Assembly: GCA_900696495.1 (NCBI GenBank) | Contig: CAADGI010000014.1 | Location: 310,001-374,000 of the forward strand | DNA: 64,000 bases | Direction of reading: 5' to 3' | Source: an uncultured Alphaproteobacteria bacterium | Lineage (GTDB): Bacteria; Pseudomonadota; Alphaproteobacteria; Micavibrionales; Micavibrionaceae | Shown: piece after piece, positions 1 to 64,000 of the stretch | How positions within the stretch are numbered: position 1 is the stretch's first letter | Layout: each line of letters opens with the position of its first letter | The notes under the pieces: generated by a model | Databases searched by the model: none | Seen by the model: only the letters and a program-made list of their open reading frames with translations | Told to the model about the DNA's origin: nothing | Program-made: the position numbers and the translations under genes

Positions 1-71
1 GCGAAAAGACCTAAAAAAAGGTGAAAGTAATGCTGATTTTATTGTCATTCCCGGGCGGATAACTTTTGTTC

Positions 72-150
72 CGTCATTGCGAGCGAAGCGAAGCAATCCA
101 GACTTCTAAATGGATTGCCGCGTCGGCCTTGCGGCCTCCTCGCGATGACG
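72..150. repeat. Dispersed palindromic repeat, GTCATTGCGAG type (copy 1)
   Basis: This copy begins GTCATTGCGAG and ends CTCGCGATGACG, with an inner CAATCCA / TGGATTG pair. The arms are reverse complements and would fold into one long hairpin. The same type recurs near 18241, 59712 and 63652. It lies just beyond the flagellin terminator, outside any convincing gene. Confidence 0.85.
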
Positions 151-160
151 ATGCAAACGA

Positions 161-189
161 AAAGGCCGGGAATTTCTTTCCCGGCCTTT
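161..189 (-). terminator. Rho-independent terminator of the flagellin gene
   Basis: AAAGGCCGGG and CCCGGCCTTT form a 10-bp stem with a 9-nt loop, 27 bp beyond the flagellin stop codon. Read on the minus strand the stem ends in CCTTTTCG. The transcript also crosses an A-rich stretch just before the stem. Confidence 0.8.
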
Positions 190-215
190 GGTACCTAACT
201 TTTTTTCTTTTGTTA

Positions 216-1895
216 TTAGAAGAGTCTGAGAACCGACTGTTGCGACTGCGCAGCCAGCGACAGGGCGGTGACGCCCAACTGCTGCCTGGTTTGCAGAGCC
301 AGAAGGTTTGCGCCTTCTTCGTTCTGGTCGGCATTGACGAGGTCGCCCGCACCGGCTTTCAACGTCGCGATCGTGCTCTCCGTGAAGTCACGGCGAGTCT
401 GGATGATCGACAGGCTGTTGGCTATGGTCGAACCGAAGTTACGAACCATATCCGTTGCTGTTAAGAGCTGATCAATTGACGTCTGAACACTACCCGCGTT
501 TGTAAATGTCGCGGCAGTAATGCCCAAGCCGGCGGCAGTCAGATCCTGGCCAACTGTTTCCAGTGAGTTGCTGCGATCTTCGTTGAAGAAAGTCGTCAGC
601 GTGTCGCCGCCGAGCAGGTTGACGCCGCGGAAGTTCGCGTCTTCAACCAGGGCGTCGATCTGATCGCGGATGGTGTTGAAGTCATCCTGGTAACGAGCCA
701 AATCAGCGGCAGAGCCGGAGAAATTGAAACGTTCGCTCATATCGTCTGTGGCCAACGGCATGTTAGTGTCCGTCGGATATTCTGTTGCTGCAACAGATTG
801 TGACGAACCGCTCCATCCGAAGTCAGCTTTGGTGTTGACTGCGTTCGAGTCCATTTCCAGCATGACGTAGCCAACAGAATCTGCATATTCCATTTCGATT
901 CTGCCGGTAGTTGTGTTGAATCTGGCTACGACTTCGCCGCCGGTAACTGTGTTGTTGATGTTATCAACGATCTCCTGAATCGTTGTTCCGTCAACAATAG
1001 CTCCGGTGTCGTAAGTAATGCCGTCAATCGTCAGAATTAAGTTAGCGGAGTCCGTACCGGCACCGTCCAGGAAGCCGGCGCCTGAAGCTGTAGCGCTTGC
1101 CTCATAGAGACCGTTAACGGTAGCGGCAGCACTTGCTACAGAGTAGATAGTGCGACCGGCAATTGCTGTGCCACCCTGACGTTGGGCAGCAACGTTTTCT
1201 TCAGTGCCGATAAAGTGATCAAGACCAAGGAAAGCATAACCATCAGCGCCTAGCGAAGTTGTACCGTCCGAAATACGGATCGATGCGCCTTCTTCAAGGG
1301 ATGTGATGGTAAGTCTGCCGTTGTTGTCGACCGTTGCTCTAACATAAGGGTTGATGCTCGTGTTGGAGTTGATTTGGCTGGCAATGCTATAAACGGTGTC
1401 GGTAGCAACAAGGCTAATTTCCGTTGCACCGCCGCCCATCGTAACAATGGCACCGTTTGCGCGTACCACGCTGACAACAATATCGTCGCCAGCGGCAATC
1501 GTACCGCCGGAGTCAGCTGTAATGCTGTCAACATTACTCAAATCAACCGTACTCTTGATCTGGGCAAAGCCCGAAGCAGACAATGCAACCCCTTTGGCTT
1601 CGTCAGCCAGGGCGCTTGCCTGTTCCAAAAGGCTGGTCAAAGCCGTAACGCCCTTATCAGCTTCTTCGATCGTGCGGATCGAGAGGTTGATGCCATCGAG
1701 CAGGCGAGCGAGGTCGCCGGCGCGGTTGGTCAGGGATTGCGAGGTGAAGAACTGCTGGGGACCGTCAAGAGCGGAGTTGACCTTAAGACCGGTGGCCAGG
1801 CGAAGCTGGACCGTGTCGATCAATCTCTGAGTGCCTTGAAGGGAGAGAAGGTTATTCCGCAACGCTGCGGATAGTACGACGTCTGAAGAAGCCAT
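216..1895 (-). CDS. Flagellin
   Basis: This is the filament subunit of the flagellum, exported through the flagellar type III system. The 559-residue product has the alphaproteobacterial flagellin N-terminal helix region (about residues 1-140, with the RLATGLKVNSALDGPQQFF stretch) and the conserved C-terminal coiled-coil segment ending in AAQSQQSVLRLF. The middle (about 150-390) is a variable insert rich in Thr, Ser, Gly and Ala, the surface-exposed part. The ATG is preceded by AAAGGA at good spacing. The gene stands alone, separated from the flgI-flgE operon by about 630 bp, and has its own terminator at 161-189. The leader has a possible sigma-70-like promoter and a motif shared with the flgI upstream region. 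I see no second flagellin in the window. Confidence 0.95.
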   Translation of the reverse strand: MASSDVVLSAALRNNLLSLQGTQRLIDTVQLRLATGLKVNSALDGPQQFFTSQSLTNRAGDLARLLDGINLSIRTIEEADKGVTALTSLLEQASALADEAKGVALSASGFAQIKSTVDLSNVDSITADSGGTIAAGDDIVVSVVRANGAIVTMGGGATEISLVATDTVYSIASQINSNTSINPYVRATVDNNGRLTITSLEEGASIRISDGTTSLGADGYAFLGLDHFIGTEENVAAQRQGGTAIAGRTIYSVASAAATVNGLYEASATASGAGFLDGAGTDSANLILTIDGITYDTGAIVDGTTIQEIVDNINNTVTGGEVVARFNTTTGRIEMEYADSVGYVMLEMDSNAVNTKADFGWSGSSQSVAATEYPTDTNMPLATDDMSERFNFSGSAADLARYQDDFNTIRDQIDALVEDANFRGVNLLGGDTLTTFFNEDRSNSLETVGQDLTAAGLGITAATFTNAGSVQTSIDQLLTATDMVRNFGSTIANSLSIIQTRRDFTESTIATLKAGAGDLVNADQNEEGANLLALQTRQQLGVTALSLAAQSQQSVLRLF

Positions 1896-1965
1896 AGTTT
1901 AGTTCCTTTCCTAGGTTAACTTATGCGTCCTGCATAGGCCGAATACTTCGACCGTATTTTATTAG

Positions 1966-1995
1966 AATATACCATAAAAATGAAGGGAGCGTTAA
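1966..1995 (-). promoter_or_regulatory. Possible flagellin promoter
   Basis: On the minus strand TTAACG (1995-1990) and TATATT (1971-1966) are 18 bp apart, about 70 bp upstream of the flagellin ATG. The -35 half lies in a GCGTTAACGC palindrome. I found no GG-N10-GC sigma-54 site between the gene and position 2110, unlike the other flagellar operons here. The element is only a fair match. Confidence 0.3.
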
Positions 1996-2014
1996 CGCCC
2001 TTTTTATAAACTAA

Positions 2015-2043
2015 CGATTGATTTTCAGGGGTTTTTGAAAGCC
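2015..2043. promoter_or_regulatory. Motif shared by the flagellin and flgI upstream regions
   Basis: ATTTTCAGGGGTTT is identical to a segment upstream of flgI (9484-9497), and both are flanked by CGATT on one side and AAAGCC on the other. It lies about 120 bp upstream of the flagellin start. A regulator binding site or enhancer is an inference. Confidence 0.4.
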
Positions 2044-2099
2044 AGGCAAGAATATTGGCGTTTTTTTGCCATAAGGACTGTGGATGAATTGGGCCAGTC

Positions 2100-2222
2100 T
2101 GTCATCCCCGCGAAGGCGGGGATCCGGCTTTTAAAAAGGTACGACAGGCCGCTTCGCGGCACATAAATAATATGCCAGCTCTCCCGTTCACGCTCGCCTT
2201 CGGCTCACTGCCGGGGATGACA
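2100..2222. repeat. Dispersed palindromic repeat, GTCATCCCCGCG type (copy 1)
   Basis: This copy starts TGTCATCCCCGCGAAGGCGG and ends GCCGGGGATGACA, so the ends are inverted. The centre contains further short inverted pairs. It is one of at least 13 copies of this type in the window and has no reading frame of note. Confidence 0.85.
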
Positions 2223-2242
2223 ATATATATAAGGATATATAA

Positions 2243-2430
2243 GGGGGGCGCACCAGGCGGTTGGGTTCATCCACCGGGGTAAGGGTGGCTGGGCATTGGC
2301 CCGGTGCGCCCGGCTGTGGCCGTCGAACCCCTCCTGGATTCTCCTTCCGCAGCAGGTACCCGGGGCCCAGAACTCCCAGGGGGTTAGGGAATGCCGGGTA
2401 GCATACCCTGAGACGCCCTGGGCCCCGAAT
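2243..2430. other. GC-rich, strongly structured non-coding segment
   Basis: This lies in the gap of about 630 bp between flagellin and flgE. Two domains are closed by perfect stems: GGGCGCACC (2246-2254) with GGTGCGCCC (2303-2311), and CGGGGCCCAG (2361-2370) with CTGGGCCCCG (2418-2427). Each encloses smaller hairpins: CCACC/GGTGG in the first, GGGTA-GCA-TACCC in the second. No U-run follows, so these are not ordinary terminators. No convincing gene is present. I cannot match it to a known RNA family; a structured RNA or a mobile palindrome is possible. Confidence 0.45.
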
Positions 2431-2525
2431 TCAGTAATGAGTGGTAAGCAGATAGGTAATAAGCGGGTAAGAATAGGTTTGTCTTATCACTTATTACTTA
2501 CGGCTTACCGCTTTCAGGCTACGCG
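2431..2525. repeat. AT-rich inverted-repeat segment
   Basis: The segment contains GGTAATAAG ... CTTATTAC and GGTAAG ... CTTACC arms around a short centre. It has the same flavour as 24705-24777 between fliE and fliQ. Lying directly beyond the flgE stop, it could act as a transcript end for the minus-strand operon, though no clean terminator is visible. Confidence 0.45.
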
Positions 2526-4274
2526 TTAGCGGAGCCTGAGAAGGTCTTCCGTCATCTGGTCGACCGTGGTGATCACCTTCGTGGCGGCGCCGAAGGCGCG
2601 CTGCGAGATGATCAGCCTTGCGAATTCATCGGCGAGGTCGACGTTGGAGGCTTCCAGCGTCGAGGGCTCGACGAAGCCCGCGCCGCCGGTGCCGGCTTCG
2701 CGCAGGTTTTCTTCGCCCGATTCTTCCGATTCCGAATAAGCCGTTCCGGAAACTTCCGTCAGGCCGCTTTCGTTCGCGAAGGTGATCAGCGGGATTTTGT
2801 AGAGGTCGGCCGACGCGCCGTTCGAGAACCGCGCGACCACGATGCCTTCGCGCGTCAGTTCCACGCCCGTCCGGAGGCCGAGCTCGGCGCCGTTCTGGTC
2901 GGAGAAGATGACGTCGAAGTTGCCGGTGAACTGGCTGAAGCGCGAGACATCGATGCCGATCGTCTGCAGCGACGAACCGTTGCCCCAGTTGACGTCCGGG
3001 ATCTGGATGTCGGTGTTGCCGTTCACGTCAGCGGAAGCGTTCAGCGAGCCGTCCGTATTGAAGTTCAGCAGGCCGCGGGTGATTTCGCTGCCGTTCGGGT
3101 GACGGACGACAACCTGCCACCAGCCCTGCGTGTTGGCCGTGGTGAGATCCTGGAAGTCAGGGAAGATTTCTTCGCTGTTCGACAGGACGGTATCGGTGTT
3201 GCCGGGCGGCAGGTTCGGCGCGGTGAGCGCTGCGCCGATCTGGCTCATCGTCAGGTCCGTCAGCGGCGTCCCGACCGTGTTGGTCAGCGATATCGTATCC
3301 GCGCGGTTGACGCTTTCGATCACCAGGTCGCCGGTTTCGTTAATGCGGGCCTCGACTTCGCCCGGGAAGTTGGTGTTGATCGCATCGATCAGTTCGCCAA
3401 CCGTCCGGTAGCCGACGGCGCCGCCGCCGACCGCGGCGTTGTTGTCGTATTCAAAGATGAACGGGCCTGTGCCGGTCGTGGTGTTGTCGATGGTGAAACG
3501 GTCGCCATCGGCAATGCCTGGAACCAACGCAAGATCGGTGTTGCGGTCGAGGATGACGGACGTGCCCGAGATCGACACCACTGTCGGCGGGTAGACATGG
3601 TGGAATTCCAGGGTCAGCGTCTGGCCGCCGCCGAGCGAGTCGAACACCGTCAGGCCGCGTGTGAAGTGCGCGGCGCCGTTGGCGCTGACGCCCTGCGGTG
3701 CGGGCGAGGGGCCTGCGCCGAGATCGGTATATTGCGCTCTGGTCTGGCTGGCGTTCAGGTTGATCGCGAGTTCCGCCGACGTTGTCGGGCGGGTCAGGCC
3801 GCCGAGGAACGCGACGTCCGCCTGCACGAGCGAAGTCAGGTCGCCCTGGTTGGCGGGCAGATTGCCGTCGGCATCGATCGGCCATGCATACAGCACGAAG
3901 CCCGAAGCGTTGCGGAGCAGGCCTTGCGCGTCTTCGCTGAACTGGCCGGCGCGCGTATAGAGGAACGGCTGGCTGGCGTCGGTCGAGCGCTTGACCGGGA
4001 AGAAACCGTTGCCGGCGATCGAGCCGTCGGTTCCCGATGAAGTCTGCTGGATCGAGCCCTGCTGGTCGACGCGCTGGATGCGGTTAACGGAAACCGTACC
4101 CGGCGAGTAGCGTGCGAGACGGCTTTCCGTCGTCACGAGGCTGTTGAAGGCGGCTTCGGAACGTTTGAAGCCGGTCGTGTTCACGTTGGCGATGTTGTTC
4201 GAGATGATCGCGGTGCTTTGCGACTGGGCAAAGAGCGCCGAAACACCCGTAAATAATGATCCAAAAAGTCCCAT
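2526..4274 (-). CDS. flgE: Flagellar hook protein FlgE
   Basis: FlgE polymerises into the hook that couples rod to filament. The 582-residue product begins with the flagellar rod/hook N-terminal motif (GLFGSLFTGVSALFAQS, then ISNNIANVNTTGFKRSEAAF at about 25-44) and ends with the matching C-terminal helix (VDLADEFARLIISQRAFGAATKVITTVDQM). The long middle is the hook D1/D2 surface. It is longer than the enterobacterial protein of about 400 residues, as is common in alphaproteobacteria. The ATG has a strong AAAGGAG site. It is the last gene of the minus-strand operon that starts at flgI, 49 bp after flgD, and fliK in the same operon controls its length. Confidence 0.95.
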   Translation of the reverse strand: MGLFGSLFTGVSALFAQSQSTAIISNNIANVNTTGFKRSEAAFNSLVTTESRLARYSPGTVSVNRIQRVDQQGSIQQTSSGTDGSIAGNGFFPVKRSTDASQPFLYTRAGQFSEDAQGLLRNASGFVLYAWPIDADGNLPANQGDLTSLVQADVAFLGGLTRPTTSAELAINLNASQTRAQYTDLGAGPSPAPQGVSANGAAHFTRGLTVFDSLGGGQTLTLEFHHVYPPTVVSISGTSVILDRNTDLALVPGIADGDRFTIDNTTTGTGPFIFEYDNNAAVGGGAVGYRTVGELIDAINTNFPGEVEARINETGDLVIESVNRADTISLTNTVGTPLTDLTMSQIGAALTAPNLPPGNTDTVLSNSEEIFPDFQDLTTANTQGWWQVVVRHPNGSEITRGLLNFNTDGSLNASADVNGNTDIQIPDVNWGNGSSLQTIGIDVSRFSQFTGNFDVIFSDQNGAELGLRTGVELTREGIVVARFSNGASADLYKIPLITFANESGLTEVSGTAYSESEESGEENLREAGTGGAGFVEPSTLEASNVDLADEFARLIISQRAFGAATKVITTVDQMTEDLLRLR

Positions 4275-4323
4275 GGTTAGTCTCCTTTACGTTTAAAATT
4301 AAAAAACTGGTTGGTGAAAAAAA

Positions 4324-5439
4324 TCATGCTTCCTCCGGCGGTATGTTGGCGCTGAGGATGTCGATCAGGGGAATACTGTCGCCGCCGACGACGAGGAAAA
4401 TCTCGCCGTTGTTCGTTTCGACGCCCGTGACGCGGCCGCCGCTGACGACCTGCGTATTGATGCGTTTGTCCGCAGCGTCGATAGCGTCAATTGTGACCGT
4501 ATATTCACCGGCCGGCGCCTGCGTGCCGTTATTGAAGCGGCCGTTCCATGCCAGCGTGTGCGAGCCTTTCGCCTTGGAGGCGTTGGCGCTGTAAACGATG
4601 TTGCCGGTGCTGTCCCTGACAATGACCTGCGACTGCACGGCCGTATTTTCGAGGGTGTAGTTGACGTTGACTATGCCCGAGCCGCTGTAATTGATCTCTT
4701 CATTCTTATAGGTGACATCGAGGCCGACATAATTGAGCGCCATCGTCAGGCCGTCGCTGTTGTTGTTGCCCATGCCGGGATCGCCGGTATTGAGAACGTT
4801 GCTGAGCGCGACGGCGCGGTCGCCGACCAGCAGGTAAATCTGGCCGTTCTGCGCTTCGGTCCCGCGCACCAGGCCGGAAACGACCGATGTCGCCTGCACG
4901 GGTTCGCCGTTGATGTCGAGCGCGTCGATCTTGACTTCGTAGGTGCCGGGTTCGGCCTTGCCGCCCGAATTGAGCGTGCCGTCCCAGACGAAGTCGTGAA
5001 CGCCCGCGGATTTTCCGGCTTCGACCGAGTAAACGATCTTGCCGCCTTCATCGTAGATGCTGAGCTTCGACGTGACCGCTTCCGCGCCGAGCGAATATTT
5101 GATCTTGGATGGCGTGCCGGTGTGATTGAATTCGGAACTGATATAGCTGATCTGCCGGCCGACATAGCTTTGCGCGCTCCCCAAAGCCTGGCCGAGGCCG
5201 AGAGAGACGAGGCTGTCGAGCTTCTGGTTTGTATTGATCTGCTGTTCGACGCCCGCGAACGCAACGAGCTGATTCGTGAATTCCGTCGTGTCCATCGGCG
5301 AGAGCGGGTCCTGGTTCTGGAGCTGCGTCGTCAGCAGGATCAGGAAGTCGTTGAAGTCGCGCGAAAGCTGCTGGCTCGCGGCGTTGGTTTTCGACTGCTG
5401 GTCGAGGGCCGTGTTGATTGATACCGGGTTGATCGCCAT
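4324..5439 (-). CDS. flgD: Hook-capping scaffold FlgD with duplicated C-terminal module
   Basis: FlgD caps the growing hook during assembly. The N-terminal part (about 1-90) has the conserved FLILLTTQLQNQDPLSPMDTT stretch and the TNQLVAFAGVEQQ segment. A C-terminal Ig-like/tudor-like module then appears twice, about 89-217 and 234-363. The copies share an IVYS strand, a W-[DN]-G turn, a PGTYEVKIDA / AGEYTVTIDA strand and a NG[QE]I[YF]L.V ending. The usual protein has one module and about 220-240 residues; this one has 371. The ATG has AAAGGAGA upstream. It sits between fliK and flgE, as expected. The frame is intact across the duplication. Confidence 0.93.
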   Translation of the reverse strand: MAINPVSINTALDQQSKTNAASQQLSRDFNDFLILLTTQLQNQDPLSPMDTTEFTNQLVAFAGVEQQINTNQKLDSLVSLGLGQALGSAQSYVGRQISYISSEFNHTGTPSKIKYSLGAEAVTSKLSIYDEGGKIVYSVEAGKSAGVHDFVWDGTLNSGGKAEPGTYEVKIDALDINGEPVQATSVVSGLVRGTEAQNGQIYLLVGDRAVALSNVLNTGDPGMGNNNSDGLTMALNYVGLDVTYKNEEINYSGSGIVNVNYTLENTAVQSQVIVRDSTGNIVYSANASKAKGSHTLAWNGRFNNGTQAPAGEYTVTIDAIDAADKRINTQVVSGGRVTGVETNNGEIFLVVGGDSIPLIDILSANIPPEEA

Positions 5440-5451
5440 TGCCGTTCTCCT

Positions 5452-6966
5452 TTACGCCAGGATGCTGTAGCGCATGTGGCCGGTCTCCGGGTCCACACGC
5501 CATGTCATGGTTGATTCAATAATTTCCTCGGGCGCGCCTTCATTGCGCGCATAGCTGCCATTTCCGTCGCCGCCGCGGCCGTTAAAGTCATAACCTTCAT
5601 GCGCGAGCTCGAAGCTTAGCGACGATCCGTTTGCATCAAGGCCGGAATCGAACAGCGCGCGCTCGAGCAGATTCCCGTCGCGCTGGAGCATCAAATGCGT
5701 CTCCGGTTTCTCGGCGACCACGATCGCCTTCACCGTTTTGTCCTTGCTGAAGCTCATGCGTACCTCGACGCGGCCCAGTTCAGGCGGTTCAAGCTGCAGG
5801 GTGATATTTTTCGTCTCGCCATTGGCGGCGGCTTTCGAAATCGTCGCGGCGACAACCTGCACCGCGGGGTGCGGCTGCGAGGCGGCATGCGCCTGCGTGA
5901 CCAGGTTCGTCAGCGTGCCGAGGCTGGTGACGGCGGGAAGGGGAACGGGCGTGCCATATTCATCGACCGGCAGCATGGCCGGGGAGAAAATCGAACCGCT
6001 GAGCGTAAACGGCCAGCCCTGCAGCGCGCTGAGGTCGGGTTTGACGCCCGGGATATTCACCGGCATTTCGGTGCCGCCTTTTTTATTCGAGAAATCCTTC
6101 AGCGTGTTGGCAAACTGGTTTTGCGGCGCGGCGGGGGAATAACCTTCTTCCGGCGGCGCATCCGTCCATGTACCGCCAACCGGTACATCGGTCTTTTTCG
6201 GGGCAGGGCGCGCGAGATTGTTCAGTTGCGTATTCTGTTCTTCCTGTTTTTTGGCAATGGCGGCCTGCAATGTGGCCGTCTGCGATTGTTCGTTCGGCGC
6301 CAGCAATTTGATCAGGCCAAGATAAATGCCGTCCAGCGCCTTGCGCTTCTGCTCTTCGGTCAGCGCGGCGTCGACATCTTCATTCAGCAGCGCCTCGATT
6401 TTCGTTTTGAGGTCGGTGATCTGTTCCGGCGTCAAATTGGTGAGGACAAGGCCACCAGCTTCAGGCTCTGCCGTAAGTTTATCGAGCTTGGCCAGAACGG
6501 CTTTCAGCTTCGCCATGACCGTGTTATCGACTTGCGCCTTGGCATTGGCGTCGATCAGCAGGGCCTGCATCAGACGGGGCGAACCGGCCTCGACATTCGC
6601 GGTGGTGATAATGCCATCCGAAACGGGCGCGAGCGCGTCATCAAGCGCCTTTTGATTGAGGGCGAGCGCTTCCGAAAGTTTCATGTTCGGGTCGAGCGAC
6701 CAGGCTTCGATCTGCTGGCGGATTTCAGGGTTTTCCGCGATCAGTTCGGCGATATCGATATCGGAATCGAGAACGGGATTGTCGGAGGAAAGAAGTTTGT
6801 GTTCTTCAGGCTTCGGCGTTTCGGGATTTTCTGCGGCAAGGCGGGCCAGGATAAAGTCAAGGAAGCTCACATCCGCAGCCATGACGGAACTGCCGGAAGT
6901 ATTAATTCCGGAAATTTTTTGCTCCTCGCGCGGAGCCTGGAGTGTAAAAAAGTTACTGATATCCAT
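5452..6966 (-). CDS. fliK: Flagellar hook-length control protein FliK
   Basis: FliK is the secreted molecular ruler that switches export from hook to filament substrates. The 504-residue product has a long low-conservation N-terminal region (1-350, rich in Ala, Glu, Lys and Pro) and the conserved FliK C-terminal domain at about 375-470. That domain is marked by ITLQLEPPELGRVEVRMSF, then VVAEKPETHLMLQRDGNLLERAL. This LxPxxLGxVEV pattern is the diagnostic feature. It lies directly upstream of flgD in the operon, which supports the call. Confidence 0.92.
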   Translation of the reverse strand: MDISNFFTLQAPREEQKISGINTSGSSVMAADVSFLDFILARLAAENPETPKPEEHKLLSSDNPVLDSDIDIAELIAENPEIRQQIEAWSLDPNMKLSEALALNQKALDDALAPVSDGIITTANVEAGSPRLMQALLIDANAKAQVDNTVMAKLKAVLAKLDKLTAEPEAGGLVLTNLTPEQITDLKTKIEALLNEDVDAALTEEQKRKALDGIYLGLIKLLAPNEQSQTATLQAAIAKKQEEQNTQLNNLARPAPKKTDVPVGGTWTDAPPEEGYSPAAPQNQFANTLKDFSNKKGGTEMPVNIPGVKPDLSALQGWPFTLSGSIFSPAMLPVDEYGTPVPLPAVTSLGTLTNLVTQAHAASQPHPAVQVVAATISKAAANGETKNITLQLEPPELGRVEVRMSFSKDKTVKAIVVAEKPETHLMLQRDGNLLERALFDSGLDANGSSLSFELAHEGYDFNGRGGDGNGSYARNEGAPEEIIESTMTWRVDPETGHMRYSILA

Positions 6967-6983
6967 TCATTCTTCTTTCGCAG

Positions 6984-7466
6984 TTACGCGGTTTCACTGA
7001 CTCCCATCGAAACGGATTTTCTTTCGCTCGATTTGATGCTGCCGGTCTCGCCGTAGCTGTAGGTGCGGCTGCGCACGGCGGCGTCCTTCGCGGCGACGCG
7101 GATGGAATTGCCAAGGCGCTCGGCCACGCGGCTCATGCGCTTGAGCGCGTCCATGTTCTTGGCCGTGAGGTCGGCGAAATCCTTCTGCATGTCCTCGAGG
7201 CGGCGGCGGAGCAGGGGATTGGATTTTTTCATTTCGTCCTTGCGATCGAGGATCTGGCTGACGCCGTCCTGGTAGGCGCGCGCGGCGCGGAGTTTCTCGT
7301 TCTGCATCTCAAGGAAAGTTTTCGTATCGGCGGCTTCGAGCGCTTCCGTCTCGCGGCGGTAGACATTGCGCAGCGCGTCGATGGTGTTCATCATTTCCTG
7401 CATCGCGGCGTTGGGGTCCTTCGGCAGGATCATCGCGGCGTCCTTGTGTGTTTGCGGGGCGGTCAT
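6984..7466 (-). CDS. FlgN-like flagellar export chaperone candidate (second of two)
   Basis: The 160-residue protein is predicted almost entirely helical, with long Glu/Lys/Arg-rich stretches (MQEMMNTIDALRNVYRRETEALE, then a coiled-coil-like centre). Size, helical pattern and place between flgJ and fliK fit a FlgN-type chaperone for the hook-associated proteins FlgK and FlgL, but the sequence match is weak. Its start overlaps the stop of the preceding similar gene by 4 bp (ATGA), so the two are probably translationally coupled. Lengths and heptad-like composition suggest the two may be paralogues, which I cannot prove by eye. Confidence 0.55.
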   Translation of the reverse strand: MTAPQTHKDAAMILPKDPNAAMQEMMNTIDALRNVYRRETEALEAADTKTFLEMQNEKLRAARAYQDGVSQILDRKDEMKKSNPLLRRRLEDMQKDFADLTAKNMDALKRMSRVAERLGNSIRVAAKDAAVRSRTYSYGETGSIKSSERKSVSMGVSETA

Positions 7467-7909
7467 TCGGCACCTCTCTCTTTGATTTGATTGTTGTCGT
7501 TCATGCGCACACGTTTCTGCTGGCCGAACTCCTGCGCCATCAGCAGCGTTTTCTGCGTTCCGGCCTCGGCGCGCTGTTTCATCTGCACGACCATGGCGTT
7601 GTTGCCGTGTGTTTTCTCGGCAAGGTTTTTCTGCAGGACTTCAAGGCGGCCCAGTAAGGATTTTTCCACATTCCTGAAATCATCGAGGCGCGCGCGGAAT
7701 TCTTCGGACGCTTTCGTGTATTGCCCGGTGATGCTTTCCTTTTCATCCTGGATGATGGCAAAGGCCAACATGTCGCGCTGGAGCAGGGCCTGCGTTTCGC
7801 GCTCGCTGAGATCGACAAGCTTCTGCGAGACCTGGATAAGTTTCTGGATGGCGGCGGTTGCGTTCGTGGGAAGTCCCGTGCGCCTGTCAGTTTGCATTCT
7901 GCGTTCCAT
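7463..7909 (-). CDS. FlgN-like flagellar export chaperone candidate (first of two)
   Basis: This 148-residue, mostly helical protein begins near an Arg-rich MERRMQTDRRTG segment and continues as amphipathic helix (IQKLIQVSQKLVDLSERETQALLQRD). The L..L...E...L pattern with 'RETQALLQRD' near residue 40 resembles the start of FlgN family proteins. It overlaps the end of flgJ by 23 bp and the next gene by 4 bp, so all are in one tight operon. Which substrate it serves cannot be told from sequence. Confidence 0.6.
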   Translation of the reverse strand: MERRMQTDRRTGLPTNATAAIQKLIQVSQKLVDLSERETQALLQRDMLAFAIIQDEKESITGQYTKASEEFRARLDDFRNVEKSLLGRLEVLQKNLAEKTHGNNAMVVQMKQRAEAGTQKTLLMAQEFGQQKRVRMNDNNQIKERGAE

Positions 7910-8255
7910 TCTCTGCCTGTGCCTGCATTAAGATGATTTGTTGTTTGACCTGGTCGGCGAGGCCGATGCTGTTGGTATCCGCCATCAACTTGCCGTATTC
8001 CTGCAGCAGCATGCTGCGGAAGACCTCTTCGCCCTTGCCGCCGCCGAACATGCCGTCGGTGGAAATGCCCTCGAACATCGGCTTCATCATTTCCGAGATG
8101 AACACCGCTTCGAATTCCTTCGCCGCTTCCTCGGCCTTGGCGAGCTGCTGCGCGTTCTTCGCGTCTTTTGCTTTTTGGGCGGCGATGGAAAGGTCGGCCT
8201 GCGTATAATTCATCAGGGCGGTCGTCGCGGAAGGGGTTACGGGAGCGCTCATCAC
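7887..8255 (-). CDS. flgJ: Rod-binding protein FlgJ (N-terminal domain only)
   Basis: The 122-residue product contains the rod-binding FlgJ domain: AAKEFEAVFISEMMKPMFEG at about 46-65, then GGGKGEEVFRSMLLQEYGKLMADTNSIGLAD. It lacks the C-terminal peptidoglycan hydrolase domain of enterobacterial FlgJ, the usual situation in alphaproteobacteria. It would help rod assembly in the periplasm while another enzyme opens the wall. The start overlaps the flgI stop by 4 bp (ATGA). Confidence 0.9.
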   Translation of the reverse strand: MMSAPVTPSATTALMNYTQADLSIAAQKAKDAKNAQQLAKAEEAAKEFEAVFISEMMKPMFEGISTDGMFGGGKGEEVFRSMLLQEYGKLMADTNSIGLADQVKQQIILMQAQAENGTQNAN

Positions 8256-9385
8256 ATCACCTCGATTTCGGCCTGCAGCGCGCCGGCTGCCTTCACGGCC
8301 TGGAGAATTGTGATGATGTCGCGCGGCTGCATGCCGAGGCGGTTGAGGCCGGTCACCAAATCCTGCAGCGTCACGCCGGTTTCAAGCAGCGCGAGTTTGG
8401 CGTCAGGCGACTGGTTGATTTCCAGATCCGTGCGCGGGACCACCACGGTTTCTCCAAGCTCGGAGAACGGGTTGGGCTGCGACACCTGCGGCGTCTCGGT
8501 GACTTTAATGGTCAGGTTGCCTTGTGCAATCGCGACGTTGCTGATGCGTACGTCCGCGCCCATCACGATGACGCCGGAACGCTCGCTGATGACAACGCGC
8601 GCGGGCTGATCGGGCTGCACGGGCAGTTGTTCGATGTCAGTAATAAGGTCGACAATCGTGCCGTCATAACCGGCAGGGCGCATAAGCGTAACGCTTGATG
8701 AATTCTCCGCCTTGGCGACGGTATAAGAGGTGAAACCGTTGATCGCCTGCGCGATGCGGCGCGACGTGGTGAAATCCGGGTTTTTCAGGGCGAGGCGAAC
8801 CTGCTGCAATTCTTCAAGCTTGAAACCGATCTCGCGCTCGACGATGCCGCCGCTGGCGATGCGGCCCGCGGTCGGGATGTTCTGCGTGACTTCGGCGGCA
8901 TCGCCGCCCGCGTTGAAACCAGAAACGCTGACTTCGCCCTGTGCGACTGCATAGGCCTGTCCGTCGGCGGCGAGAAGGGGCGTGACCAAAAGCGTACCGC
9001 CCTGCAGGCTGCTGGCGTTGCCGAGCGAGGAAATGTTTACATCAATGTGCGAGCCCTGGTTGGTGAAGGGCGGCAGGGTGGCCGTAACCATAACGGCGGC
9101 GACGTTGCCGGTGTTTAAATTCTGGTCGCGGACGCTGACGCCTAAACGTTCAAGCATCGCGATAAGGGATTGTTTGGTGAAGGGCGCGCTGTTCAGCGAG
9201 TCGCCCGTGCCGTTAAGGCCGACGACGAGGCCGTAACCGACGAGCTGGTTGTCGCGCACGCCCTCGATATTGACAATGTCTTTAATCCTGGAGGTTTTGG
9301 CCTGGGCCGGAACGGCAAAAAGCAGCCCGCCGGCGATACCGAGAGCCACAACCATCCTCAACCCTGTATATATTCCGCGGACCAT
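8252..9385 (-). CDS. flgI: Flagellar P-ring protein FlgI
   Basis: FlgI forms the periplasmic P ring around the rod. The product has a signal peptide (about 1-28, ending VPAQA), then the conserved [32 protein letters not shown] start of the mature chain. It ends with the conserved [31 protein letters not shown]. I chose the ATG at 9385 because AAAGG lies 7 bases upstream and the reading frame further upstream overlaps a sigma-54 promoter. The ATG at 9403 is the alternative. It is the first gene of the flgI-flgJ-FlgN-like-fliK-flgD-flgE operon. Confidence 0.95.
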   Translation of the reverse strand: [377 protein letters not shown]

Positions 9386-9444
9386 TCTGGTGCCTTTATC
9401 CATTGCCGGGACTGAAAAACCGCCACGGCTTCCATATTCTCCAT

Positions 9445-9460
9445 GCGAAACCCGTGCCAA
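9445..9460 (-). promoter_or_regulatory. Sigma-54 promoter of the flgI operon
   Basis: On the minus strand the sequence TTGGCACGGGTTTCGCA has GG and GC exactly 10 bases apart, matching the TGGCAC-N5-TTGC pattern at the important positions. Transcription would start about 45-50 bp upstream of the flgI ATG at 9385. Two other flagellar operons here have the same kind of site. Confidence 0.8.
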
Positions 9461-9479
9461 TTTGAGTAGGAATGAAAAC

Positions 9480-9504
9480 CGATTATTTTCAGGGGTTTAA
9501 AGCC
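9480..9504. promoter_or_regulatory. Motif shared with the flagellin upstream region
   Basis: The core ATTTTCAGGGGTTT (9484-9497) is identical to the flagellin-upstream copy, with CGATT and AAAGCC flanks. It lies about 20-45 bp upstream of the sigma-54 -24 element of flgI. An activator-binding enhancer is a guess. Confidence 0.4.
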
Positions 9505-9622
9505 GGGATGGGGATAACAAAGCGGCAGGAATGTTCATAAAAAATCCTGTAACGCCTCCAAGCGGCAATTCTTTCCGGCACGGATTGCCAGCCGCGTATT
9601 GCCGGTATAGTGTCTGGCAAAC

Positions 9623-10264
9623 ATGCCTGACTACTTCACATTCGATTTCTTTTTCAAAGGCTTTCTGACGGGGCTTGGCATCGCGGCGCCGGTCGGTCCC
9701 GTCGCGCTTTTATGCATCAAGACGACCCTCATTCACGGGCGCAAGGCAGGCTTCGCGGTCGGCAGCGGCGCCGGTTTTGCCGATGCCTTCTGGGGTGCGG
9801 TCGGCGCGTTCAGCCTCCTATTCGTCATGGATTTCCTGAAAGTGCATTTCGCCGAGATTCGCCTCTTCGGCGGCATTGTCCTGATTTTGCTCGGCACCTC
9901 GATCGTCATGAAAAAATCGACCACCAGAGATCCGGAAGCGCTGAAGCAGATCGATCAGAATCTGTTTCACGATTTCCTGACCTCTTTCTTTCTGACCGTT
10001 TCCAACCCCGCAACGATCTTTGCCTTCATTGCCGTTTTCGCGAGCTTCGGCATTCACACGGATGGCGACATAAGCAAAGCCCTGCCGCTGATGACCGGCG
10101 TGCTTTGCGGCTCGATGTCCTGGTGGTACATGCTGACTTTCTCGGTTTCTTTCTTCCGCTGGAAAATCAGCGACGAAAACATTCACAGGCTGAATATCGT
10201 CACCGGGGTTTTAATCGGCCTTTTCGGCGTCGGGGCCATGCTTTCGGCGGTTAAAATTTTTTAG
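9623..10264 (+). CDS. LysE-family amino-acid exporter
   Basis: This 213-residue inner-membrane protein has the LysE/RhtB layout: about six hydrophobic segments and the N-terminal GFLTGLGIAAPVGPVALLCIKTTLIHGRKAGFAVGSGAGFAD signature at about 13-55. Members export amino acids or small metabolites; the substrate here cannot be inferred. An inverted TTGCCAG / CTGGCAA pair surrounds a TATAGT just upstream of the ATG, leaving little room for a leader. It interrupts the flagellar cluster, is divergent from flgI, and precedes fliX by 48 bp. No functional link to flagella is evident. Confidence 0.85.
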   Translation: MPDYFTFDFFFKGFLTGLGIAAPVGPVALLCIKTTLIHGRKAGFAVGSGAGFADAFWGAVGAFSLLFVMDFLKVHFAEIRLFGGIVLILLGTSIVMKKSTTRDPEALKQIDQNLFHDFLTSFFLTVSNPATIFAFIAVFASFGIHTDGDISKALPLMTGVLCGSMSWWYMLTFSVSFFRWKISDENIHRLNIVTGVLIGLFGVGAMLSAVKIF

Positions 10265-10312
10265 ATTTCCGGTAAGGATTTTGGTTTATACTCAGGGGAA
10301 AGGATATTTCTC

Positions 10313-10753
10313 ATGAAGGTCCAGGGACCCGGACAGGCGCAAGGCGCCTCTAACGCAAAGAAATCAGGAAAAACCGAAAAGAGCGACAGCCATTTCGGCG
10401 ATTTTCTCGCATCCGGCGCCTCGTCTGCGGAATCGGTCAAAACCACCCAATCCATCGGCACGGTGGATTCCCTGCTGGCGCTGCAGGGCGCCGACGACCC
10501 GGCGGCCCAGTCCGCACGCAAACGTATGAAACAGCGGGCAGGGGTGATCCTCGGCGAGCTGGAAAAGCTGCGCGTGGCCATGCTGACCGGGCAGGTTACT
10601 GTCGGCCATATGATTGATATTGCTGATGTAATTGCCTCTCACCGCGAGAAAATCAGCGACCCTGCCCTGACCGACATCATGGATGAGATCGACCTCCGGG
10701 CGCAGGTGGAGATGGCCAAGATGCGCATGGCGCTTGATAACCCCCGCACTTAG
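10313..10753 (+). CDS. fliX: Flagellar assembly regulator FliX
   Basis: FliX is an alphaproteobacterial protein that, in Caulobacter, links completion of the early flagellar structure to the sigma-54 activator FlbD. The 146-residue product opens with MKVQGPGQ, has a Ser/Ala/Lys-rich stretch to residue 60, and a helical C-terminal half. The C-terminal motifs RKRMKQRAGVILGELEKLRVAMLTG and DIMDEIDLRAQVEMAKM are typical of the family. AAAGGA precedes the ATG. Its presence fits the three sigma-54 promoters in the island; FlbD itself is not in this window. Confidence 0.85.
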   Translation: MKVQGPGQAQGASNAKKSGKTEKSDSHFGDFLASGASSAESVKTTQSIGTVDSLLALQGADDPAAQSARKRMKQRAGVILGELEKLRVAMLTGQVTVGHMIDIADVIASHREKISDPALTDIMDEIDLRAQVEMAKMRMALDNPRT

Positions 10754-10836
10754 GTCTCGTTTTAGTTGTTTTCAGGCCTTTCCGCGACTATATTTCCTAA
10801 TTCCGCGAACCCAGAAGACATAAGGGGAGACTTCTA

Positions 10837-11286
10837 GTGAGTGCCAGTGTGAATGCTTCTTCCAATAGCGTTGTCGTGCCGCCCAATTACGATCCGGAAA
10901 AGGACAAAAAGGGCTTTATGAATCCGATCATGCTCGAATATTTCCGCCGCCAGCTGATCGCATGGCGCAGCGAACTGCTGAAAGAATCCAGGGAAACGAT
11001 TGAAATCACCCTGCAGGGAACCGAACTGCAGAAACCCGATATCGCGGACCGCGCCTCGGCCGAGACCGATCACGCGCTGGAACTGCGTACGCGCGACCGC
11101 GAACGCAAACTGATTTCGAAAATCAACCAGGCGCTCGAGCGCATCGAGCAGGGCGAATATGGTTTCTGCGAAGAAACCGGCGAGCCGATCTCCATCGGCC
11201 GTTTGAAAGCGCGTCCCATCGCGACGCTGAGCCTCGAGGCGCAGGAACGCCACGAGCGTCTCGAACGCACGCAACGCGACGACTAA
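10837..11286 (+). CDS. dksA: DksA-type RNA polymerase-binding regulator, cysteine-poor finger
   Basis: DksA enters the secondary channel of RNA polymerase and works with ppGpp in the stringent response. The 149-residue product has the helical coiled-coil region (about 20-100) and the C-terminal globular motif GEYGFCEETGEPISIGRLKARPIATLSLEAQERHER. Classical DksA has four zinc-binding cysteines here; this protein keeps only one (in GFCEETGE), the others being Thr, Ser and Ala. Zinc-independent DksA forms are known in proteobacteria. The start is GTG, with AGGGGAG 7-8 bases upstream; the next in-frame GTG lies four codons later. Confidence 0.88.
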   Translation: MSASVNASSNSVVVPPNYDPEKDKKGFMNPIMLEYFRRQLIAWRSELLKESRETIEITLQGTELQKPDIADRASAETDHALELRTRDRERKLISKINQALERIEQGEYGFCEETGEPISIGRLKARPIATLSLEAQERHERLERTQRDD

Positions 11287-11295
11287 AACAATTGC

Positions 11296-11383
11296 CGTCA
11301 CCCCCGATGTCAGCCCGCGAAAGCGGGCTGTCGTTTTTGGATCCCTGCTGTGCGAGCGCCTGCGGCGCGCCGCGGGGATGACA
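11296..11383. repeat. Dispersed palindromic repeat, GTCATCCCCGCG type (copy 2)
   Basis: This diverged copy begins GTCACCCCCGATGTC, contains a CAGCCCGCGAAAGCGGGCTG hairpin, and ends GCGGGGATGACA. It lies between the convergent dksA and flgH genes. Confidence 0.7.
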
Positions 11384-11390
11384 GGTGGAT

Positions 11391-11428
11391 AAAAAACCGG
11401 CCCGGTGATTTTCTATCCTCGGGCCGGT
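11391..11428 (-). terminator. Rho-independent terminator of the flgFGAH operon
   Basis: On the minus strand ACCGGCCCG (11428-11420) and CGGGCCGGT (11404-11396) form a 9-bp stem followed at once by TTTTTT. It lies about 85 bp past the flgH stop. Confidence 0.85.
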
Positions 11429-11510
11429 GCAGTTTGGGTGGGTAATTACGACGCCTTCTCCTTCTGTCCGCGTCACCGCGGCGATTGGGAACAGGAGATG
11501 GGGTAACCTC

Positions 11511-12257
11511 CTAGAAGGGGAAGATCACGTCGTAAAGCTGTTGTCCGTAGCGCGGTTGCTGGACGTCGGAGATATGGCCCTGGCCGCCGTAAGTGATGCG
11601 CGCTTCGGCAATCTGTTCATAGGAAATCGTGTTGTTGATCGTGATGTCCTGCGGGCGGATCACGCCGTCGATGGAAAGAATGCGCTTCTCGAAATTGACG
11701 CGCACTTCCTGTTTGCCCGCGATCACCATGTTGCCGTTCGGCAAAATCTGCGTCACCAGCGCCGCGAGCTGCAGTTCGACTTCTTCTTTGCGGTCGATGC
11801 TGCCCGAACCGGTGGAGGATGAATCCGCGCCGCCTTCAACGAGGTTGGTGTTGTCGATGGCCTGCGGGAAGGGACGGTCTAAGCTTTGTTCAAGACCGAT
11901 CAAGGCATCCAGGCTCGCGCTTTCCGAGCTGTTTCTCGTGCGTTCGGTTTCATTGTCGAGCTTGGCTTCGTCGTCGATATTGATCACGACAGTAATGATG
12001 TCGCCGACATCGGCCGCGCGCTGGTCCTTGAAGAAGGTGACGCGGTCGGAGGCCCAGAGCGAGTTGCGTTCCTGGTGAACGTTTTTCGGCGCCGGCATCG
12101 GCAGGCTGACGGGCGTGTAGCCCTCCTGCGTGGTCGGGTTGACGATGGCGGCCATCTCCGGCGCCTTGCCGATATTGGCGATCCGGTCGGCCGCGCCGCA
12201 TCCGCCCAGCATCGAGCAGGCCAGTAGCGCCAATCCTGTTTTAATTCCGTGTTTCAT
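11511..12257 (-). CDS. flgH: Flagellar L-ring lipoprotein FlgH
   Basis: FlgH forms the outer-membrane L ring. The 248-residue precursor has a lipoprotein signal ending in the lipobox MLGGC, with lipidated Cys20. The conserved NSLWASDRVTFFKDQRAADVGDIITVVI stretch (about 66-93) and the C-terminal VRPQDI...AEARITYGGQG segment are diagnostic. It is the last gene of flgF-flgG-flgA-flgH, 17 bp after flgA, and is followed by a strong terminator. Confidence 0.95.
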   Translation of the reverse strand: MKHGIKTGLALLACSMLGGCGAADRIANIGKAPEMAAIVNPTTQEGYTPVSLPMPAPKNVHQERNSLWASDRVTFFKDQRAADVGDIITVVINIDDEAKLDNETERTRNSSESASLDALIGLEQSLDRPFPQAIDNTNLVEGGADSSSTGSGSIDRKEEVELQLAALVTQILPNGNMVIAGKQEVRVNFEKRILSIDGVIRPQDITINNTISYEQIAEARITYGGQGHISDVQQPRYGQQLYDVIFPF

Positions 12258-12274
12258 AAGTTACCCGCTTTCTC

Positions 12275-13219
12275 CTAAAAACTCGTTATCGTGACTTCTT
12301 TTTCGCCCGTAACCAGACCCTCGATTGTCTTTTTACTGCTGTTATTGACGACGCGGATGACGTCGCCTTTCGCGCCATGCTCCATCGCCTTGCCGCTGGC
12401 GGTCAGTGTCAATGCGCCGCTCTGGAACAGCATCGTCACGATGTCGCCGCGTGTAATGACCTGCGGCGCTTCGAGGTCGATGGTCTTCAGCGGCTTGCCG
12501 GGAGAAGTCATGCGGCGCGGTGTCATGCCGACGATTTCTTCCTCTTTCAGGAGCATGTCCTGGCGAATTTCCTTTTCGCTCATTTCGATATAATCGATGT
12601 CGCGCGCGCCGATCACGTCACCGGCTTTCAGCGTCTCGCGCAGCACCGGAACATCGACGAGCTTCTGCACCGTGCCGTTGATTTTCGTTCTGCTGACCGG
12701 GTTGGCGACGGACGGGGCGACAGCCATCGCCTCGAACCAGCCGGTTTCAGGTTTTATTGTGAACTCGGTGATTTCAACGCCGGGCGCGATGTCGGGCGAG
12801 AGCGTGATGCGCGAGGAAACGTCGGGAATGATGATTTTATATTTTCCGCTGATGCCTTCATTCGCGATTTTCATGCGCAGCGCTTCCTCGATCATGTCGC
12901 GGTCAACAATAGACGCGGCACGGGTCAGAACGATATGATCGCCGGAATTCATCGGCCGCCACGGCAGATCGAGCGCCACCGCGATGCGGAGCAGGGTACG
13001 GGCATTCAAAACCATTTCCTGCCCGGGCTGGGGCGCGAGGCCGAGAACCTTTTCATTATTGGCAGGCAGGCCCTGGAACACGTCGCCGAGCGTAATCGTA
13101 TCGCCCGTCACGACACTGTTCTGTTTCAGGCTGATGGCGCGGGCGCTTTGCGGCAGGACAATTGTGCCTGCCAGCACCGCGATCACCGTCAGAAATGCAA
13201 GAACCGTTTTCCTAACCAT
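12275..13219 (-). CDS. flgA: P-ring assembly chaperone FlgA
   Basis: FlgA is the periplasmic chaperone for FlgI polymerisation. The 314-residue precursor has a signal peptide of about 28 residues (ending SARA). The C-terminal third carries the SAF/ChapFlgA domain: VPVLRETLKAGDVIGARDIDYIEM, TSPGKPLKTIDLEAPQVITRGDIVTMLFQSGALTL, and GDVIRVVNNSSKKTIEGLV. It lies between flgG and flgH with gaps of about 20 bp. Confidence 0.92.
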   Translation of the reverse strand: MVRKTVLAFLTVIAVLAGTIVLPQSARAISLKQNSVVTGDTITLGDVFQGLPANNEKVLGLAPQPGQEMVLNARTLLRIAVALDLPWRPMNSGDHIVLTRAASIVDRDMIEEALRMKIANEGISGKYKIIIPDVSSRITLSPDIAPGVEITEFTIKPETGWFEAMAVAPSVANPVSRTKINGTVQKLVDVPVLRETLKAGDVIGARDIDYIEMSEKEIRQDMLLKEEEIVGMTPRRMTSPGKPLKTIDLEAPQVITRGDIVTMLFQSGALTLTASGKAMEHGAKGDVIRVVNNSSKKTIEGLVTGEKEVTITSF

Positions 13220-13239
13220 TAAGTTCTCCCTTATTTCCC

Positions 13240-14028
13240 TTAGCGTAACTGCGATACCGTCTGCAGCATCTCGTCGCTGGTTGAAATCACGTTTGAATTC
13301 ATCTCGTACGCGCGCTGGGCGGTGATGAGGCTGGTGATCTCCTCGACGACATTCACGTTCGAGGTTTCAATCGCGCCCTGGCGGATGCTGCCGAATTCTT
13401 CCTGTCCGGGATTGCCCGTGGTAGGCGAGCCCGAAGCATCGGTTTCGAGATAGAGGTTGTCGCCGATGGCATCCAGACCGGCCGGGTTCACGAAATTCGC
13501 GAGCTGGATCTGGCCGACATTTTGCGGCGTGGTCTGGCCGGCGATTTGAACGATCACTTCGCCTTCCTCGTTGATGTCGACGTTCAGTGCGTCAGCCGGA
13601 ACGGTAATGCCGGGATCGATCAGGAAACCTTGCACGGTGACCAGTTCGCCGTTCTCGTTCATCTGCAGCGTGCCGTCGCGCGTATAGGCAATTTCGCCGC
13701 TGGGCAGCGCGACCTGGAAGAAACCTTCGCCGGTGATGGCGAGATCAAGCGGGTTTTCCGTGATGCGGATCGCGCCCTGTCCGTGTTCGCGGTATACCGC
13801 GCCGGTGCGCACGCCGAGGCCGAGCTGGATACCCGTGGGAACCGTCGTGCCCGCGTCGGAGGAGGTCGAGCCGGGGCGGTCGATGTTCTGGTAGATCAAA
13901 TCCTGAAACGAGGCGCGGCGGCGCTTGTAACCCGCCGTGGTCATGTTGGCGATGTTGTTCGAGATGACGTCCACATTCGTCTGCTGGGCAAGCATCCCGG
14001 TGGCGCCGATATCAAGTGATCTCATCAT
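13240..14028 (-). CDS. flgG: Distal rod protein FlgG
   Basis: FlgG builds the distal rod that crosses the periplasm. The 262-residue product matches the family length. It has the N-terminal rod motif (ISNNIANMTTAGYKRRRASFQDLIYQ at about 22-47), the NPLDLAITGEGFFQV segment, and the C-terminal SNVNVVEEITSLITAQRAYEMNSNVISTSDEMLQ helix. It follows flgF by 23 bp in the same operon. Confidence 0.95.
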   Translation of the reverse strand: MMRSLDIGATGMLAQQTNVDVISNNIANMTTAGYKRRRASFQDLIYQNIDRPGSTSSDAGTTVPTGIQLGLGVRTGAVYREHGQGAIRITENPLDLAITGEGFFQVALPSGEIAYTRDGTLQMNENGELVTVQGFLIDPGITVPADALNVDINEEGEVIVQIAGQTTPQNVGQIQLANFVNPAGLDAIGDNLYLETDASGSPTTGNPGQEEFGSIRQGAIETSNVNVVEEITSLITAQRAYEMNSNVISTSDEMLQTVSQLR

Positions 14029-14051
14029 GGTCTTTCTCCTTCAATCTTCAA

Positions 14052-14777
14052 TTAGCTCTGGCGGGTCAGGCGTTGAATCGCCGTGCGCAGCCGTTCGTTT
14101 TCGGTTGTTAAAATCTGTTGCATGGACTGGAAATTCCGCAGCGTCTCGATCATGCGCGTGACCTCGATCACGGCGAGAACGTTCGAGCCTTCGAGCTGGC
14201 CCTGTTTGACGATTGTTGTTTCAGCCGGTTTGCCCGCTTCATCGATGGCGTACATGTTGTCGCCGTAAGGTTTCAGGGTCTGCGGATTTTCGAACTCCAC
14301 GACCATCAGCTGGCCGATCTGGCCTTCCTGGTTCGAGATGATGCCCTTGTCGTCGATCTGGATCTCGGTGGAATTGGTCGGGATTGTCAGGGGCGAACCG
14401 CCTGCGTCGGCGACGGGGTGGCCGGATTGCGTCATCAGTCCGCCTTCCGCGTTCAGGATGAAATTGCCGGCGCGGCTGTAGTAAACTTTGCCGTCGGGCC
14501 CGACGACGCCGAGAAAGCCGGGGCCTTCCAGCGAGACATCGAGCGGGTTGCCGGTGACATGAACCGGGCCGGGCAGGGTGTTTTTATATTCACCCTTGTC
14601 ATAGACGAACGAAAGCTCGTCATCGCCGCCGCGCGGGTCGGAGATGTGCTCGGCGAACAGGAGATTTTGCGCGCGGTAGCCGGGCGTATTCACGTTCGCC
14701 ACGTTGTTGGCGATGATGTCCATGTTGTTCCGGAGAACAACCTGGCGTGAAAGGCCGATATAGATACTGTTTTCCAT
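14052..14777 (-). CDS. flgF: Proximal rod protein FlgF
   Basis: FlgF is a proximal rod subunit. The 241-residue product has the rod N-terminus (MENSIYIGLSRQVVLRNNMDIIANNVANVNTPGYRAQN), the NPLDVSLEGPGFLGV core and the C-terminal SNVLAVIEVTRMIETLRNFQSMQQIL helix. It is the first gene of flgF-flgG-flgA-flgH, downstream of a sigma-54 promoter. The ATG is preceded by AAAGGA at 9-base spacing. Confidence 0.93.
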   Translation of the reverse strand: MENSIYIGLSRQVVLRNNMDIIANNVANVNTPGYRAQNLLFAEHISDPRGGDDELSFVYDKGEYKNTLPGPVHVTGNPLDVSLEGPGFLGVVGPDGKVYYSRAGNFILNAEGGLMTQSGHPVADAGGSPLTIPTNSTEIQIDDKGIISNQEGQIGQLMVVEFENPQTLKPYGDNMYAIDEAGKPAETTIVKQGQLEGSNVLAVIEVTRMIETLRNFQSMQQILTTENERLRTAIQRLTRQS

Positions 14778-14840
14778 TGCGTTGGTCCTTTACCCGCTTG
14801 CATTGGCCGTGTTCTTGGCGCACGGGTTACGGAACAATCT

Positions 14841-14855
14841 GCACAGGCTGTGCCA
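14841..14855 (-). promoter_or_regulatory. Sigma-54 promoter of the flgFGAH operon
   Basis: The minus-strand sequence CTGGCACAGCCTGTGCAG has GG (14854-14853) and GC (14842-14841) separated by exactly 10 bases, a near-consensus -24/-12 element. Transcription would begin about 50 bp upstream of the flgF ATG. Confidence 0.8.
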
Positions 14856-14995
14856 GAAGGGAAAAGCAATGGAAAACAGTTGCTTACGATATGCGATGCA
14901 CGCGCGGAAATTCTGTAAATGGAAAATTTGACCGTTTGATTTCAGCGGGATACGGCAATTTTTTCCGTTATCTGTTGTGGATAACGCCGCTGCGG

Positions 14996-15025
14996 TTAGA
15001 CGGACGGCGCGATTTATTCTATACT
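14996..15025 (+). promoter_or_regulatory. Possible promoter of fliL
   Basis: TTAGAC and TATACT are 18 bp apart, 47 bp upstream of fliL. In Caulobacter fliL belongs to the early CtrA-controlled class; only a TTA half-site overlaps the -35 here, so CtrA control is not shown. The rest of the 295-bp gap holds the flgF promoter and no other gene that I can see. Confidence 0.35.
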
Positions 15026-15072
15026 CTTGAACATTGCAGACCCTTGAATAATCACTCGAAAGTCACCCATCC

Positions 15073-15768
15073 ATGGCCAAGGCGAAAAAAGAAGAAGCGG
15101 AAAAGAAAGACGCTGAGGAAGAAGCTAAACCTGAAGCCGCCGCTGAAGGGGCGGAAGGCGCGCCTGCCGAGGGAGCCGAAGGCGAGGCCGCGGCGGCGGA
15201 AGGCGGCGGCAAAAAGAAACTTTTCATTATCATCGGCGGCGTTGTCGTTCTGCTGATCGGCGCGGGCGCAGGTTTGTATTTCACAGGCATGCTGGACAGT
15301 TTGCTGGGCAAGGAAGCGCCCGTCGAATGCGCTGAAGGCGATCACGAATGTGAAGAAAAAGCTGCGGCTGCCGCGGAGCATGGCGAAAAAGCCGGTGCAA
15401 AAGGCGGTCATGGTGAGAAGAAAGAAGCCAAGGGCGGCGGTCATGGCGAAGCGGGCGGCGCGTCCGACTCTTTCGTCGCCATCCCGACCATGATCGTCAA
15501 TCTGAACAGCGACGACGGCACGCCGCGTTATTTGCGCCTCACCGTCCAGCTTGAGCTTGAGGATGCAGCCGACAAGGCTGCCGTCGAAGCTATTATTCCC
15601 AAGGTTATCGACCAGTTCCAGACCTACCTGCGCGAATTGCGTGTACGCGACCTGCGCGGCTCCGGCGGTATTTACAGGCTGCAGATGGAACTGCTGTGGC
15701 GTGTCAACCAGGCCGCCGCCCCGGTCGAGGTGAAGGACGTCCTGTTTCAGGAAATTCTTATTCAATAG
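15073..15768 (+). CDS. fliL: Flagellar stator-associated membrane protein FliL
   Basis: FliL is a single-pass inner-membrane protein that surrounds the stator units. The 231-residue product has an unusually long cytoplasmic N-terminus (1-48) of Lys, Glu, Ala and Gly, a membrane segment at about 50-71, a His/Gly/Lys-rich spacer (about 95-135), and the periplasmic FliL domain. That domain is recognisable by VNLNSDDGTPRYLRLTVQLEL and VIDQFQTYLRELRVRDLRGSGG. It precedes fliM by 90 bp. Confidence 0.9.
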   Translation: MAKAKKEEAEKKDAEEEAKPEAAAEGAEGAPAEGAEGEAAAAEGGGKKKLFIIIGGVVVLLIGAGAGLYFTGMLDSLLGKEAPVECAEGDHECEEKAAAAAEHGEKAGAKGGHGEKKEAKGGGHGEAGGASDSFVAIPTMIVNLNSDDGTPRYLRLTVQLELEDAADKAAVEAIIPKVIDQFQTYLRELRVRDLRGSGGIYRLQMELLWRVNQAAAPVEVKDVLFQEILIQ

Positions 15769-15826
15769 TGCTATAATGGAAAAAAACGGCACGGAACTTG
15801 CGTCAGATGCCGTTAAGACCATCTAA

Positions 15827-15857
15827 ATAAAGACAGATCCTAATATAAAGACAGATC
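15827..15857 (+). repeat. 13-bp direct repeat in the fliM leader
   Basis: ATAAAGACAGATC occurs at 15827-15839 and again at 15845-15857, the second ending one base before the fliM ATG. The repeats duplicate the region that would carry the ribosome-binding site, and neither copy has a strong GGAGG. Role unknown. Confidence 0.6.
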
Positions 15858-15858
15858 G

Positions 15859-16932
15859 ATGAGCAGCGAAACGCCAACGCAAGACAAACCAGCCCCCGCC
15901 GAGGGCGTCGCCGCGCCCGCGGCCGACGCCGTGCCCGCATTTGACGGCGCGGCGGACGAGGAGGGCGGAACCCGAATTCTGAACCAGGAGGAAATCGACA
16001 GCCTGCTGGGTTTTGATGAAGACGCCGCGACCGGCCAAGCCTCGGGCGTCATGGCGCTTATCAATTCGGCCATGGTCAATTACGAGCGTCTGCCGATGCT
16101 CGACATTGTCTTCGACCGCCTCGTGCGTTTGATGTCGACATCCTTGCGTAACCTGACCACTGACAACGTCGAGGTTTCGCTCGACCAGGTTTCCACCGTG
16201 CGCTTCGGCGATTACATGAATTCCATCCCGCTGCCGGCCATGCTCTCGGTCTTCAAGGCGGAAGAGTGGGACAACAATGGTTTGCTCGTCACAGACAGCG
16301 CGTTGATCTATTCCATCGTCGACGTTCTGCTCGGCGGCCGTAAGGGAACGCCGGCCATCCGCGTCGAAGGCCGCCCTTACACGACAATCGAAACCAAACT
16401 CGTCGAGAAAATGGTGCAGGTCACGCTCTCGGATCTTTCTTCCGCGTTCGACCCGCTCTCGCCGGTCAGCTTCACGCTCGACCGCATGGAAACCAACCCA
16501 CGCTTCGCGACGATCACGCAATCAGGCAATGCCTGCGTTCTGGCGCGCCTTCGCGTCGACATGGGCGACCGCGGCGGCCGCGTCGAGGTTCTTATCCCTT
16601 ACGCGACGCTGGAGCCGATCCGCGAACTGCTCCTCCAGATGTTCATGGGCGAAAAATTCGGCCGCGACTCCATCTGGGAAAGCCACCTGACGCAGGAGCT
16701 TTATAAAACCGACATCCAGCTCCAGGCGATTTTGGGCGAGGTCTTCATCCCGCTCGGCGACATGCTGCGCTGGAAGGTCGGCAGCCAGGTCATGCTGAAC
16801 ACCACGACCGAGGACGAGCTTGAACTGCGCTGCGGCACCTTCCCGATGTTTGTCGGCCCCGTCGGCCAGAAACAGGGTAATATCGCCGTAAGAATCGAAA
16901 CCTACATACCGCCCGAGAAAAAGGACGAGTAA
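15859..16932 (+). CDS. fliM: Flagellar motor switch protein FliM
   Basis: FliM is the C-ring subunit that binds phospho-CheY and sets rotation direction. The 357-residue product has an Ala/Pro/Asp-rich start and then the CheY-binding motif LNQEEIDSLL at residues 41-50. The middle domain has YERLPMLDIVFDRLVRLMSTSLRN, and the C-terminal SpoA-like domain has VGSQVMLNTTTEDELELRCG and GNIAVRIE. The extension before the CheY-binding motif is longer than in E. coli. It heads a run of four plus-strand genes. Confidence 0.94.
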   Translation: MSSETPTQDKPAPAEGVAAPAADAVPAFDGAADEEGGTRILNQEEIDSLLGFDEDAATGQASGVMALINSAMVNYERLPMLDIVFDRLVRLMSTSLRNLTTDNVEVSLDQVSTVRFGDYMNSIPLPAMLSVFKAEEWDNNGLLVTDSALIYSIVDVLLGGRKGTPAIRVEGRPYTTIETKLVEKMVQVTLSDLSSAFDPLSPVSFTLDRMETNPRFATITQSGNACVLARLRVDMGDRGGRVEVLIPYATLEPIRELLLQMFMGEKFGRDSIWESHLTQELYKTDIQLQAILGEVFIPLGDMLRWKVGSQVMLNTTTEDELELRCGTFPMFVGPVGQKQGNIAVRIETYIPPEKKDE

Positions 16933-16946
16933 GAAGGAATGCGTAA

Positions 16947-17498
16947 ATGACAGGCCAGGTTCTGAGTATCATGCTGGATATCGCCGTGCTGGTGGCGCTT
17001 GGCTTCACGATTTTCTTCTGCTTCAAGCTCTCCCGGAGCATGGCCAGTTTCCGCCAGCACCGCCAGGACATGGGCAAGCTGATCGACCGGCTCTCGAAGA
17101 ATATCGACGAGGCTTTGCGCGCGATTGATGGGTTAAAGGCGGCGGGCGACCGTTCCGGCCGCGAGCTTCAGAAAATAATAAATGATTCCAAAATGATGGC
17201 CGAAGAACTTCAGATCATAAATGAATCCGCGAACAACATCGCGACGCGCCTTGAAAAGCTCGCCGAAAATGGCAGCGTCATCCCGCAAGAGGCTGTACAG
17301 GCTAAAAATATTCCCGCTACGCCTTCGCGCAAGCCCGCCGTCACCGACCGGCCCGCTTTTTTCATCCATGACCGCGATTACACCGATGAAGCGCCCGCGG
17401 CTGACGAGGACGACATCCCCGAACACCTCCAGAGCCAGGCCGAAAAGGAACTGTTCGCGGCCTTGCGCAAGAAACCTTCCAGTCGCGGGGCGGCCTAG
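16947..17498 (+). CDS. DUF6468-type flagellar-cluster membrane protein
   Basis: The 183-residue product has one N-terminal membrane segment (about 7-27), a helical Lys/Arg/Glu-rich region (about 30-110), and an acidic flexible tail with ADEDDIPEHLQSQAEKELFAALRKKPS. Proteins of this layout commonly lie between fliM and a MotE-like gene in alphaproteobacteria; the DUF number is from memory. It starts 14 bp after fliM and ends 3 bp before the next gene, so it is in the operon. Function unknown; a motor or stator accessory role is an inference from position. Confidence 0.6.
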   Translation: MTGQVLSIMLDIAVLVALGFTIFFCFKLSRSMASFRQHRQDMGKLIDRLSKNIDEALRAIDGLKAAGDRSGRELQKIINDSKMMAEELQIINESANNIATRLEKLAENGSVIPQEAVQAKNIPATPSRKPAVTDRPAFFIHDRDYTDEAPAADEDDIPEHLQSQAEKELFAALRKKPSSRGAA

Positions 17499-17501
17499 AC
17501 C

Positions 17502-18239
17502 ATGAATCTGAGCTACATCAAAATCATGCCTTTGCTGGTTTTCGTGGCGATGCTCGCCTTCTCGGTGCGCTTCGCCGAAGTGGCCATGGATATTTCACGG
17601 CTGAGCGGTTCGGCCGTCGCCGCCGATGCGCCCCATACTGAGAAAAAAGAAGAACCCGCCGCCGAGGCAAAACATGAAGAAGCCAAACCCGCCGCCGAAG
17701 GCGAGCATAAAACCGAAACCGCTGCCAAGGAGGGCGAAGCCAAGCCCCTGACCGCCGAGGACAAGCCGCCCGCCGGGGAAACGCCTGACTGGGTTGACGC
17801 CGACGATTCCGATACCGAATTTTCCACTGTCCGCACCGAACTCTATGACAATCTCGCCAAGCGCCGCGAGGAACTGGATAAACGCGAGGCCGATATGGTG
17901 ACGCGCGAGGCGCTGCTGCGCGCCGCCGAACAGGAAATTGACAGAAAATACAATGAACTCGCCCAGTTGCGCGGCGAGATTGAGAAACTCCTTCAGAAAC
18001 AATCCGACGAGGAACAGGCCCGCATCGTCAGCCTGGTTAAAATCTATGAAGGCATGAAACCCGCCGACGCCGCCCGCATCTTTGATACCCTCGATATCGA
18101 CGTGCTGATGCAGGTCATGTCAAAGATGTCCGAGCGCAAACTCTCGCCGATCATGGCCGCCATGAACCCCGAACGGGCCAAGACCATGACCATCATGCTG
18201 GCCGAGCAGAAACAATTACCTTCCCTTCCGGCCAATTAA
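17502..18239 (+). CDS. MotE-like periplasmic protein with MgtE-N domain
   Basis: The 245-residue product has an N-terminal membrane anchor or signal (about 8-28), a low-complexity Lys/Glu/Ala/Pro spacer (about 42-100), a coiled coil (about 110-170, LAKRREELDKREADMVTREALLRAAEQEI), and a C-terminal MgtE-N-like domain. That domain includes LVKIYEGMKPADAARIFDTLDIDVLMQVMSKMSERKLSPIMAAMNPERAKTMT. This is the layout of MotE, which chaperones MotC in Sinorhizobium, so a role with the periplasmic motor is likely. It follows the DUF6468-type gene by 3 bp. Confidence 0.8.
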   Translation: MNLSYIKIMPLLVFVAMLAFSVRFAEVAMDISRLSGSAVAADAPHTEKKEEPAAEAKHEEAKPAAEGEHKTETAAKEGEAKPLTAEDKPPAGETPDWVDADDSDTEFSTVRTELYDNLAKRREELDKREADMVTREALLRAAEQEIDRKYNELAQLRGEIEKLLQKQSDEEQARIVSLVKIYEGMKPADAARIFDTLDIDVLMQVMSKMSERKLSPIMAAMNPERAKTMTIMLAEQKQLPSLPAN

Positions 18240-18240
18240 T

Positions 18241-18332
18241 CGTCATTGCGACCCCGGCGAAAGCCGGGGGAAGCAATCCAGAATTTATTAAGACTGGATC
18301 GCCACGCCGATTTTCAAGCGGCTCGCGATGGC
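18241..18332. repeat. Dispersed palindromic repeat, GTCATTGCGAG type (copy 2)
   Basis: It starts CGTCATTGCGACC, carries a CCGGCGAAAGCCGG hairpin, has CAATCCAGA and TCTGGATC-like inner pairs, and ends GCTCGCGATGG. It separates the MotE-like gene from the TPR gene. Confidence 0.75.
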
Positions 18333-18413
18333 GAAAGAGTGATTCTGGATAAGACCGCCGGTTATAGCCTGTTCCCTTGTCCTTTGGGCGGTCCTGTGGC
18401 ACGCTTTTAAGGA

Positions 18414-21400
18414 ATGCTTCGCGTTGTTTTATTTAGTCTTTTCCTCATTTTTGCTTCCGTGCCCGGCGCTTACGCGCAGGACACGGTGCGTCTGCGCGCG
18501 GGCGAGCATGAAGGTTACGCGCGGCTGGTGTTCGACATGGGCAAAAGCCCGGTCTATTCCGCCAGCGACAACACGCCCGGCCAGCTCGTTATTTCTTTCT
18601 CCTCTCCCGCCACGCTGGATGACAGCGCCTATAAGGCCGACCCGCCGAAAAATATCGCGGGTGTAAAGGTTATTTCGACATCGCCCCTGCAGGTGATGAT
18701 CTCGCTCGCGCCGGGATCGACGACGCGGAATTTCTCCGCCGGTAACCGCGTGGTCGTCGATGTCTACGATCCTCCCGGCGCGCCCAAGCCGGAAAAGCAG
18801 GCTGAAAAAAAACCGGAAGCGAAGCCTGAAGCGAAAAAGGCCGAACAAAAAAAACCTGAGCCCGCGAAAGTCGCCGCCGCGCCTGTCGCCGGCGTGGCGA
18901 AACAGACAATCCCCCAGAAGGCGCCGGAAGGGCCGGTTGCAATTCCATCCGTGCCCGTTTTGCCCAAATCTCAGCCGACCGCGCCGCCCAATGCCGAGGA
19001 TCTGAAAAAACTTCAGCAGGAGCAGGTGACGGATGCCAAAACCGGCATGCCCGCCAAGCCCAATATCATTACGTTGACGGCGACCAAATCCACCGGCATG
19101 GCCGTGTTCGAGCGCGATGACAAAATCTGGTTGGTATCCGACCAGGAAGATCTGATGCTGAGCCCGAACGTGACCGGTCCTGACGCCGCCGCCATGATGC
19201 CGCCGGGCGCGGTTCTTATTACCGGCGGCAAGGTCTACACATTCCCGAAAATCGGCGCGAAAGCGGTGCAGGGGCAGGCGGGCGGCTTGCTCTGGCGCGT
19301 TATCGCCGCACCGCACGACATTCATATCGAAGGGATCAAGCCTGTGCGCGAGGATGACAACGCCGACGAACCCGGCGGCGGCAAACTGATCTGGGAACTG
19401 CAGGAACCGGGCCGTATTCTCGATGTGCCCGACCCGGTAACGGGCCGCACGCTCAAAGTCGTGACGGTCAACTCGGCCAAATTCATGTCCGGCCCGCCGC
19501 TGGATTTTGTCGAATTTGAAACGCTGCAAACGCCGGTCGGGCTCGTCATTTTGCCCAAGGTCGACGATCTGAGCGTTGAAATCGTCCGTCAGAAAATCGT
19601 CGTCACGCGCCCCGGCGGTCTGCACCTGATGCCGAATAAAAATATCGCGACGGCCTTGTCGTTCCGCCAGGCGCAACAGAAAAAAACGGCCGATCCGGGC
19701 CAGCGTAAATTGCCGGAGAAAAGAATTTTCGATTTCAACACATGGCAGATGGGCGGCCTGCAGGTTCTCGAGCATAACCGCAATCTTTTGCTCTCCACGC
19801 TTGCCGGCAAACCCAAGAGCGGGCAGATCGAGGGGATTTTATCGCTGGCGCGCATGCATCTTGCGAACGGCTTATGGGCGGAGTCCAACGGGCTTCTTGA
19901 TTTCGCGATCGAAGAACTGCCGGAGCTCGAGCAGAACCCGGAATTCGTCGCGCTCGACGGCGCCTCGAACGCGCTGGGCCGCGTCAGCGATCTCGCGCTG
20001 GAGAGCCTGAGCGACAAGAGTCTGAACGGCTATCCCGAAATCGGTTACTGGAAAGCCTATGTGCTTGCCGATCTGCAGGACTGGCAGCAAGCCGGTGAAG
20101 TGCTTCCCACCGACATCGAAATCCTCGCTTATTACCCGGAAATTCTTATTGCGCGCCTTGGCCTGGTGTTATCCGAAGTCGCGCTCCGCTCGGGTAAACT
20201 CGCGGAAGGCGAGAAAATTTTGAAACTCGTCGAGGATCACGGCGGCGAACTTGTCTTCCAGCAGGAAGCGGCCCTGACATATCTGAAAGGCGAGGCGGCG
20301 CGCCAGCATGGCAAGCCCGCGGAAGCGATCACCATCTGGACGCCGCTGACGACAGGAAAAGATGCGATGTACCGCGCCAAGAGCGGCCTCGCCATTGCGC
20401 GCCTGAAATACGAGAACAAGCAGATCACCGCGCCGCAGGCCATCGATGCGCTCGAACGCCTGCGTTATGCGTGGCGCGGCGACGAGTTGGAGGCGCTGAT
20501 CAATTACTGGCTCGGCAAGGTTTATTTCGACACCGGCGATTACATCAAGGGCCTGAAGATCATGCGCGACGCCGCGACTTTCTCGGAAGGCACGGATCTG
20601 GGCGCACGCATTCTCGCCGAAATGGTCGAGACGTTCGAAAAACTTTTCACCGGCGACGCGCTGAAGAAAATTTCAGGGCCTGATGCCGCGGCGCTCTACG
20701 ATGAATTCATCGCGCTCAGCCCCGGCGGCGAGAAAGGCGACATCATCGCCGAAAAACTCGCAGATCACCTGGTGACCAAGGAGTTGCTCGACCGCGCCGT
20801 GACGCTGCTTCAGGGCGTGATGAATAACAAGATGACCAGCAAGCAGGGCGTGGAAGCCTACCGCATCGCCACCAAGCTCGCGGCGATTGAATTGCTCGAC
20901 GGCAAATCCGTCAATGCGCTCAGCACGCTCGGCAAGGCGAAATCCATTCTGGACGTTCTACCCGAAGACCAGCGCCTGCCGGAGCGTTATCAGGAAATTT
21001 CGCTCCTGCGCGCGCGGGCGTTGTCGCAGGAACGCCGCCCTGACCAGGCGTTGGCGCTACTGCATGACCTGCCGCGCTCGAAAGACGTCAACAAGCTCCG
21101 CGCCGATATCGCCTGGCGCGCAGGCTACTGGGATGACGCCGCCGAGGCGTTGGGTGATGTGATCAACGATGAGGATATTTCGCTGACCCGCCCCTTAACC
21201 CCCGAACATAGCGGTTTGTTGATGCAGCGTGCCGTTGCACTCAATCTTTCCAGCGACCGCATCGGCCTTGCCAACATGCGCGAAAAATATTCCGACTCCA
21301 TGGCCCAGACCGACAAGGCCCGCGTGTTCGAGGTGATCACCCGCGCGCGGCAGAGCGGTGCGCTTGCCGACCGCGACACGCGGATGTCCATCGTTTCGGA

Positions 21401-21536
21401 AGTCGATCTGTTCAAGCAATTTCTGGATAATTACCGGGCGTCTTCGGCTCCTGCGCCCGCAACCCCGGCCACGCCAACGCCGCCCGCTGATACGACGCAG
21501 CCTCCCGCGCAGGCAACGCCGCCTGCGACCAACTAG
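18414..21536 (+). CDS. Large secreted TPR-repeat protein
   Basis: The 1040-residue product has a signal peptide (about 1-22, ending GAYAQ) and an N-terminal beta-rich segment resembling AMIN domains (DTVRLRAGEHEGYARLVFDMGKSPVYSASD, about 22-120). A Lys/Pro/Glu-rich linker follows (about 122-205). From about 470 to 1000 it is helical with TPR-like repeats (LPTDIEILAYYPEILIARLGLVLSEVALRSGKLAEGEKILKLVED), then a Pro/Ala/Thr-rich tail. It is probably periplasmic. Position after MotE and next to fliP suggests a flagellar or motor role, but I cannot name it. AAGGA directly abuts the ATG. Its TAG shares the bases CTAG with the convergent fliP stop. Confidence 0.8.
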   Translation: MLRVVLFSLFLIFASVPGAYAQDTVRLRAGEHEGYARLVFDMGKSPVYSASDNTPGQLVISFSSPATLDDSAYKADPPKNIAGVKVISTSPLQVMISLAPGSTTRNFSAGNRVVVDVYDPPGAPKPEKQAEKKPEAKPEAKKAEQKKPEPAKVAAAPVAGVAKQTIPQKAPEGPVAIPSVPVLPKSQPTAPPNAEDLKKLQQEQVTDAKTGMPAKPNIITLTATKSTGMAVFERDDKIWLVSDQEDLMLSPNVTGPDAAAMMPPGAVLITGGKVYTFPKIGAKAVQGQAGGLLWRVIAAPHDIHIEGIKPVREDDNADEPGGGKLIWELQEPGRILDVPDPVTGRTLKVVTVNSAKFMSGPPLDFVEFETLQTPVGLVILPKVDDLSVEIVRQKIVVTRPGGLHLMPNKNIATALSFRQAQQKKTADPGQRKLPEKRIFDFNTWQMGGLQVLEHNRNLLLSTLAGKPKSGQIEGILSLARMHLANGLWAESNGLLDFAIEELPELEQNPEFVALDGASNALGRVSDLALESLSDKSLNGYPEIGYWKAYVLADLQDWQQAGEVLPTDIEILAYYPEILIARLGLVLSEVALRSGKLAEGEKILKLVEDHGGELVFQQEAALTYLKGEAARQHGKPAEAITIWTPLTTGKDAMYRAKSGLAIARLKYENKQITAPQAIDALERLRYAWRGDELEALINYWLGKVYFDTGDYIKGLKIMRDAATFSEGTDLGARILAEMVETFEKLFTGDALKKISGPDAAALYDEFIALSPGGEKGDIIAEKLADHLVTKELLDRAVTLLQGVMNNKMTSKQGVEAYRIATKLAAIELLDGKSVNALSTLGKAKSILDVLPEDQRLPERYQEISLLRARALSQERRPDQALALLHDLPRSKDVNKLRADIAWRAGYWDDAAEALGDVINDEDISLTRPLTPEHSGLLMQRAVALNLSSDRIGLANMREKYSDSMAQTDKARVFEVITRARQSGALADRDTRMSIVSEVDLFKQFLDNYRASSAPAPATPATPTPPADTTQPPAQATPPATN

Positions 21537-22267
21537 CCGGGAACCGGCGGGATCGTATCGAAGCTCTGGATCAGCGAGCCGGTAATCAGATACCAGCCAT
21601 CCACCAGCACAAAGAAAATAATCTTGAACGGCAATGAAATCGTCACCGGCGGCAGCATCATCATACCCATCGACATCAGGATCGAGGCGGTGACAAGGTC
21701 GATAATCAGGAACGGCAGAAACAGCATAAACCCGATCTCAAACGCCCGCCGCAATTCCGAAATCATGAAAGCGGGAATGACAACCTGGATTGGCAGCGCC
21801 ATCGGGTCCGGCGTTTCCGGCGTTTCGGTCAGGCTGATGAAAAGATTGAGGTCTTTTTCGCGCACATGTTTAAGCATGAACATTTTGAAGGGCTCGATGC
21901 CCTTTTGGAATGCCTGCACTTCGTCGATTTCCTCGTTCATCAGGGGCACCAGCGCGCTTTTGTAAGCAGCCTCGAGCGTCGGCGCCATGATGAAGAAGGT
22001 GAGGAACAGCGCGAGCGAGATCATCACGGTGTTCGGCGGCGTCTGCTGGATGCCGATGGCCGTTCTCAGGAACGACAGCACGACGATGATGCGCGTGAAC
22101 GACGTCATCATGATCAGGATCGACGGCGCCAGCGAAAGAACGGTCAGGAGAATGACGAGCTGGACGACGCGGCCCGTCACCGTGCCGTCGCCGTCAGCTC
22201 CCAAATCAAGATTCACTGTTTGGGCAAGGGCGGGGGATGAGAGCAAAAAAAACAAAGCCATTGTCAT
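21533..22267 (-). CDS. fliP: Flagellar type III export gate protein FliP
   Basis: FliP is a membrane subunit of the export gate. It has a cleavable signal (ALFFLLSSPALAQ), then the family motifs LTVLSLAPSILIMMTSFTRIIVVLSFLR, IGIQQTPPNTVMISLALFLTFF and the C-terminal MSMGMMMLPPVTISLPFKIIFFVLVDGW. The start is uncertain because a palindromic repeat occupies the 5' end. ATG at 22267 has GAAGG five bases upstream, both from the repeat. A start at 22378 or 22381, inside the fliO end, would add about 38 repeat-encoded residues including DRMPAFAGMT. Confidence 0.93.
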   Translation of the reverse strand: MTMALFFLLSSPALAQTVNLDLGADGDGTVTGRVVQLVILLTVLSLAPSILIMMTSFTRIIVVLSFLRTAIGIQQTPPNTVMISLALFLTFFIMAPTLEAAYKSALVPLMNEEIDEVQAFQKGIEPFKMFMLKHVREKDLNLFISLTETPETPDPMALPIQVVIPAFMISELRRAFEIGFMLFLPFLIIDLVTASILMSMGMMMLPPVTISLPFKIIFFVLVDGWYLITGSLIQSFDTIPPVPG

Positions 22268-22355
22268 GCCCGCGAAGGCGGGCATCCGGTCTTTTAATTT
22301 TTGCCAGACCCCCGCCGGAGCTTGTCCTCCGCGAAGGCGGGGGGCGGGGGTGACA
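22262..22355. repeat. Dispersed palindromic repeat, GTCATCCCCGCG type (copy 3), at the fliP start
   Basis: It starts TGTCATGCCCGCGAAGGCGG and ends GGCGGGGGTGACA, filling the gap between fliO and fliP. Read on the minus strand it is open in the fliP frame and contains the likely fliP start codon. Confidence 0.85.
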
Positions 22356-22358
22356 ACT

Positions 22359-22661
22359 TCAGAGAGCGGCCTTTTCATCAATCATCACCGGTTCGATGTC
22401 TGTCTTGACCACAGTTTCGCCGCTGGCGCCCAAAATGACAAGATGCTGTTTGTCGTCGCACTGGATAATCACAGCGCGGCGGCGGCCATCCAGCGGCAGC
22501 GATTCGATGATTCTCATGCGCCGCTTGTGGCCCGGCGTGTTCGGCGTTCCCGGCAGGCCGACTTTTTTCAAGATGATAGAAAGCCCGCCCATCAACGCGA
22601 TGACAAACGCCAGCGCCGCCAGCAACCTGACGATTTGCGGTAAGTCATGCCAGCCGGTCAT
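22359..22661 (-). CDS. fliO: Flagellar biosynthesis protein FliO
   Basis: FliO helps assemble the FliP ring. The 100-residue product has one membrane segment (about 9-29, IVRLLAALAFVIALMGGLSIIL) followed by the short cytoplasmic domain KRRMRIIESLPLDGRRRAVIIQCDDKQHLVILG, the FliO signature. It overlaps the preceding small gene by 4 bp and precedes fliP. Confidence 0.88.
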   Translation of the reverse strand: MTGWHDLPQIVRLLAALAFVIALMGGLSIILKKVGLPGTPNTPGHKRRMRIIESLPLDGRRRAVIIQCDDKQHLVILGASGETVVKTDIEPVMIDEKAAL

Positions 22662-22924
22662 TCCTTGTTCTCCTGCAGGCTGTTTTTATATGCAGTGATG
22701 CTGGTGGCCAGCTCATCCAGTTTCACGATCACCTTGCCCATCTGATTCTGCATCGATTGCGCCACTTCTTTGCTCGAGCCCTGCGTCGCGGCAAACACAT
22801 CCATGATCTCGCGGTTGAGCGCGTCGAAATCGGCGAGATTGCCGGAATCCACCTGCCTGATCGCCTCGTCGATGCGGGCGATGAGATTTTCGAATCTCTG
22901 TTCAAGAGGCGGCTGCGCGTTCAT
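22658..22924 (-). CDS. Small helical protein between FlhB-C-like gene and fliO
   Basis: The 88-residue product is predicted fully helical (LEQRFENLIARIDEAIRQVDSGNLADFDALNREIMDVFAATQGSS, then SMQNQMGKVIVKLDELATSITAYKNSLQENKE). It overlaps both neighbours by 4 bp, so it belongs to the fliO-fliP operon. The form resembles small export chaperones of the FliT/FlgN kind, but there is no diagnostic motif; function unknown. Confidence 0.7.
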   Translation of the reverse strand: MNAQPPLEQRFENLIARIDEAIRQVDSGNLADFDALNREIMDVFAATQGSSKEVAQSMQNQMGKVIVKLDELATSITAYKNSLQENKE

Positions 22925-23310
22925 GTGTCCTGTCTTTTATCCTTAGCACGCCCGAGCACGGCATCGAAAGGGTTCGGCTCTCCATTCGCGCGGTAGACAT
23001 AAGACAGGATCTCGGCCACCGCCATGAACGCCTTGGAGGGGATAGGGCTGTCGAGCTCGACCTTGGCCAGCATTTCAGCCAGCGCACTGTCCTCCCGGAC
23101 ATCGATTCCATTGTCATAGGCCAGCTGCAGGATCGTCTCGGCAAATTTTCCCCGCCCGGCTGCGGTAATGACCGGGATACCCCCCTCGTCATTACCGTCC
23201 TCGATGGCCACGGCCACCTTTCTTTTAGGAATTTTCCTTATATTTAAACGACTTAGGATATCATTGGGGGTAATTTTCCGGCCATCGTCGTACTGATCCA
23301 CCATTGGCAC
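22921..23310 (-). CDS. Stand-alone FlhB C-terminal-like protein (FlhX/EscU-type)
   Basis: The 129-residue product matches the cytoplasmic FlhB C-terminal domain: GIPVITAAGRGKFAETILQLAYDNGIDVREDSALAEML, then SPIPSKAFMAVAEILSYVYRANG. It lacks the membrane part and the autocleaving NPTH motif that full-length FlhB in this window has at residues 273-276. Similar small proteins (FlhX, Bacillus YlqH) can partly substitute for the FlhB C-terminal fragment. Starts at GTG 23310 or ATG 23304 are both possible, and the latter start codon overlaps the flgB sigma-54 promoter region. It heads the minus-strand fliO-fliP operon. Confidence 0.82.
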   Translation of the reverse strand: MPMVDQYDDGRKITPNDILSRLNIRKIPKRKVAVAIEDGNDEGGIPVITAAGRGKFAETILQLAYDNGIDVREDSALAEMLAKVELDSPIPSKAFMAVAEILSYVYRANGEPNPFDAVLGRAKDKRQDT

Positions 23311-23320
23311 GCTTTCTGCA
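23305..23320 (+). promoter_or_regulatory. Sigma-54 promoter of flgB-flgC
   Basis: TGGCACGCTTTCTGCA has GG (23306-23307) and GC (23318-23319) separated by 10 bases and matches TGGCAC-N5-TTGC closely. The start point would be near 23331, 30 bp before flgB. It overlaps the start of the divergent FlhB-C-like gene. Confidence 0.85.
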
Positions 23321-23361
23321 AATATTCCCTGCGGGAACGAATAAAACTAAGGGTACAAGCT

Positions 23362-23775
23362 ATGACTACACAAAATATCGGCCTTTTTAAAGCTCTCGGC
23401 GCAAAAATGGATTACCTGAACCAGCGCCAAAGCATCATATCGCAGAACGTCGCCAACGCCGACACGCCCGGCTATCGCCCGATGGACCTGAAAGAGGTCG
23501 ATTTCGGCACGGTGCTGAAAGGCGTCACGAAATCGCAGGGCGGCGGCATCCAGATGGTTTCGACCAACGCCATGCATGTCGGCGGCGGCAACGAAGTCGC
23601 GGCCGCGAAAGAAGGCAAGCAGAAGAAAGTTTACGAAGTCGCCCCCGACGGCAACGCGGTCATCATGGAAGAGCAGATGCTGAAATCCGGCCAGACGGTC
23701 ATGGATTACAACCTGATGACCAGCCTTTATCAGAAAAACGTCAGCATGATCAAAACCGCCCTCGGGACACGGTAG
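23362..23775 (+). CDS. flgB: Proximal rod protein FlgB
   Basis: FlgB is the first rod subunit at the base of the flagellum. The 137-residue product has the rod motif YLNQRQSIISQNVANADTPGYRPMDLKEVDF at about 18-48 and the C-terminal YNLMTSLYQKNVSMIKTALGTR helix. AAGGGT precedes the ATG at 8-9 bases. It is first in flgB-flgC-fliE-fliQ, behind a sigma-54 promoter. Confidence 0.94.
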   Translation: MTTQNIGLFKALGAKMDYLNQRQSIISQNVANADTPGYRPMDLKEVDFGTVLKGVTKSQGGGIQMVSTNAMHVGGGNEVAAAKEGKQKKVYEVAPDGNAVIMEEQMLKSGQTVMDYNLMTSLYQKNVSMIKTALGTR

Positions 23776-23785
23776 GAGATAGACC

Positions 23786-24205
23786 ATGAGCAATGACATC
23801 ATGAATGCAATGAAGATCTCGGCGATGGGTATGAAAGTGCAGGGGACTCGCCTGCGCGTCATCACCGAGAACATCGCCAACGCCGACACGACCGGCCTCA
23901 CCCCCGGTTCCGAGCCCTATCACCGCCAGACGATCACGTTCAAAAACGAACTCGACAAGAAGCTCGGCGTCGACCTGGTCAGCGTCGATAAAATCGGCAC
24001 CGACACGAAAACGCCGTTTCCGATGAAATATATCCCCGATCACCCCGCCGCCGATGAAAAGGGCATGGTGAAGATGCCGAACGTGAATTCCCTGATTGAA
24101 ATCATGGACGTAAAGGAGGCGCAGCGTTCCTATGAGGCGAATCTCGGCCTCATCGAGCAGGCCCGGAATATGGTCATGCGCACGATAGATTTATTGAGAG
24201 CGTAA
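23786..24205 (+). CDS. flgC: Proximal rod protein FlgC
   Basis: The 139-residue product has the rod N-terminus (MKISAMGMKVQGTRLRVITENIANADTTGLTPGSEPYHRQ) and the C-terminal NVNSLIEIMDVKEAQRSYEANLGLIEQARNMVMRTIDLL helix. Length and motifs fit FlgC. It starts 10 bp after flgB. Confidence 0.94.
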   Translation: MSNDIMNAMKISAMGMKVQGTRLRVITENIANADTTGLTPGSEPYHRQTITFKNELDKKLGVDLVSVDKIGTDTKTPFPMKYIPDHPAADEKGMVKMPNVNSLIEIMDVKEAQRSYEANLGLIEQARNMVMRTIDLLRA

Positions 24206-24211
24206 CATCTC

Positions 24212-24349
24212 TCCCGTCGCCCCCGCCCCCGCCTGCGCGGGGATAAACTGCGGCGGGGGACCGGTCAATAAAGAGGAGCGCAGCTTTGCTGCGCACATTA
24301 TGGATCCCCGACGTTTAAGCCACGCTGCCGCGTGGCCTCGGGGATGACG
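24212..24349. repeat. Dispersed palindromic repeat, GTCATCCCCGCG type (copy 4)
   Basis: Degenerate outer arm CGTCGCCCCCGCCCC, inner GGAGCGCAGC-TTTGCTGCGC and CCACGC-TGCC-GCGTGG hairpins, and end TCGGGGATGACG. It splits flgC from fliE, so fliE may depend on a promoter at the repeat's edge. Confidence 0.75.
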
Positions 24350-24372
24350 ATGGAAGAAAACGAGAGTATAAT
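24344..24372 (+). promoter_or_regulatory. Possible fliE promoter formed at a repeat edge
   Basis: ATGACG, the last bases of the palindromic repeat, lies 17 bp from a perfect TATAAT, and fliE begins 18 bp after that, behind an ACAGGAGA ribosome site. The -10 is good and the -35 weak. Confidence 0.35.
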
Positions 24373-24389
24373 AGGGACAGGAGATAAAA

Positions 24390-24704
24390 ATGCCCATCAG
24401 CAAGATGATCGACCCGAGCATAGCGGCAAGCGCCTACGGCAATACGCAAGGGCTTGGCAAAAAGACCGGCGCCGGCGCTGATGACGGCGTTTCCTTCTCC
24501 GACTTCCTGCAGAAAAAGGCTTCCGACGTGCTGGACACGATGAAGGCCAGCGAAAAAACCTCGGCCCAGGCCGTGACCGGCGAGGCCGACCTGACCGATG
24601 TGGTGCAGGCCGTGACTTCCGCCGAAGTGACGCTGCAAACCGTGGTTGCCCTGCGCGACCGCCTGATCGCCGCCTATCAGGAGATTATGAGGATGCCGAT
24701 TTAG
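24390..24704 (+). CDS. fliE: Flagellar MS-ring-rod junction protein FliE
   Basis: FliE joins the MS ring to the rod. The 104-residue product matches the family length, with SFSDFLQKKASDVLDTMKASEKTSAQAVTGEADLTDVVQAVTSAEVTLQTVVALRDRLIAAYQEIMRMPI spanning the conserved half (the VALRDRLIAAYQEIMRMPI end is the signature). GGAGA precedes the ATG. Confidence 0.93.
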   Translation: MPISKMIDPSIAASAYGNTQGLGKKTGAGADDGVSFSDFLQKKASDVLDTMKASEKTSAQAVTGEADLTDVVQAVTSAEVTLQTVVALRDRLIAAYQEIMRMPI

Positions 24705-24777
24705 TGATAAGTTGTAAGTTATAAGTGTTTAGTGTTATTTTTCTTATAACTTAAAACTTATTTGCTTATAGCTCAAT
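24705..24777. repeat. AT-rich inverted-repeat segment between fliE and fliQ
   Basis: GTAAGTTATAAG and CTTATAACTTA arms face each other across a T-rich centre. The composition contrasts with the GC-rich genes on both sides and resembles 2431-2525. The hairpin has a T-run in its loop rather than after it, so it is not a clear terminator. Confidence 0.5.
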
Positions 24778-24778
24778 T

Positions 24779-25045
24779 ATGAACGAAACCGAGATTCTCG
24801 ATGTCACGCGCGAGGCCCTGCTGATATCCATCCAGATCGGCGCGCCGATCCTGCTGATCGGTTTGATTGTCGGCGTTTCGATTGCACTCGTGCAGGCGCT
24901 GACTCAAATCCAGGAAATCACGCTGGTCTTCGTTCCCAAGATTCTCGCAATCTTCCTCGCCATGTTCGTTTTCCTGCCATGGATGATGACAACCCTAAGC
25001 GATTTCATGCATTCGCTCGCCGATCGCATGATCGGCCTCGGCTGA
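24779..25045 (+). CDS. fliQ: Flagellar export gate protein FliQ
   Basis: FliQ is the small two-helix membrane subunit of the export gate. The 88-residue product has segments at about 14-40 (ALLISIQIGAPILLIGLIVGVSIALVQALTQIQEITLVFVPK) and 52-72, as in the family. It precedes fliR, but a 437-bp foreign-looking insert with a DUF559 gene lies between them. Confidence 0.94.
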   Translation: MNETEILDVTREALLISIQIGAPILLIGLIVGVSIALVQALTQIQEITLVFVPKILAIFLAMFVFLPWMMTTLSDFMHSLADRMIGLG

Positions 25046-25050
25046 ACATT

Positions 25051-25087
25051 CCCCCTCCCGGAGGGAGGGGGTTAGGGGGAGGGGTTA
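25051..25087. repeat. C/G-rich repeat, left border of the DUF559 cassette
   Basis: CCCCCTCCC then GGAGGGAGGGGG form an imperfect palindrome, and GGGGGAGGGG acts as the ribosome site for the DUF559 start. A related block ends the cassette at 25433-25487. Confidence 0.7.
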
Positions 25088-25089
25088 AG

Positions 25090-25491
25090 GTGAATGTTGT
25101 TTTGAAGAAATTTTCCCGCGATCTTCGAAATAACCCTACTGATGCGGAGAAAATTCTTTGGCGCTGTCTAAAAAGAAAACAACTGCATGGTTTAAAATTT
25201 CGGCGTCAGAAACCCATAGATAATTTTATCGCTGATTTTGTGTGTCTTGAGAAACGGTTGATTATAGAATTGGATGGCGGACAGCATAATGACAATCTTC
25301 AGGACCGGCATCGAACAGAAATCCTCGAATCCAACGGGTTTCTTGTCTTGAGATTTTGGAACAATGAAATTTTCGAAAATATCGAGGGCGTGTTGGAAAC
25401 GATAATGAATACCGTAAACCCACACCCCCATCCTCCCCCTCAGGGGGAGGGAGTTTTAAAAGATTCCTCCCTTAGGGAGGGGGAGTCATGA
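25090..25491 (+). CDS. DUF559 endonuclease-like protein (nomadic cassette)
   Basis: The 133-residue product (GTG start) belongs to the DUF559 family, related to Vsr-type PD-(D/E)xK nucleases. It has ARRN-like RDLRNNPTDAEKILWRCLKRKQLHGLKFRRQ and then IADF (D49), IIELDGGQH (E60, D62, H66). The last 24 residues (from NPHPHPPPQGEG) are encoded by the flanking C/G-rich repeat and are not part of the fold. The TGA overlaps the fliR ATG as ATGA. The gene is visibly AT-richer than its neighbours, a sign of transfer. Such genes are scattered in many genomes; biological role unknown. Confidence 0.85.
   Translation: MNVVLKKFSRDLRNNPTDAEKILWRCLKRKQLHGLKFRRQKPIDNFIADFVCLEKRLIIELDGGQHNDNLQDRHRTEILESNGFLVLRFWNNEIFENIEGVLETIMNTVNPHPHPPPQGEGVLKDSSLREGES
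25433..25487. repeat. C/G-rich repeat, right border of the DUF559 cassette
   Basis: CCTCCCCCTCAGGGGGAGG and TCCTCCCTTAGGGAGG are two back-to-back palindromes. The last AGGGAGGGGGAG sits four to six bases before the fliR ATG and so serves as its ribosome-binding site. Confidence 0.75.
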
Positions 25492-26264
25492 ATTCTCTTC
25501 TCGAAACATTCCTCGCGAGCGGCATTCTTGCCCTGATCCTGACATTCGTGCGCATGGGCACGGCGGTGATGATCATGCCGGGCCTTGGCGATTCCTTCGT
25601 GCCCGAACGTTTGCGCCTGATGATCGCGCTGGCGCTCAGCTTCGTCCTATGCCCGCTCACTCTTAAATATATGCCCGCGCAGGTGCCGGGCACATTCACG
25701 CTTCTCATGTTAGTGATGATGGAATTCATCATCGGCCTGTTCTTCGGCACGGTCGCGCGTATTTTCATGACCGCGCTCGATACCGCGGGTATGGTGATCT
25801 CTATTTCATCGGGTTTGGGTAACGCGCAGGTTTTCAACCCGTCTCTGGCAATGCAGGGCTCTCTGGTCGGAGCGTTTCTCTCGATTACCGGCGTATTGTT
25901 TTTATTCGCGGCCGATCTGCATCATCTTTTAATCGCGGGACTTGTCGAAAGTTACGAACTGTTCCCGGTCGGCGCGGTCCCCGACAGCGGCAGCATGGCG
26001 GAATTCCTGGCGCGCACCGTCTCGGCCAGCTTCGCCATCGGCGTCAAGATCGGCGCGCCGTTCATCGTGCTGACGATGCTGATTTATGTCGGGATGGGCG
26101 TGCTCTCGCGCCTGATGCCGCAGATCCAGGTGTTCCTGCTGGCGCTGCCGCTGCAGATTCTGCTCTCGATCCTGACGCTGATGCTCGTGATGTCGGCGAT
26201 CTTCATCTACTGGACCACCCAGTTCGAAGAGGGCATGGTGTTCTTCCTGAAATCGGCAGGCTAA
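25488..26264 (+). CDS. fliR: Flagellar export gate protein FliR
   Basis: FliR completes the FliPQR export gate. The 258-residue product has about six hydrophobic segments and family motifs such as FVRMGTAVMIMPGLGDSFVPERLRLMIALALSF, EFIIGLFFGTVARIFMTALDTAGMVIS and the late VLSRLMPQIQVFLLALPLQILLSILTLMLV. Its start codon overlaps the DUF559 stop and its ribosome site comes from the cassette repeat, so translation is probably coupled to the insert. It is followed by an inverted LamG gene and then flhB. Confidence 0.95.
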   Translation: MNSLLETFLASGILALILTFVRMGTAVMIMPGLGDSFVPERLRLMIALALSFVLCPLTLKYMPAQVPGTFTLLMLVMMEFIIGLFFGTVARIFMTALDTAGMVISISSGLGNAQVFNPSLAMQGSLVGAFLSITGVLFLFAADLHHLLIAGLVESYELFPVGAVPDSGSMAEFLARTVSASFAIGVKIGAPFIVLTMLIYVGMGVLSRLMPQIQVFLLALPLQILLSILTLMLVMSAIFIYWTTQFEEGMVFFLKSAG

Positions 26265-26270
26265 AACAGG

Positions 26271-27221
26271 TTACGTCCTGAAGCCGATCCAGTTCGTGCC
26301 GTTGCACCATCTGAGGACATTCCCGCCGGAATCGTATTCCACCGCGCCAGCGTCGGCGCAGGAGCCGAGGGAGCGGCAAACGGTCGAACCGTAAAGACCC
26401 GCCACTTCTCCGGCATCCAGTTCTTCGGCATAAATACGAACATCATCGATGCGGCCTTTCCAAGGGTCGCCGTCGCCGCTGCCGTTGGCGTCAATTTCGC
26501 CGTTATCGCCGATATTAACAGGGGCGCCCGCCGGGCCGCTGCCGAAGCCAAGCACGCCCTGCGTATCTCTCAGAAACCCGTTCACGTAAAGCCTGGTGTC
26601 GCTTGCCGTTGCAACCATGATCAGGTGCACCCATTGCCCTGGCGGAGGGTAGTAGTTGAAAGTTGCGGTGTCGGTGGCCGTTTCGAAAGAGAGCTGTCCG
26701 GAATCAATTACAAGCCAGAAAAACTTGGTGCCCGCGCCGCCGCCCGTTCTTTTGCCGATAATGCCGCGGTAATCGTTGTTATCCGTTATGTTGATCCATG
26801 CTGCGAATGATACAGGCAGGGCGGAAACAGTGAGACTGGTTCCGACATTGATATGCGCTTGAGTCTCGTCGGGCTGCCCGTCGATGGCGCCAAAATCTGC
26901 GGCGCCGTCAATTTTGCCGCCGCTGGGCATCCAGGTAAATCTGCCGCTGTTGACAATTGTCCCGGTATGGCCGCCGCTGGATGAATCGGCGGCGGTGCCG
27001 CCGGTTTCATCCAGTTTCCAGTAGCGCATTATACTGGTGGACCAGAGTGAGTCAGGGCAGTAGAAATCCTGCCAGTTGGTACCATCGCAGATTTCATACC
27101 CGCCATTGTTGAAATTCCTGGCACCTGCAACGGCCGTGGGCGATGCGCAGTCAGCCCACGCGTTTTGTGAGGTGAAGAATACAAGAGTGCTCAAAATAAT
27201 GAAAAAAAATCTGATCAGCAT
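26271..27221 (-). CDS. Secreted LamG-like protein, inverted between fliR and flhB
   Basis: The 316-residue product has a signal peptide (about 1-22, ending NAWA) and a first Cys-rich motif (YEICDGTNWQDFYCPDS). A laminin-G/concanavalin-like jelly roll follows (about 55-285, SIMRYWKLDETGGTAADSSSGGHTGTI ... WKGRIDDVRIYAEELDAGEVAGLY), then a second CNGTNW motif near the end (GGNVLRWCNGTNWIGF). LamG folds bind sugars or proteins outside the cell; the ligand is unknown. It lies on the opposite strand to the flagellar export genes on both sides. The partial gene at 63633 has the same Y-D-x-x-x-G...[FW]CNGT.W motif. A TTG start at 27239 is possible. Confidence 0.8.
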   Translation of the reverse strand: MLIRFFFIILSTLVFFTSQNAWADCASPTAVAGARNFNNGGYEICDGTNWQDFYCPDSLWSTSIMRYWKLDETGGTAADSSSGGHTGTIVNSGRFTWMPSGGKIDGAADFGAIDGQPDETQAHINVGTSLTVSALPVSFAAWINITDNNDYRGIIGKRTGGGAGTKFFWLVIDSGQLSFETATDTATFNYYPPPGQWVHLIMVATASDTRLYVNGFLRDTQGVLGFGSGPAGAPVNIGDNGEIDANGSGDGDPWKGRIDDVRIYAEELDAGEVAGLYGSTVCRSLGSCADAGAVEYDSGGNVLRWCNGTNWIGFRT

Positions 27222-27391
27222 GCGCTGGTCTGGTCCCAATTCCCTATCGCCATAGTAGCAGAAAAAAGGTTAATATTGCATCCGGCTTTCTATTTTTGCG
27301 TGTGGATAAAAACCCAAAAAACTCTGCCCGTGGAATGGATTAGAGTTATCTGATAAGCTTGATTCTATTCAACAACAGGATGTAATCGCTC

Positions 27392-28471
27392 ATGGCCGAG
27401 GACGGCGAACAGCCCGACGATACCCAGAAAACCGAAGAACCCACGCCCAAAAAACTCGAGGAGGCGCGGAAAAAAGGCCAGGTCGCGCTGTCCCGCGAGG
27501 TCAATAACTGGGTCATGCTGCTGGCGGCGACGATCCTGATCATGTCCTTCTCGGGCCCGGTCTTCAAAGATCTCACATTATTGATGCAGGCTTATATCGA
27601 GCGTTCGCACGATTTTCCGGGCGTTCCCGGTGGTTTGCACATCGCGCTGGGCGAGGGGCTTAAAAAAACACTTCTGATTCTTGCGCTGCCGTTCGCGTTG
27701 TTGATGCTGGCGGCGTTTCTTTCGCCTTTCGTCCAGGTCGGGCCGCTCTTCGCGCCCGAGATCATCAAGCCCGATATCAGCAAGATTTCACCCATGAAAG
27801 GATTCCAGCGCCTGTTTTCCATGCGCTCGATCATGGAATTCGTGAAAGGCATTTTGAAAATCGTCGTCATCGGTATTGTCGGCGCCGTCATTCTTTACCC
27901 GTATTTCGGCCAGCTCGACCATATGGTCGGGTTGCCCATGCCGCTGCTGATGGACGAAATGAAAACGCTCGTCGTGCGGCTGATGGTCGGCATCCTTGTC
28001 GTGTTGCTCGTGATCGCGGTGATCGACCTGTTGTACCAGCGTTTCGAACATTACAAGCGCATGCGCATGACCAAGCAGGAACTCAAGGACGAATACAAGC
28101 AGACCGAAGGCGACCCGCACGTCAAGGCGCGCCTGCGGCAACTGCGCACCGAGAAAGCGCGTCAGCGCATGATCCAGGCCGTGCCGCGCGCCGATGTCGT
28201 CATCACCAACCCGACGCATTATTCGATCGCGCTGGAATACAAACCCGAAACCATGGACGCGCCGGTCTGTATTGCCAAGGGACTCGATAACGTAGCCCTG
28301 CGCATCCGCGAAGTCGCCAAGGAACATAATATCGTTCTCTTTGAAAACCCGCCCTTGGCCCGGGTGCTTTATGACACCGTCGATATCGACGAAACCATCC
28401 CGTCCGAGCATTACAAGGCCGTCGCCGAGGTCATTTCCTACGTCTTCAAGCTGCGCGGCAAGCTTCGTTAA
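27392..28471 (+). CDS. flhB: Flagellar export switch protein FlhB
   Basis: FlhB switches export specificity after autocleavage. The 359-residue product starts with the typical KTEEPTPKKLEEARKKGQVALSREV, has four membrane segments (to about residue 215), and then the cytoplasmic domain with the cleavage site NPTH at 273-276. The PPLARVLYDTVDIDETIPSEHYKAVAEVISYVF segment follows. All key residues are present. A non-cleavable C-terminal homologue is encoded at 22921-23310. cckA follows after a palindromic repeat, an order also known in Caulobacter. Confidence 0.95.
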   Translation: MAEDGEQPDDTQKTEEPTPKKLEEARKKGQVALSREVNNWVMLLAATILIMSFSGPVFKDLTLLMQAYIERSHDFPGVPGGLHIALGEGLKKTLLILALPFALLMLAAFLSPFVQVGPLFAPEIIKPDISKISPMKGFQRLFSMRSIMEFVKGILKIVVIGIVGAVILYPYFGQLDHMVGLPMPLLMDEMKTLVVRLMVGILVVLLVIAVIDLLYQRFEHYKRMRMTKQELKDEYKQTEGDPHVKARLRQLRTEKARQRMIQAVPRADVVITNPTHYSIALEYKPETMDAPVCIAKGLDNVALRIREVAKEHNIVLFENPPLARVLYDTVDIDETIPSEHYKAVAEVISYVFKLRGKLR

Positions 28472-28476
28472 CTTTC

Positions 28477-28584
28477 TGTCATCCCCGCGAAGGCGGGGAT
28501 CCGGCAATAAAGGCGCGGCCAAGCCTCATTGTTATATCCATATCTCCGTTCACGCTCGCTTTCAGCTCGCTGCCGGGGATGACA
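28477..28584. repeat. Dispersed palindromic repeat, GTCATCCCCGCG type (copy 5)
   Basis: It starts TGTCATCCCCGCGAAGGCGG and ends CTGCCGGGGATGACA, very similar to the copy at 2100-2222, including the CCGTTCACGCTCGC segment near the right end. It fills the gap between flhB and cckA. Confidence 0.85.
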
Positions 28585-28613
28585 CTTTGTGTCATTTATG
28601 GCATTTTTAAGGG

Positions 28614-31112
28614 ATGAAGATGGATAACGCCGAATTCATCGCCAGGCACTATAAAACCGCCCAGCCCGGCCCCGCAAAAAAGACCGCCCGCGATTACCAG
28701 AGCGTCGGTGCGCTGGTTTTTCTCGGCCTTTTCGCCGCCATGTTCCTGTTCATCGCGGCGTTCTCTCACGCTGATGAAACGACGCGCTTCATCGCCGGCC
28801 TGGCTTTTGTCTTTTCGCTGTTTGTCGGCTTTGTGCTGCTGCGCTCTCACAAGGCCATCCGCGCGAGCCGCGACAACCTGATCTTGCTCCGCGAAGTGCT
28901 GGAGGGAAGCCGCGGCGCGCGCTTGATCACCGACAGTGCGGAAAACCCGGTTTACTACAACAATAAATTCGAAAGATTGTGCCGCGGGGTCGGCGTGCCG
29001 AGCTTGCCGACATTGACCAAACTTTTTCAGAACAATGACGAGGGCGCCGCGCATTTCCGCCTGCTGGCCGACCAGGCGCACCGGGGCCTGACGGACTCCC
29101 TCGAACTTTTTTCCAAATATGAAGACCGCGAGCGCTGGCTGACCGTAACCGCCCAGCCCGTCGCCGGTTATGCAGGCTATGTTCACTGGCGTGTCGATGA
29201 TGTGACGCAGAAGCACAGCTCCGACCGTGCTATCCGCGAGGAACGCGAAAAACTGATCGATTTCACCGATAACGCGCCGGTCGGTTTCTTCTCGGTCGAC
29301 GAGCAGGGGCGCTTCGTTTTCGCCAACGCGACCTTCGCGCGCTGGATCGGCGAAGACCTGCGCAATCTGCTCGAGCACGGCACGCTCCATACTTATCTTT
29401 CTACGCCGCCCAAGAAAGGCAATCCGTTCGACCTCGTCGATGAAGGCCGCACGCGCCAGGTCGTCGAGGTGCGCATGAAAGGGCCGGGCGGCAAAACGTT
29501 CCTTGCTTCGATCAACCAGGTCGTCGTGCGTGAATCGGACGGCCGCGTCCGAACCCGCGCCGTCGTGCACGACCTGACCGCCGAGCGCGAAATGCACAAG
29601 GCCCTGAAGGCCTCCGAAGACCGCTTCCAGAGATTCTTCGAGGAAGCGCCGCTCGGCATTGTCCAGGTCGACGGCAAGGGCATCATCGCCGACTGCAACA
29701 AGGCCTTCGCCGATATGCTCGATGTGTCCGTTTCCGAGATAGAAGGCTCGGCCTTCAAAAAACTGATCGGCGCGGAGGATCACGAAATGTTCAAATCCGC
29801 GCTCGAGCAGATCGAGCAGGGGCACCCGATGCGCGCGCCGCTGGAAATTTCGCTTTCGGGCGGCAAGAAAAAAGTCATGACCCAGATGCACGCCCGTAAA
29901 TTCCGCGAGAGCAATTTCGTCCTGCATTTCATCGACGTCACCGACCGGAAATCGCTCGAGGTCCAATTCGTCCAGTCGCAAAAGATGCAGGCCATCGGCC
30001 AGCTCGCGGGCGGCATCGCGCACGACTTCAACAATCTGCTCACCGCCATCATCGGCTTCTGCGATTTGCTGCTTCTCCGTCACAAGCCGGGCGATCCGTC
30101 TTTCGCCGACATCATGCAGATCAAGCAAAACTCCAACCGCGCCGCCAACCTTGTGCGCCAGTTATTGGCATTTTCGCGCCAGCAGACCCTGCGCCCGCGC
30201 GTGCAGGACATCACCGATATCCTCACCGAAGTCTCGCACCTTCTGCGCCGCCTGATCGGCGCGGGGATCGAGCTGGATCTCACTCACGGTCACGAACTCG
30301 GCCTCGTCAAGGTCGACGAAGGCCAGATGGAGCAGGTGCTGATCAACCTCGCCGTCAACGCGCGCGACGCGATGGAAGGCGGCGGCAGGCTCTCGATCGA
30401 CACCGAAAATTTCACCACGCGTGTGCCCGTGGAGCTGATCTCCGAGGAACTGCCCGCCGGCCACTGGACACTTATCAAGGTGACGGATACAGGCTGCGGC
30501 ATCCCCGAAGAAAACCTCGCGCGGATTTTCGAGCCTTTCTTCACCACCAAGGAAGTCGGTCACGGCACCGGCCTCGGCCTTGCCACCGTTTACGGCATTA
30601 TCAAACAGACCGGCGGTTTTCTCGACGTGCAAAGCCGCGTGAATGAAGGCACGACATTCTTTATTTATCTTCCCCGCGCCAGCGATGCGGAAGAAGAAGC
30701 GGAGCCCCGCCCGTCATCCGAGGAGGACACCACCAAGGACCTCACCGGCACCGAGCGCATTCTGCTGGTCGAGGACGAAGACGCCGTCCGCACCTTCAGC
30801 CAGCGCGCCTTGACAAACAAGGGCTACCAGGTTCTCACCGCCGAAAGCGGGGAGAGCGCGCTCTCGCTGATGGAGAAGCAGGAGAACAAACATCTCGATC
30901 TTCTCGTCACCGACGTCGTCATGCCGGTGATGGACGGCCCGACGCTGGCCCAGCGCATGCGCCAGAACAACCCCGACCTGAAGATCATCTTCATCTCCGG
31001 CTACACCGAGGACAAGCTCAAGGATTACATGAGCCCGAACACATACTTCCTGCCCAAGCCCTTCACGCTCAAGCAACTCGCGGCCAAGGTCAAAGACGTT
31101 CTCGGCAACTAA
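28614..31112 (+). CDS. cckA: CckA-type hybrid histidine kinase
   Basis: CckA is the membrane kinase/phosphatase at the top of the CckA-ChpT-CtrA cell-cycle relay. The 832-residue product has two membrane segments (about 28-50 and 55-78) and three PAS-like regions (about 95-205, 215-330 and 335-450). The HisKA domain has the phospho-acceptor His470 in [14 protein letters not shown], and the ATPase domain shows [27 protein letters not shown] and NARDAM. The C-terminal receiver domain carries Asp767 in [12 protein letters not shown]. Order and motifs match CckA. ATG at 28620 is an alternative start. CtrA and ChpT are outside the window. Confidence 0.92.
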
Positions 31113-31143
31113 AAAACCCCTTAAATATTGAACTTTCTGAAAT

Positions 31144-31158
31144 GTTCTCTTTTTGTTT
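31144..31158 (+). promoter_or_regulatory. Candidate LexA (SOS) box upstream of recA
   Basis: GTTCTCTTTTTGTTT fits the alphaproteobacterial SOS box GTTC-N7-GTTC with one mismatch. It ends at the -35 element of the proposed recA promoter. Confidence 0.5.
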
Positions 31159-31184
31159 GACAATGAGAACAAAAAGCGTACATT
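31157..31184 (+). promoter_or_regulatory. Proposed recA promoter with overlapping SOS half-sites
   Basis: TTGACA (31157-31162) and TACATT (31179-31184) are 16 bp apart. Between them GAAC-N7-GTAC (31167-31181) is a second one-mismatch SOS box in the other orientation, placed to block polymerase. TTTTTGTT and AACAAAAA form an inverted repeat around the site. It lies about 80 bp upstream of recA. Confidence 0.55.
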
Positions 31185-31263
31185 TGAGTCATCGAATAAC
31201 CTCTGAGTCGCCCCCGTCATTTACAGCCCACACAGAATCGTGCGAAAGAAAAGGAGAACTTAT

Positions 31264-32445
31264 ATGTCCGTTACCGCTCTCAAAACCGTAGACAAGACCC
31301 TTGATAGGGGCGACCTCAAAGGCGACCTCATGAAACAATCCGGTTCCGACAAGCAAAAAGCCCTCGACGCTGCTTTGACCCAGATCGAGCGCGCCTTCGG
31401 CAAGGGATCGATCATGAAGCTGGCCGGGGAGCAGAACCAGCCGCAGGTCGAAGCCGTTTCGACCGGCTCGCTCGGCCTCGACATCGCGCTCGGTATCGGC
31501 GGCCTGCCGCGCGGGCGCATCATCGAGATTTACGGCCCGGAAAGCTCGGGTAAAACCACGCTCGCCCTGCAGGTCATCGCCGAGGCGCAGAAACAGGGCG
31601 GAACCTGCGCCATCGTCGACGCCGAACACGCGCTCGATCCCGGTTACGCCAAGAAGCTCGGCGTCAATATCGACAATCTTTTGATCTCCCAGCCTGACGC
31701 GGGCGAGCAGGCGCTCGAAATCGCCGACACGCTGGTGCGCTCCGGCGCGCTCGACGTGCTGGTGGTCGACTCCGTCGCCGCCCTCGTGCCGCGCGCCGAA
31801 CTCGAAGGCGAAATGGGCGACACCCATGTCGGCCTGCAGGCAAGATTGATGTCGCAGGCGCTGCGCAAATTAACGGGCTCGATCTCGCGCTCGCGCACCA
31901 TCGTCATCTTCATCAACCAGATCCGCATGAAGATCGGCGTCATGTTCGGCTCGCCCGAAACCACCACCGGCGGCAACGCGCTGAAATTCTACGCCTCTGT
32001 CCGTCTCGACATCCGCCGCATCGGCTCGATCAAGGACCGCGAAACCGTCGTCGGCAACCAGACGCGGGTCAAGGTCGTGAAAAATAAAATGGCGCCGCCC
32101 TTCCGGCAGGTCGAATTCGACATCATGTATGGCGAGGGGATTTCGAAAATGGGCGAGCTCATCGATCTCGGCGTTGCCGCGAACCTCGTTGAAAAATCCG
32201 GCGCCTGGTTTTCCTATGACGGCCAGCGCATCGGCCAGGGGCGCGAAAACGCCAAGCAGTACATGAAAGAAAACCCCGAGGTGGCTGCGAAACTGGAATC
32301 GCAGCTCCGCCAGAATGCGGGCCTTGTCGCCGAGAGCCTGCTGGCCGGACCCGAAGGCAACGAAGTCGCGGAAGCCGAAGAAGGCGGCGAGGGGCCGGAA
32401 CCCGTCGCCAATGACCGGCCCGCCAAGTCAAAGAAGGCCAGTTGA
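31264..32445 (+). CDS. recA: Recombinase RecA
   Basis: RecA catalyses strand exchange and triggers LexA cleavage. The 393-residue product has Walker A GPESSGKT at 91-98, the [15 protein letters not shown] and [19 protein letters not shown] segments, and the [37 protein letters not shown] stretch with loop L2. The start at ATG 31264 has AAGGAG seven bases upstream. The N-terminus is about 25 residues longer than E. coli RecA and the tail is acidic, then Lys-rich. The candidate LexA boxes upstream fit SOS control. Confidence 0.97.
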
Positions 32446-32464
32446 AATTAATGAAGGGCAGGAT

Positions 32465-33580
32465 TTGAGAAAGACAAGACTGCTCTACAAGGCACATCCC
32501 AAGGCGGGGCTTGCACCGGGAACGTTGCAGGCCCCGAAGGGCGCTGTGCAGCCGGTCATCACCGTCTTCGCCTATGACGTCGACGGCATCGAGGAGCCGA
32601 AAATCGATTCCGTTGCCGATATCGAAATCTACCGCCGGAAATGGCCGATGATCTGGGTCAATGTCGACGGCCTTGCCGACGCGAAAGTCATCGCCGAGCT
32701 CGGCGAGATGTTTGGCCTCCACGCCCTCGCTCTCGAGGACGTCCTCCATATTCCCCAGCGCGCGAAAGTGGAGGAATACGAAAACCATATGTTCGCGACC
32801 CTGCGCATGGTCAGGAAAGGCGAGGACGTTCCCTCGCTCGAGCAGATCTCCATGTTCTGGGGAAAGAATTATCTCCTGACTTTCCAGGAAGACATCGGCG
32901 ATGTCTTTAACGGCGTGCGCGAGCGCTTGCGCAAGGGCGGCAAGCGCACCCGCATGGCCCACGCCGATTACATGGCCTACGCGCTGATCGACGCCATCGT
33001 CGACGGGTATTTCCCGGTGCTCGAGAGCTACGGCGACCGTATTGATGAGCTGGAAGAAATCATACTCGAGGACCCCGCCGAATCCGCCATGGCTCATGTC
33101 CACAAGATCCGCCGTGAGCTGCACGCCCTGCGCCTTTGCGTCTGGCCGATCCGCGAAGCCCTGAGCCGCATCAACGCCGATACGAAACTTGTACGCAAGG
33201 AAACATTGCTGTTCCTGCGCGATTGCCATGACCACGTGATTCAAATTCTCGACATCATCGAAAACTACCGCGACCGGCTTTCCTCGCTGTCCGACCTTTA
33301 TTTCTCCTCCATCAGCACCCGCATGAACGAGGTCATAAAGGTCCTGACCGTCATCACCACCATTTTCATGCCGCTCACCTTCATCGTCGGCGTCTACGGC
33401 ATGAATTTCAACACCGATTACCCGGCCAACATGCCCGAGCTGAACCATCCCCACGGCTATGTCATCGTCATGAGCGTGATGCTGGTTATATTCGTCGGTA
33501 TGCTGATCTTTTTCTGGAATCTCGGCTGGCTCGATACGAAGAAATCCCTGGCCGAACTCGAGGAAGAAGAAGCGGGCTAA
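32465..33580 (+). CDS. corA: CorA-type magnesium transporter
   Basis: The 371-residue product has the CorA layout: a large cytoplasmic N-terminal domain (ALEDVLHIPQRAKVEEYENHMFATLRM), long helices (about 150-280), then two C-terminal membrane segments. The ion-selectivity signature YGMNFN lies between them (GMN at 312-314). It would import Mg2+ or related divalent ions as a pentamer. I chose TTG at 32465 because GGGCAGGA lies just upstream and no ATG is available before conserved sequence. It follows recA by 19 bp and ends 8 bp from the convergent smpB. Confidence 0.9.
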   Translation: MRKTRLLYKAHPKAGLAPGTLQAPKGAVQPVITVFAYDVDGIEEPKIDSVADIEIYRRKWPMIWVNVDGLADAKVIAELGEMFGLHALALEDVLHIPQRAKVEEYENHMFATLRMVRKGEDVPSLEQISMFWGKNYLLTFQEDIGDVFNGVRERLRKGGKRTRMAHADYMAYALIDAIVDGYFPVLESYGDRIDELEEIILEDPAESAMAHVHKIRRELHALRLCVWPIREALSRINADTKLVRKETLLFLRDCHDHVIQILDIIENYRDRLSSLSDLYFSSISTRMNEVIKVLTVITTIFMPLTFIVGVYGMNFNTDYPANMPELNHPHGYVIVMSVMLVIFVGMLIFFWNLGWLDTKKSLAELEEEEAG

Positions 33581-33588
33581 TCCCCCGG

Positions 33589-34086
33589 CTAATCTTTCGT
33601 CCGCAGCAATCTTGATTTCTGACGGCTCCAGTCGCGCTTTTTCGTGCTTTCGCGCTTGTCGTGCAATTTTTTGCCTTTACCGAGCGCGATCTCCAGTTTC
33701 GCCAGTCCCCGCCCGTTGAAAAACAGCCGCAGCGGCACCACCGTATAGCCCTCGCGCTGCGTCGCGCCGAGAATCTTGTTCATCTCGCGCTTGCTCAATA
33801 ATAATTTCCGCCTGCGCTTGGGCTCGTGCTGGCGGTCGGCATGTGCCTGCTTGTATTCCGCGATATTGGCGTTGAACAGCCAGATTTCGCCGCGCTGCGG
33901 CCCGACATAAGCCTCGTTGATCGAGCATTGCCCGGTGCGCAGCGACTTCACCTCGCTCCCCGTCAGCATAATCCCTGCCTCGAACTTGTCCTCAAGAGAA
34001 TATTCAAAGCGCGCGCGGCGGTTTTCGGCCACCGTCACGTTCGTCGAAAGCAATCCTGACGTCTTGTCCTTTTTCTTGCTAGCCAT
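33589..34086 (-). CDS. smpB: tmRNA-binding protein SmpB
   Basis: SmpB brings tmRNA to stalled ribosomes. The 165-residue product has the conserved [43 protein letters not shown], the [29 protein letters not shown] segment, and the C-terminal [20 protein letters not shown] tail that mimics mRNA. The ATG at 34086 fits the family start. It overlaps dapA by 8 bp and is cotranscribed with it. The tmRNA gene is not in this window. Confidence 0.96.
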
Positions 34087-34984
34087 GCGCTTTGCGCGGC
34101 GCGGCGGCAGATGTCTTGATGCCCGCATGCGCCATGGCCGCGTCCACCAGCTGTTTGGAGCTTTCGCCGATCGTAACCAGCGGCAGGCGCACCTCATCCG
34201 TGCAGAAACCCATCCGGCTCAGCGCATATTTCGTCGGCGCCGGGTTGGTCTCGCAGAAAATCGCGCTCCACATCGGCACCAGCTGGTCGCGGATCTGGGC
34301 AAAAGTTTTTAAATCGCCACTCACCCACGTATCCTGCATTTGTGCATGCAACTTTGGCGCGATATTGGCCGCGACCGAAATGCAGCCCACGCCGCCCTGC
34401 GCCAGGAAGGCCGGCGATGATTCATCGTTGCCGCTGAGCTGGCAGAATTTATCGCCGACTTTCTGCCGGAGCAAGGAGGGGCGGTCCAGATGCCCCGTCG
34501 CATCCTTGATGCCGACGATATTCGGCAGCTTCGCCAGCCGCGCGATCGTGTCGTTGCTCATATCGATCACGGAACGCCCCGGGATGTTATAAATTATGAT
34601 CGGCAACGCCGCCGCGTCGTGAATCGCCTTGAAATGCTGGTACAGGCCTTCCTGTGTCGGCTTGTTATAATAGGGAGTGACGATCAGGGCGGCGTCAGCC
34701 CCGGCATCTTTGGCATGCCGGGTCAGGCCGATCGCTTCTTTTGTGGAATTCGAGCCGGTTCCGGCAATAACCGGAACTCTCTTCTTGACCACGGCCACGC
34801 ACCTCTCGACAATGGCGTTATGTTCGTCATGCGAAAGCGTAGGGGACTCGCCTGTGGTCCCGCACGGCACAACCCCGTGAGATCCTTGCTCGACCTGCCA
34901 TTCGACAAAATTGTCGAAAGCGGGCCAGTCGATCTCGCCGTTTCTGAAGGGCGTAATCAGCGCCGGGATAGAGCCTTTGAACAT
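34079..34984 (-). CDS. dapA: 4-hydroxy-tetrahydrodipicolinate synthase DapA
   Basis: DapA condenses pyruvate with aspartate semialdehyde in lysine and diaminopimelate synthesis. The 301-residue product has the CGTTGES motif (41-47), Tyr132 in IIIYNIPGR, and the Schiff-base Lys160 in [10 protein letters not shown]. Length fits the family. The start codon is back-to-back with the divergent transglycosylase start: the six bases CATATG contain both. The dapA promoter must therefore lie inside the neighbouring gene. Confidence 0.96.
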
Positions 34985-37009
34985 ATGAAACTTTCCTTTA
35001 AATCATTGGTTCACAACACTTTGCGACCGGCAGCCAGTCTAGCCGCGCGCCCGCGCCATGGCAAGAAAAGCCTTGTCCTCGGCCTGCTGGCGGTTTTCAT
35101 GCTCTCCGGCCCGGTCCAGGCCGATAACGCCACCGTTATCCGCGCCCTGCAGGCCATGGACCAGAAGCAATGGTCGCTGGCCCGCAAGCTCGTCCAGCAA
35201 TCGAAGGACCCGCTCGCGCACAAGCTCTATACATGGATGTATTTCCGGGAGGAGAATGCGGAATCGAACTATACCCAGCTCGCGCAGTTCATCCGGGGCA
35301 ATCCCGACTGGCCGCGCATGGACGCCCTGCGCGAGAAGGCCGAAAAGGACATGCCCGCGCGCCTCAGCAACGCGGAAGTGAATGCATGGTTCGAGGACTA
35401 TCCGCCGCTGACGGCTTCGGGTCTCGACCGCTATCTTGGCGCGCTGACCGGCACGGGCCAGCAGGCCAAGGCGAAAAAATTCATCACTGAATGGTGGGCG
35501 TCGAAACTCACCACGCGCGAGGATCAGAAACGCATCTACTATAAGTATGGCGGCCTGATCGACATGAACGCGCACCGCAAGCGCCTCGATACGCTTCTCT
35601 TCTCAGGCCAGTACACGAACGCGCGCGCCATCGCCGAGGTTTTGGGGCACGGCTATCCGCAACTGACCGAGGCGCGCATTGGTATTGCCGAGAATAAACC
35701 CGGCATCAACGCGCTGATCGCCAAGGTGCCGCGCAACCTGCAGAACGATCCCGGCCTGTTATACGAGCGCCTGCGCTGGCGCCGGAAAAACAATCTCGAC
35801 GTCGAGGCGATGGAAATCCTCAACAACCCGCCCGCGCCGTCGCAAATTCAAAATCCCGGCGACTGGTGGAAAGAGCGTCACATCATCATCCGCCGCCTGC
35901 TTGAGCGTAAAATGTACGAAAGCGCGTATCTGCTGGCCTCGAAACATAGCCAGACAGATGGCTTTGCCTTCGCCGAGGTGGAATGGATGGCCGGCTGGCT
36001 GGCGCTGCGTTATCAAAACCAACCCGCTAAAGCCGCGAAACATTTCGAGGCGCTTTATAAAAAGGTCAGTACGCCGGTCAGCAAGGCGCGCGGCGCCTAC
36101 TGGATGGGCCGCACCGCGCAGGTTCTAAACCAGAAAAAGGTCGCCGACGCCTGGTTCAAGGAAGCGGGTAAATACCAGACCGTATTCTACGGCCAGCTCG
36201 CGGGCGCTGAACTCGGCCTGCAGAACACGCTGCCAAATGCCTCGGCGCCGCAACTCTCCGCCGGCGATCTCGCCCAGATGAGGCGCAACGACATGGTCCG
36301 CGCCGCGGAATTTTTCCACGCCGCCGGGATGAAAAAGGAATCCAGCCGTTTCCTCGAGCAGTTCGCGGAAACGCAAGGGACTCCGAAGGCGTACCGCTTC
36401 GCCGCCGAGCTGGCTTCCGACATGAAGCAATATTACGACGCCGTCAAAATCGCCAAGGAGGCCACGAACAAGGGCCTGTTCCTGACCGCCCAATCCTATC
36501 CCGTCATCACCGACCGCCTGCGCAACGTATCCGTGGAATGGGCGCTCGTTCATTCCATCATCCGGCAGGAAAGCATGTTCGACCCCTCGGCCCGCAGCCC
36601 TGTCGGCGCGACCGGGATGATGCAGCTCATGCCCGCCACCGCCAAAAGCATGGCGAAGAAGGCGGGCGTCGACTACAGCACCACCCAACTCACGAATCCC
36701 GATTACAATATCCGCCTCGGCACACGTTACATGCAGGATCTGCTGGTCCGTTATAACGGCTTCTACCCGATGGCGATTGCTGCTTATAATGCCGGGCCGG
36801 GCCGCGTCGATGGCTGGATCAAGACATTCGGCGACCCGCGCCGCGGCGAGGTCGACCTTGTCGACTGGATCGAGATGATGCCGATTTACGAGACGCGCAA
36901 TTATACCCAGCGCGTAATGGAAGCGATTTATGTTTACCGCCTGAGACTGAAGGGCGTGCAGAAAGAGCCGTCTGCGGAAATTCACGTCGCCATGAACGGC
37001 ATATATTAA
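34985..37009 (+). CDS. Soluble lytic murein transglycosylase
   Basis: The 674-residue product cleaves peptidoglycan glycan strands in the periplasm. It has a signal-like N-terminus (hydrophobic segment about 30-45, ending GPVQA), a long helical U-shaped region, and a C-terminal SLT domain. Catalytic Glu529 lies in IIRQESMFDPSA, followed by GATGMMQLMPATAK and AIAAYNAGPGRVDGW. ATG at 34985 abuts the dapA start and has no clear ribosome site; a TTG some codons later or a leaderless message is possible. Confidence 0.92.
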   Translation: MKLSFKSLVHNTLRPAASLAARPRHGKKSLVLGLLAVFMLSGPVQADNATVIRALQAMDQKQWSLARKLVQQSKDPLAHKLYTWMYFREENAESNYTQLAQFIRGNPDWPRMDALREKAEKDMPARLSNAEVNAWFEDYPPLTASGLDRYLGALTGTGQQAKAKKFITEWWASKLTTREDQKRIYYKYGGLIDMNAHRKRLDTLLFSGQYTNARAIAEVLGHGYPQLTEARIGIAENKPGINALIAKVPRNLQNDPGLLYERLRWRRKNNLDVEAMEILNNPPAPSQIQNPGDWWKERHIIIRRLLERKMYESAYLLASKHSQTDGFAFAEVEWMAGWLALRYQNQPAKAAKHFEALYKKVSTPVSKARGAYWMGRTAQVLNQKKVADAWFKEAGKYQTVFYGQLAGAELGLQNTLPNASAPQLSAGDLAQMRRNDMVRAAEFFHAAGMKKESSRFLEQFAETQGTPKAYRFAAELASDMKQYYDAVKIAKEATNKGLFLTAQSYPVITDRLRNVSVEWALVHSIIRQESMFDPSARSPVGATGMMQLMPATAKSMAKKAGVDYSTTQLTNPDYNIRLGTRYMQDLLVRYNGFYPMAIAAYNAGPGRVDGWIKTFGDPRRGEVDLVDWIEMMPIYETRNYTQRVMEAIYVYRLRLKGVQKEPSAEIHVAMNGIY

Positions 37010-37020
37010 GACAATAGATA

Positions 37021-39108
37021 CTAGCCCGCGCGTCCTTCACGCCACCAGACGAACGTTACAAGCATAAAAAGCGCCAGCGCCAGGAACGGGGCGGGCAGCA
37101 CCGGCTTTTCCTCGACGCCTTTCACGTCATAGGCATTATTGCGCCGGAAGATGATATTGTTTCCGCCGCCGAACAGGCGCCCGTCGCTATAGAAGCGGAT
37201 ATTCGGATGCGCCGTGCTTGTCATCCACGCCATGCCGCCGCCGCTCGCATCGCTCACCGGTTTCATCAGTTCTTCCGTCGTCCGCACGCCGCTGAGCTCC
37301 GGCGGATTGAGATCGCCCGACACGGCATAGGCTTTCTGCCCGTCGGCGTCCTCGAAACTGTAAATTCCAAGTAATTCCGCCTTGATATCCGCGCGCAGGA
37401 TTCCTTCTGGCGTCGATTCCAGTTTGATTTCTTCCGTGCTGCCGTCGGGTTTCGTCATCTGTACGCGCATGTCCGGCTGGCGGAAATTACGGCTGCGCAC
37501 GGTGATTAAATCGCCATGCACCTCGGCCGTCAGCGCCTTTTCATCCAGTTCCGGCTCCTTCATCGCCCAGTGCACGATCCTGCGCAGCAGTTCCGCATGC
37601 GGCCCGCCGGAACCATAGCCCCGCGACCACAGCCAGATATGATCGCTCGCCAACTGCGCGACGCGGCCCTTGCCGACGCGGTCGAGGATGAGCAGCGGCA
37701 TGTCATTCGCGCCTTTCATCAGCACATCGCCGCTGCGGCGCGCGATGCCGATCTGCCGCAGCCAGTTCGACCAGCCGGGATGCGCGGGATCGGAGCGGGG
37801 ACCTTCGAGATAGCTCGTCACCGGGTGCCTGAACCCGTCTTCGGTCAATGCCGGCTTGAAGGATTTGCGGATGATCTCGCCCGTCGGCGCAGCGGGCAGG
37901 ATATTGGCAAGGTCGGTGTAATAAACCGAATCCTCCGTCGCGAAAGACGGCCCGCTCGCCTCCAGCAGCGCGCCGCCCTGTTCGACATATTTGACGATAT
38001 TCTCGAAATAATAATCGGGCAAAATGCGGTTGAGTTTATATTGATCGAAAATAATCAGGTCGAAATCGTAAAGCTTCGTTTCGAATAATTCCTGAAACGG
38101 GAACGCGATCAGCGACAATTCATTCTGCGGCGTGAGGTCAAGTTTCTCCGGGTCGCGCAAAATGGTGAAGTGTACAAGATCAACGCCGGGATCGGACGTG
38201 AGCAAATCCCGCCACGTCCGCCCGCCCGCATGCGGCTGACCGGAGACGAGCAGAACACGCAGCCGGTCCCGTACGCCGTTCACGATCAGCGCCGCGCGGT
38301 TGTTGAGCGGTGTCAACTCACCATCCACGCCTTGCACGCTCAGCTCGAAAACATTCTGTCCGGCATGTTCGACTTTCAGTTCTACCGTCTGTTCCTCGCC
38401 GGGCTCCACCACCACCATTTCCGGTGGCTGGCCGAAGCGGTTGATCGTGACGGCGGCACTGTTCTCGCGGATATTGGATGTATCCTCGACCTTGTATTTC
38501 ATCTGCACGGTCTGGCCGACGATGCCATAGGCAGGCGCCTGCATGATGACAAGGCGGCGGTCCTTTTCATTTTTCTCACCGCTCAGCCATGTCGTGATCG
38601 GCCCGTATCGCGTGGCATCTTCCCCATTTTTGGGAATGTCGTGAATCTGACCGTCGGTCAGGAACACCGCGCCGGCGCGCCTGCCCGCCGGGACGTCGGC
38701 AATCGCCTTGTCCAGCGCGTCGAACAACCGCGTCTCCCGCGCCAATTTTTCATCGTCGGCCGTTTCAACGACGCGGAGTTCAATGCCCGGCTTGTCTTTC
38801 AGTTCAGTTTGCAGGTAGGCAAGCGCTTCCTCCGTGCGCTTTTTCCGCTCGCCCAGATCCTGGCTCGGGCTTTTATCGACGACAACAAACGCGACGTCTT
38901 TCACCGGGTCGCGCTGTTCCTCGATCAGCGAAGGATTGAGCAGCGCCGCGATAAACGCCGTCGTCAATAAACAGCGCAAAACCATGCCGTTGCGGTTCTT
39001 CCAGAAGGCGAACGTCAGCGCCATAACGGCAACACCAATGGCAAGGCCCAGCCAGAACATCGGCAGCAGCGGCGAAAAATGAATCGTGACGGCCATCTTG
39101 TCCATCAT
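37021..39108 (-). CDS. Large membrane protein with glutamine-amidotransferase-like fold
   Basis: The 695-residue product has two N-terminal membrane segments (about 13-31 and 40-58) and a VWA-like region (DVAFVVVDKSPSQDLGERKKRTEEAL ... GAVFLTDGQIHD). The middle resembles class-I glutamine amidotransferase-like folds (ALLEASGPSFA, LPLLILDRVGKGRVAQLASDHIWLWSRGYGSGGPHAELLRRIVHW). A C-terminal membrane segment follows. No catalytic triad is apparent. It starts at ATG 39108, overlapping the previous stop (ATGA). It is last in the MoxR operon. Role unknown, probably cell envelope. Confidence 0.75.
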   Translation of the reverse strand: MMDKMAVTIHFSPLLPMFWLGLAIGVAVMALTFAFWKNRNGMVLRCLLTTAFIAALLNPSLIEEQRDPVKDVAFVVVDKSPSQDLGERKKRTEEALAYLQTELKDKPGIELRVVETADDEKLARETRLFDALDKAIADVPAGRRAGAVFLTDGQIHDIPKNGEDATRYGPITTWLSGEKNEKDRRLVIMQAPAYGIVGQTVQMKYKVEDTSNIRENSAAVTINRFGQPPEMVVVEPGEEQTVELKVEHAGQNVFELSVQGVDGELTPLNNRAALIVNGVRDRLRVLLVSGQPHAGGRTWRDLLTSDPGVDLVHFTILRDPEKLDLTPQNELSLIAFPFQELFETKLYDFDLIIFDQYKLNRILPDYYFENIVKYVEQGGALLEASGPSFATEDSVYYTDLANILPAAPTGEIIRKSFKPALTEDGFRHPVTSYLEGPRSDPAHPGWSNWLRQIGIARRSGDVLMKGANDMPLLILDRVGKGRVAQLASDHIWLWSRGYGSGGPHAELLRRIVHWAMKEPELDEKALTAEVHGDLITVRSRNFRQPDMRVQMTKPDGSTEEIKLESTPEGILRADIKAELLGIYSFEDADGQKAYAVSGDLNPPELSGVRTTEELMKPVSDASGGGMAWMTSTAHPNIRFYSDGRLFGGGNNIIFRRNNAYDVKGVEEKPVLPAPFLALALFMLVTFVWWREGRAG

Positions 39109-41768
39109 TCCCCCAGCCGTTCGAGAATATGGGGGATGTGCACCTGGTCGGCCTTGTAATTCCCGGTCAGCGCGTACATCACCAGATTGACGCCGAAGCG
39201 GTATTCCATGTCCTGCATGCGTCCGTCGCCCGCGCCGCTCCACGCCGTCGCCCAGTCATGCGAGCCGATCAGCACCGATGAAACGCCGTCGCGGCCGCTG
39301 ACATTCGGCTCCGCCCAGATCGTGCCGGGGTCGTATCCGGTGCGCCGTGCATCGAGAAGATAGAACGAGCGGTTCAGAACGTGATTTTTCTCCATCGGCT
39401 CCAGCGCCGGGATGTTCAGCGACGCCGTCAGGCTTCGCAGCGCATTGGCGTTCGCCGAACCCGCCAGCGTGCCCGCGCCGTAACTGCGGTCGCGCGTGTC
39501 GAACAATATCGTCCCCCCATGGTCGAGATAATTCTGAATCGCCTTGATCGCTTTGTCGGAAAGCGGCGCCTGCGCCGTGCTGACCGGCCAGTAGATCAGC
39601 GGGAAGAAAACCAGCTCGTCATATTCCGGGTCCAGCGCCGCCACGCCGTCAGGCTCGATCGATGTGCGCGAGGTCAGGATGGCGCCGAGATTTTCAAGAC
39701 CTTTCTGGCTCGCCGCATCGAGCGCCATGTCGCCGGATTTGATGAACGCAAGATAAAATCCGTTGGCGTAATCAATATCGCGCTCGCTCTGCGCCTGCAC
39801 CGGGACGGCAAAAAATAAAATCAGCGCGACCGACGCCAGCTTCGTAATAGCGCGGAAACCCGACATCAGCACCGTCATCAGGATCCAGTCGGCAAGAACC
39901 AGCATTAGAGCCATATATAAAAGCGACGGCATCAAATCGCGCTCGTAATCCGCGCCGTAAGTGCGCACCGCCACGTCAGAGGGCAGGGAGGCGGCCTCGA
40001 GTTTCTTGATGTGATCGCCCAAATTCAACGCGCGTTGATATCCTTCATTGGCATAAAGGCCGGGCGGATGCTCAGGCCCCGGCTTGATCTTGGAAAATTC
40101 CGCCGCCGAAACCGGCCCCAGTGTCGGCGCGGGTTTTTTCAGCGTCCCGAAACCGTCCAGCACCCAGAGCGGGTGCAAAAACCCGTCAGTTTTTTTCAGC
40201 GACCCGAGCGGGTTGCCGGAAATCTTGGTGATGCGTTCCAAAATCTCGACAAATGTTCCCGACAGAGGCAGATCCGACCAGTCCGGCGCCGCCGTCGTGT
40301 GAATCATCACCAGCAAACCTTTGTCCAGCGGCGCGGCGGTGATCAGCGGCGTGCCATCCTCGAGCCGCGCCCATGTCCGCGCATCGATATCTTCGGTCGG
40401 CTGCGCGAGGATCTGCTGGCGCACAGGGATGTCTTCATGAATTTCGATTCCATAGAAAGGACTATTCTCACTGAAAGGCTGCAGCTTCGCGGGCTTCTCC
40501 CATGTTAGTGACCCATCCATCGACCGCCCGCCGAGGCGCAAAGGAACAGGCACGAGGAATGGCTCGCCTTGGCTTTTCGCCATCACCGGCCCGGCAAAGC
40601 GCAGCAGCAGCCCGCCATCTTTCACCCAGCCTTCCAGCGCGTTCAGATCATCCGCCGCCATTGCCGCGATGTCGGGTAAAATAATAACCGATGGATCGTG
40701 CTTCAAAATCTCGGTGACGTTGCCCTGGAACAATTCCGCGAAGGGCTCGATCGCGCGCTTTAAATAATAACGCGCTTCGATGAATGGCTTTGTGTCCTCA
40801 TCATCCGCCGAGCCGACAAGCCCGACCGTGCGCTTGCGCGAGCTTTCATCGAGCAGCGCAATGCCGCCCGCGCCCTGCGACCCGCTGAGGCGGAAGCGAC
40901 CGACATCGCCCTGAACCGCTTCCGGCAGGTCGAATTTTACGACAGCGGGCAGGGCGTTCGGATCGAGTACAATACTTTTCTGGTCGAGCACGGAACCATC
41001 CGAATCAATTGCCTGCATGGTTACCGGGCGGTTCGGCGCGATCGTTTCCGGCGCGGCAACCGTTACCTGGAATCCTTCAGCGTCTTCATTACGTGCAAGC
41101 AGCAAAGGAAGGTGTTCCGGCGCCGGAGAAAAATAACTGACATCGCCATGCGCGCGCAACGTTTCGGCCAGTTCACTTATCCCGCCTTCGTCAATTCCGT
41201 GCGCAAACCATGTCGTGTCCCTCGCTTCATTATTTACAAGCTCGGCCGCCGCCTTGTAATCGGCGGGCCATGGCTGCGGTTCCAGTCCTTTGATGATTGC
41301 TTCTGCCTGTCCGGCGGAGAGCGGTCCTTGCGCAAGAGGTTTTCCATCCTGCCCGGGCGCGGTCGTTACTATATAGATGTCGCGGTTCTCGCGTCCTGCT
41401 TGCGCCGTCAGATCGAGCGCCGCGCGGATTTCGGTATCCCATACCGGCGCCGACGGCCAGCCATTGTCAATGACAATTCGTACCGGCCCGTTTCCCGCCA
41501 GCCCTTCCGCCGGGTTATAGACGGGCCGCGCCAGCGCGATAATCACCAGCGCCGCGATCAGCATGCGCAGCAGCAATATCCACCACGGCGTATGGCTGGA
41601 AGTTTGTTTCTCGGGAATCAGCCCGGTGAGAAAACGCGTCGTCGGCAGGATAATCAGCTTCGGCGCAGGCGGCGTGATGCGCAGCAGAAACCACAGCGCG
41701 GGCAGAGCCGCCAGCCCCCACAAAATCAGCGGATTTAAAAAAACAAGATTGCCCAGCAGACCGCTCAT
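39105..41768 (-). CDS. BatA/DUF4159-type membrane protein
   Basis: The 887-residue product begins with the BatA N-terminal motif (FLNPLILWGLAALPALWFLLRITPPAP) and a second membrane segment (about 57-76). A VWA-like part (VRIVIDNGWPSAPVWDTEIRAALDLTAQAG) and further membrane helices near 620-660 follow. The C-terminal DUF4159 domain is DIDYANGFYLAFIKSGDMALD ... LDHGGTILFDTRDRSYG ... LNRSFYLLDARRTGYDPGTIWAE. Such proteins accompany MoxR ATPases and DUF58 proteins in alphaproteobacteria. The start and stop overlap both neighbours as ATGA. Confidence 0.82.
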   Translation of the reverse strand: MSGLLGNLVFLNPLILWGLAALPALWFLLRITPPAPKLIILPTTRFLTGLIPEKQTSSHTPWWILLLRMLIAALVIIALARPVYNPAEGLAGNGPVRIVIDNGWPSAPVWDTEIRAALDLTAQAGRENRDIYIVTTAPGQDGKPLAQGPLSAGQAEAIIKGLEPQPWPADYKAAAELVNNEARDTTWFAHGIDEGGISELAETLRAHGDVSYFSPAPEHLPLLLARNEDAEGFQVTVAAPETIAPNRPVTMQAIDSDGSVLDQKSIVLDPNALPAVVKFDLPEAVQGDVGRFRLSGSQGAGGIALLDESSRKRTVGLVGSADDEDTKPFIEARYYLKRAIEPFAELFQGNVTEILKHDPSVIILPDIAAMAADDLNALEGWVKDGGLLLRFAGPVMAKSQGEPFLVPVPLRLGGRSMDGSLTWEKPAKLQPFSENSPFYGIEIHEDIPVRQQILAQPTEDIDARTWARLEDGTPLITAAPLDKGLLVMIHTTAAPDWSDLPLSGTFVEILERITKISGNPLGSLKKTDGFLHPLWVLDGFGTLKKPAPTLGPVSAAEFSKIKPGPEHPPGLYANEGYQRALNLGDHIKKLEAASLPSDVAVRTYGADYERDLMPSLLYMALMLVLADWILMTVLMSGFRAITKLASVALILFFAVPVQAQSERDIDYANGFYLAFIKSGDMALDAASQKGLENLGAILTSRTSIEPDGVAALDPEYDELVFFPLIYWPVSTAQAPLSDKAIKAIQNYLDHGGTILFDTRDRSYGAGTLAGSANANALRSLTASLNIPALEPMEKNHVLNRSFYLLDARRTGYDPGTIWAEPNVSGRDGVSSVLIGSHDWATAWSGAGDGRMQDMEYRFGVNLVMYALTGNYKADQVHIPHILERLGE

Positions 41769-42694
41769 TTCCGGAACGCCCCGGCGCGCTGCGTGTGAAT
41801 GTTCAGAGTCGTCCACACATCCAGCAGCGTGTCTTTGATCTCGCGCTCCGTGCTGTGCAGGATGTAATGCCAGCCGCAGGCATTGCAGATATTCTTCACC
41901 GAAGCGATATGCGCCGTGATGCGGCGGTTATATTCGGCGCGGATCGAGGCGACATTATTCACCAGCTCTCGTTGCTTATCCGACGGCGTTTCAAAAATCA
42001 CGCGCCCGTCATAGGGAAGCTCGATCTCGGCGGGGTCGAGGATTTGAATGACAAACCCGCTGCCGCTCTGCGCCGCGAGGTTTTTAAACCGCGTTTCGAT
42101 CTCGTTGATCGGGTCGAGAAAATCCCCGGCCAGGAACAGCGACGCGTTGCGCTGTGCATCCTCCCCCGGCAGCGTTTCATCGCCGTTTTTTTCCATCAGC
42201 ATATCGGCGAGTGTCTGTAGCGCCGCCTGCGACCGTCCCTTGCGCGGACTGCCGAGCAACCCGACTTCCTCGCCGCCGTGAGTTAATAGCAACGCAATCG
42301 CCAGCGTAATGATTTTCGCGGCTTCGCTTTTGCTTGGTAGGTCATCGCGCGATTGAAAATCCATGCTGTTCGAACGGCTGCACCACAGATAGGCGCTCTG
42401 GTTGGTCTGCCATTCCTTTTGCCGGATATAGACCTTGTCGGTCTTGCCGCTCTGGCGCCAGTCGATATCCTGCGGCCGGTCGCCGGGATGATATTCGCGG
42501 AACTGCCAGAACCGCTCGCCGCTGCCCGATTTTCTCTGCCTATGCTCGCCGTGCAGGACGCTGGCGACAGCCTTGTCCGCTTCGGCCATCAGGAATGACA
42601 GATGCGCGGCGGCGTCTTCCGCTCGTCTCCGTAAGAAAAGTGTCTTCCCCGCGAAGGCGGGGATCCGGTCTTTTTTAATTTTATTCTTTTCCAC
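41765..42694 (-). CDS. DUF58 protein with repeat-encoded N-terminus
   Basis: The 309-residue product has the DUF58 signature GSGERFWQFREYHPGDRPQDIDWRQSGKTDKVYIRQKEWQ (about 54-93), followed by a VWA-like region. It works with MoxR ATPases in an unknown maturation process. The family part begins near LRRRAEDAAAHLSFLMAEADKAVAS. The first 17 residues (including DRIPAFAGKT) come from a palindromic repeat that overlaps the 5' end. The only start before the family part is GTG 42694, inside the repeat, without a good ribosome site. An ATG 120 bp further in would shorten the protein. Confidence 0.85.
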   Translation of the reverse strand: MEKNKIKKDRIPAFAGKTLFLRRRAEDAAAHLSFLMAEADKAVASVLHGEHRQRKSGSGERFWQFREYHPGDRPQDIDWRQSGKTDKVYIRQKEWQTNQSAYLWCSRSNSMDFQSRDDLPSKSEAAKIITLAIALLLTHGGEEVGLLGSPRKGRSQAALQTLADMLMEKNGDETLPGEDAQRNASLFLAGDFLDPINEIETRFKNLAAQSGSGFVIQILDPAEIELPYDGRVIFETPSDKQRELVNNVASIRAEYNRRITAHIASVKNICNACGWHYILHSTEREIKDTLLDVWTTLNIHTQRAGAFRK

Positions 42695-42740
42695 TTAAAA
42701 CTCTTAAAGTGCCGGATGCCCGCCCAAGGCGGGCATGACA
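42641..42740. repeat. Dispersed palindromic repeat, GTCATCCCCGCG type (copy 6), inside the DUF58 start
   Basis: Left end TGTCTTCCCCGCGAAGGCGG, right end GCCCAAGGCGGGCATGACA. It spans the DUF58 start and the gap to the MoxR stop, and is translated in the DUF58 frame. Confidence 0.85.
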
Positions 42741-42744
42741 AAAA

Positions 42745-43713
42745 TTATAAGTTTTCTGAAAGACTTTTGATTACGCTTTGTAATGTGATGCCGCTGCCGC
42801 GCGCCTTGTAGTTCAGCGCCATGCGGTGCTTGAGCACGGGTTCGGCGAGATCGATCACGTCATCGACCGACGCCGTCTCGCGCCCGTCGATCAGCGCCCG
42901 CGCCCGCACAGCCAGCATCAGCGCCTGCGCCGCGCGCGGACCCGGCGCCCAGGCGACATAATCCTTCACCATGTCGGACGCGCCCGAACCCGGGCGGCCT
43001 CGACGCACCAGCGTCAAAATCGCATCGACGATGGAATCGCCGATCGGCATATCGCGCACGAGGGATTGAATCTCGAGAAGCTCTTCCGGCTTCAGCACCG
43101 CCGCCGCCGGGCGCACATTATTCGTGGTGGTGGCGAGCAGCATGTCGCGCTCGGCGTCGCGCGCCGGGTAATCGACATCGACCTGCATCAGGAAACGGTC
43201 CAATTGCGCCTCGGGCAGGGGATAGGTTCCTTCCTGCTCGATCGGGTTTTGCGTGGCGAGAACATGGAACGGCGTCGGCACATCGTATGCCTTGCCGCTC
43301 ACCGTCACTTCTTTTTCCTGCATCGCCTGCAACAGCGCCGACTGCGTCCGCGGGGACGCGCGGTTGATTTCGTCGGCCATCAGCAGCTGCGTGAAAATCG
43401 GCCCCTTGATGAAACGGAATGAACGTTTGCCGTCCGCGTCTTCTTCCAGCACTTCGGAACCAAGGATATCCGCGGGCATCAAATCGGGCGTGCACTGCAC
43501 CCGCGCCGCTGATAATCCCAAAACTTTCGCTGTCGTATCGACCAGCAGCGTTTTCGCGAGGCCCGGCACGCCGATCAGCAGCAAATGCCCGCCGGACACA
43601 AGCGTCACCAAAGTCTGGTCGATCACGTCATTCTGCCCGAAAATCACCTTGCCGATTTCGGCGCGGGCCTTGGCCAGTTTCTGGTGGGCTTCCTGGAACG
43701 CTCTGTCGGTCAC
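42745..43713 (-). CDS. MoxR-family AAA ATPase
   Basis: The 322-residue product has Walker A GVPGLAKT at 48-55, Walker B LLMADEINRASPRTQ, sensor ATQNPIEQEGTYPLPEAQLDRF, and the C-terminal lid (VRARALIDGRETASVDDVIDLAEPVLKHRM). MoxR proteins act as chaperones for enzyme or complex maturation, usually beside DUF58 and VWA proteins, as here. It is the first gene of the four-gene minus-strand operon. Confidence 0.93.
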   Translation of the reverse strand: MTDRAFQEAHQKLAKARAEIGKVIFGQNDVIDQTLVTLVSGGHLLLIGVPGLAKTLLVDTTAKVLGLSAARVQCTPDLMPADILGSEVLEEDADGKRSFRFIKGPIFTQLLMADEINRASPRTQSALLQAMQEKEVTVSGKAYDVPTPFHVLATQNPIEQEGTYPLPEAQLDRFLMQVDVDYPARDAERDMLLATTTNNVRPAAAVLKPEELLEIQSLVRDMPIGDSIVDAILTLVRRGRPGSGASDMVKDYVAWAPGPRAAQALMLAVRARALIDGRETASVDDVIDLAEPVLKHRMALNYKARGSGITLQSVIKSLSENL

Positions 43714-43788
43714 GTGATTTTGACTCCTTACTTCGGGGGTGCGATTGGCTATACTAGCCTTATTTGTAGCTTTTTAAAGGATATAACG

Positions 43789-45000
43789 CTGGAAAACGAC
43801 AAGGCAAAACAGGTCACGCCGCAAAACTGGATGGTTTCACGTGAAACGTCCAAGGTCATGTCTGCCCTGGGCGAGGGCAAGGCGCGGTTCGTCGGCGGCT
43901 GCGTGCGGAACATGCTGCTGGGCGAGGAAGTCGGCGATATCGATATCGCCACCCAATGGACTCCGGACCAAGTTACCGAAAGCCTGACCAAGGCCGGCAT
44001 CAGGGTCGTGCCGACCGGCATCGATCACGGCACGGTCACGGCCATTGTCGATAAAAAGCCTTACGAAATTACGACACTCCGCAAGGATATCGAAACCGAT
44101 GGCCGCCGCGCGGTCGTCAGTTTTACGGAAGACTGGCGCGAGGACGCGCAGCGCCGCGATTTCACCATCAACACGCTGCTCGCCGACCCGGCGGGAAATA
44201 TTTACGACCCCACCGGCGAGGGGCTGAAGGACCTCGAGGCCCGCCGCGTGCGCTTTGTCGGCGATCCGGCCACGCGCATTGCCGAAGACTATCTGCGTAT
44301 CCTGCGTTTCTTTCGTTTTCACGCCACGTATGGCAAAGGCGTGCCGGATAAGGATGGGTTGAAGGCCTGCCGCGCCGCCGCCGGTAAAATTCCGACCCTT
44401 TCGAAGGAACGCATCACCCAGGAATTCTTTAAAATCCTCTCCGTGGATAACCCTGTGGATATCCTGTCAACAATTTTTGATAACAATATCCTGGAGGAGT
44501 TTCTTTTTACGGAATATCAGCCTGACCTGCTTAAGCATCTGTGTGAATTCCAGAAGCGGTTCGGCATCGCATTTCTCTCGCCGCGCCTCTATGTGCTCTC
44601 TGGCCTCAGCCACGAAAACATAAAACATATGGAAAGATTGTTGTCAATTCCCAAGGTCTTCAAACGCGATATTGAAGAAATCTCTGAAATCCTGAGACTG
44701 CCCGATTTAAACAAAGACCACGCGGTCAGGGTCGCGGTCTACAAACATGGCCGCATCTCGACGGCGCAGGCGTTGATCATCGAGGTCGCGCAGGATCGGG
44801 TCATAAACGGGTTTATCAACAGGGCGCTCGAAATCATCCAGAAATGGGACATCCCGACCTTCCCGGTCGATGGCAACGACCTCATGAAAGCGGGCATAGA
44901 AAAAGGGCCTGCGCTGGGCGCGGCCCTTTCTGAACTTGAAGACTGGTGGATCGGCCAGGAATTCAAACCGGACAGGAAAACCTGTCTCGCGCGGCTCTGA
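43789..45000 (+). CDS. cca: CCA tRNA nucleotidyltransferase / poly(A) polymerase family
   Basis: The enzyme adds or repairs CCA at tRNA 3' ends. The 403-residue product has RFVGGCVRNMLLG, the metal-binding DxD (D50, D52 in VGDIDIAT), and the RRDFTINTLLADPAGNIYDPTGEGLKDLEARRVRFVGDPATRIAEDYLRILRFFRF block, typical of class II enzymes. I propose a CTG start at 43789: AAAGGA lies seven bases upstream and conserved family sequence begins before the first ATG (43831), which has no ribosome site. The shorter ATG form would lose 14 residues. Confidence 0.9.
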   Translation: MENDKAKQVTPQNWMVSRETSKVMSALGEGKARFVGGCVRNMLLGEEVGDIDIATQWTPDQVTESLTKAGIRVVPTGIDHGTVTAIVDKKPYEITTLRKDIETDGRRAVVSFTEDWREDAQRRDFTINTLLADPAGNIYDPTGEGLKDLEARRVRFVGDPATRIAEDYLRILRFFRFHATYGKGVPDKDGLKACRAAAGKIPTLSKERITQEFFKILSVDNPVDILSTIFDNNILEEFLFTEYQPDLLKHLCEFQKRFGIAFLSPRLYVLSGLSHENIKHMERLLSIPKVFKRDIEEISEILRLPDLNKDHAVRVAVYKHGRISTAQALIIEVAQDRVINGFINRALEIIQKWDIPTFPVDGNDLMKAGIEKGPALGAALSELEDWWIGQEFKPDRKTCLARL

Positions 45001-45150
45001 CTATCCTATAGCCCTTGTTACTTCGTAAGTTATTTCGGCCGATGCGCCGCGGTAGGGGGCGTAAGGCTCTTTTTGCCAGGCAGGTTTATTGTCAGGCACG
45101 GTTGCTTGTGGCGATACTTCCGCAAATTTTTCTGATGGATTTAATTCCAT
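45001..45150 (-). CDS. Candidate 49-residue protein, unknown
   Basis: The frame opens with ATG behind a near-perfect GGAGGAG ribosome site four bases away, and ends with TAG abutting the cca stop. The peptide starts MELNPSEKFAEVSPQ, has a Trp/Pro/Tyr-rich centre (PAWQKEPYAPYRG) and ends EITYEVTRAIG. It has no membrane segment or signal peptide. The AT-rich upstream region (TATAAA about 15 bp before the ribosome site) could hold a promoter. I know no family for it. hemF, on the same strand, starts far upstream and ends at 45247, so the two could also be cotranscribed. Confidence 0.6.
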   Translation of the reverse strand: MELNPSEKFAEVSPQATVPDNKPAWQKEPYAPYRGASAEITYEVTRAIG

Positions 45151-45246
45151 GTGACTCCTCCATTATTTATAGCAAAATATGATTATTTTAGTGACAGAAT
45201 GCAAGAAAATTTTGAAACCCAAAACCCCTTATAAACGGTAATTTTA

Positions 45247-46104
45247 TTACCATTTCACCGTCGGGGGCAGGGACATGAGGATCGCCTCGGTATTTCCCCC
45301 CGTTTTCAGCCCGAACGTCGTGCCCCGGTCATATAGAAGGTTGAATTCCACGTAACGCCCGCGCTTGACCAGTTGCGCCTCACGCTGCTCTTCCGTCCAC
45401 GGCGATTTCATATTTCGACGCACGAGCTTCGGATAAATATCAAGGAACGTCCGGCCGACATCCTGCGTGAAGGCAAAGTCTGCATCCCAGTTTCCGCTAT
45501 CCAGATTATCGTAGAAAATCCCGCCCGCGCCGCGCGGCTCGTTCCGGTGCGGCAGGAAGAAATATTTATCCGCCCATTCCTTGTATTGTTTGTAATAGCC
45601 CGGATTATGACGGTCGCAGCAGGCTTCCAGCGCTGCGTGGAAATCCCGCGCATCCTGTTCATTTGGAATCATCGGCGTCAAATCCGCCCCGCCGCCGAAC
45701 CAGCGCTTCGATGTCGCGATCATCCGCGTATTCATATGCACCGCCGGGACGAGAGGGGATTGCATATGCGCCACCAGCGAAATGCCCGCCGCCCAGAATT
45801 GCCCGCCATTTTCCGCCGCGCCCGGGATCTGCGTCCGGAATTCTTCTGAAAACGTCCCCCAGACCTCGGAAATATTCACCCCGACCTTTTCGAACACATT
45901 CCCGCGCATGAGCGACATTTCGCCGCCGCCCCCATTTTTATTGTTTTCGCCGGGCCTGTCCCAGTTTTTCCGCTCGAAACGCCCGGGCGAGGGGCCGAAT
46001 TCCGTCTCGATCCGCTCGAATTCCGCGCAGATGTCATCGCGCAGGCTCCGGAACCAGCCGGAAGCCTGTTTCTGCCTGTCGTTCGTTAGTTTCTCAGCCG
46101 CCAT
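45247..46104 (-). CDS. hemF: Oxygen-dependent coproporphyrinogen III oxidase
   Basis: HemF converts coproporphyrinogen III to protoporphyrinogen IX in heme synthesis, using O2. The 285-residue product has [20 protein letters not shown], the [22 protein letters not shown] segment, [20 protein letters not shown], and the C-terminal [35 protein letters not shown]. It overlaps trmL by 11 bp. It is the aerobic enzyme, in line with the nearby bc1 complex. Confidence 0.96.
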
Positions 46105-46549
46105 GGATCTGCCTCAATGCTTCGCCCAGCACTATAGAAGTTGCATTGACCACGTTCAAGGACCGCGCCGACCCCGCCATTGGAATCAATAAACGCGCAT
46201 GGGCGGCGTTATGGACTTCATCCGGCACACCCGCGCTTTCACGCCCGGACAGAATTATATCGCCGTCCTGAAATTCAAAGTTGTAATAAGGCTCCGCCGC
46301 TTTCGTGGTCAGCAGGACAATGCGCCGTCCCGCCGTATTTTCCATGAATTTCGCCCAGGATTCATGGCGCGTATACTCCATATTATCGACGTAATCCATG
46401 CCGGATTGCCTGATTTTACGCTCATTCCAGGGAAACCCGCACGGCTCGATAATATGCAGCTCCACCCCCATGCAGGCCGCCAGCCGCATCATCGCCCCGA
46501 CATTCTGCGGGATGTCGGGCTGGTACATCGCTATGGCCGGTTTTTTCAT
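46094..46549 (-). CDS. trmL: tRNA (cytidine/uridine-34 2'-O)-methyltransferase TrmL
   Basis: TrmL methylates the wobble ribose of leucine tRNAs. The 151-residue product is a minimal SPOUT enzyme: [33 protein letters not shown] at the start, [18 protein letters not shown], and the knot motif [25 protein letters not shown]. Length fits the family. It is divergent from petA with a gap of 115 bp. Confidence 0.94.
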
Positions 46550-46664
46550 ACTGTGTGGAAAACAACAAAATTTCGCATGGATAGTAGATACTTGACCCTT
46601 GATTGATTATAAAGAGAGAAGTATTAAACGTCTCACGAATTAACAAACTCGGTTCAGTATAATT

Positions 46665-47219
46665 ATGGCATCCAACACGAAAGCCGGTCACGGCCATCCC
46701 CAGGACGGCGAAACACGGCGCGATTTTCTCCAGTTAACAGCAGCGGCATTTGGCGCGGTCGGCGCGGGCGTTTTCGCATGGCCGCTTGTGAATTCCCTCA
46801 ATCCCGCAAAAGACACGCTGGCGCTTTCGACCGTCGAGGTTGATCTGTCGCAGGTGCAGGTCGGGCAATCGATCACTTACATCTGGCAGGGCAAGCCTGT
46901 TTTCATCCGCCGCCGCACGCCGGAGGAAATTAGCGAAGCGGAAGCCGTTGATGTTTCGACGCTGCGCGACAAGCAGGCGGACAAGGACCGCGTTCAAAGA
47001 GCGGAATGGCTGGTTGTCGTCGGTATCTGCACGCATCTGGGCTGCATCCCGCAAGGGCAGAAAGTCGGCGAGGTGAAGGGCGAATATAATGGCTGGTTCT
47101 GTCCGTGCCATGGCTCGGCCTATGATACGTCCGGACGCATTCGTAAAGGCCCGGCACCGCTCAATCTTCCTGTGCCGCCTTATACGTTCCTCTCTGACAC
47201 GCTGATCAAGATCGGATAA
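46665..47219 (+). CDS. petA: Rieske iron-sulfur subunit of cytochrome bc1
   Basis: The 184-residue product carries the [2Fe-2S] cluster that oxidises ubiquinol. It has a twin-arginine signal ([24 protein letters not shown]), a membrane anchor, and the ligand boxes CTHLGC and CPCHGSAYD. The extracytoplasmic domain lies in the periplasm. It is the first gene of petABC. A TATAAT lies three bases before the ATG and is too close to serve it; I see no better promoter in the gap. Confidence 0.97.
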
Positions 47220-47223
47220 AGCC

Positions 47224-48534
47224 ATGGGAAGCGGACAAAGAACACCCTTTGAAAACCCGGTTGTCGAGTGGATCGACTCGCGCCTGCCGGTCTTCACGAT
47301 GATGCAGAAGGAATACGGTGTATTCCCGACGCCGCGCAACTTCAACTATTTCTGGAATTTCGGCGCCATCGCCATGATCATGCTGGTGCTGATGATCGTC
47401 ACCGGCATCGTGCTGGCGATGCATTACACGCCGCACACCGCCATGGCCTTCAACAGCGTCGAGCGCATCATGCGTGACGTCAATGGCGGCTGGCTGATCC
47501 GTTACCTGCACATGAACGGCGCATCGTTCTTCTTCATCGCCGTCTACATCCACATTTTCCGCGGCATGTATTACGGATCGTACAAAAAGCCCCGCGAACT
47601 TCTCTGGATTCTCGGCGTGCTCATTTTCTTGCTGATGATGGCGACCGCGTTCATGGGTTACGTCCTGCCGTGGGGCCAGATGTCCTACTGGGGCGCGACC
47701 GTGATTACAAACCTTTTCTCCGCGATTCCGGTGGTGGGCGAAAGTATCGTCACGCTGCTCTGGGGCGGCTTCTCGGTCGATAACCCGACGCTGAACCGTT
47801 TCTTCGCGCTGCATTACCTGCTGCCGTTCGTGATCTTCGCCGTCGTGTTCCTGCATGTCTGGGCGCTGCACGTTGTCGGCTCGAACAACCCGCTTGGCAT
47901 CGACACCAAGGGGCCGCAGGACACCGTGCCGTTCCATCCTTACTACACGATCAAGGATACGTTCGGCACGCTGGTCTACCTGATCCTGTTCTGCTTCTTC
48001 GTGTTTTTCATGCCCGACGCGCTCGGCCACCCCGATAACTACACGCCGGCCAACCCGTTGGTGACGCCGCCGCACATAGTGCCGGAATGGTACTTCCTGC
48101 CGTTCTACGCGATGCTCCGGGCCATTACTTTTAATATCGGCATTCCGTTCACCGATATCGTCATCATCTCCGCGAAACTCGGCGGCGTCCTGGTGATGTT
48201 TGGCTCCATCGCATTGCTTTTTGTTCTGCCATGGATTGACCGCCATCCCATTCGTTCGGCGCGCTTCCGCCCGCAATACCGGGTTGCGCTGCTGGTCTGG
48301 CTTGCCGTGTTCGCCTTCCTTGGTTATGTCGGCTCGCAGCCCGCTGACGCCGTGAAGTTCGGCATTCCGCTCAGTTACCTGGGCCTGCTTGGCACGGTGT
48401 ATTACTACGGCTTCTTCCTGGTTATTCTTCCCTACCTGAACAAGCATGAAAAAGGCCGTGACTTGCCGCCCAGCATTTCCATTCCCATCATCGAAAGCCC
48501 CGAACCTGCCGCACCGCCGGAGAAAAGACGATGA
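47224..48534 (+). CDS. petB: Cytochrome b subunit of cytochrome bc1
   Basis: The 436-residue membrane protein has the Qo and Qi sites and two b hemes. Visible motifs: [54 protein letters not shown], the [17 protein letters not shown] Qo helix, [20 protein letters not shown], and [15 protein letters not shown] (the PEWY motif). About eight or nine membrane segments. It starts 4 bp after petA and overlaps petC by 4 bp. Confidence 0.97.
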
Positions 48535-49397
48535 ATAGCCGCCACTTTTTATTGATAGCCGTATCGGCCCTCTCTATTGCAGCGTCTCCCGCAGCGGTTT
48601 TTGCCGCCGAGGCGAAACAGGACATGCCCACGCCCGCCGATCTCGAGGCTGCCGCTGAAATTCCGCCGGAAGGAACGGTGGCGGACGAAGCCCATGCGCC
48701 CGACCATCATGCCGCCGCGCCGCATGGCCATGTCGACTGGCATTTCTCCGGCATGTTCGGCAGTTACGACCGCGCGGCCCTTCAGCGCGGCCTGAAAGTC
48801 TACCGCGAGGTTTGCGCGGCCTGCCACTCGCTGAAACGCGTTTACTACCGCAATCTCGAGGATCTCGGCTATGACGAAGGCCAGGTGAAGAACATCGCCT
48901 CGCAATACAACGTCACCGATGGCCCGAACGATGAAGGCGAAATGTTCGAGCGCGCCGCGCTGCCCAGCGATCATTTCGTTTCGCCGTACCCGAACGACAA
49001 CGCCGCGAAGGCCGTGAATAACGGCGCGCTGCCGCCCGACCTTTCGCTGATCACCAAGGCACGCCACCACGGCCCCGACCATGTTTTCGGCGTGCTGACC
49101 AGTTTCGGTCCGCCGCCGGAAGGCGTCACGCCGGGCCAGGGCCAGTACTGGAACAACCAGATGCAGAGCCTCATATCGATGGCGCCGCCGCTGCAGGACG
49201 GCCAGGTCGTGTATGAAGACGATGTCCCCCAGACAGTCGAGCAGTATTCTCGCGACGTGGTTGAATTCCTGGCCTGGGCCGCTGACCCGTACATGGAGGA
49301 GCGCAAGCGCACCGGAATCAAGGTCATCATTTTCCTCGCGGTCTTCGCGGGGCTGATGTACGCCGTCAAACGCAGGATCTGGGCTAAACTGCACTGA
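48531..49397 (+). CDS. petC: Cytochrome c1 subunit of cytochrome bc1
   Basis: The 288-residue precursor has a signal peptide (about 1-26), a His/Ala/Pro-rich stretch (about 52-70), and the heme c site CAACH (95-99). The [26 protein letters not shown] segment follows, then the likely Met ligand in [10 protein letters not shown] and a C-terminal membrane anchor ([26 protein letters not shown]). The start overlaps the petB stop as ATGA. Confidence 0.96.
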
Positions 49398-49421
49398 GCA
49401 AGCGCACTGAGGAGGTGCGGC

Positions 49422-49679
49422 ATGAACAAGGAACGCGCCAAGGAATACCTGATTAAATCCAAACTCTACCGCTTCCTCGCGCTTGTTTTCGCCTGCCTTG
49501 GCGTGCTGCTGTTCTGCTATACGTTTTTCGAGCAATCCGAAGGCGGCAACATCCTGACGTTGCTCCGCAATCCCGTCAGTATCGTTTTCCTGATTTTTCC
49601 CTTTGTGCCCGCCATTGCGCTCTCGATCATGGCGCGCCGCGCCGAGCGCAAGCTCAGCGATTTCCTGAAGGAAACCTGA
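49422..49679 (+). CDS. Small two-helix membrane protein
   Basis: The 85-residue product has two hydrophobic segments (about 15-35, FLALVFACLGVLLFCYTFF, and 50-68) and charged ends. GGAGGTGCGG precedes the ATG. It follows petC by 24 bp and precedes the DUF924 gene by 4 bp, so it may be in the bc1 transcript. No known family; a respiratory accessory role is only suggested by position. Confidence 0.75.
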   Translation: MNKERAKEYLIKSKLYRFLALVFACLGVLLFCYTFFEQSEGGNILTLLRNPVSIVFLIFPFVPAIALSIMARRAERKLSDFLKET

Positions 49680-49683
49680 CGCC

Positions 49684-50232
49684 TTGCGCGATACCCGTCG
49701 GGAAATCATTCATTTCTGGTTCGTGGAAACCGAGCCGCGCCTGTGGTTCCAGCGCAGCGATGAATTCGACTCCATCGTCCGGGACCGCTTCACCATGACC
49801 TACACCATGGCCAGGGACGGGCTCTGCAACAGCTGGAACACCGACGCCGAAGGCTGCCTCGCGCTGTGCCTGCTGCTCGACCAGTTTCCCCGCCGCATGT
49901 TCCGCGGCACGGCCGCCGAATTCGAAACCGACGAGCGCGCTTTGTTGATCGCCAAACAGGCGGTTTCCAAGGGCTTTGACCAGGTGCTCACCCCCGAAAA
50001 ACGCTTTTTCCTTTATATCCCGTTCGAGCACAGCGAGCGCCTCTCCGACCAGAAAAAGAATCTCGAACTCTTCAAATCCATGCAGGAAGAAAACCCGGTC
50101 GCGTATTTCGTCGCCCAGCAGCGCTACGCCGTCATCGAGAAATATGGCCGCTATCCCGAGCGCAACGCCGCTCTGGGCCGTGAAAACACGCCCGAGGAAA
50201 AAGCCTATCTGGTAGCGAAGAACTCGTTTTAA
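49684..50232 (+). CDS. DUF924 family protein
   Basis: The 182-residue product has the DUF924 features: IIHFWFVETEPRLWFQRSDEFDSIVRDRF at the start, EGCLALCLLLDQFPRRMFRGTAAEFETDERAL, and LYIPFEHSERLSDQKKNLELF. The fold is helical; the function of the family is unknown. The start appears to be TTG at 49684, four bases after the previous stop. Confidence 0.88.
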   Translation: MRDTRREIIHFWFVETEPRLWFQRSDEFDSIVRDRFTMTYTMARDGLCNSWNTDAEGCLALCLLLDQFPRRMFRGTAAEFETDERALLIAKQAVSKGFDQVLTPEKRFFLYIPFEHSERLSDQKKNLELFKSMQEENPVAYFVAQQRYAVIEKYGRYPERNAALGRENTPEEKAYLVAKNSF

Positions 50233-50239
50233 ACTCTGC

Positions 50240-50332
50240 CGTCATCCCTGCGAAGGCAGGGATCCATTGTAAATCCAGGGATCATGTTTGGCATTTAAGA
50301 ACACAGGAATGGATGCCTTCGCTGGCATGACG
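50240..50332. repeat. Dispersed palindromic repeat, GTCATCCCCGCG type (copy 7)
   Basis: Left arm CGTCATCCCTGCGAAGGCAG, right arm GCCTTCGCTGGCATGACG, with ATCCATTG and GGAATGGAT inner pairs. It lies between the DUF924 gene and the dehydrogenase gene. Confidence 0.8.
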
Positions 50333-50370
50333 AGTAGAAAATTCCCTTTGGATGACAAGTCTACGCTTTT

Positions 50371-51882
50371 ATGGAACAATGCCTTATGCGGAATCATCAA
50401 CAAATTCTCAGAAAATTCGGTCTAGGCAGCGGAAAAGGCGATCTCGATGTCTTTTCGCCCATCGACGGCGCGAAAATCGGCTCGCTCAGGCAAAATTCCG
50501 TCGCCGACGTGAACAAGGCCGCCGACAGGGCGGTGAAGGCCTTCCGCGAATGGCGAAAAGTTTCGGCGCCGGTGCGCGGCGAATTCGTCCGCCTGTTGGG
50601 CGAGGAATTGAGAAATTCCAAAGAGGGCCTGGCGCAACTCGTGACGCTCGAATGCGGCAAGATCATTTCCGAAGGGCGCGGCGAAGTGCAGGAGATGATC
50701 GACATTTGTGACTATGCTGTCGGTCTTTCAAGACAACTCTACGGCCTGACGATTGTTTCTGAACGCCCCGGCCATCATATGCGCGAACTCTGGCATCCGA
50801 TCGGGCCCGTGGGCATCATCACGGCGTTTAATTTTCCCGTCGCAGTCTGGGCATGGAACGCGGCGCTGGCGCTGGTCTGCGGCGACTCCCTGATCTGGAA
50901 GCCGTCCGAGAAAACGCCGCTCACCGCGCTCGCCTGCCAGAATTTGTTCGACAAGGCCGCTGCTAAATTCAGAAAAACCGGGCACGAAATACCGAAAGAC
51001 CTTTCCCAGATCGTCATCGGCGGACGTGAGATCGGCGAGGCGCTCGCCAAAAACCCCTCTATCCCGCTCGTCAGCGCGACCGGCAGCGTCCGCATGGGCA
51101 AGGCCGTGGGCGAAACTGTCGCTGCGCGTCTTGGCCGTTCACTCCTTGAACTCGGCGGCAATAACGGCATGATCGTCGCGCCCAGCGCCGATCTCGATAT
51201 GGCCGTGCGCTCCATTCTATTCGGTGCCGCCGGCACCTGCGGCCAGCGCTGCACGTCATTAAGAAGACTCTTCGTGCACGAAGATGTTTATAAAAAACTC
51301 GTGCCCGTGCTGGTGAAGGCTTACAAGCAAATCCGCGTCGGCAATCCGCTCGATAAAAACACGCTCGTCGGCCCGCTGATCGATGAATCCGCATTCAACC
51401 AGATGCAAACCGCGCTTAAAAAAGCGAAAGAGCAGGGCGGCAAAATCCTCGTCGGCGGCAAGCGCGTTGGGAACAAAGGTTTTTATGTCGAGCCCTGTAT
51501 CGTCGAAATGCCGAAGCAGAGCGAGATCGTCAAACGCGAAACCTTCGCGCCCATTCTGTATGTCTTCAAATATAATGACCTCGAAAAGGTCATCGACACG
51601 CATAACGACGTCCCGCAGGGGCTCTCATCCTCCATCTTCAGCAACAATGTCCGCGAGGCGGAACGTTTCCTCTCCGCCACCGGCAGTGATTGCGGCATCG
51701 CCAACGTCAATATCGGCACCAGCGGCGCCGAAATCGGCGGCGCCTTCGGTGGCGAGAAAGAAACCGGCGGCGGACGCGAGAGCGGCAGCGATTCCTGGCG
51801 CGCCTATATGCGCCGGCAGACCCAGACGGTGAATTACTCGTCCGATCTGCCGCTGGCCCAGGGGGTCAAATTTGACCTCTAA
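50371..51882 (+). CDS. ALDH7-like aldehyde dehydrogenase (aminoadipate semialdehyde type)
   Basis: The 503-residue product is an NAD-dependent aldehyde dehydrogenase closest by eye to the ALDH7/AmaB group, which oxidises alpha-aminoadipic semialdehyde in lysine breakdown. Motifs: PIGPVGIITAFNFPVAVWAWNAALAL, GDSLIWKPSEKTPLTAL, the catalytic Glu in LLELGGNN, and catalytic Cys294 in GTCGQRCTSLRRLF. The GAEIGGAFGGEKETGGGRESGSDSWRAYMRRQTQTVNYS end is typical of ALDH7. The substrate is inferred from family resemblance only. ATG at 50386 is an alternative start. Confidence 0.9.
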   Translation: MEQCLMRNHQQILRKFGLGSGKGDLDVFSPIDGAKIGSLRQNSVADVNKAADRAVKAFREWRKVSAPVRGEFVRLLGEELRNSKEGLAQLVTLECGKIISEGRGEVQEMIDICDYAVGLSRQLYGLTIVSERPGHHMRELWHPIGPVGIITAFNFPVAVWAWNAALALVCGDSLIWKPSEKTPLTALACQNLFDKAAAKFRKTGHEIPKDLSQIVIGGREIGEALAKNPSIPLVSATGSVRMGKAVGETVAARLGRSLLELGGNNGMIVAPSADLDMAVRSILFGAAGTCGQRCTSLRRLFVHEDVYKKLVPVLVKAYKQIRVGNPLDKNTLVGPLIDESAFNQMQTALKKAKEQGGKILVGGKRVGNKGFYVEPCIVEMPKQSEIVKRETFAPILYVFKYNDLEKVIDTHNDVPQGLSSSIFSNNVREAERFLSATGSDCGIANVNIGTSGAEIGGAFGGEKETGGGRESGSDSWRAYMRRQTQTVNYSSDLPLAQGVKFDL

Positions 51883-51918
51883 AGACGCCCCCTGACTCGC
51901 CTGAATCTTAAGATTCCG

Positions 51919-51951
51919 TTAACCATTTTTTAAGAAGCCCCTGATTATAAT
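51919..51951 (+). promoter_or_regulatory. CtrA-type promoter box
   Basis: TTAACCATTTTTTAAG is an exact TTAA-N7-TTAA CtrA site (51919-51933) and overlaps where a -35 element should be for the TATAAT at 51946-51951. This is the layout of CtrA-activated promoters. The start would be near 51958, about 215 bp upstream of the DUF465 gene. Confidence 0.55.
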
Positions 51952-51957
51952 GGGAGA

Positions 51958-52172
51958 ATGTGCACGAATCGGTTCAAAAAAATCACCCTTCAAATTCCGT
52001 TTCGTAAAACAGCAGCCCGCAACATCAGAGTCACGACGTAACTGCCTTGGATTCAAGGCTGAATCCGTATATGCGGAATGCATAATTTGACAGGAATTTG
52101 TAAGGGGCTTTGACCGCGGCGTACACTCTGACTCGGAAAATTGGACCAAGCCAAGGAACAGGAGAAACGCCT
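51958..52172 (+). other. Untranslated stretch downstream of the CtrA-type promoter
   Basis: About 215 bp with no convincing gene; only a 27-codon frame (MCTNRFKK...) begins at the likely start point. A perfect hairpin GGATTCA-AGGC-TGAATCC lies at 52049-52066, without a U-run. It could be a long leader of the DUF465 gene or a small RNA. Confidence 0.35.
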
Positions 52173-52364
52173 ATGACCGAACGTGGAACAACTGCATCAT
52201 CCCCAGCCTCCCGGATTGAGGCCCTGCGTCACAAGCACGCAATTCTGAAACACCGGATCGAAGAAATGCAGTGTCTGCCCTCCACGACGGATTTCTATCT
52301 CAGGCAACTGAAAAAGCAGAAATTGATGCTGAAAGAAGAAATCGAGGGCATTCGCACAGCGTAG
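52173..52364 (+). CDS. DUF465 (YdcH-like) small protein
   Basis: The 63-residue product is a charged helical hairpin: RIEALRHKHAILKHRIEEMQCLPSTTDFYLRQLKKQKLMLKEEIEGIRTA. The L..KH..L...I.......D..L..LK.QKL.LK.EI pattern is that of DUF465. Function of the family unknown. ATG at 52173 has CAGGAGAA upstream. A CtrA-type promoter lies about 220 bp upstream and a terminator follows. Confidence 0.85.
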   Translation: MTERGTTASSPASRIEALRHKHAILKHRIEEMQCLPSTTDFYLRQLKKQKLMLKEEIEGIRTA

Positions 52365-52389
52365 CCTCTCAGGAATTAATTGTTGCGTA

Positions 52390-52418
52390 AAAAACGGCCG
52401 GTTTGACCCGGCCGTTTT
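52390..52418. terminator. Bidirectional Rho-independent terminator
   Basis: AACGGCCGG (52393-52401), loop TTTGAC, CCGGCCGTT (52408-52416), then TTTT-like sequence on the plus strand and A6 before the stem. It lies 25 bp past the DUF465 gene. Confidence 0.8.
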
Positions 52419-52443
52419 CGCATTCCTGTCGTCCCCAACAAAT

Positions 52444-52545
52444 TGTCATCCCCGCGGCGTGCCGAAGGCACGCTTAAACAGCGGGGACCCGGGCGGCTTT
52501 GCCGCACTCTTTATTGACCGGACCCCCGTCTACGCGGGGGTGACA
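52444..52545. repeat. Dispersed palindromic repeat, GTCATCCCCGCG type (copy 8)
   Basis: Starts TTGTCATCCCCGCGGCGTGC, with an inner GTGCCGAAGGCAC hairpin, ends ACGCGGGGGTGACA. It lies directly beyond the trcR stop. Confidence 0.8.
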
Positions 52546-52547
52546 GG

Positions 52548-53270
52548 TTAGGAATTGCCCGTCCCGTCGTCGTCGAGCGGGACCTTGGCCTGGTCCTTTT
52601 TCGGCAGGAAGTTCGAGAAATCGAACCCGGCGGTGCCGGTCACGTCTTCCTGCTGCTGTTGCGTCTGGGCCGGGGCATCCAGCGCGGCGGCGCGCTCGGC
52701 CTTCACTTTTTCCGGGTCCTTGCCCGCGGCTTTCAGGCCCTTGTTCACGGCCTTCTCGTATTCCTGGTAGGTGCACAGGCCCGCATCCGCCGGGTGACGG
52801 GGGCGGATGTTGGAGGCGTTCGGGTGCGTGCGGTCGCGGAGCATCTGGATGGTGGGCTTGGTCGTGCCGACCAGCTTGCAGATCTGCGCGTCGCTGATTT
52901 CCGGGTTGTGCTTGAGAATGTAAGCGATGGCATCCGGCTTGTCGGCGCGCTTGGAGACCGGCGTGTAGCGGGGACCCTTGGCGCGCATCTTGACCTGCGG
53001 CAGGTCCGTTTTCGCGACTTTCAGCGTCACTTTCGGGTCGGCCTCCGCGCGGGCCAGTTCTTCCTTGGTCAGTTCGTTATTCTCGACCGGGTTGCGGCCC
53101 ACCAGGCCGCGGCCGATATCTTCGTTCGCCAGCGCCTCGATCTCGATTTCGGTCAGGTTGGTGAAATCCGCGATCTGTTTGAAGGTCAGGGCGGTGTTCT
53201 CGATCAGCCATACAGCCGTGGCTTTAGGCATCAGAAGCGTGTGTTTCGATTTTTTAGCGGCAGCAGCCAT
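52548..53270 (-). CDS. trcR: TrcR-type (DUF1013) cell-cycle transcriptional regulator
   Basis: The 240-residue product matches DUF1013/TrcR: LLMPKATAVWLIENTALTFKQIADFTNLTEIEIEALANEDIGRGLVGRNPVENNELTKEELARAEADPKVTL, then KRADKPDAIAYILKHNPEISDAQICKLVGTTKPTIQMLRDRTH, a helix-turn-helix-like segment. The family occurs in alphaproteobacteria and is linked to cell-cycle transcription by RNA polymerase binding. The C-terminal tail is Lys/Ala/Gln-rich. An AAGGAGA site precedes the ATG. A GATCCAT/ATGGATC hairpin lies in the leader. Confidence 0.9.
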   Translation of the reverse strand: MAAAAKKSKHTLLMPKATAVWLIENTALTFKQIADFTNLTEIEIEALANEDIGRGLVGRNPVENNELTKEELARAEADPKVTLKVAKTDLPQVKMRAKGPRYTPVSKRADKPDAIAYILKHNPEISDAQICKLVGTTKPTIQMLRDRTHPNASNIRPRHPADAGLCTYQEYEKAVNKGLKAAGKDPEKVKAERAAALDAPAQTQQQQEDVTGTAGFDFSNFLPKKDQAKVPLDDDGTGNS

Positions 53271-53485
53271 TTTCTTCTCCTTGAATTCCTTAACGCAAAT
53301 AGCCTTTGCGCCCGATCCATCTCCCTTTATGGATCAACGGTATTTAAACCTTAACTATTGGGAATACCCCTTATATAGGGAAAAAGGCCCCTGAAAGCTA
53401 GCAAAATCTCAAAAAAAGCCTATTTGCTTTATCGGAAGCCCGGATTTACTCTTTTTTGAGTGTTTTCAGGGAGAATACATGAGTT

Positions 53486-53668
53486 ATGCTTGAAGAAGAT
53501 ATGTTGCCGCAGAAACAGCCGGCAAAACTAAAAAATCTCACCGACATGTCCATTGCCGAACTGGAGCAATATATCGAGGACATGAAAGCCGAAATCAAAC
53601 GTGTCGAAGAGAATATCGCCAGGAAAAAGGCGGTCATGAACGCTGCGTCCTCAATGTTTAAATCGTAA
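53486..53668 (+). CDS. DUF1192 small protein
   Basis: The 60-residue product is a helical protein with the DUF1192 pattern (LTDMSIAELEQYIEDMKAEIKRVEENIARKKAVMNAASSMFKS), usual length. Function unknown. The GGGAGA ribosome site better fits an out-of-frame ATG at 53479 that stops after four codons (MSYA) and overlaps the true start, which may reduce or couple translation. It ends 9 bp before guaC. Confidence 0.85.
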   Translation: MLEEDMLPQKQPAKLKNLTDMSIAELEQYIEDMKAEIKRVEENIARKKAVMNAASSMFKS

Positions 53669-53677
53669 GGCGGGAAT

Positions 53678-54739
53678 ATGCGCATCGAAGAAGAAGTAAA
53701 ACTCGATTTTAAAGACGTGCTTATACGGCCCAAGCGCTCGACGCTCGCCAGCCGCAAGGATGTCGACATCACGCGCGAGTACAAATTCAAATGGAGCGGC
53801 CGCCCGTTCAAGGGCGTGCCCATCATCGCCGCGAATATGGACGGCGTCGGCACATTCGACATGGCGAAGGCGTTTATCGAAGACGGCAACGGCCTCACAG
53901 CCGCGCTCCATAAACATTACAAGCTGGAGGATCTCGAAAAATTCTTCGCCAAGCACGGCGGCAAATCGGTCTGGTACAGCATCGGCATCACCCGGGACGA
54001 CCAGGACAAGCTGAAAGCCTTCCTCAAATCCAAAACCCAGAAAGAAGGCAAGGGCATCGAGAAAATCTGCATCGATGTCGCGAACGGCTACAGCCAGCAA
54101 TTCATCGATTTCGTCAAACGCATCCGCGACATGCTGCCCGATGACATCACCATCATGGCCGGCAACGTCGTCACCGGCGAAATGGTCGAGGAACTGGTGC
54201 TTTCCGGCGTCGATGTCGTAAAAGTCGGCATCGGCCCCGGCAGCGTCTGCACCACGCGCAAGATGACCGGCGTCGGCTACCCGCAACTCTCGGCCATTAT
54301 CGAATGCGCCGACGCCGCGCACGGCCTTGGCGGCCAGATTTGCGGCGATGGCGGCTGCACCGTGCCCGGCGACGTGGCGAAAGCCTTCGCGGGCGGCGCC
54401 GATTTCGTCATGCTGGGCGGCATGTTCGCCGGCCATGATGAATCCGAACAGAAAATCGTCACCGAAGGCGGCAAGAAATTCGTGCAGTTCTACGGTATGA
54501 GCAGTTCCACCGCCATGAAGAAACATAAGGGCGGCGTTGCTGAATACCGCGCGAGCGAAGGAAAAACGGTGAAGGTGCCTTATCGCGGCGGCGTCGAATC
54601 CTCGCTGCAGGATATTCTCGGCGGCCTGCGCTCGACCTGCACTTATGTCGGCGCGCGCAGACTCAAGGAATTATCGAAGCGCACAACCTTTATCCGCGTC
54701 AGCCAGCAATTGAATACCATATTCGGCAGCGGTGATTAG
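53678..54739 (+). CDS. guaC: GMP reductase
   Basis: GuaC converts GMP to IMP with NADPH in purine salvage. The 353-residue product has the IMPDH/GMPR barrel with [23 protein letters not shown] at the start, the NMDGVGTF segment, [16 protein letters not shown], and catalytic Cys191 in [46 protein letters not shown] follows. It has no CBS domains, which sets it apart from GuaB. It is cotranscribed with the DUF1192 gene. Confidence 0.95.
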
Positions 54740-54803
54740 AAACTTGCGCTTTGCCTGCCGGGTCATTAGACTTGGGGCTCAAATCAAAAGGGAGTAACCG
54801 GGA

Positions 54804-55193
54804 ATGGATGAGATCGAAAAACGCTTGCGCGAAACATCTGAAAATTGCTTCAAGTCTTACGAGGCATGGCGCAAGGATCAGAAAAACGGCCAGGCGCGTG
54901 AATCTCTTCAGGATGCCATCCACGAACTCCGCAAGGTTGCTTCGCGCCTTGAAATTGAACTCGCGGTGAGCGAGCGCAACGAAATGGCGCAGAAACCCAT
55001 TCCCATCCCGCCGCACCGCGACGCCAAGCACCGCAGCGGCAATGACGCCGAATTCGAAGGCCAGCGTTTCGAGTCCGACAATGACGGCGGTCCCAACTAC
55101 AACACCGCGCAAGGCCACAGCCAGCAACGCTCCGGCGGCACCATGAAACGCCGCGTCCAGCGCCGCGGCGAGGGCGGCCCGGGTAACGGTTAA
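54804..55193 (+). CDS. Uncharacterised 129-residue charged protein
   Basis: The N-terminal half is helical (EKRLRETSENCFKSYEAWRKDQKNGQARESLQDAIHELRKVASRLEIELA). The C-terminal half is low-complexity and basic (RRVQRRGEGGPGNG). AAAGGGAG precedes the ATG. It follows guaC by 64 bp. The Arg/Gly/Asn-rich tail suggests nucleic-acid contact, but there is no diagnostic domain; I do not recognise the family. Confidence 0.75.
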   Translation: MDEIEKRLRETSENCFKSYEAWRKDQKNGQARESLQDAIHELRKVASRLEIELAVSERNEMAQKPIPIPPHRDAKHRSGNDAEFEGQRFESDNDGGPNYNTAQGHSQQRSGGTMKRRVQRRGEGGPGNG

Positions 55194-55197
55194 ACAT

Positions 55198-55312
55198 TGT
55201 CCTCCCCGGCAGCGAGCGGAACGCGAGCGTGAACGGGGACCCGGATTTAAGGTGCGCAGCGCAAGCTGCGCGCTTTTATTTTGGCCGGATCCCCGCCTGC
55301 GCGGGGATGACC
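55198..55312. repeat. Dispersed palindromic repeat, GTCATCCCCGCG type (copy 9)
   Basis: Starts TTGTCCTCCCCGGCAGCGAG, contains a GTGCGCAGC-GCAAGCTGCGCGC hairpin, ends GCGCGGGGATGACC. It lies between two convergent genes. Confidence 0.8.
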
Positions 55313-55319
55313 TTGCAGG

Positions 55320-56201
55320 TCACATTTTCGTCTTGATTTCAACCGTATCCAGCGCATCGGCAAGGCGCGTCTTCGCGCTGCCGGGGCTCAAAGGCTTTTG
55401 CTGGGAGTCATGCGGCGCCCAGCCGATCAGGAAAATCATTTCGAACGAAGCGCGTACCCGGCCATCGTCTTCCGAAAAATTCTTCGCGTAAAGCTCCGAA
55501 GCCTTTCTAAAAAAATCGCGGCCCGGATATTTTTTGTCGCGTTTTAAAATGGCGTTGCCTTCACCCATGAAGCGCAGATCTTTCAGCAATCCGAACATAT
55601 CCGGATAGGTCACCGTCACGATTTCTGAATCGACGACGGGGAGGGCGAACCCTGCGCGCTGCATCAGCGCGCCCATCTGCGGCTTGTCGGCGAACGGGAA
55701 GACGCGCGGGCTTGCGCCGCCTTTTATCTCTATTTCCGCCTGCATGAGGGACTGGCGCAATTCCATCAGGCTTTCACCGCCCAGCAGCGCCGCCAGGAAC
55801 AATCCATCCGGTTTCAGCGCCCGGCGTATCTGGATCAAAGCGCCCGGCAGGTCATTCGTGCTATGCAGGCCCATGACGTTAATGACCAGATCAAGCGATT
55901 GATCGCGGAACGGCAGCAATTCCTCGTCGGCGCAGATATTGCCCGGTTTTACGAGCTTTTCCGCCATATCCATGCCGATCAGCGTTTCGATTTTGCCCGT
56001 GGCGGCGAGATCATCCGCAAAGCCCTGCGGCGTCCGGAACCCCATCTGCAGGGCAAGCGGGAAATTCTTCGTCACATCCCGCAGCCGGTCGGTGATTTGC
56101 TTTCCCGCCCATTCCAAAAGAAAATCATGCCCGGGCAATGCGCGGTTCCGGTTGTGCCGCACGCGCTCGCGGTCGAAGATGACGATGGAATTCTCCGCCA
56201 T
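55320..56201 (-). CDS. Class I SAM methyltransferase, NDUFAF5/BioC-like
   Basis: The 293-residue product opens with FDRERVRHNRNRALPGHDFLLEWAGKQITDRL, typical of alphaproteobacterial relatives of NDUFAF5 (a complex I assembly factor) and BioC. The SAM-fold follows: ALQMGFRTPQG, then DEELLPFRDQSLDLVINVMGLHSTNDLPGALIQIRRALKPDGLFLAALLGGESL. The glycine-rich motif I is poorly conserved. ATG at 56201 is chosen by family alignment and lies 5 bp after the stop of the next upstream gene. Complex I maturation is a family-based guess. Confidence 0.8.
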   Translation of the reverse strand: MAENSIVIFDRERVRHNRNRALPGHDFLLEWAGKQITDRLRDVTKNFPLALQMGFRTPQGFADDLAATGKIETLIGMDMAEKLVKPGNICADEELLPFRDQSLDLVINVMGLHSTNDLPGALIQIRRALKPDGLFLAALLGGESLMELRQSLMQAEIEIKGGASPRVFPFADKPQMGALMQRAGFALPVVDSEIVTVTYPDMFGLLKDLRFMGEGNAILKRDKKYPGRDFFRKASELYAKNFSEDDGRVRASFEMIFLIGWAPHDSQQKPLSPGSAKTRLADALDTVEIKTKM

Positions 56202-56205
56202 TGCC

Positions 56206-58842
56206 TTAGCGCGGGTCATGCCGCAACTCTTCGGGATTGAACTGTTCTTCAATGAATTCGTCGAGTTCCTGTTCGAATTCCTCGATCGGTTCCGCCGCCT
56301 GCGGAGCCGGGGCAGGCTCCACGGCGATTTCCTTCGGCGGCACGATTGGCGCGCGCAATGGCGTCACCGTCACCGGCGGTTCAGGCTGCTGCTGTTGCGG
56401 CGGCGGCGCGGCCATGATCGCCGCGTGGAAGGGTTGCGGCTTTTGAACCTGAACAGGCGCGGGCGTGGATTTTTGTTGTTCGATAATCGGCGACTGGTGA
56501 TAGGAAACCGGCATCGACCATTCGGACCTGACCTGCCCGAGACGCTGCGCGAGGATCGGCTTCGCGCGCAGCCGCGCATCGAGCGCCGCGTCCTGGCCGA
56601 GCATCTTATAAGCGCGCGCCGCGACCAGGCGGAAATCGAGATTGACGTTCATATCCGCGACTTTCTGCCGGATCAGCATGACCTGGTACAGCGGCATGGT
56701 TTCCATTTTTTTGTCGCCGAAGAAATCCGGCGGCACGGCGACGCCGAACGGGTGGATGCGCTGCGGCGTCACACCGACATGGCTGTGATAGCTTTCGCCG
56801 ATTTTAAACACCATCTGCGGGAACACGCCGAAATGATCGGCAATGAATTTCTTTGCCTGCTGAAGGTTTGTCACGTTGCGGGGCAGGTTGAAGCTTGGCG
56901 CCGACATTGTCAGGCTGCCCGGCTGATGCAGTTGCGGCACCGGCGTCGTCTCCAGAAAAAACCCGGCATGGATGTCGTTTTTAATATCCTTCGCCATCGG
57001 CAGGACGACCGCTGTATTGATCGTCTGGTCGTCGAACACGACGAAATCCGCATCCTGCGACGATAATCCCGTCACCGCGCCGCGCATCTGGCCTTCCTCG
57101 ACGAAGGTGGAATGAACGGCACGCAATTGCCCCGCCGTGCCCTTTACCTCGCGGAAACGCTGCCGCTGTCCCTGATATTGCTTCATCAGCTTGTGCAGGC
57201 TTTTTTGTTTCGTGATGTTGCCGACCTGGAACGGCACGTTTTTGCTCGTCCAGTTTTCGGCCTTGAGTCTCAGATGCTCGAAAAGTGAAAGAATCTGCAG
57301 CTCCAGCCGCCCGTTCGGGATCATGCCGATCGCGATGGCGTTCAACACCTGCTGCGCATCCAGTTCGCGCACGACGCCGCGCGCATGAAAGCGGTCGGCA
57401 TGGCCGATGAAATTCTTCGGGATCGGCGCCGATTTCGGCGGCTCCACGTTTAAATAATAAGTCGTAATGCGTTCGTCGATATAATTCGGCGAGGGGTAAT
57501 AATCCGGCCCCTTGATCAAAACCGCGCCCTCGCGCGGGATCAGGCCGAGATGATCGCGCGAAAACCGCGCCGAATTTTTGACATCCTGCGTTTCCATCTC
57601 GGACAGGATTTTTCCATCCACCGCGACGGGCTCGATCATGTGGCCCGACCATCCGCGCCCGTCGAGATTGATGCCGTTGCGCGGCACGGCATTGGCGATA
57701 CTGCGCGCGACGCCGTCATGCAGGAAGATTTTCAGCCGTCCTTCATCGTCCAGGCGGTAGGGAATAATTTCGCTCGCATGTACGCCGCGGCTGACGACAT
57801 CGAGAATCTTTCCGGTTTTGTCATCGCGCATGGCCGTGATCTTTAACCTGCTGTTCTCGGTGACCGAAGGGCGGCGCTCCTCGATATACAGGCTTTTGCG
57901 CTCCTGCATTTTATAGGCGACCGCGACGAAGCAGGTCGGCGGGTGGCCGAGCAGCGTTCCGTCATCGGCGTAAAGCTTGAACTTGCCCTCGAACCTTTTA
58001 TCGATGATCTCATCTTCCCAGTGCGGGCCGGAATATTGCACGCGCGCGCCGAGCGTGCTGAGTTCCCGGATGAAATCCCGCGCCGTGAAAAAGGTGAATT
58101 CCAGCGGCAGGCCGAGCTCCCAGTGCGCGCGGTCGTCCTTGCGCATGATGAATTCATACGCCCATTTATGCGGCAGCCTGAATAATCTCGTCCGTGGAAA
58201 ACGCGGCGGCAGCTCCTCGAGGAAGAACCCGCCGGTGCCGGGGTCCGAGCGCGGACGCGCATGCTCGGAATACCACATGAGCAGATCCGGCTCCGACAGA
58301 TCCATCAACGTATCGCCTGTGCTCGGCGTATCCGGCATCTCCATCAGCACAAATTCACCCGGGGCCGGGCGGGCATAATCGCGGATGAACATCGCGCCGC
58401 CTTTTTTCAGCACCCTGAAATGTTTGCGCAGCGTGTCGCTGACAATCCGCTCGTTATAGCGCGAGCCCGAATAAACCTCGTGCAGCACGTAGGAATTGAC
58501 GATCGCATCGACCGATTCCGGCTCGAAAATCTCGCTGGTGGCGTCCGCGATCACGAATTCGAGGTTATGCAGCGAATATTTCTCGCGCGCCTTGTTGATC
58601 TGGCGCTTGCTTTTGTCGAGACCGGTGAACTTGATCTTCGGCGCCATCGCCGCCATCGCGTAGGTCACCGCGCCGTCGTCGCAGCCCATATCGATCACCC
58701 GCGCGCCTTCATCCAGCAACAGGTGCGAGAGCGCAAACCACGCCTTGCGGATGTCCGCGGGCTCCACAGCCTTGAGCAGCATATCCCGCCGCTCGAGATA
58801 CGATTCCTGCAGGCCCGCGATGTCGTCGTTCTGAATGGCCAT
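56206..58842 (-). CDS. 878-residue methyltransferase-containing multidomain protein
   Basis: The N-terminal part (about 30-200) is a class I SAM methyltransferase: VIDMGCDDGAVTYAMAAM motif I near residue 54, FTGLDKSKRQINKAREKYSL, and VIVNSYVLHEVYSGSRYNE. A middle part (about 310-530) has features resembling a degenerate Nudix fold (GRLKIFLHDGV, then RGVVRELDAQQVLNAIAIG), without a complete Nudix box. A third part (540-760) is unrecognised. The C-terminus (770-878) is Gln/Pro-rich and then acidic. It lies 5 bp upstream of another methyltransferase gene on the same strand. Domain assignment beyond the methyltransferase is tentative. Confidence 0.75.
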   Translation of the reverse strand: MAIQNDDIAGLQESYLERRDMLLKAVEPADIRKAWFALSHLLLDEGARVIDMGCDDGAVTYAMAAMAPKIKFTGLDKSKRQINKAREKYSLHNLEFVIADATSEIFEPESVDAIVNSYVLHEVYSGSRYNERIVSDTLRKHFRVLKKGGAMFIRDYARPAPGEFVLMEMPDTPSTGDTLMDLSEPDLLMWYSEHARPRSDPGTGGFFLEELPPRFPRTRLFRLPHKWAYEFIMRKDDRAHWELGLPLEFTFFTARDFIRELSTLGARVQYSGPHWEDEIIDKRFEGKFKLYADDGTLLGHPPTCFVAVAYKMQERKSLYIEERRPSVTENSRLKITAMRDDKTGKILDVVSRGVHASEIIPYRLDDEGRLKIFLHDGVARSIANAVPRNGINLDGRGWSGHMIEPVAVDGKILSEMETQDVKNSARFSRDHLGLIPREGAVLIKGPDYYPSPNYIDERITTYYLNVEPPKSAPIPKNFIGHADRFHARGVVRELDAQQVLNAIAIGMIPNGRLELQILSLFEHLRLKAENWTSKNVPFQVGNITKQKSLHKLMKQYQGQRQRFREVKGTAGQLRAVHSTFVEEGQMRGAVTGLSSQDADFVVFDDQTINTAVVLPMAKDIKNDIHAGFFLETTPVPQLHQPGSLTMSAPSFNLPRNVTNLQQAKKFIADHFGVFPQMVFKIGESYHSHVGVTPQRIHPFGVAVPPDFFGDKKMETMPLYQVMLIRQKVADMNVNLDFRLVAARAYKMLGQDAALDARLRAKPILAQRLGQVRSEWSMPVSYHQSPIIEQQKSTPAPVQVQKPQPFHAAIMAAPPPQQQQPEPPVTVTPLRAPIVPPKEIAVEPAPAPQAAEPIEEFEQELDEFIEEQFNPEELRHDPR

Positions 58843-58856
58843 AAAACCTTCAAAAT

Positions 58857-58923
58857 GTGTCTTCCCCGCGCAAGCGGGGATATTTAAAGTATAAGCGCAG
58901 ATTCCCGCTTTCGCGGGAAATGC
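58857..58923. repeat. Dispersed palindromic repeat, short diverged copy
   Basis: TCTTCCCCGCGCAAGCGGGGA and TCCCGCTTTCGCGGGAA hairpins flank an AT-rich centre. It lies between the 878-residue gene and comF, upstream of the chosen comF start. Confidence 0.7.
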
Positions 58924-58958
58924 AAAACGGGGCTATCATACAGAAAAGGCTTTCCTTA

Positions 58959-59711
58959 ATGCAAACGCTGAGGGCGAAGGTTTCGGGCGTTCTCGGGCTG
59001 GCGGTCGACACGGTTTTGCCGCCGCGCTGCATCGTCAGCGGCGAAATGGTCGAGCGCCAGGGCATGATCGCGCCGGAAATCTGGGCGAAGCTCGATTTCA
59101 TCGCCGCGCCGTTCTGCGCCATTTGCGGTTTTCCCTTCGAGTTCGAAGCGGGCGAGGACGCTCGCTGCGCCTCCTGCCTCGCCAACGAACCGCCTTATGA
59201 AACCGCCCGCGCCGCGCTGAAATACGGCGAGTCCAGCCGCGAAATCATCCTCGGCTTCAAGCATGGCGATAAAACCTACGCCGTAAAGGCCTTCATGCCA
59301 TGGCTGAAACGCGCCGGGGCCGACATGTTGAAGGAAGCGGATGTCATCGTCCCCGTGCCCCTGCATTTCTGGCGGCTTGTCTCGCGGCGTTACAATCAGG
59401 CCGCCCTGATCGCGCAGGCGCTGGCGAAGGAAACGGGCAAGCCGGTGATTTCCAATCTCCTGCGCCGCACCCGCGCCACGCCCAGCCAGGGCCATCTGAA
59501 CGCCAGGCAAAGATTCCGCAATGTCCGCCGCGCCTTCATCCTCGACCGAAAATACAAGGAAGAGGTGAAAGGTAAAACGATTGTATTGGTCGACGACGTA
59601 TACACCACCGGCGCGACCGTGCGTGAATGCGCAAAGGTTTTAATGAAAGCGGGGGCAGGGAAGGTTCATGTTTTGACGCTGGCCCGCGTGGTCAGAGAAG
59701 GTTATTTTTAG
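58959..59711 (+). CDS. ComF-family phosphoribosyltransferase-like protein
   Basis: The 250-residue product has the ComF layout: a Cys-rich N-terminal zinc region (PPRCIVSGE, FCAICGFPF, CASCL), then a type I phosphoribosyltransferase fold ending in the PRPP motif TIVLVDDVYTTGAT. In naturally competent bacteria ComF aids DNA uptake; elsewhere the role is unclear. ATG at 58959 is chosen because earlier codons lie in the palindromic repeat and do not resemble the family. Confidence 0.9.
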   Translation: MQTLRAKVSGVLGLAVDTVLPPRCIVSGEMVERQGMIAPEIWAKLDFIAAPFCAICGFPFEFEAGEDARCASCLANEPPYETARAALKYGESSREIILGFKHGDKTYAVKAFMPWLKRAGADMLKEADVIVPVPLHFWRLVSRRYNQAALIAQALAKETGKPVISNLLRRTRATPSQGHLNARQRFRNVRRAFILDRKYKEEVKGKTIVLVDDVYTTGATVRECAKVLMKAGAGKVHVLTLARVVREGYF

Positions 59712-59807
59712 CGTCATCGCGAGGAGGCCTTCAGGCCGACGTGGCAATCCATCTTAAAGAATAGAAAAATTCTGGATTGCTTCGTCACTGCGTTCCTCGC
59801 AATGACG
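59712..59807. repeat. Dispersed palindromic repeat, GTCATTGCGAG type (copy 3)
   Basis: Left arm CGTCATCGCGAGGAGGCC with GGCAATCCA, right arm TGGATTGC with TCCTCGCAATGACG. It fills the space between convergent comF and the monooxygenase gene. Confidence 0.85.
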
Positions 59808-61010
59808 TTAGAGCTTCTGGCCCTTCGCCAGCCGCCCCGCATCGATCTCCGGCGCCAGCCCGATCCGCATCGCGATCTTCTTGATCGGCGTGATCGCGTC
59901 CACGGTTTTCAGCCCCGCGCGGCGGAGACCTTTCAGCGCCGCCAGCTCCGTGCTGACGATTTTGTTCATCCCGCCGACCCCGAACACGCGCGTATTGATG
60001 TCCACGCGCCTGCGGCGTTCGTATTTTTCCAGTACCGAGACGCTGCCGATATCCAATCCAGCGCGCGCCGCGTCCACTAAAGTTTCCGCCAGCGCCGCGA
60101 CATCGCGAAGGCTCAAATTCAGCCCCTGCGCGGTAATCGGCGAAATCACGTGCGCGGCCTCGGCCATCAGCACGGCACGCGGTGCGGTCAATGTTTTCGC
60201 CTTCAGCGTCTTCAGCGGCCAGCATTCCGGGTTGCTCTCAAGTGTAATCGCGCCGAGAATATCCTTCGTCCTCTCCTGCAGCGCCTGCGTAAACTCATCC
60301 TTCTTGAGCCGCATGAATTCGCCTGCGCGCTCCGTCGGTTCGATCCACACCACGCTCGAAATATTGCCGGGCATCGGCACCAGCGCCAGTGGCCCGCCGG
60401 GGCGGTGAAATTCCGTCGCCGTATTATTATGCGCGCGCGAATGCGCGATCAGGCACGTTATCGCGCTTTGCTCGTCGTCATGCTCGGTACATTCGATGCC
60501 GCTGATCTTCCGCACCATGGAATTGCGCCCGTCCGCGCCGATGATCAGCGCCGCCGTGATTTCCTTGCCGCTTTTGAGCTTCGCGCGGATAGTGTCTCCC
60601 GTCCCGTAAGCCTCCAGCGCGTCCGGCATGTGCAGCGTCAAATTCTTCGTGTTTTTTGCCGCCTCATACAACGCATCGCGCAGCGGCGCATTCGGGATGT
60701 TGAATCCGAACTGCTTAAGGCCAATATCTTCCGCGTGAAATTCCGCCTCAGCGCCGCTCTCGTCGACAATCCGCATCACCGCCAGCGGCGCGGCATGCTC
60801 GCGGATGTCATCCCATATATCCGCCGCCCTCAGGATGTTCAGCGAATTTTCCATCAGCGCCACGGTGCGCCCAGAGACATCTGCCTTGGGTACGGGCGGC
60901 GCGGCATCGATCAGGTGCACGTCCAGCCCGGCCCCGGCGAGTAATATCCCGAGGCTCAAACCGGCGATCCCGCCGCCGGAAACAACAATATCGGTCTTCA
61001 TTTGGCTCAT
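59808..61010 (-). CDS. UbiH/COQ6-family FAD-dependent monooxygenase
   Basis: The 400-residue product is likely a ubiquinone-ring hydroxylase. It has the dinucleotide fold GGGIAGLSLGILLAGAGLDVHLID near the start, the IGADGRNSMVRKISGI motif, and the late FAD motif. In that motif the usual GDAAH is AEAAH (VLMAEAAHVISPITAQGLNLSLRDV). ATG at 61010 (or 61001) is chosen; upstream codons belong to a palindromic repeat. Which ring position it hydroxylates cannot be told from sequence. Confidence 0.88.
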   Translation of the reverse strand: MSQMKTDIVVSGGGIAGLSLGILLAGAGLDVHLIDAAPPVPKADVSGRTVALMENSLNILRAADIWDDIREHAAPLAVMRIVDESGAEAEFHAEDIGLKQFGFNIPNAPLRDALYEAAKNTKNLTLHMPDALEAYGTGDTIRAKLKSGKEITAALIIGADGRNSMVRKISGIECTEHDDEQSAITCLIAHSRAHNNTATEFHRPGGPLALVPMPGNISSVVWIEPTERAGEFMRLKKDEFTQALQERTKDILGAITLESNPECWPLKTLKAKTLTAPRAVLMAEAAHVISPITAQGLNLSLRDVAALAETLVDAARAGLDIGSVSVLEKYERRRRVDINTRVFGVGGMNKIVSTELAALKGLRRAGLKTVDAITPIKKIAMRIGLAPEIDAGRLAKGQKL

Positions 61011-61027
61011 GATGTCGATTATAGTTC

Positions 61028-61159
61028 TGTCATCCCCGAGGCATATTTGCAAAGCAAATATGCTTAAACGTCGGGGATCCATAGATCAGCGCGCGAAGCG
61101 CGCTGGCGATGTGGACCCCCGCTGTTCTAGCACGCTTTCAGCGTGCCGCGGGGGTGACA
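61028..61159. repeat. Dispersed palindromic repeat, GTCATCCCCGCG type (copy 10)
   Basis: Starts TGTCATCCCCGAGGC, has hairpins ATATTTGC-AAA-GCAAATAT, GCGCGC-GAA-GCGCGC and GCACGC-TTTCA-GCGTGC, and ends GCGGGGGTGACA. It lies in the divergent gap between the monooxygenase and amidase genes. Confidence 0.85.
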
Positions 61160-61172
61160 ATGGGGAAGAAAA

Positions 61173-61985
61173 ATGACCGATAAAATACGCGCCGCCTGTA
61201 TCCAGATGACCAGCGGCCCCGACATCGCCGCCAATCTTGAAACCGTGGAACTCTATATCCGCCAGGCCGCGCAGCAGGGCGCGTCCTTCATCGCCACGCC
61301 CGAAAACACCGACCAGATCCGCCACCCGGCGGCCGAAAAACTCAAAACCGCGCCGCCGCCTGAAACCCATCCCGGCATCCCGCTCTTTTCAGACCTCGCG
61401 AAGGAACTGAATGTCTGGCTGCTCGCGGGCTCGTTCGCGGTCAAGACGGGCGCCAAGCTCGCCAACCGCTCCATGCTCTTTTCACCCGACGGAAAAATCG
61501 CCGCACAGTACGATAAAATCCATCTCTTCGACATTGATCTCCCGAACGGCGAACAATACCGCGAGAGCGACGTGATTCAATCCGGCGATGAAACCGCTAT
61601 CGCGCAAACCCCGTTCGGCGGCGTGGGTCTGACGGTCTGCTACGATGTGCGCTTCGCCTATCTCTTCCGCAAGCTGGCGCAGGCAGGCGCGAATATTATC
61701 ACCGTTCCTTCGGCCTTCACCGTGCCGACGGGCCGCGCGCACTGGGAAATCCTGCTCCGCGCCCGCGCCATCGAGACCGGCAGCTTCATCGTCGCGCCCG
61801 GGCAAACCGGCGAACATGAAAACGGCCGCAAGACCTGGGGCCACTCCATGATCGTTGGACCGTGGGGCGAAGTGCTGGCCGAAGCGGGCAGGGAGCCCGG
61901 CATCATCATGGCCGATCTGAATATGAAAGATGTGCCGAAAGTGCGCGGATTAATTCCCGCCCTGAGACATGACCGACCCATTTAA
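61173..61985 (+). CDS. Nitrilase-family amidase (NIT2/omega-amidase-like)
   Basis: The 270-residue product is a C-N hydrolase with the Glu-Lys-Cys triad: Glu44 in ATPENTDQ, Lys115 in DKIHLFDIDLP, and Cys156 in GLTVCYDVRF. It resembles the NIT1/NIT2 branch, which hydrolyses deaminated glutathione or alpha-keto amides. Substrate assignment is inferred. GGGGAAGAAAA precedes the ATG. Confidence 0.9.
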   Translation: MTDKIRAACIQMTSGPDIAANLETVELYIRQAAQQGASFIATPENTDQIRHPAAEKLKTAPPPETHPGIPLFSDLAKELNVWLLAGSFAVKTGAKLANRSMLFSPDGKIAAQYDKIHLFDIDLPNGEQYRESDVIQSGDETAIAQTPFGGVGLTVCYDVRFAYLFRKLAQAGANIITVPSAFTVPTGRAHWEILLRARAIETGSFIVAPGQTGEHENGRKTWGHSMIVGPWGEVLAEAGREPGIIMADLNMKDVPKVRGLIPALRHDRPI

Positions 61986-61994
61986 TTATAGATT

Positions 61995-62312
61995 TTAGCC
62001 GGTCAACACCCCGACATCGACATCGAGAATTTCGGCGAGCGCCTTGATCGCGCGGACCGAGCCGTCCTTGCGCTTGGTTTCGATCTCGGTGAGGTAGGGA
62101 CGGGAAATACCCGCCTTCTGCGCCAGCTCTTCCTGCGTCATGCCGCGGAACTTGCGCACGATCTTTACCGCGCTGGCTTTCTTCATCGCCAACTGGTCGA
62201 GAATATCCTCGGGCAGCTTGCTCTCGTTGCCCGAACCCGTCATCGCACGGTAATCGTGCAGCGGGATCAGGACGAAAGGTTTACCCTGTATATGGAGCAG
62301 ATCGTATTTCAT
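61995..62312 (-). CDS. Orphan XRE-family regulator (antitoxin-like)
   Basis: The 105-residue product has an N-terminal segment (GKPFVLIPLHDYRAM) like those of some antitoxins and a C-terminal HTH_XRE domain (about 54-105, KFRGMTQEELAQKAGISRPYLTEIETKRKDGSVRAIKALAEILDVDV). A perfect palindrome overlaps its leader, suggesting self-repression. No toxin gene is adjacent, so an antitoxin role is not supported by context. Confidence 0.88.
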   Translation of the reverse strand: MKYDLLHIQGKPFVLIPLHDYRAMTGSGNESKLPEDILDQLAMKKASAVKIVRKFRGMTQEELAQKAGISRPYLTEIETKRKDGSVRAIKALAEILDVDVGVLTG

Positions 62313-62314
62313 AA

Positions 62315-62335
62315 AATGTCTCTATTTGAGACATT
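62315..62335. promoter_or_regulatory. Palindromic operator of the XRE regulator
   Basis: Arms AATGTCTC and GAGACATT are perfect inverted repeats around TATTT, ending two bases before the regulator's ATG. This is the usual size and place of an XRE autoregulatory operator. Confidence 0.7.
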
Positions 62336-62404
62336 CTAGGCAGATTAGCGACAAAATGAAAGCCTTCTTTGCGCGGGTGAAGAAAGCGTGCTAGGTCATT
62401 GTCT

Positions 62405-63058
62405 ATGATCGAAAACTTCTATGAACAAAAGCCCAAATCCGGCGGCGACCCGAAGCAGGTCATCATTCTGCTGCATGGCGTCGGCTCCAATGGCCGCGAC
62501 CTGATCTCCCTTGCGCCCTATTTCGCCGGGGCGGTTCCCGACGCGGTTTTTATCTCGCCCGACGCTCCATATCCTTACGACCAGGCCCCGCCAGGCTATG
62601 ACGCGTGGCAATGGTTCCCGCTTTATACCCGCACTTTCGAGGGCCGCCTCGAGGGGCTGAAGGCCGCCGTGCCGCTGGTTCATGCGTTCATGGACGAACA
62701 GCTGAAACGTTTCAACCTCACCGCCGATAAACTTGCGCTCGTCGGGTTCTCGCAGGGCACGATGACCAGCCTTTATGCCGGTCCGCGCTATAAACAGAAA
62801 ATCGCCGGCATCCTCGGCTATTCCGGCGCACTGATCTGGGAGGAGGAGGTGCCCAAGGACATCAACCGCGTTCCCGTCCACCTCATCCACGGCGACGCCG
62901 ACGAGGTCGTGCCGGTTTTCGCTTGGCACCATGCCAAGGAAAAACTCGAAAAATCCGGCTTCACCGTTTCCGGCGAAATCGAACACGGTCTAGCCCACAG
63001 CATCAACGAAAACGGCATCGAGAACGGCGCAAGATTCCTGCAATCGACCTTATCCTGA
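62405..63058 (+). CDS. Alpha/beta-hydrolase carboxylesterase (phospholipase/carboxylesterase family)
   Basis: The 217-residue product has VIILLHGVGSNGRDLISLAPYF, nucleophile Ser116 in LVGFSQGTM, Asp in IHGDADEVVP and His in EHGLAHSI, a full triad. It is similar to YpfH/acyl-protein thioesterase-like esterases. TTG at 62399 is an alternative start two codons upstream. Substrate unknown. Confidence 0.9.
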   Translation: MIENFYEQKPKSGGDPKQVIILLHGVGSNGRDLISLAPYFAGAVPDAVFISPDAPYPYDQAPPGYDAWQWFPLYTRTFEGRLEGLKAAVPLVHAFMDEQLKRFNLTADKLALVGFSQGTMTSLYAGPRYKQKIAGILGYSGALIWEEEVPKDINRVPVHLIHGDADEVVPVFAWHHAKEKLEKSGFTVSGEIEHGLAHSINENGIENGARFLQSTLS

Positions 63059-63064
63059 TCCTGA

Positions 63065-63302
63065 TGTCATCCCGGCGGCTTGTCCGCCGAAGCCTTGGCG
63101 AAGGCGGAAAGCCGGGATCCATTTCAGAAACCATGAATGGACACGAATGGCGGTCGCGATTGTTCGTGTTTATTATTTTTTTAACCACAGCGGGTACAGG
63201 CGAAATCACAGGCGCATTCAGCGCAGGACGCGCTGTGATTTCGCCTGTACCCGCTGTGGTTCAATACTGTTTTTTTAATTAAACCAGGCCGCCGGGATGA
63301 CG
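63065..63302. repeat. Dispersed palindromic repeat split by a nested inverted repeat (copy 11)
   Basis: Outer ends are ATGTCATCCCGGCGG and GCCGCCGGGATGACG. Between them is a segment of about 150 bp containing an ACACGAA/TTCGTGT pair and a perfect 29-bp inverted repeat. The outer palindrome is therefore probably interrupted by a second element. Confidence 0.75.
63183..63261. repeat. Perfect 29-bp inverted repeat
   Basis: The left arm 63183-63211 (AACCACAGCGGGTACAGGCG...) and right arm 63233-63261 are exact reverse complements around a 21-nt loop. Followed by TTTTTTT on the plus strand after a gap of about 9 bases. Could be a MITE-like element or a very stable terminator. Confidence 0.85.
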
Positions 63303-63578
63303 GGGGTGGGGGTGTCGCAGTGGTGCAATACCCCCGTCCGAAACCGGTTGACCGGTTATATCAAACCCCCTAGATTGTAGGCGGATCGGTTCTGCCCGGT
63401 CCGGGGCTTTAACAACCCCTTTTACACGACGGCTGGCATCAGCCGTGATTGGTGCTTTTTCCGTGAAAAGATTGAGCGCCAGAGATGTCGCCTTCTCGGC
63501 CTTCGGCCGGGGGGCGGCGATGTATGTACAGGGCTTCGGTCTAAAGATCGTCGCGCCGTCTTCGTGTAAGCGGTTGTT
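63303..63578 (+). other. Non-coding segment before the last gene
   Basis: About 275 bp with no convincing gene. It contains ACGGCT-GGCATC-AGCCGT-like and GGCCTTCGGCC hairpins and ACCGGTTGACCGGT. With the nested hairpins at 63579-63629 this could be a structured leader or a small RNA gene; I cannot assign it to a known family. Confidence 0.3.
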
Positions 63579-63629
63579 AACCTCCGGCCACCAAGAGCGA
63601 TCCTTGGTGGTTTTTTTTACCCGGAGGTT
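63579..63629 (+). promoter_or_regulatory. Nested hairpins over a ribosome-binding site
   Basis: AACCTCCGG (63579-63587) is exactly complementary to CCGGAGGTT (63621-63629), which contains the GGAGG of the next gene. Inside lies the terminator-like stem CCACCAAG / CTTGGTGG followed by T8. Either the terminator ends an upstream RNA, or the outer stem hides the ribosome site. Confidence 0.6.
63588..63618 (+). terminator. Rho-independent terminator
   Basis: CCACCAAG (63588-63595), 7-nt loop, CTTGGTGG (63603-63610), then eight T. A textbook terminator, 15 bp before the last start codon. Confidence 0.8.
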
Positions 63630-63632
63630 TGC

Positions 63633-64000
63633 ATGGAAATTTTTACATCCCCGTCATCGCGAGGAGCGCCGGCGACGCGGCGATCCGATTTTTTCTGGAT
63701 TGCTTCGCTGCTCCTCGCAATGACGGTCATGATAATAAAACCCGCCCGCGCCGAGATCAGCATGAGCACCTGGGGGCAGGGCGGCATCCGCATCGGGGAA
63801 ACGGCGATTCCTTGCACCGCTGCCGCGGAAGGGGCGCTGCGCTATGACACCGTGGGCAAGGGATTCGAATTCTGCAACGGCACGGCATGGCTTCCCGTCC
63901 TGCTGGCCATGTCGCAGCCATGGATCGTCGTCACGCCGACCGTCAAGACGCTGGACGTCGCCGGCCCCGGCACGCCCGCCTATGGCGCGTGGGAAACCTT
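63633..64000 (+). CDS. Secreted protein with CNGT-W motif, 3'-truncated by the window
   Basis: The frame starts at ATG 63633 behind GGAGG and stays open to the window end (122 codons). Residues 1-40 form a signal peptide, with hydrophobic core FFWIASLLLAMTVMIIKPA and likely cleavage after ARA. Residues 7-31 are encoded by a palindromic repeat of the GTCATTGCGAG type. The mature part has GALRYDTVGKGFEFCNGTAWLP, the same motif as in the LamG protein at 26271. Probably extracellular. The complete domain set is not visible. Confidence 0.75.
   Translation, partial: MEIFTSPSSRGAPATRRSDFFWIASLLLAMTVMIIKPARAEISMSTWGQGGIRIGETAIPCTAAAEGALRYDTVGKGFEFCNGTAWLPVLLAMSQPWIVVTPTVKTLDVAGPGTPAYGAWET
63652..63725. 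repeat. Dispersed palindromic repeat, GTCATTGCGAG type (copy 4), inside a gene
   Basis: Left arm CGTCATCGCGAGGAGCGCC, right arm TGGATTGCTTCGCTGCTCC then TCGCAATGACG. It is entirely within the coding region of the last gene and encodes part of its signal peptide. Confidence 0.85.

Follow-up and report, generated by a model that had tools for sequence, protein, structure and literature searches.

A palindromic repeat at the start of a predicted exported protein

Can a selfish palindromic repeat supply the secretion signal of a bacterial protein? The question arises at the end of the window (the whole 64,000-nucleotide stretch analysed here, part of contig C14 in a genome of 2.04 Mb and 25 contigs), where a repeat is read in frame at the beginning of a gene. 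The features that matter are these:

63047 to 64000, on to 64761 (contig coordinates), plus strand: segment missing from both congeners (repeats, leader and gene), lying between an esterase gene and an HNH gene
63384 to 63618, plus strand: structured leader RNA, like sRNA-Xcc1, with an intrinsic-terminator hairpin at its end (present in 39 of 104 family genomes)
63623 to 63627, plus strand: Shine-Dalgarno sequence GGAGG, from the sequence and from the matching CGGGAGGTTTGC-(G)TG order ahead of an unrelated gene in L082
63633 to 64000, with 751 bases more beyond the window end, plus strand: coding sequence, 372 aa in full, from ATG 63633
63652 to 63726, plus strand: GTCATTGCGAG-type palindromic repeat, two inverted CGTC-tagged units, in frame, residues 7-31 (41 places in its own genome)
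63690 to 63737, plus strand: hydrophobic region F20-I35 (FFWIASLLLAMTVMII), with F20-T31 repeat-encoded and V32-I35 beyond the repeat
63738 to 63752, plus strand: c-region KPARA with a signal peptidase I site predicted by eye between A40 and E41

The full open reading frame, on a longer contig (L011:1633-2751), encodes 372 aa with the N-terminus MEIFTSPSSRGAPATRRSDFFWIASLLLAMTVMIIKPARAEIS, an Lcl_C domain at residues 282-369 and a weak, sub-threshold choice-of-anchor D match at residues 121-190. The first-pass annotation had placed GGAGG and the start codon just outside the repeat and had the repeat encode residues 7-31, including most of a hydrophobic core. Both statements hold: the Shine-Dalgarno sequence and ATG 63633 sit just 5′ of the repeat, which starts within codon 7, ends at the first position of codon 32 and reads PSSRGAPATRRSDFFWIASLLLAMT. 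The repeat supplies most of the predicted core, as FFWIASLLLAM, and native VMII-KPARA comes next, followed by E41. By rule, this is the layout of a Sec signal peptide cleaved by signal peptidase I: a basic n-region (R10, R16, R17), a core, and ARA before E. Over 11 residues, hydrophobicity peaks at 2.61 with the repeat and at 1.56 without the repeat-coded residues; reference values are 2.3-3.8 in ten ordinary LptA and Lcl signal peptides and 0.7-1.5 in four cytoplasmic-type N-termini. Stripped of the repeat-coded residues, the protein begins MEIFTSVMIIKPARAEIS, with no core left. Some features count against a signal of this kind: its n-region is long (about 19 residues), its predicted total length is 40 residues, and K36 breaks the junction between core and cleavage site. 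A Tat signal was considered and rejected: the S/T-R-R-x-F-L-K motif is not matched by T-R-R-S-D-F-F, which has D where F is required. The RNA of the repeat folds strongly (−45.7 kcal/mol) about 20 nt past the start codon and could hinder translation.

The reading that we consider probable is that a CGTC-tagged palindrome, immediately following the start codon of a gene for an exported protein, is translated and gives the n- and h-region of a predicted Sec signal. The protein would then be exported and its leader cleaved, and the history would be insertion into an existing leader followed by loss of the native core.

The start codon and the leader RNA

This reading depends on where translation begins. 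Upstream of the gene is a structured RNA whose consensus fold, built from 27 leaders, has two-sided compensatory change in 16 of 27 pairs. The Rfam model of sRNA-Xcc1 (RF02221) scores 28 bits at the window leader, 44.8 in L080 and 43 in L082, so that even the best relative, at 44.8, falls short of the gathering cut-off of 53 bits for membership. Its relatives (L076-L105, L043, L038) lie mostly just ahead of differing, unrelated accessory genes, and leader and downstream gene together look like a mobile cassette of an RNA plus a cargo gene. In L082, CGGGAGGTTTGC-GTG aligns to CCGGAGGTTTGC-ATG of the window; because this alignment runs through the Shine-Dalgarno sequence and the start codon although the gene is unrelated, the position of the start is a property of the leader, and ATG 63633 is credible as the start codon. 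At 63579-63629 the terminator hairpin is flanked by AACCTCCGG...CCGGAGGTT; this flanking sequence would pair with the Shine-Dalgarno sequence and might attenuate the window gene.

Alternatively, the repeat could be untranslated and the long reading frame an over-annotation, with translation starting downstream, for example at ATG 63720 in the repeat tag. There are genes in which a frame is open through a repeat and yet the gene seems to begin later: ArgH (L413/L421), PlsY (L348) and YbeY (L065), all named by eye, and open repeat frames without an upstream Shine-Dalgarno sequence and ATG usually belong to genes of this kind. Those cases, however, lack such a start in the open frame, and the window gene has a strong one. 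The first-pass annotation had itself singled out ATG 63720 as the start that would count against it; there is no Shine-Dalgarno sequence there, and the product, MTVMIIKPARAE, has no core and would be signal-less although its relatives have signals. A downstream start is thus highly improbable. PlsY (L348) seems to begin at or just past the tag ATG (LAM-T-M), and the repeat tag may also serve as a donor of start codons.

The palindromic repeat family

CGTC-tagged REPs are defined by CGTC at one end, a tail fitting CCA at the other, a stem of 8-9 bp starting with AT and a loop of 4-5 bases; they include the Rickettsia RPEs and a CGTC-1 family in Micavibrio aeruginosavorus (Di Nocera et al. 2013, PMC3733652). 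Copies of the present family consist of two inverted units, CGTC-AT[TC]GC...GC[AG]AT-CC[AG], with a short loop between them. In the window copy CGTC begins both units, at 63652 on the plus strand and on the minus strand for the other; unit 2 reads CGTC-ATTGC...GCAAT-CCA, and unit 1 reads CGTC-ATCGC...GCGAT-CCG, one base off the CCA-tail rule. Single units of this copy fold weakly or otherwise, and the dimer forms one long hairpin (−45.7 kcal/mol, as given above). The family is dispersed and multicopy: BLAST (E<=1e-3) finds 41 places in the host genome, or about 40 copies, and 97 canonical far arms occur in 30 of the 104 family genomes. The CGTC tag, inverted dimers, in-gene copies and alphaproteobacterial spread are all shared with the CGTC-tagged REPs (PMC3733652). 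Further copies lie within the window at 71-150, 18242-18332 and 59712-59807, and a second palindrome type (AACCACAGCG...CGCTGTGGTT) is present at 63184-63262, upstream of the leader RNA.

What the repeat encodes depends on frame. The far tag CTCGCAATGAC reads in one frame as L-A-M-T after hydrophobic residues, and the near arm is polar and rich in Arg. In this frame, polar residues rich in Arg come from the near arm and hydrophobic ones (FLDCFxxLAMT or FWIASLxLAMT) from the far arm, which copies the order of n- and h-regions in Sec signal peptides. Start codon, final hydrophobic residues and cleavage motif would come from the host gene. Signal peptidase would remove the whole insert, leaving the mature Lcl_C protein unaffected; a cleavable leader would thus tolerate such insertions, and it is the LAMT frame that would make one work.

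Of the 174 frames in 29 full copies of the host genome, 88 are open; outside the window copy, nine frames equal or exceed it in hydrophobicity over 12 residues. Since hydrophobic open frames are not rare in the repeat, the window copy needs no special tuning. Its far arm, GGATTGCTTCGCTGCTCCTCGCAATGA, is unique among the 104 genomes, and the 97 canonical arms read a stop in that frame. A tuning mutation in this arm was considered but rejected as unproven, since arms of widely differing length exist and long ones of the CTCCTC type are natural.

Recurrence across the order

The arrangement is not confined to one gene. A pattern of Shine-Dalgarno sequence, ATG and near end of the repeat matched 29 times in 142 genomes of the order, a number that does not exceed a rough chance estimate, so that weight is placed only on reading frame, ORF length and product. 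Every match with an ORF of at least 100 codons through the repeat begins with a signal peptide or lipoprotein signal and is of exported type. These are LptA (G001, G002), a family-5 solute-binding protein (G067), a secreted protein encoded directly after hisS (G062, G065, G088), lipoproteins with LTGC or LTAC lipoboxes (G001/G002, G118) and the window gene. With AGGA in a second pattern, chance matches with short frames predominated; there was no new long case, and there was one 65-codon signal-like frame (L307). FliP in G058 (PF00813, 2.7e-82), a YkuD lipoprotein (LSAC), L350 and more post-hisS proteins came to light when copies were sampled by their far arm, with no start codon required. The host genome has at least three repeat-encoded signals: those of the window gene, of LptA (L147) and of an EnvC-like M23 protein (L064) whose start (ATGA) overlaps the upstream gene's stop.

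In every supported case the repeat tag is read in the LAMT frame, and repeat-derived predicted signals amount to at least ten gene families in the order, a count that rests on sampled repeat copies. Such a signal fronts the post-hisS protein (L118, L121, L127, L323, L332, L391) of four genera, and the near arm is not always in the same frame; this could reflect either an old shared insertion or a hotspot. Among sampled copies, signals occur in 7 of 47 far arms that are one base longer and in 1 of 75 canonical arms (p = 0.005, or 0.06 with gene families collapsed), an enrichment that is only suggestive.

LptA and the case for selection

Because the window gene is unique in its genus, purifying selection on its signal is unmeasurable, and the evidence for selection is that of LptA. 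The repeat is present at the LptA start in 3/3 species of the genus and in 0/27 other LptA loci; those with readable starts have ordinary short signals. Between G001 and G002, the 44-codon signal region of LptA differs at synonymous sites only: 4 changes, 2 of them within the repeat, against 0 nonsynonymous ones, a pattern of small numbers that fits selection on the peptide. In the LptA gene of the host genome the n-region encloses a copy of the second palindrome type (G000, L147 2440-2510), and FFWIASLALAMTAISAHAQ is kept.

These data bear on a neutral account, namely that the palindrome landed in a leader peptide that is discarded anyway and is carried there though the signal does not need it. 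Open frames make up half of the total in the repeat, and hydrophobicity is inherent in many; the lipoproteins L130/L142 retain a native core past the repeat (2.01 without the repeat and 2.15 with it); and, among the matches listed, prepilin leaders of other phyla also have repeats ahead of GFTLxE. Once the repeat is removed, in contrast, a comparable hydrophobic core is lacking in the window gene, LptA, L118/L121 and L127. Amino-acid conservation also argues against mere tolerance, both in the LptA signal and in L118/L121, where the core WIASLTLAMT is identical and the n-region has diverged. As some lipoproteins keep their native core, tolerance and replacement both occur; the neutral account is unlikely.

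A contribution of the repeat to a working signal is thus preferred. A broader claim, that GTCATTGCGAG-type palindromes are mobile, ready-made signal cassettes that have repeatedly replaced native signals in the order, including that of LptA, where the cassette would now be kept by selection, is one that we favour slightly. The first-pass annotation had described the window repeat as a selfish palindrome converted into a secretion signal. A dispersed palindrome read in frame is what we find, and conversion of this kind recurs in many other genes; “converted” may nonetheless overstate adaptation in the window gene, since one frame of the repeat is naturally basic and then hydrophobic and passive insertion into a cleavable leader would suffice.

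A species-specific segment

The window gene occurs only once in its genus of three species and has no near orthologue. In both congeners the esterase and HNH genes are adjacent, and the 1.7-kb segment with leader and gene is missing. A protein query against the genome contigs found no relative of the window protein. The closest homologue (G026; 40% identity across residues 24-371) starts MIRLDNSKLLSMAGATMLLLIALSPVSAPKAQ, with an ordinary signal peptide and no repeat. A homologue with a like N-terminus but no repeat had been named at the outset as evidence that would speak against a repeat-derived signal; the best homologue has a different signal peptide instead.

A species-specific insertion missing from both congeners could also be a decaying or unexpressed cassette whose N-terminus has no function, and the intrinsic terminator just upstream of the Shine-Dalgarno sequence would suit such an idea. 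The 372-aa frame is intact, however, its Lcl_C domain is recognisable, and the arrangement of leader, Shine-Dalgarno sequence and start is conserved, all of which makes decay quite improbable.

Relation to known repeat-derived peptides

A literature search on repeat-derived signal peptides found only the papers of Delihas. In Yersinia YPO1552, the RU-2 (YPAL) palindromic repeat forms part of a predicted signal peptide (Delihas 2007, PMC2759123; review PMC2229807), and relatives in other genera have unrelated signal sequences (Delihas 2007, PMC2759123). RU-1f forms fusions in a hydrophobic frame (Delihas 2007, PMC2759123; review PMC2229807). The present repeats belong to another family, and the Yersinia work has one main signal-peptide case, whereas here at least ten gene families in one order are involved, including LptA and FliP, with conservation at the species level and one common frame. 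Di Nocera et al. suspected that many N-terminal REPs are mis-annotated and proposed no role in signal peptides (PMC3733652); unlike in that survey's reading, copies that follow a Shine-Dalgarno sequence and ATG and are read through by a long ORF in the LAMT frame count as predicted signal peptides here. As summarised in the review, the palindromic elements described in Rickettsia genes mainly persist as inserts in proteins that are conserved apart from them (Ogata 2000, via PMC2229807): like them, the present repeat is a selfish palindrome in frame inside proteins, but it lies in a predicted cleavable leader and gives its core. Three points look new with respect to the literature searched: repeated occurrence within a single order, a frame shared by the cases, and replacement of the LptA signal.

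Turnover of signal peptides is rapid, and one can seldom see where they came from. In the present case the donor sequence can be recognised, is dispersed and recurs, so that the birth of signal peptides from selfish DNA, an old and thinly documented idea, becomes testable. There is also a warning for annotation: trimming starts past N-terminal repeats by default would strip LptA and FliP of their signals in this order.

Further N-terminal repeat cases appear in other phyla among the matches listed from a scan of named genomes, and they may serve as leads. They include prepilin leaders with repeat-like insertions right before GFTLxE in Heliobacteriaceae and Elusimicrobia (L226, L246, L248) and lipoprotein leaders opening with the GTCATTGCGAG repeat in Fibrobacter, Chloroflexi and one more bacterium (L187, L204, L247, L217, L198).
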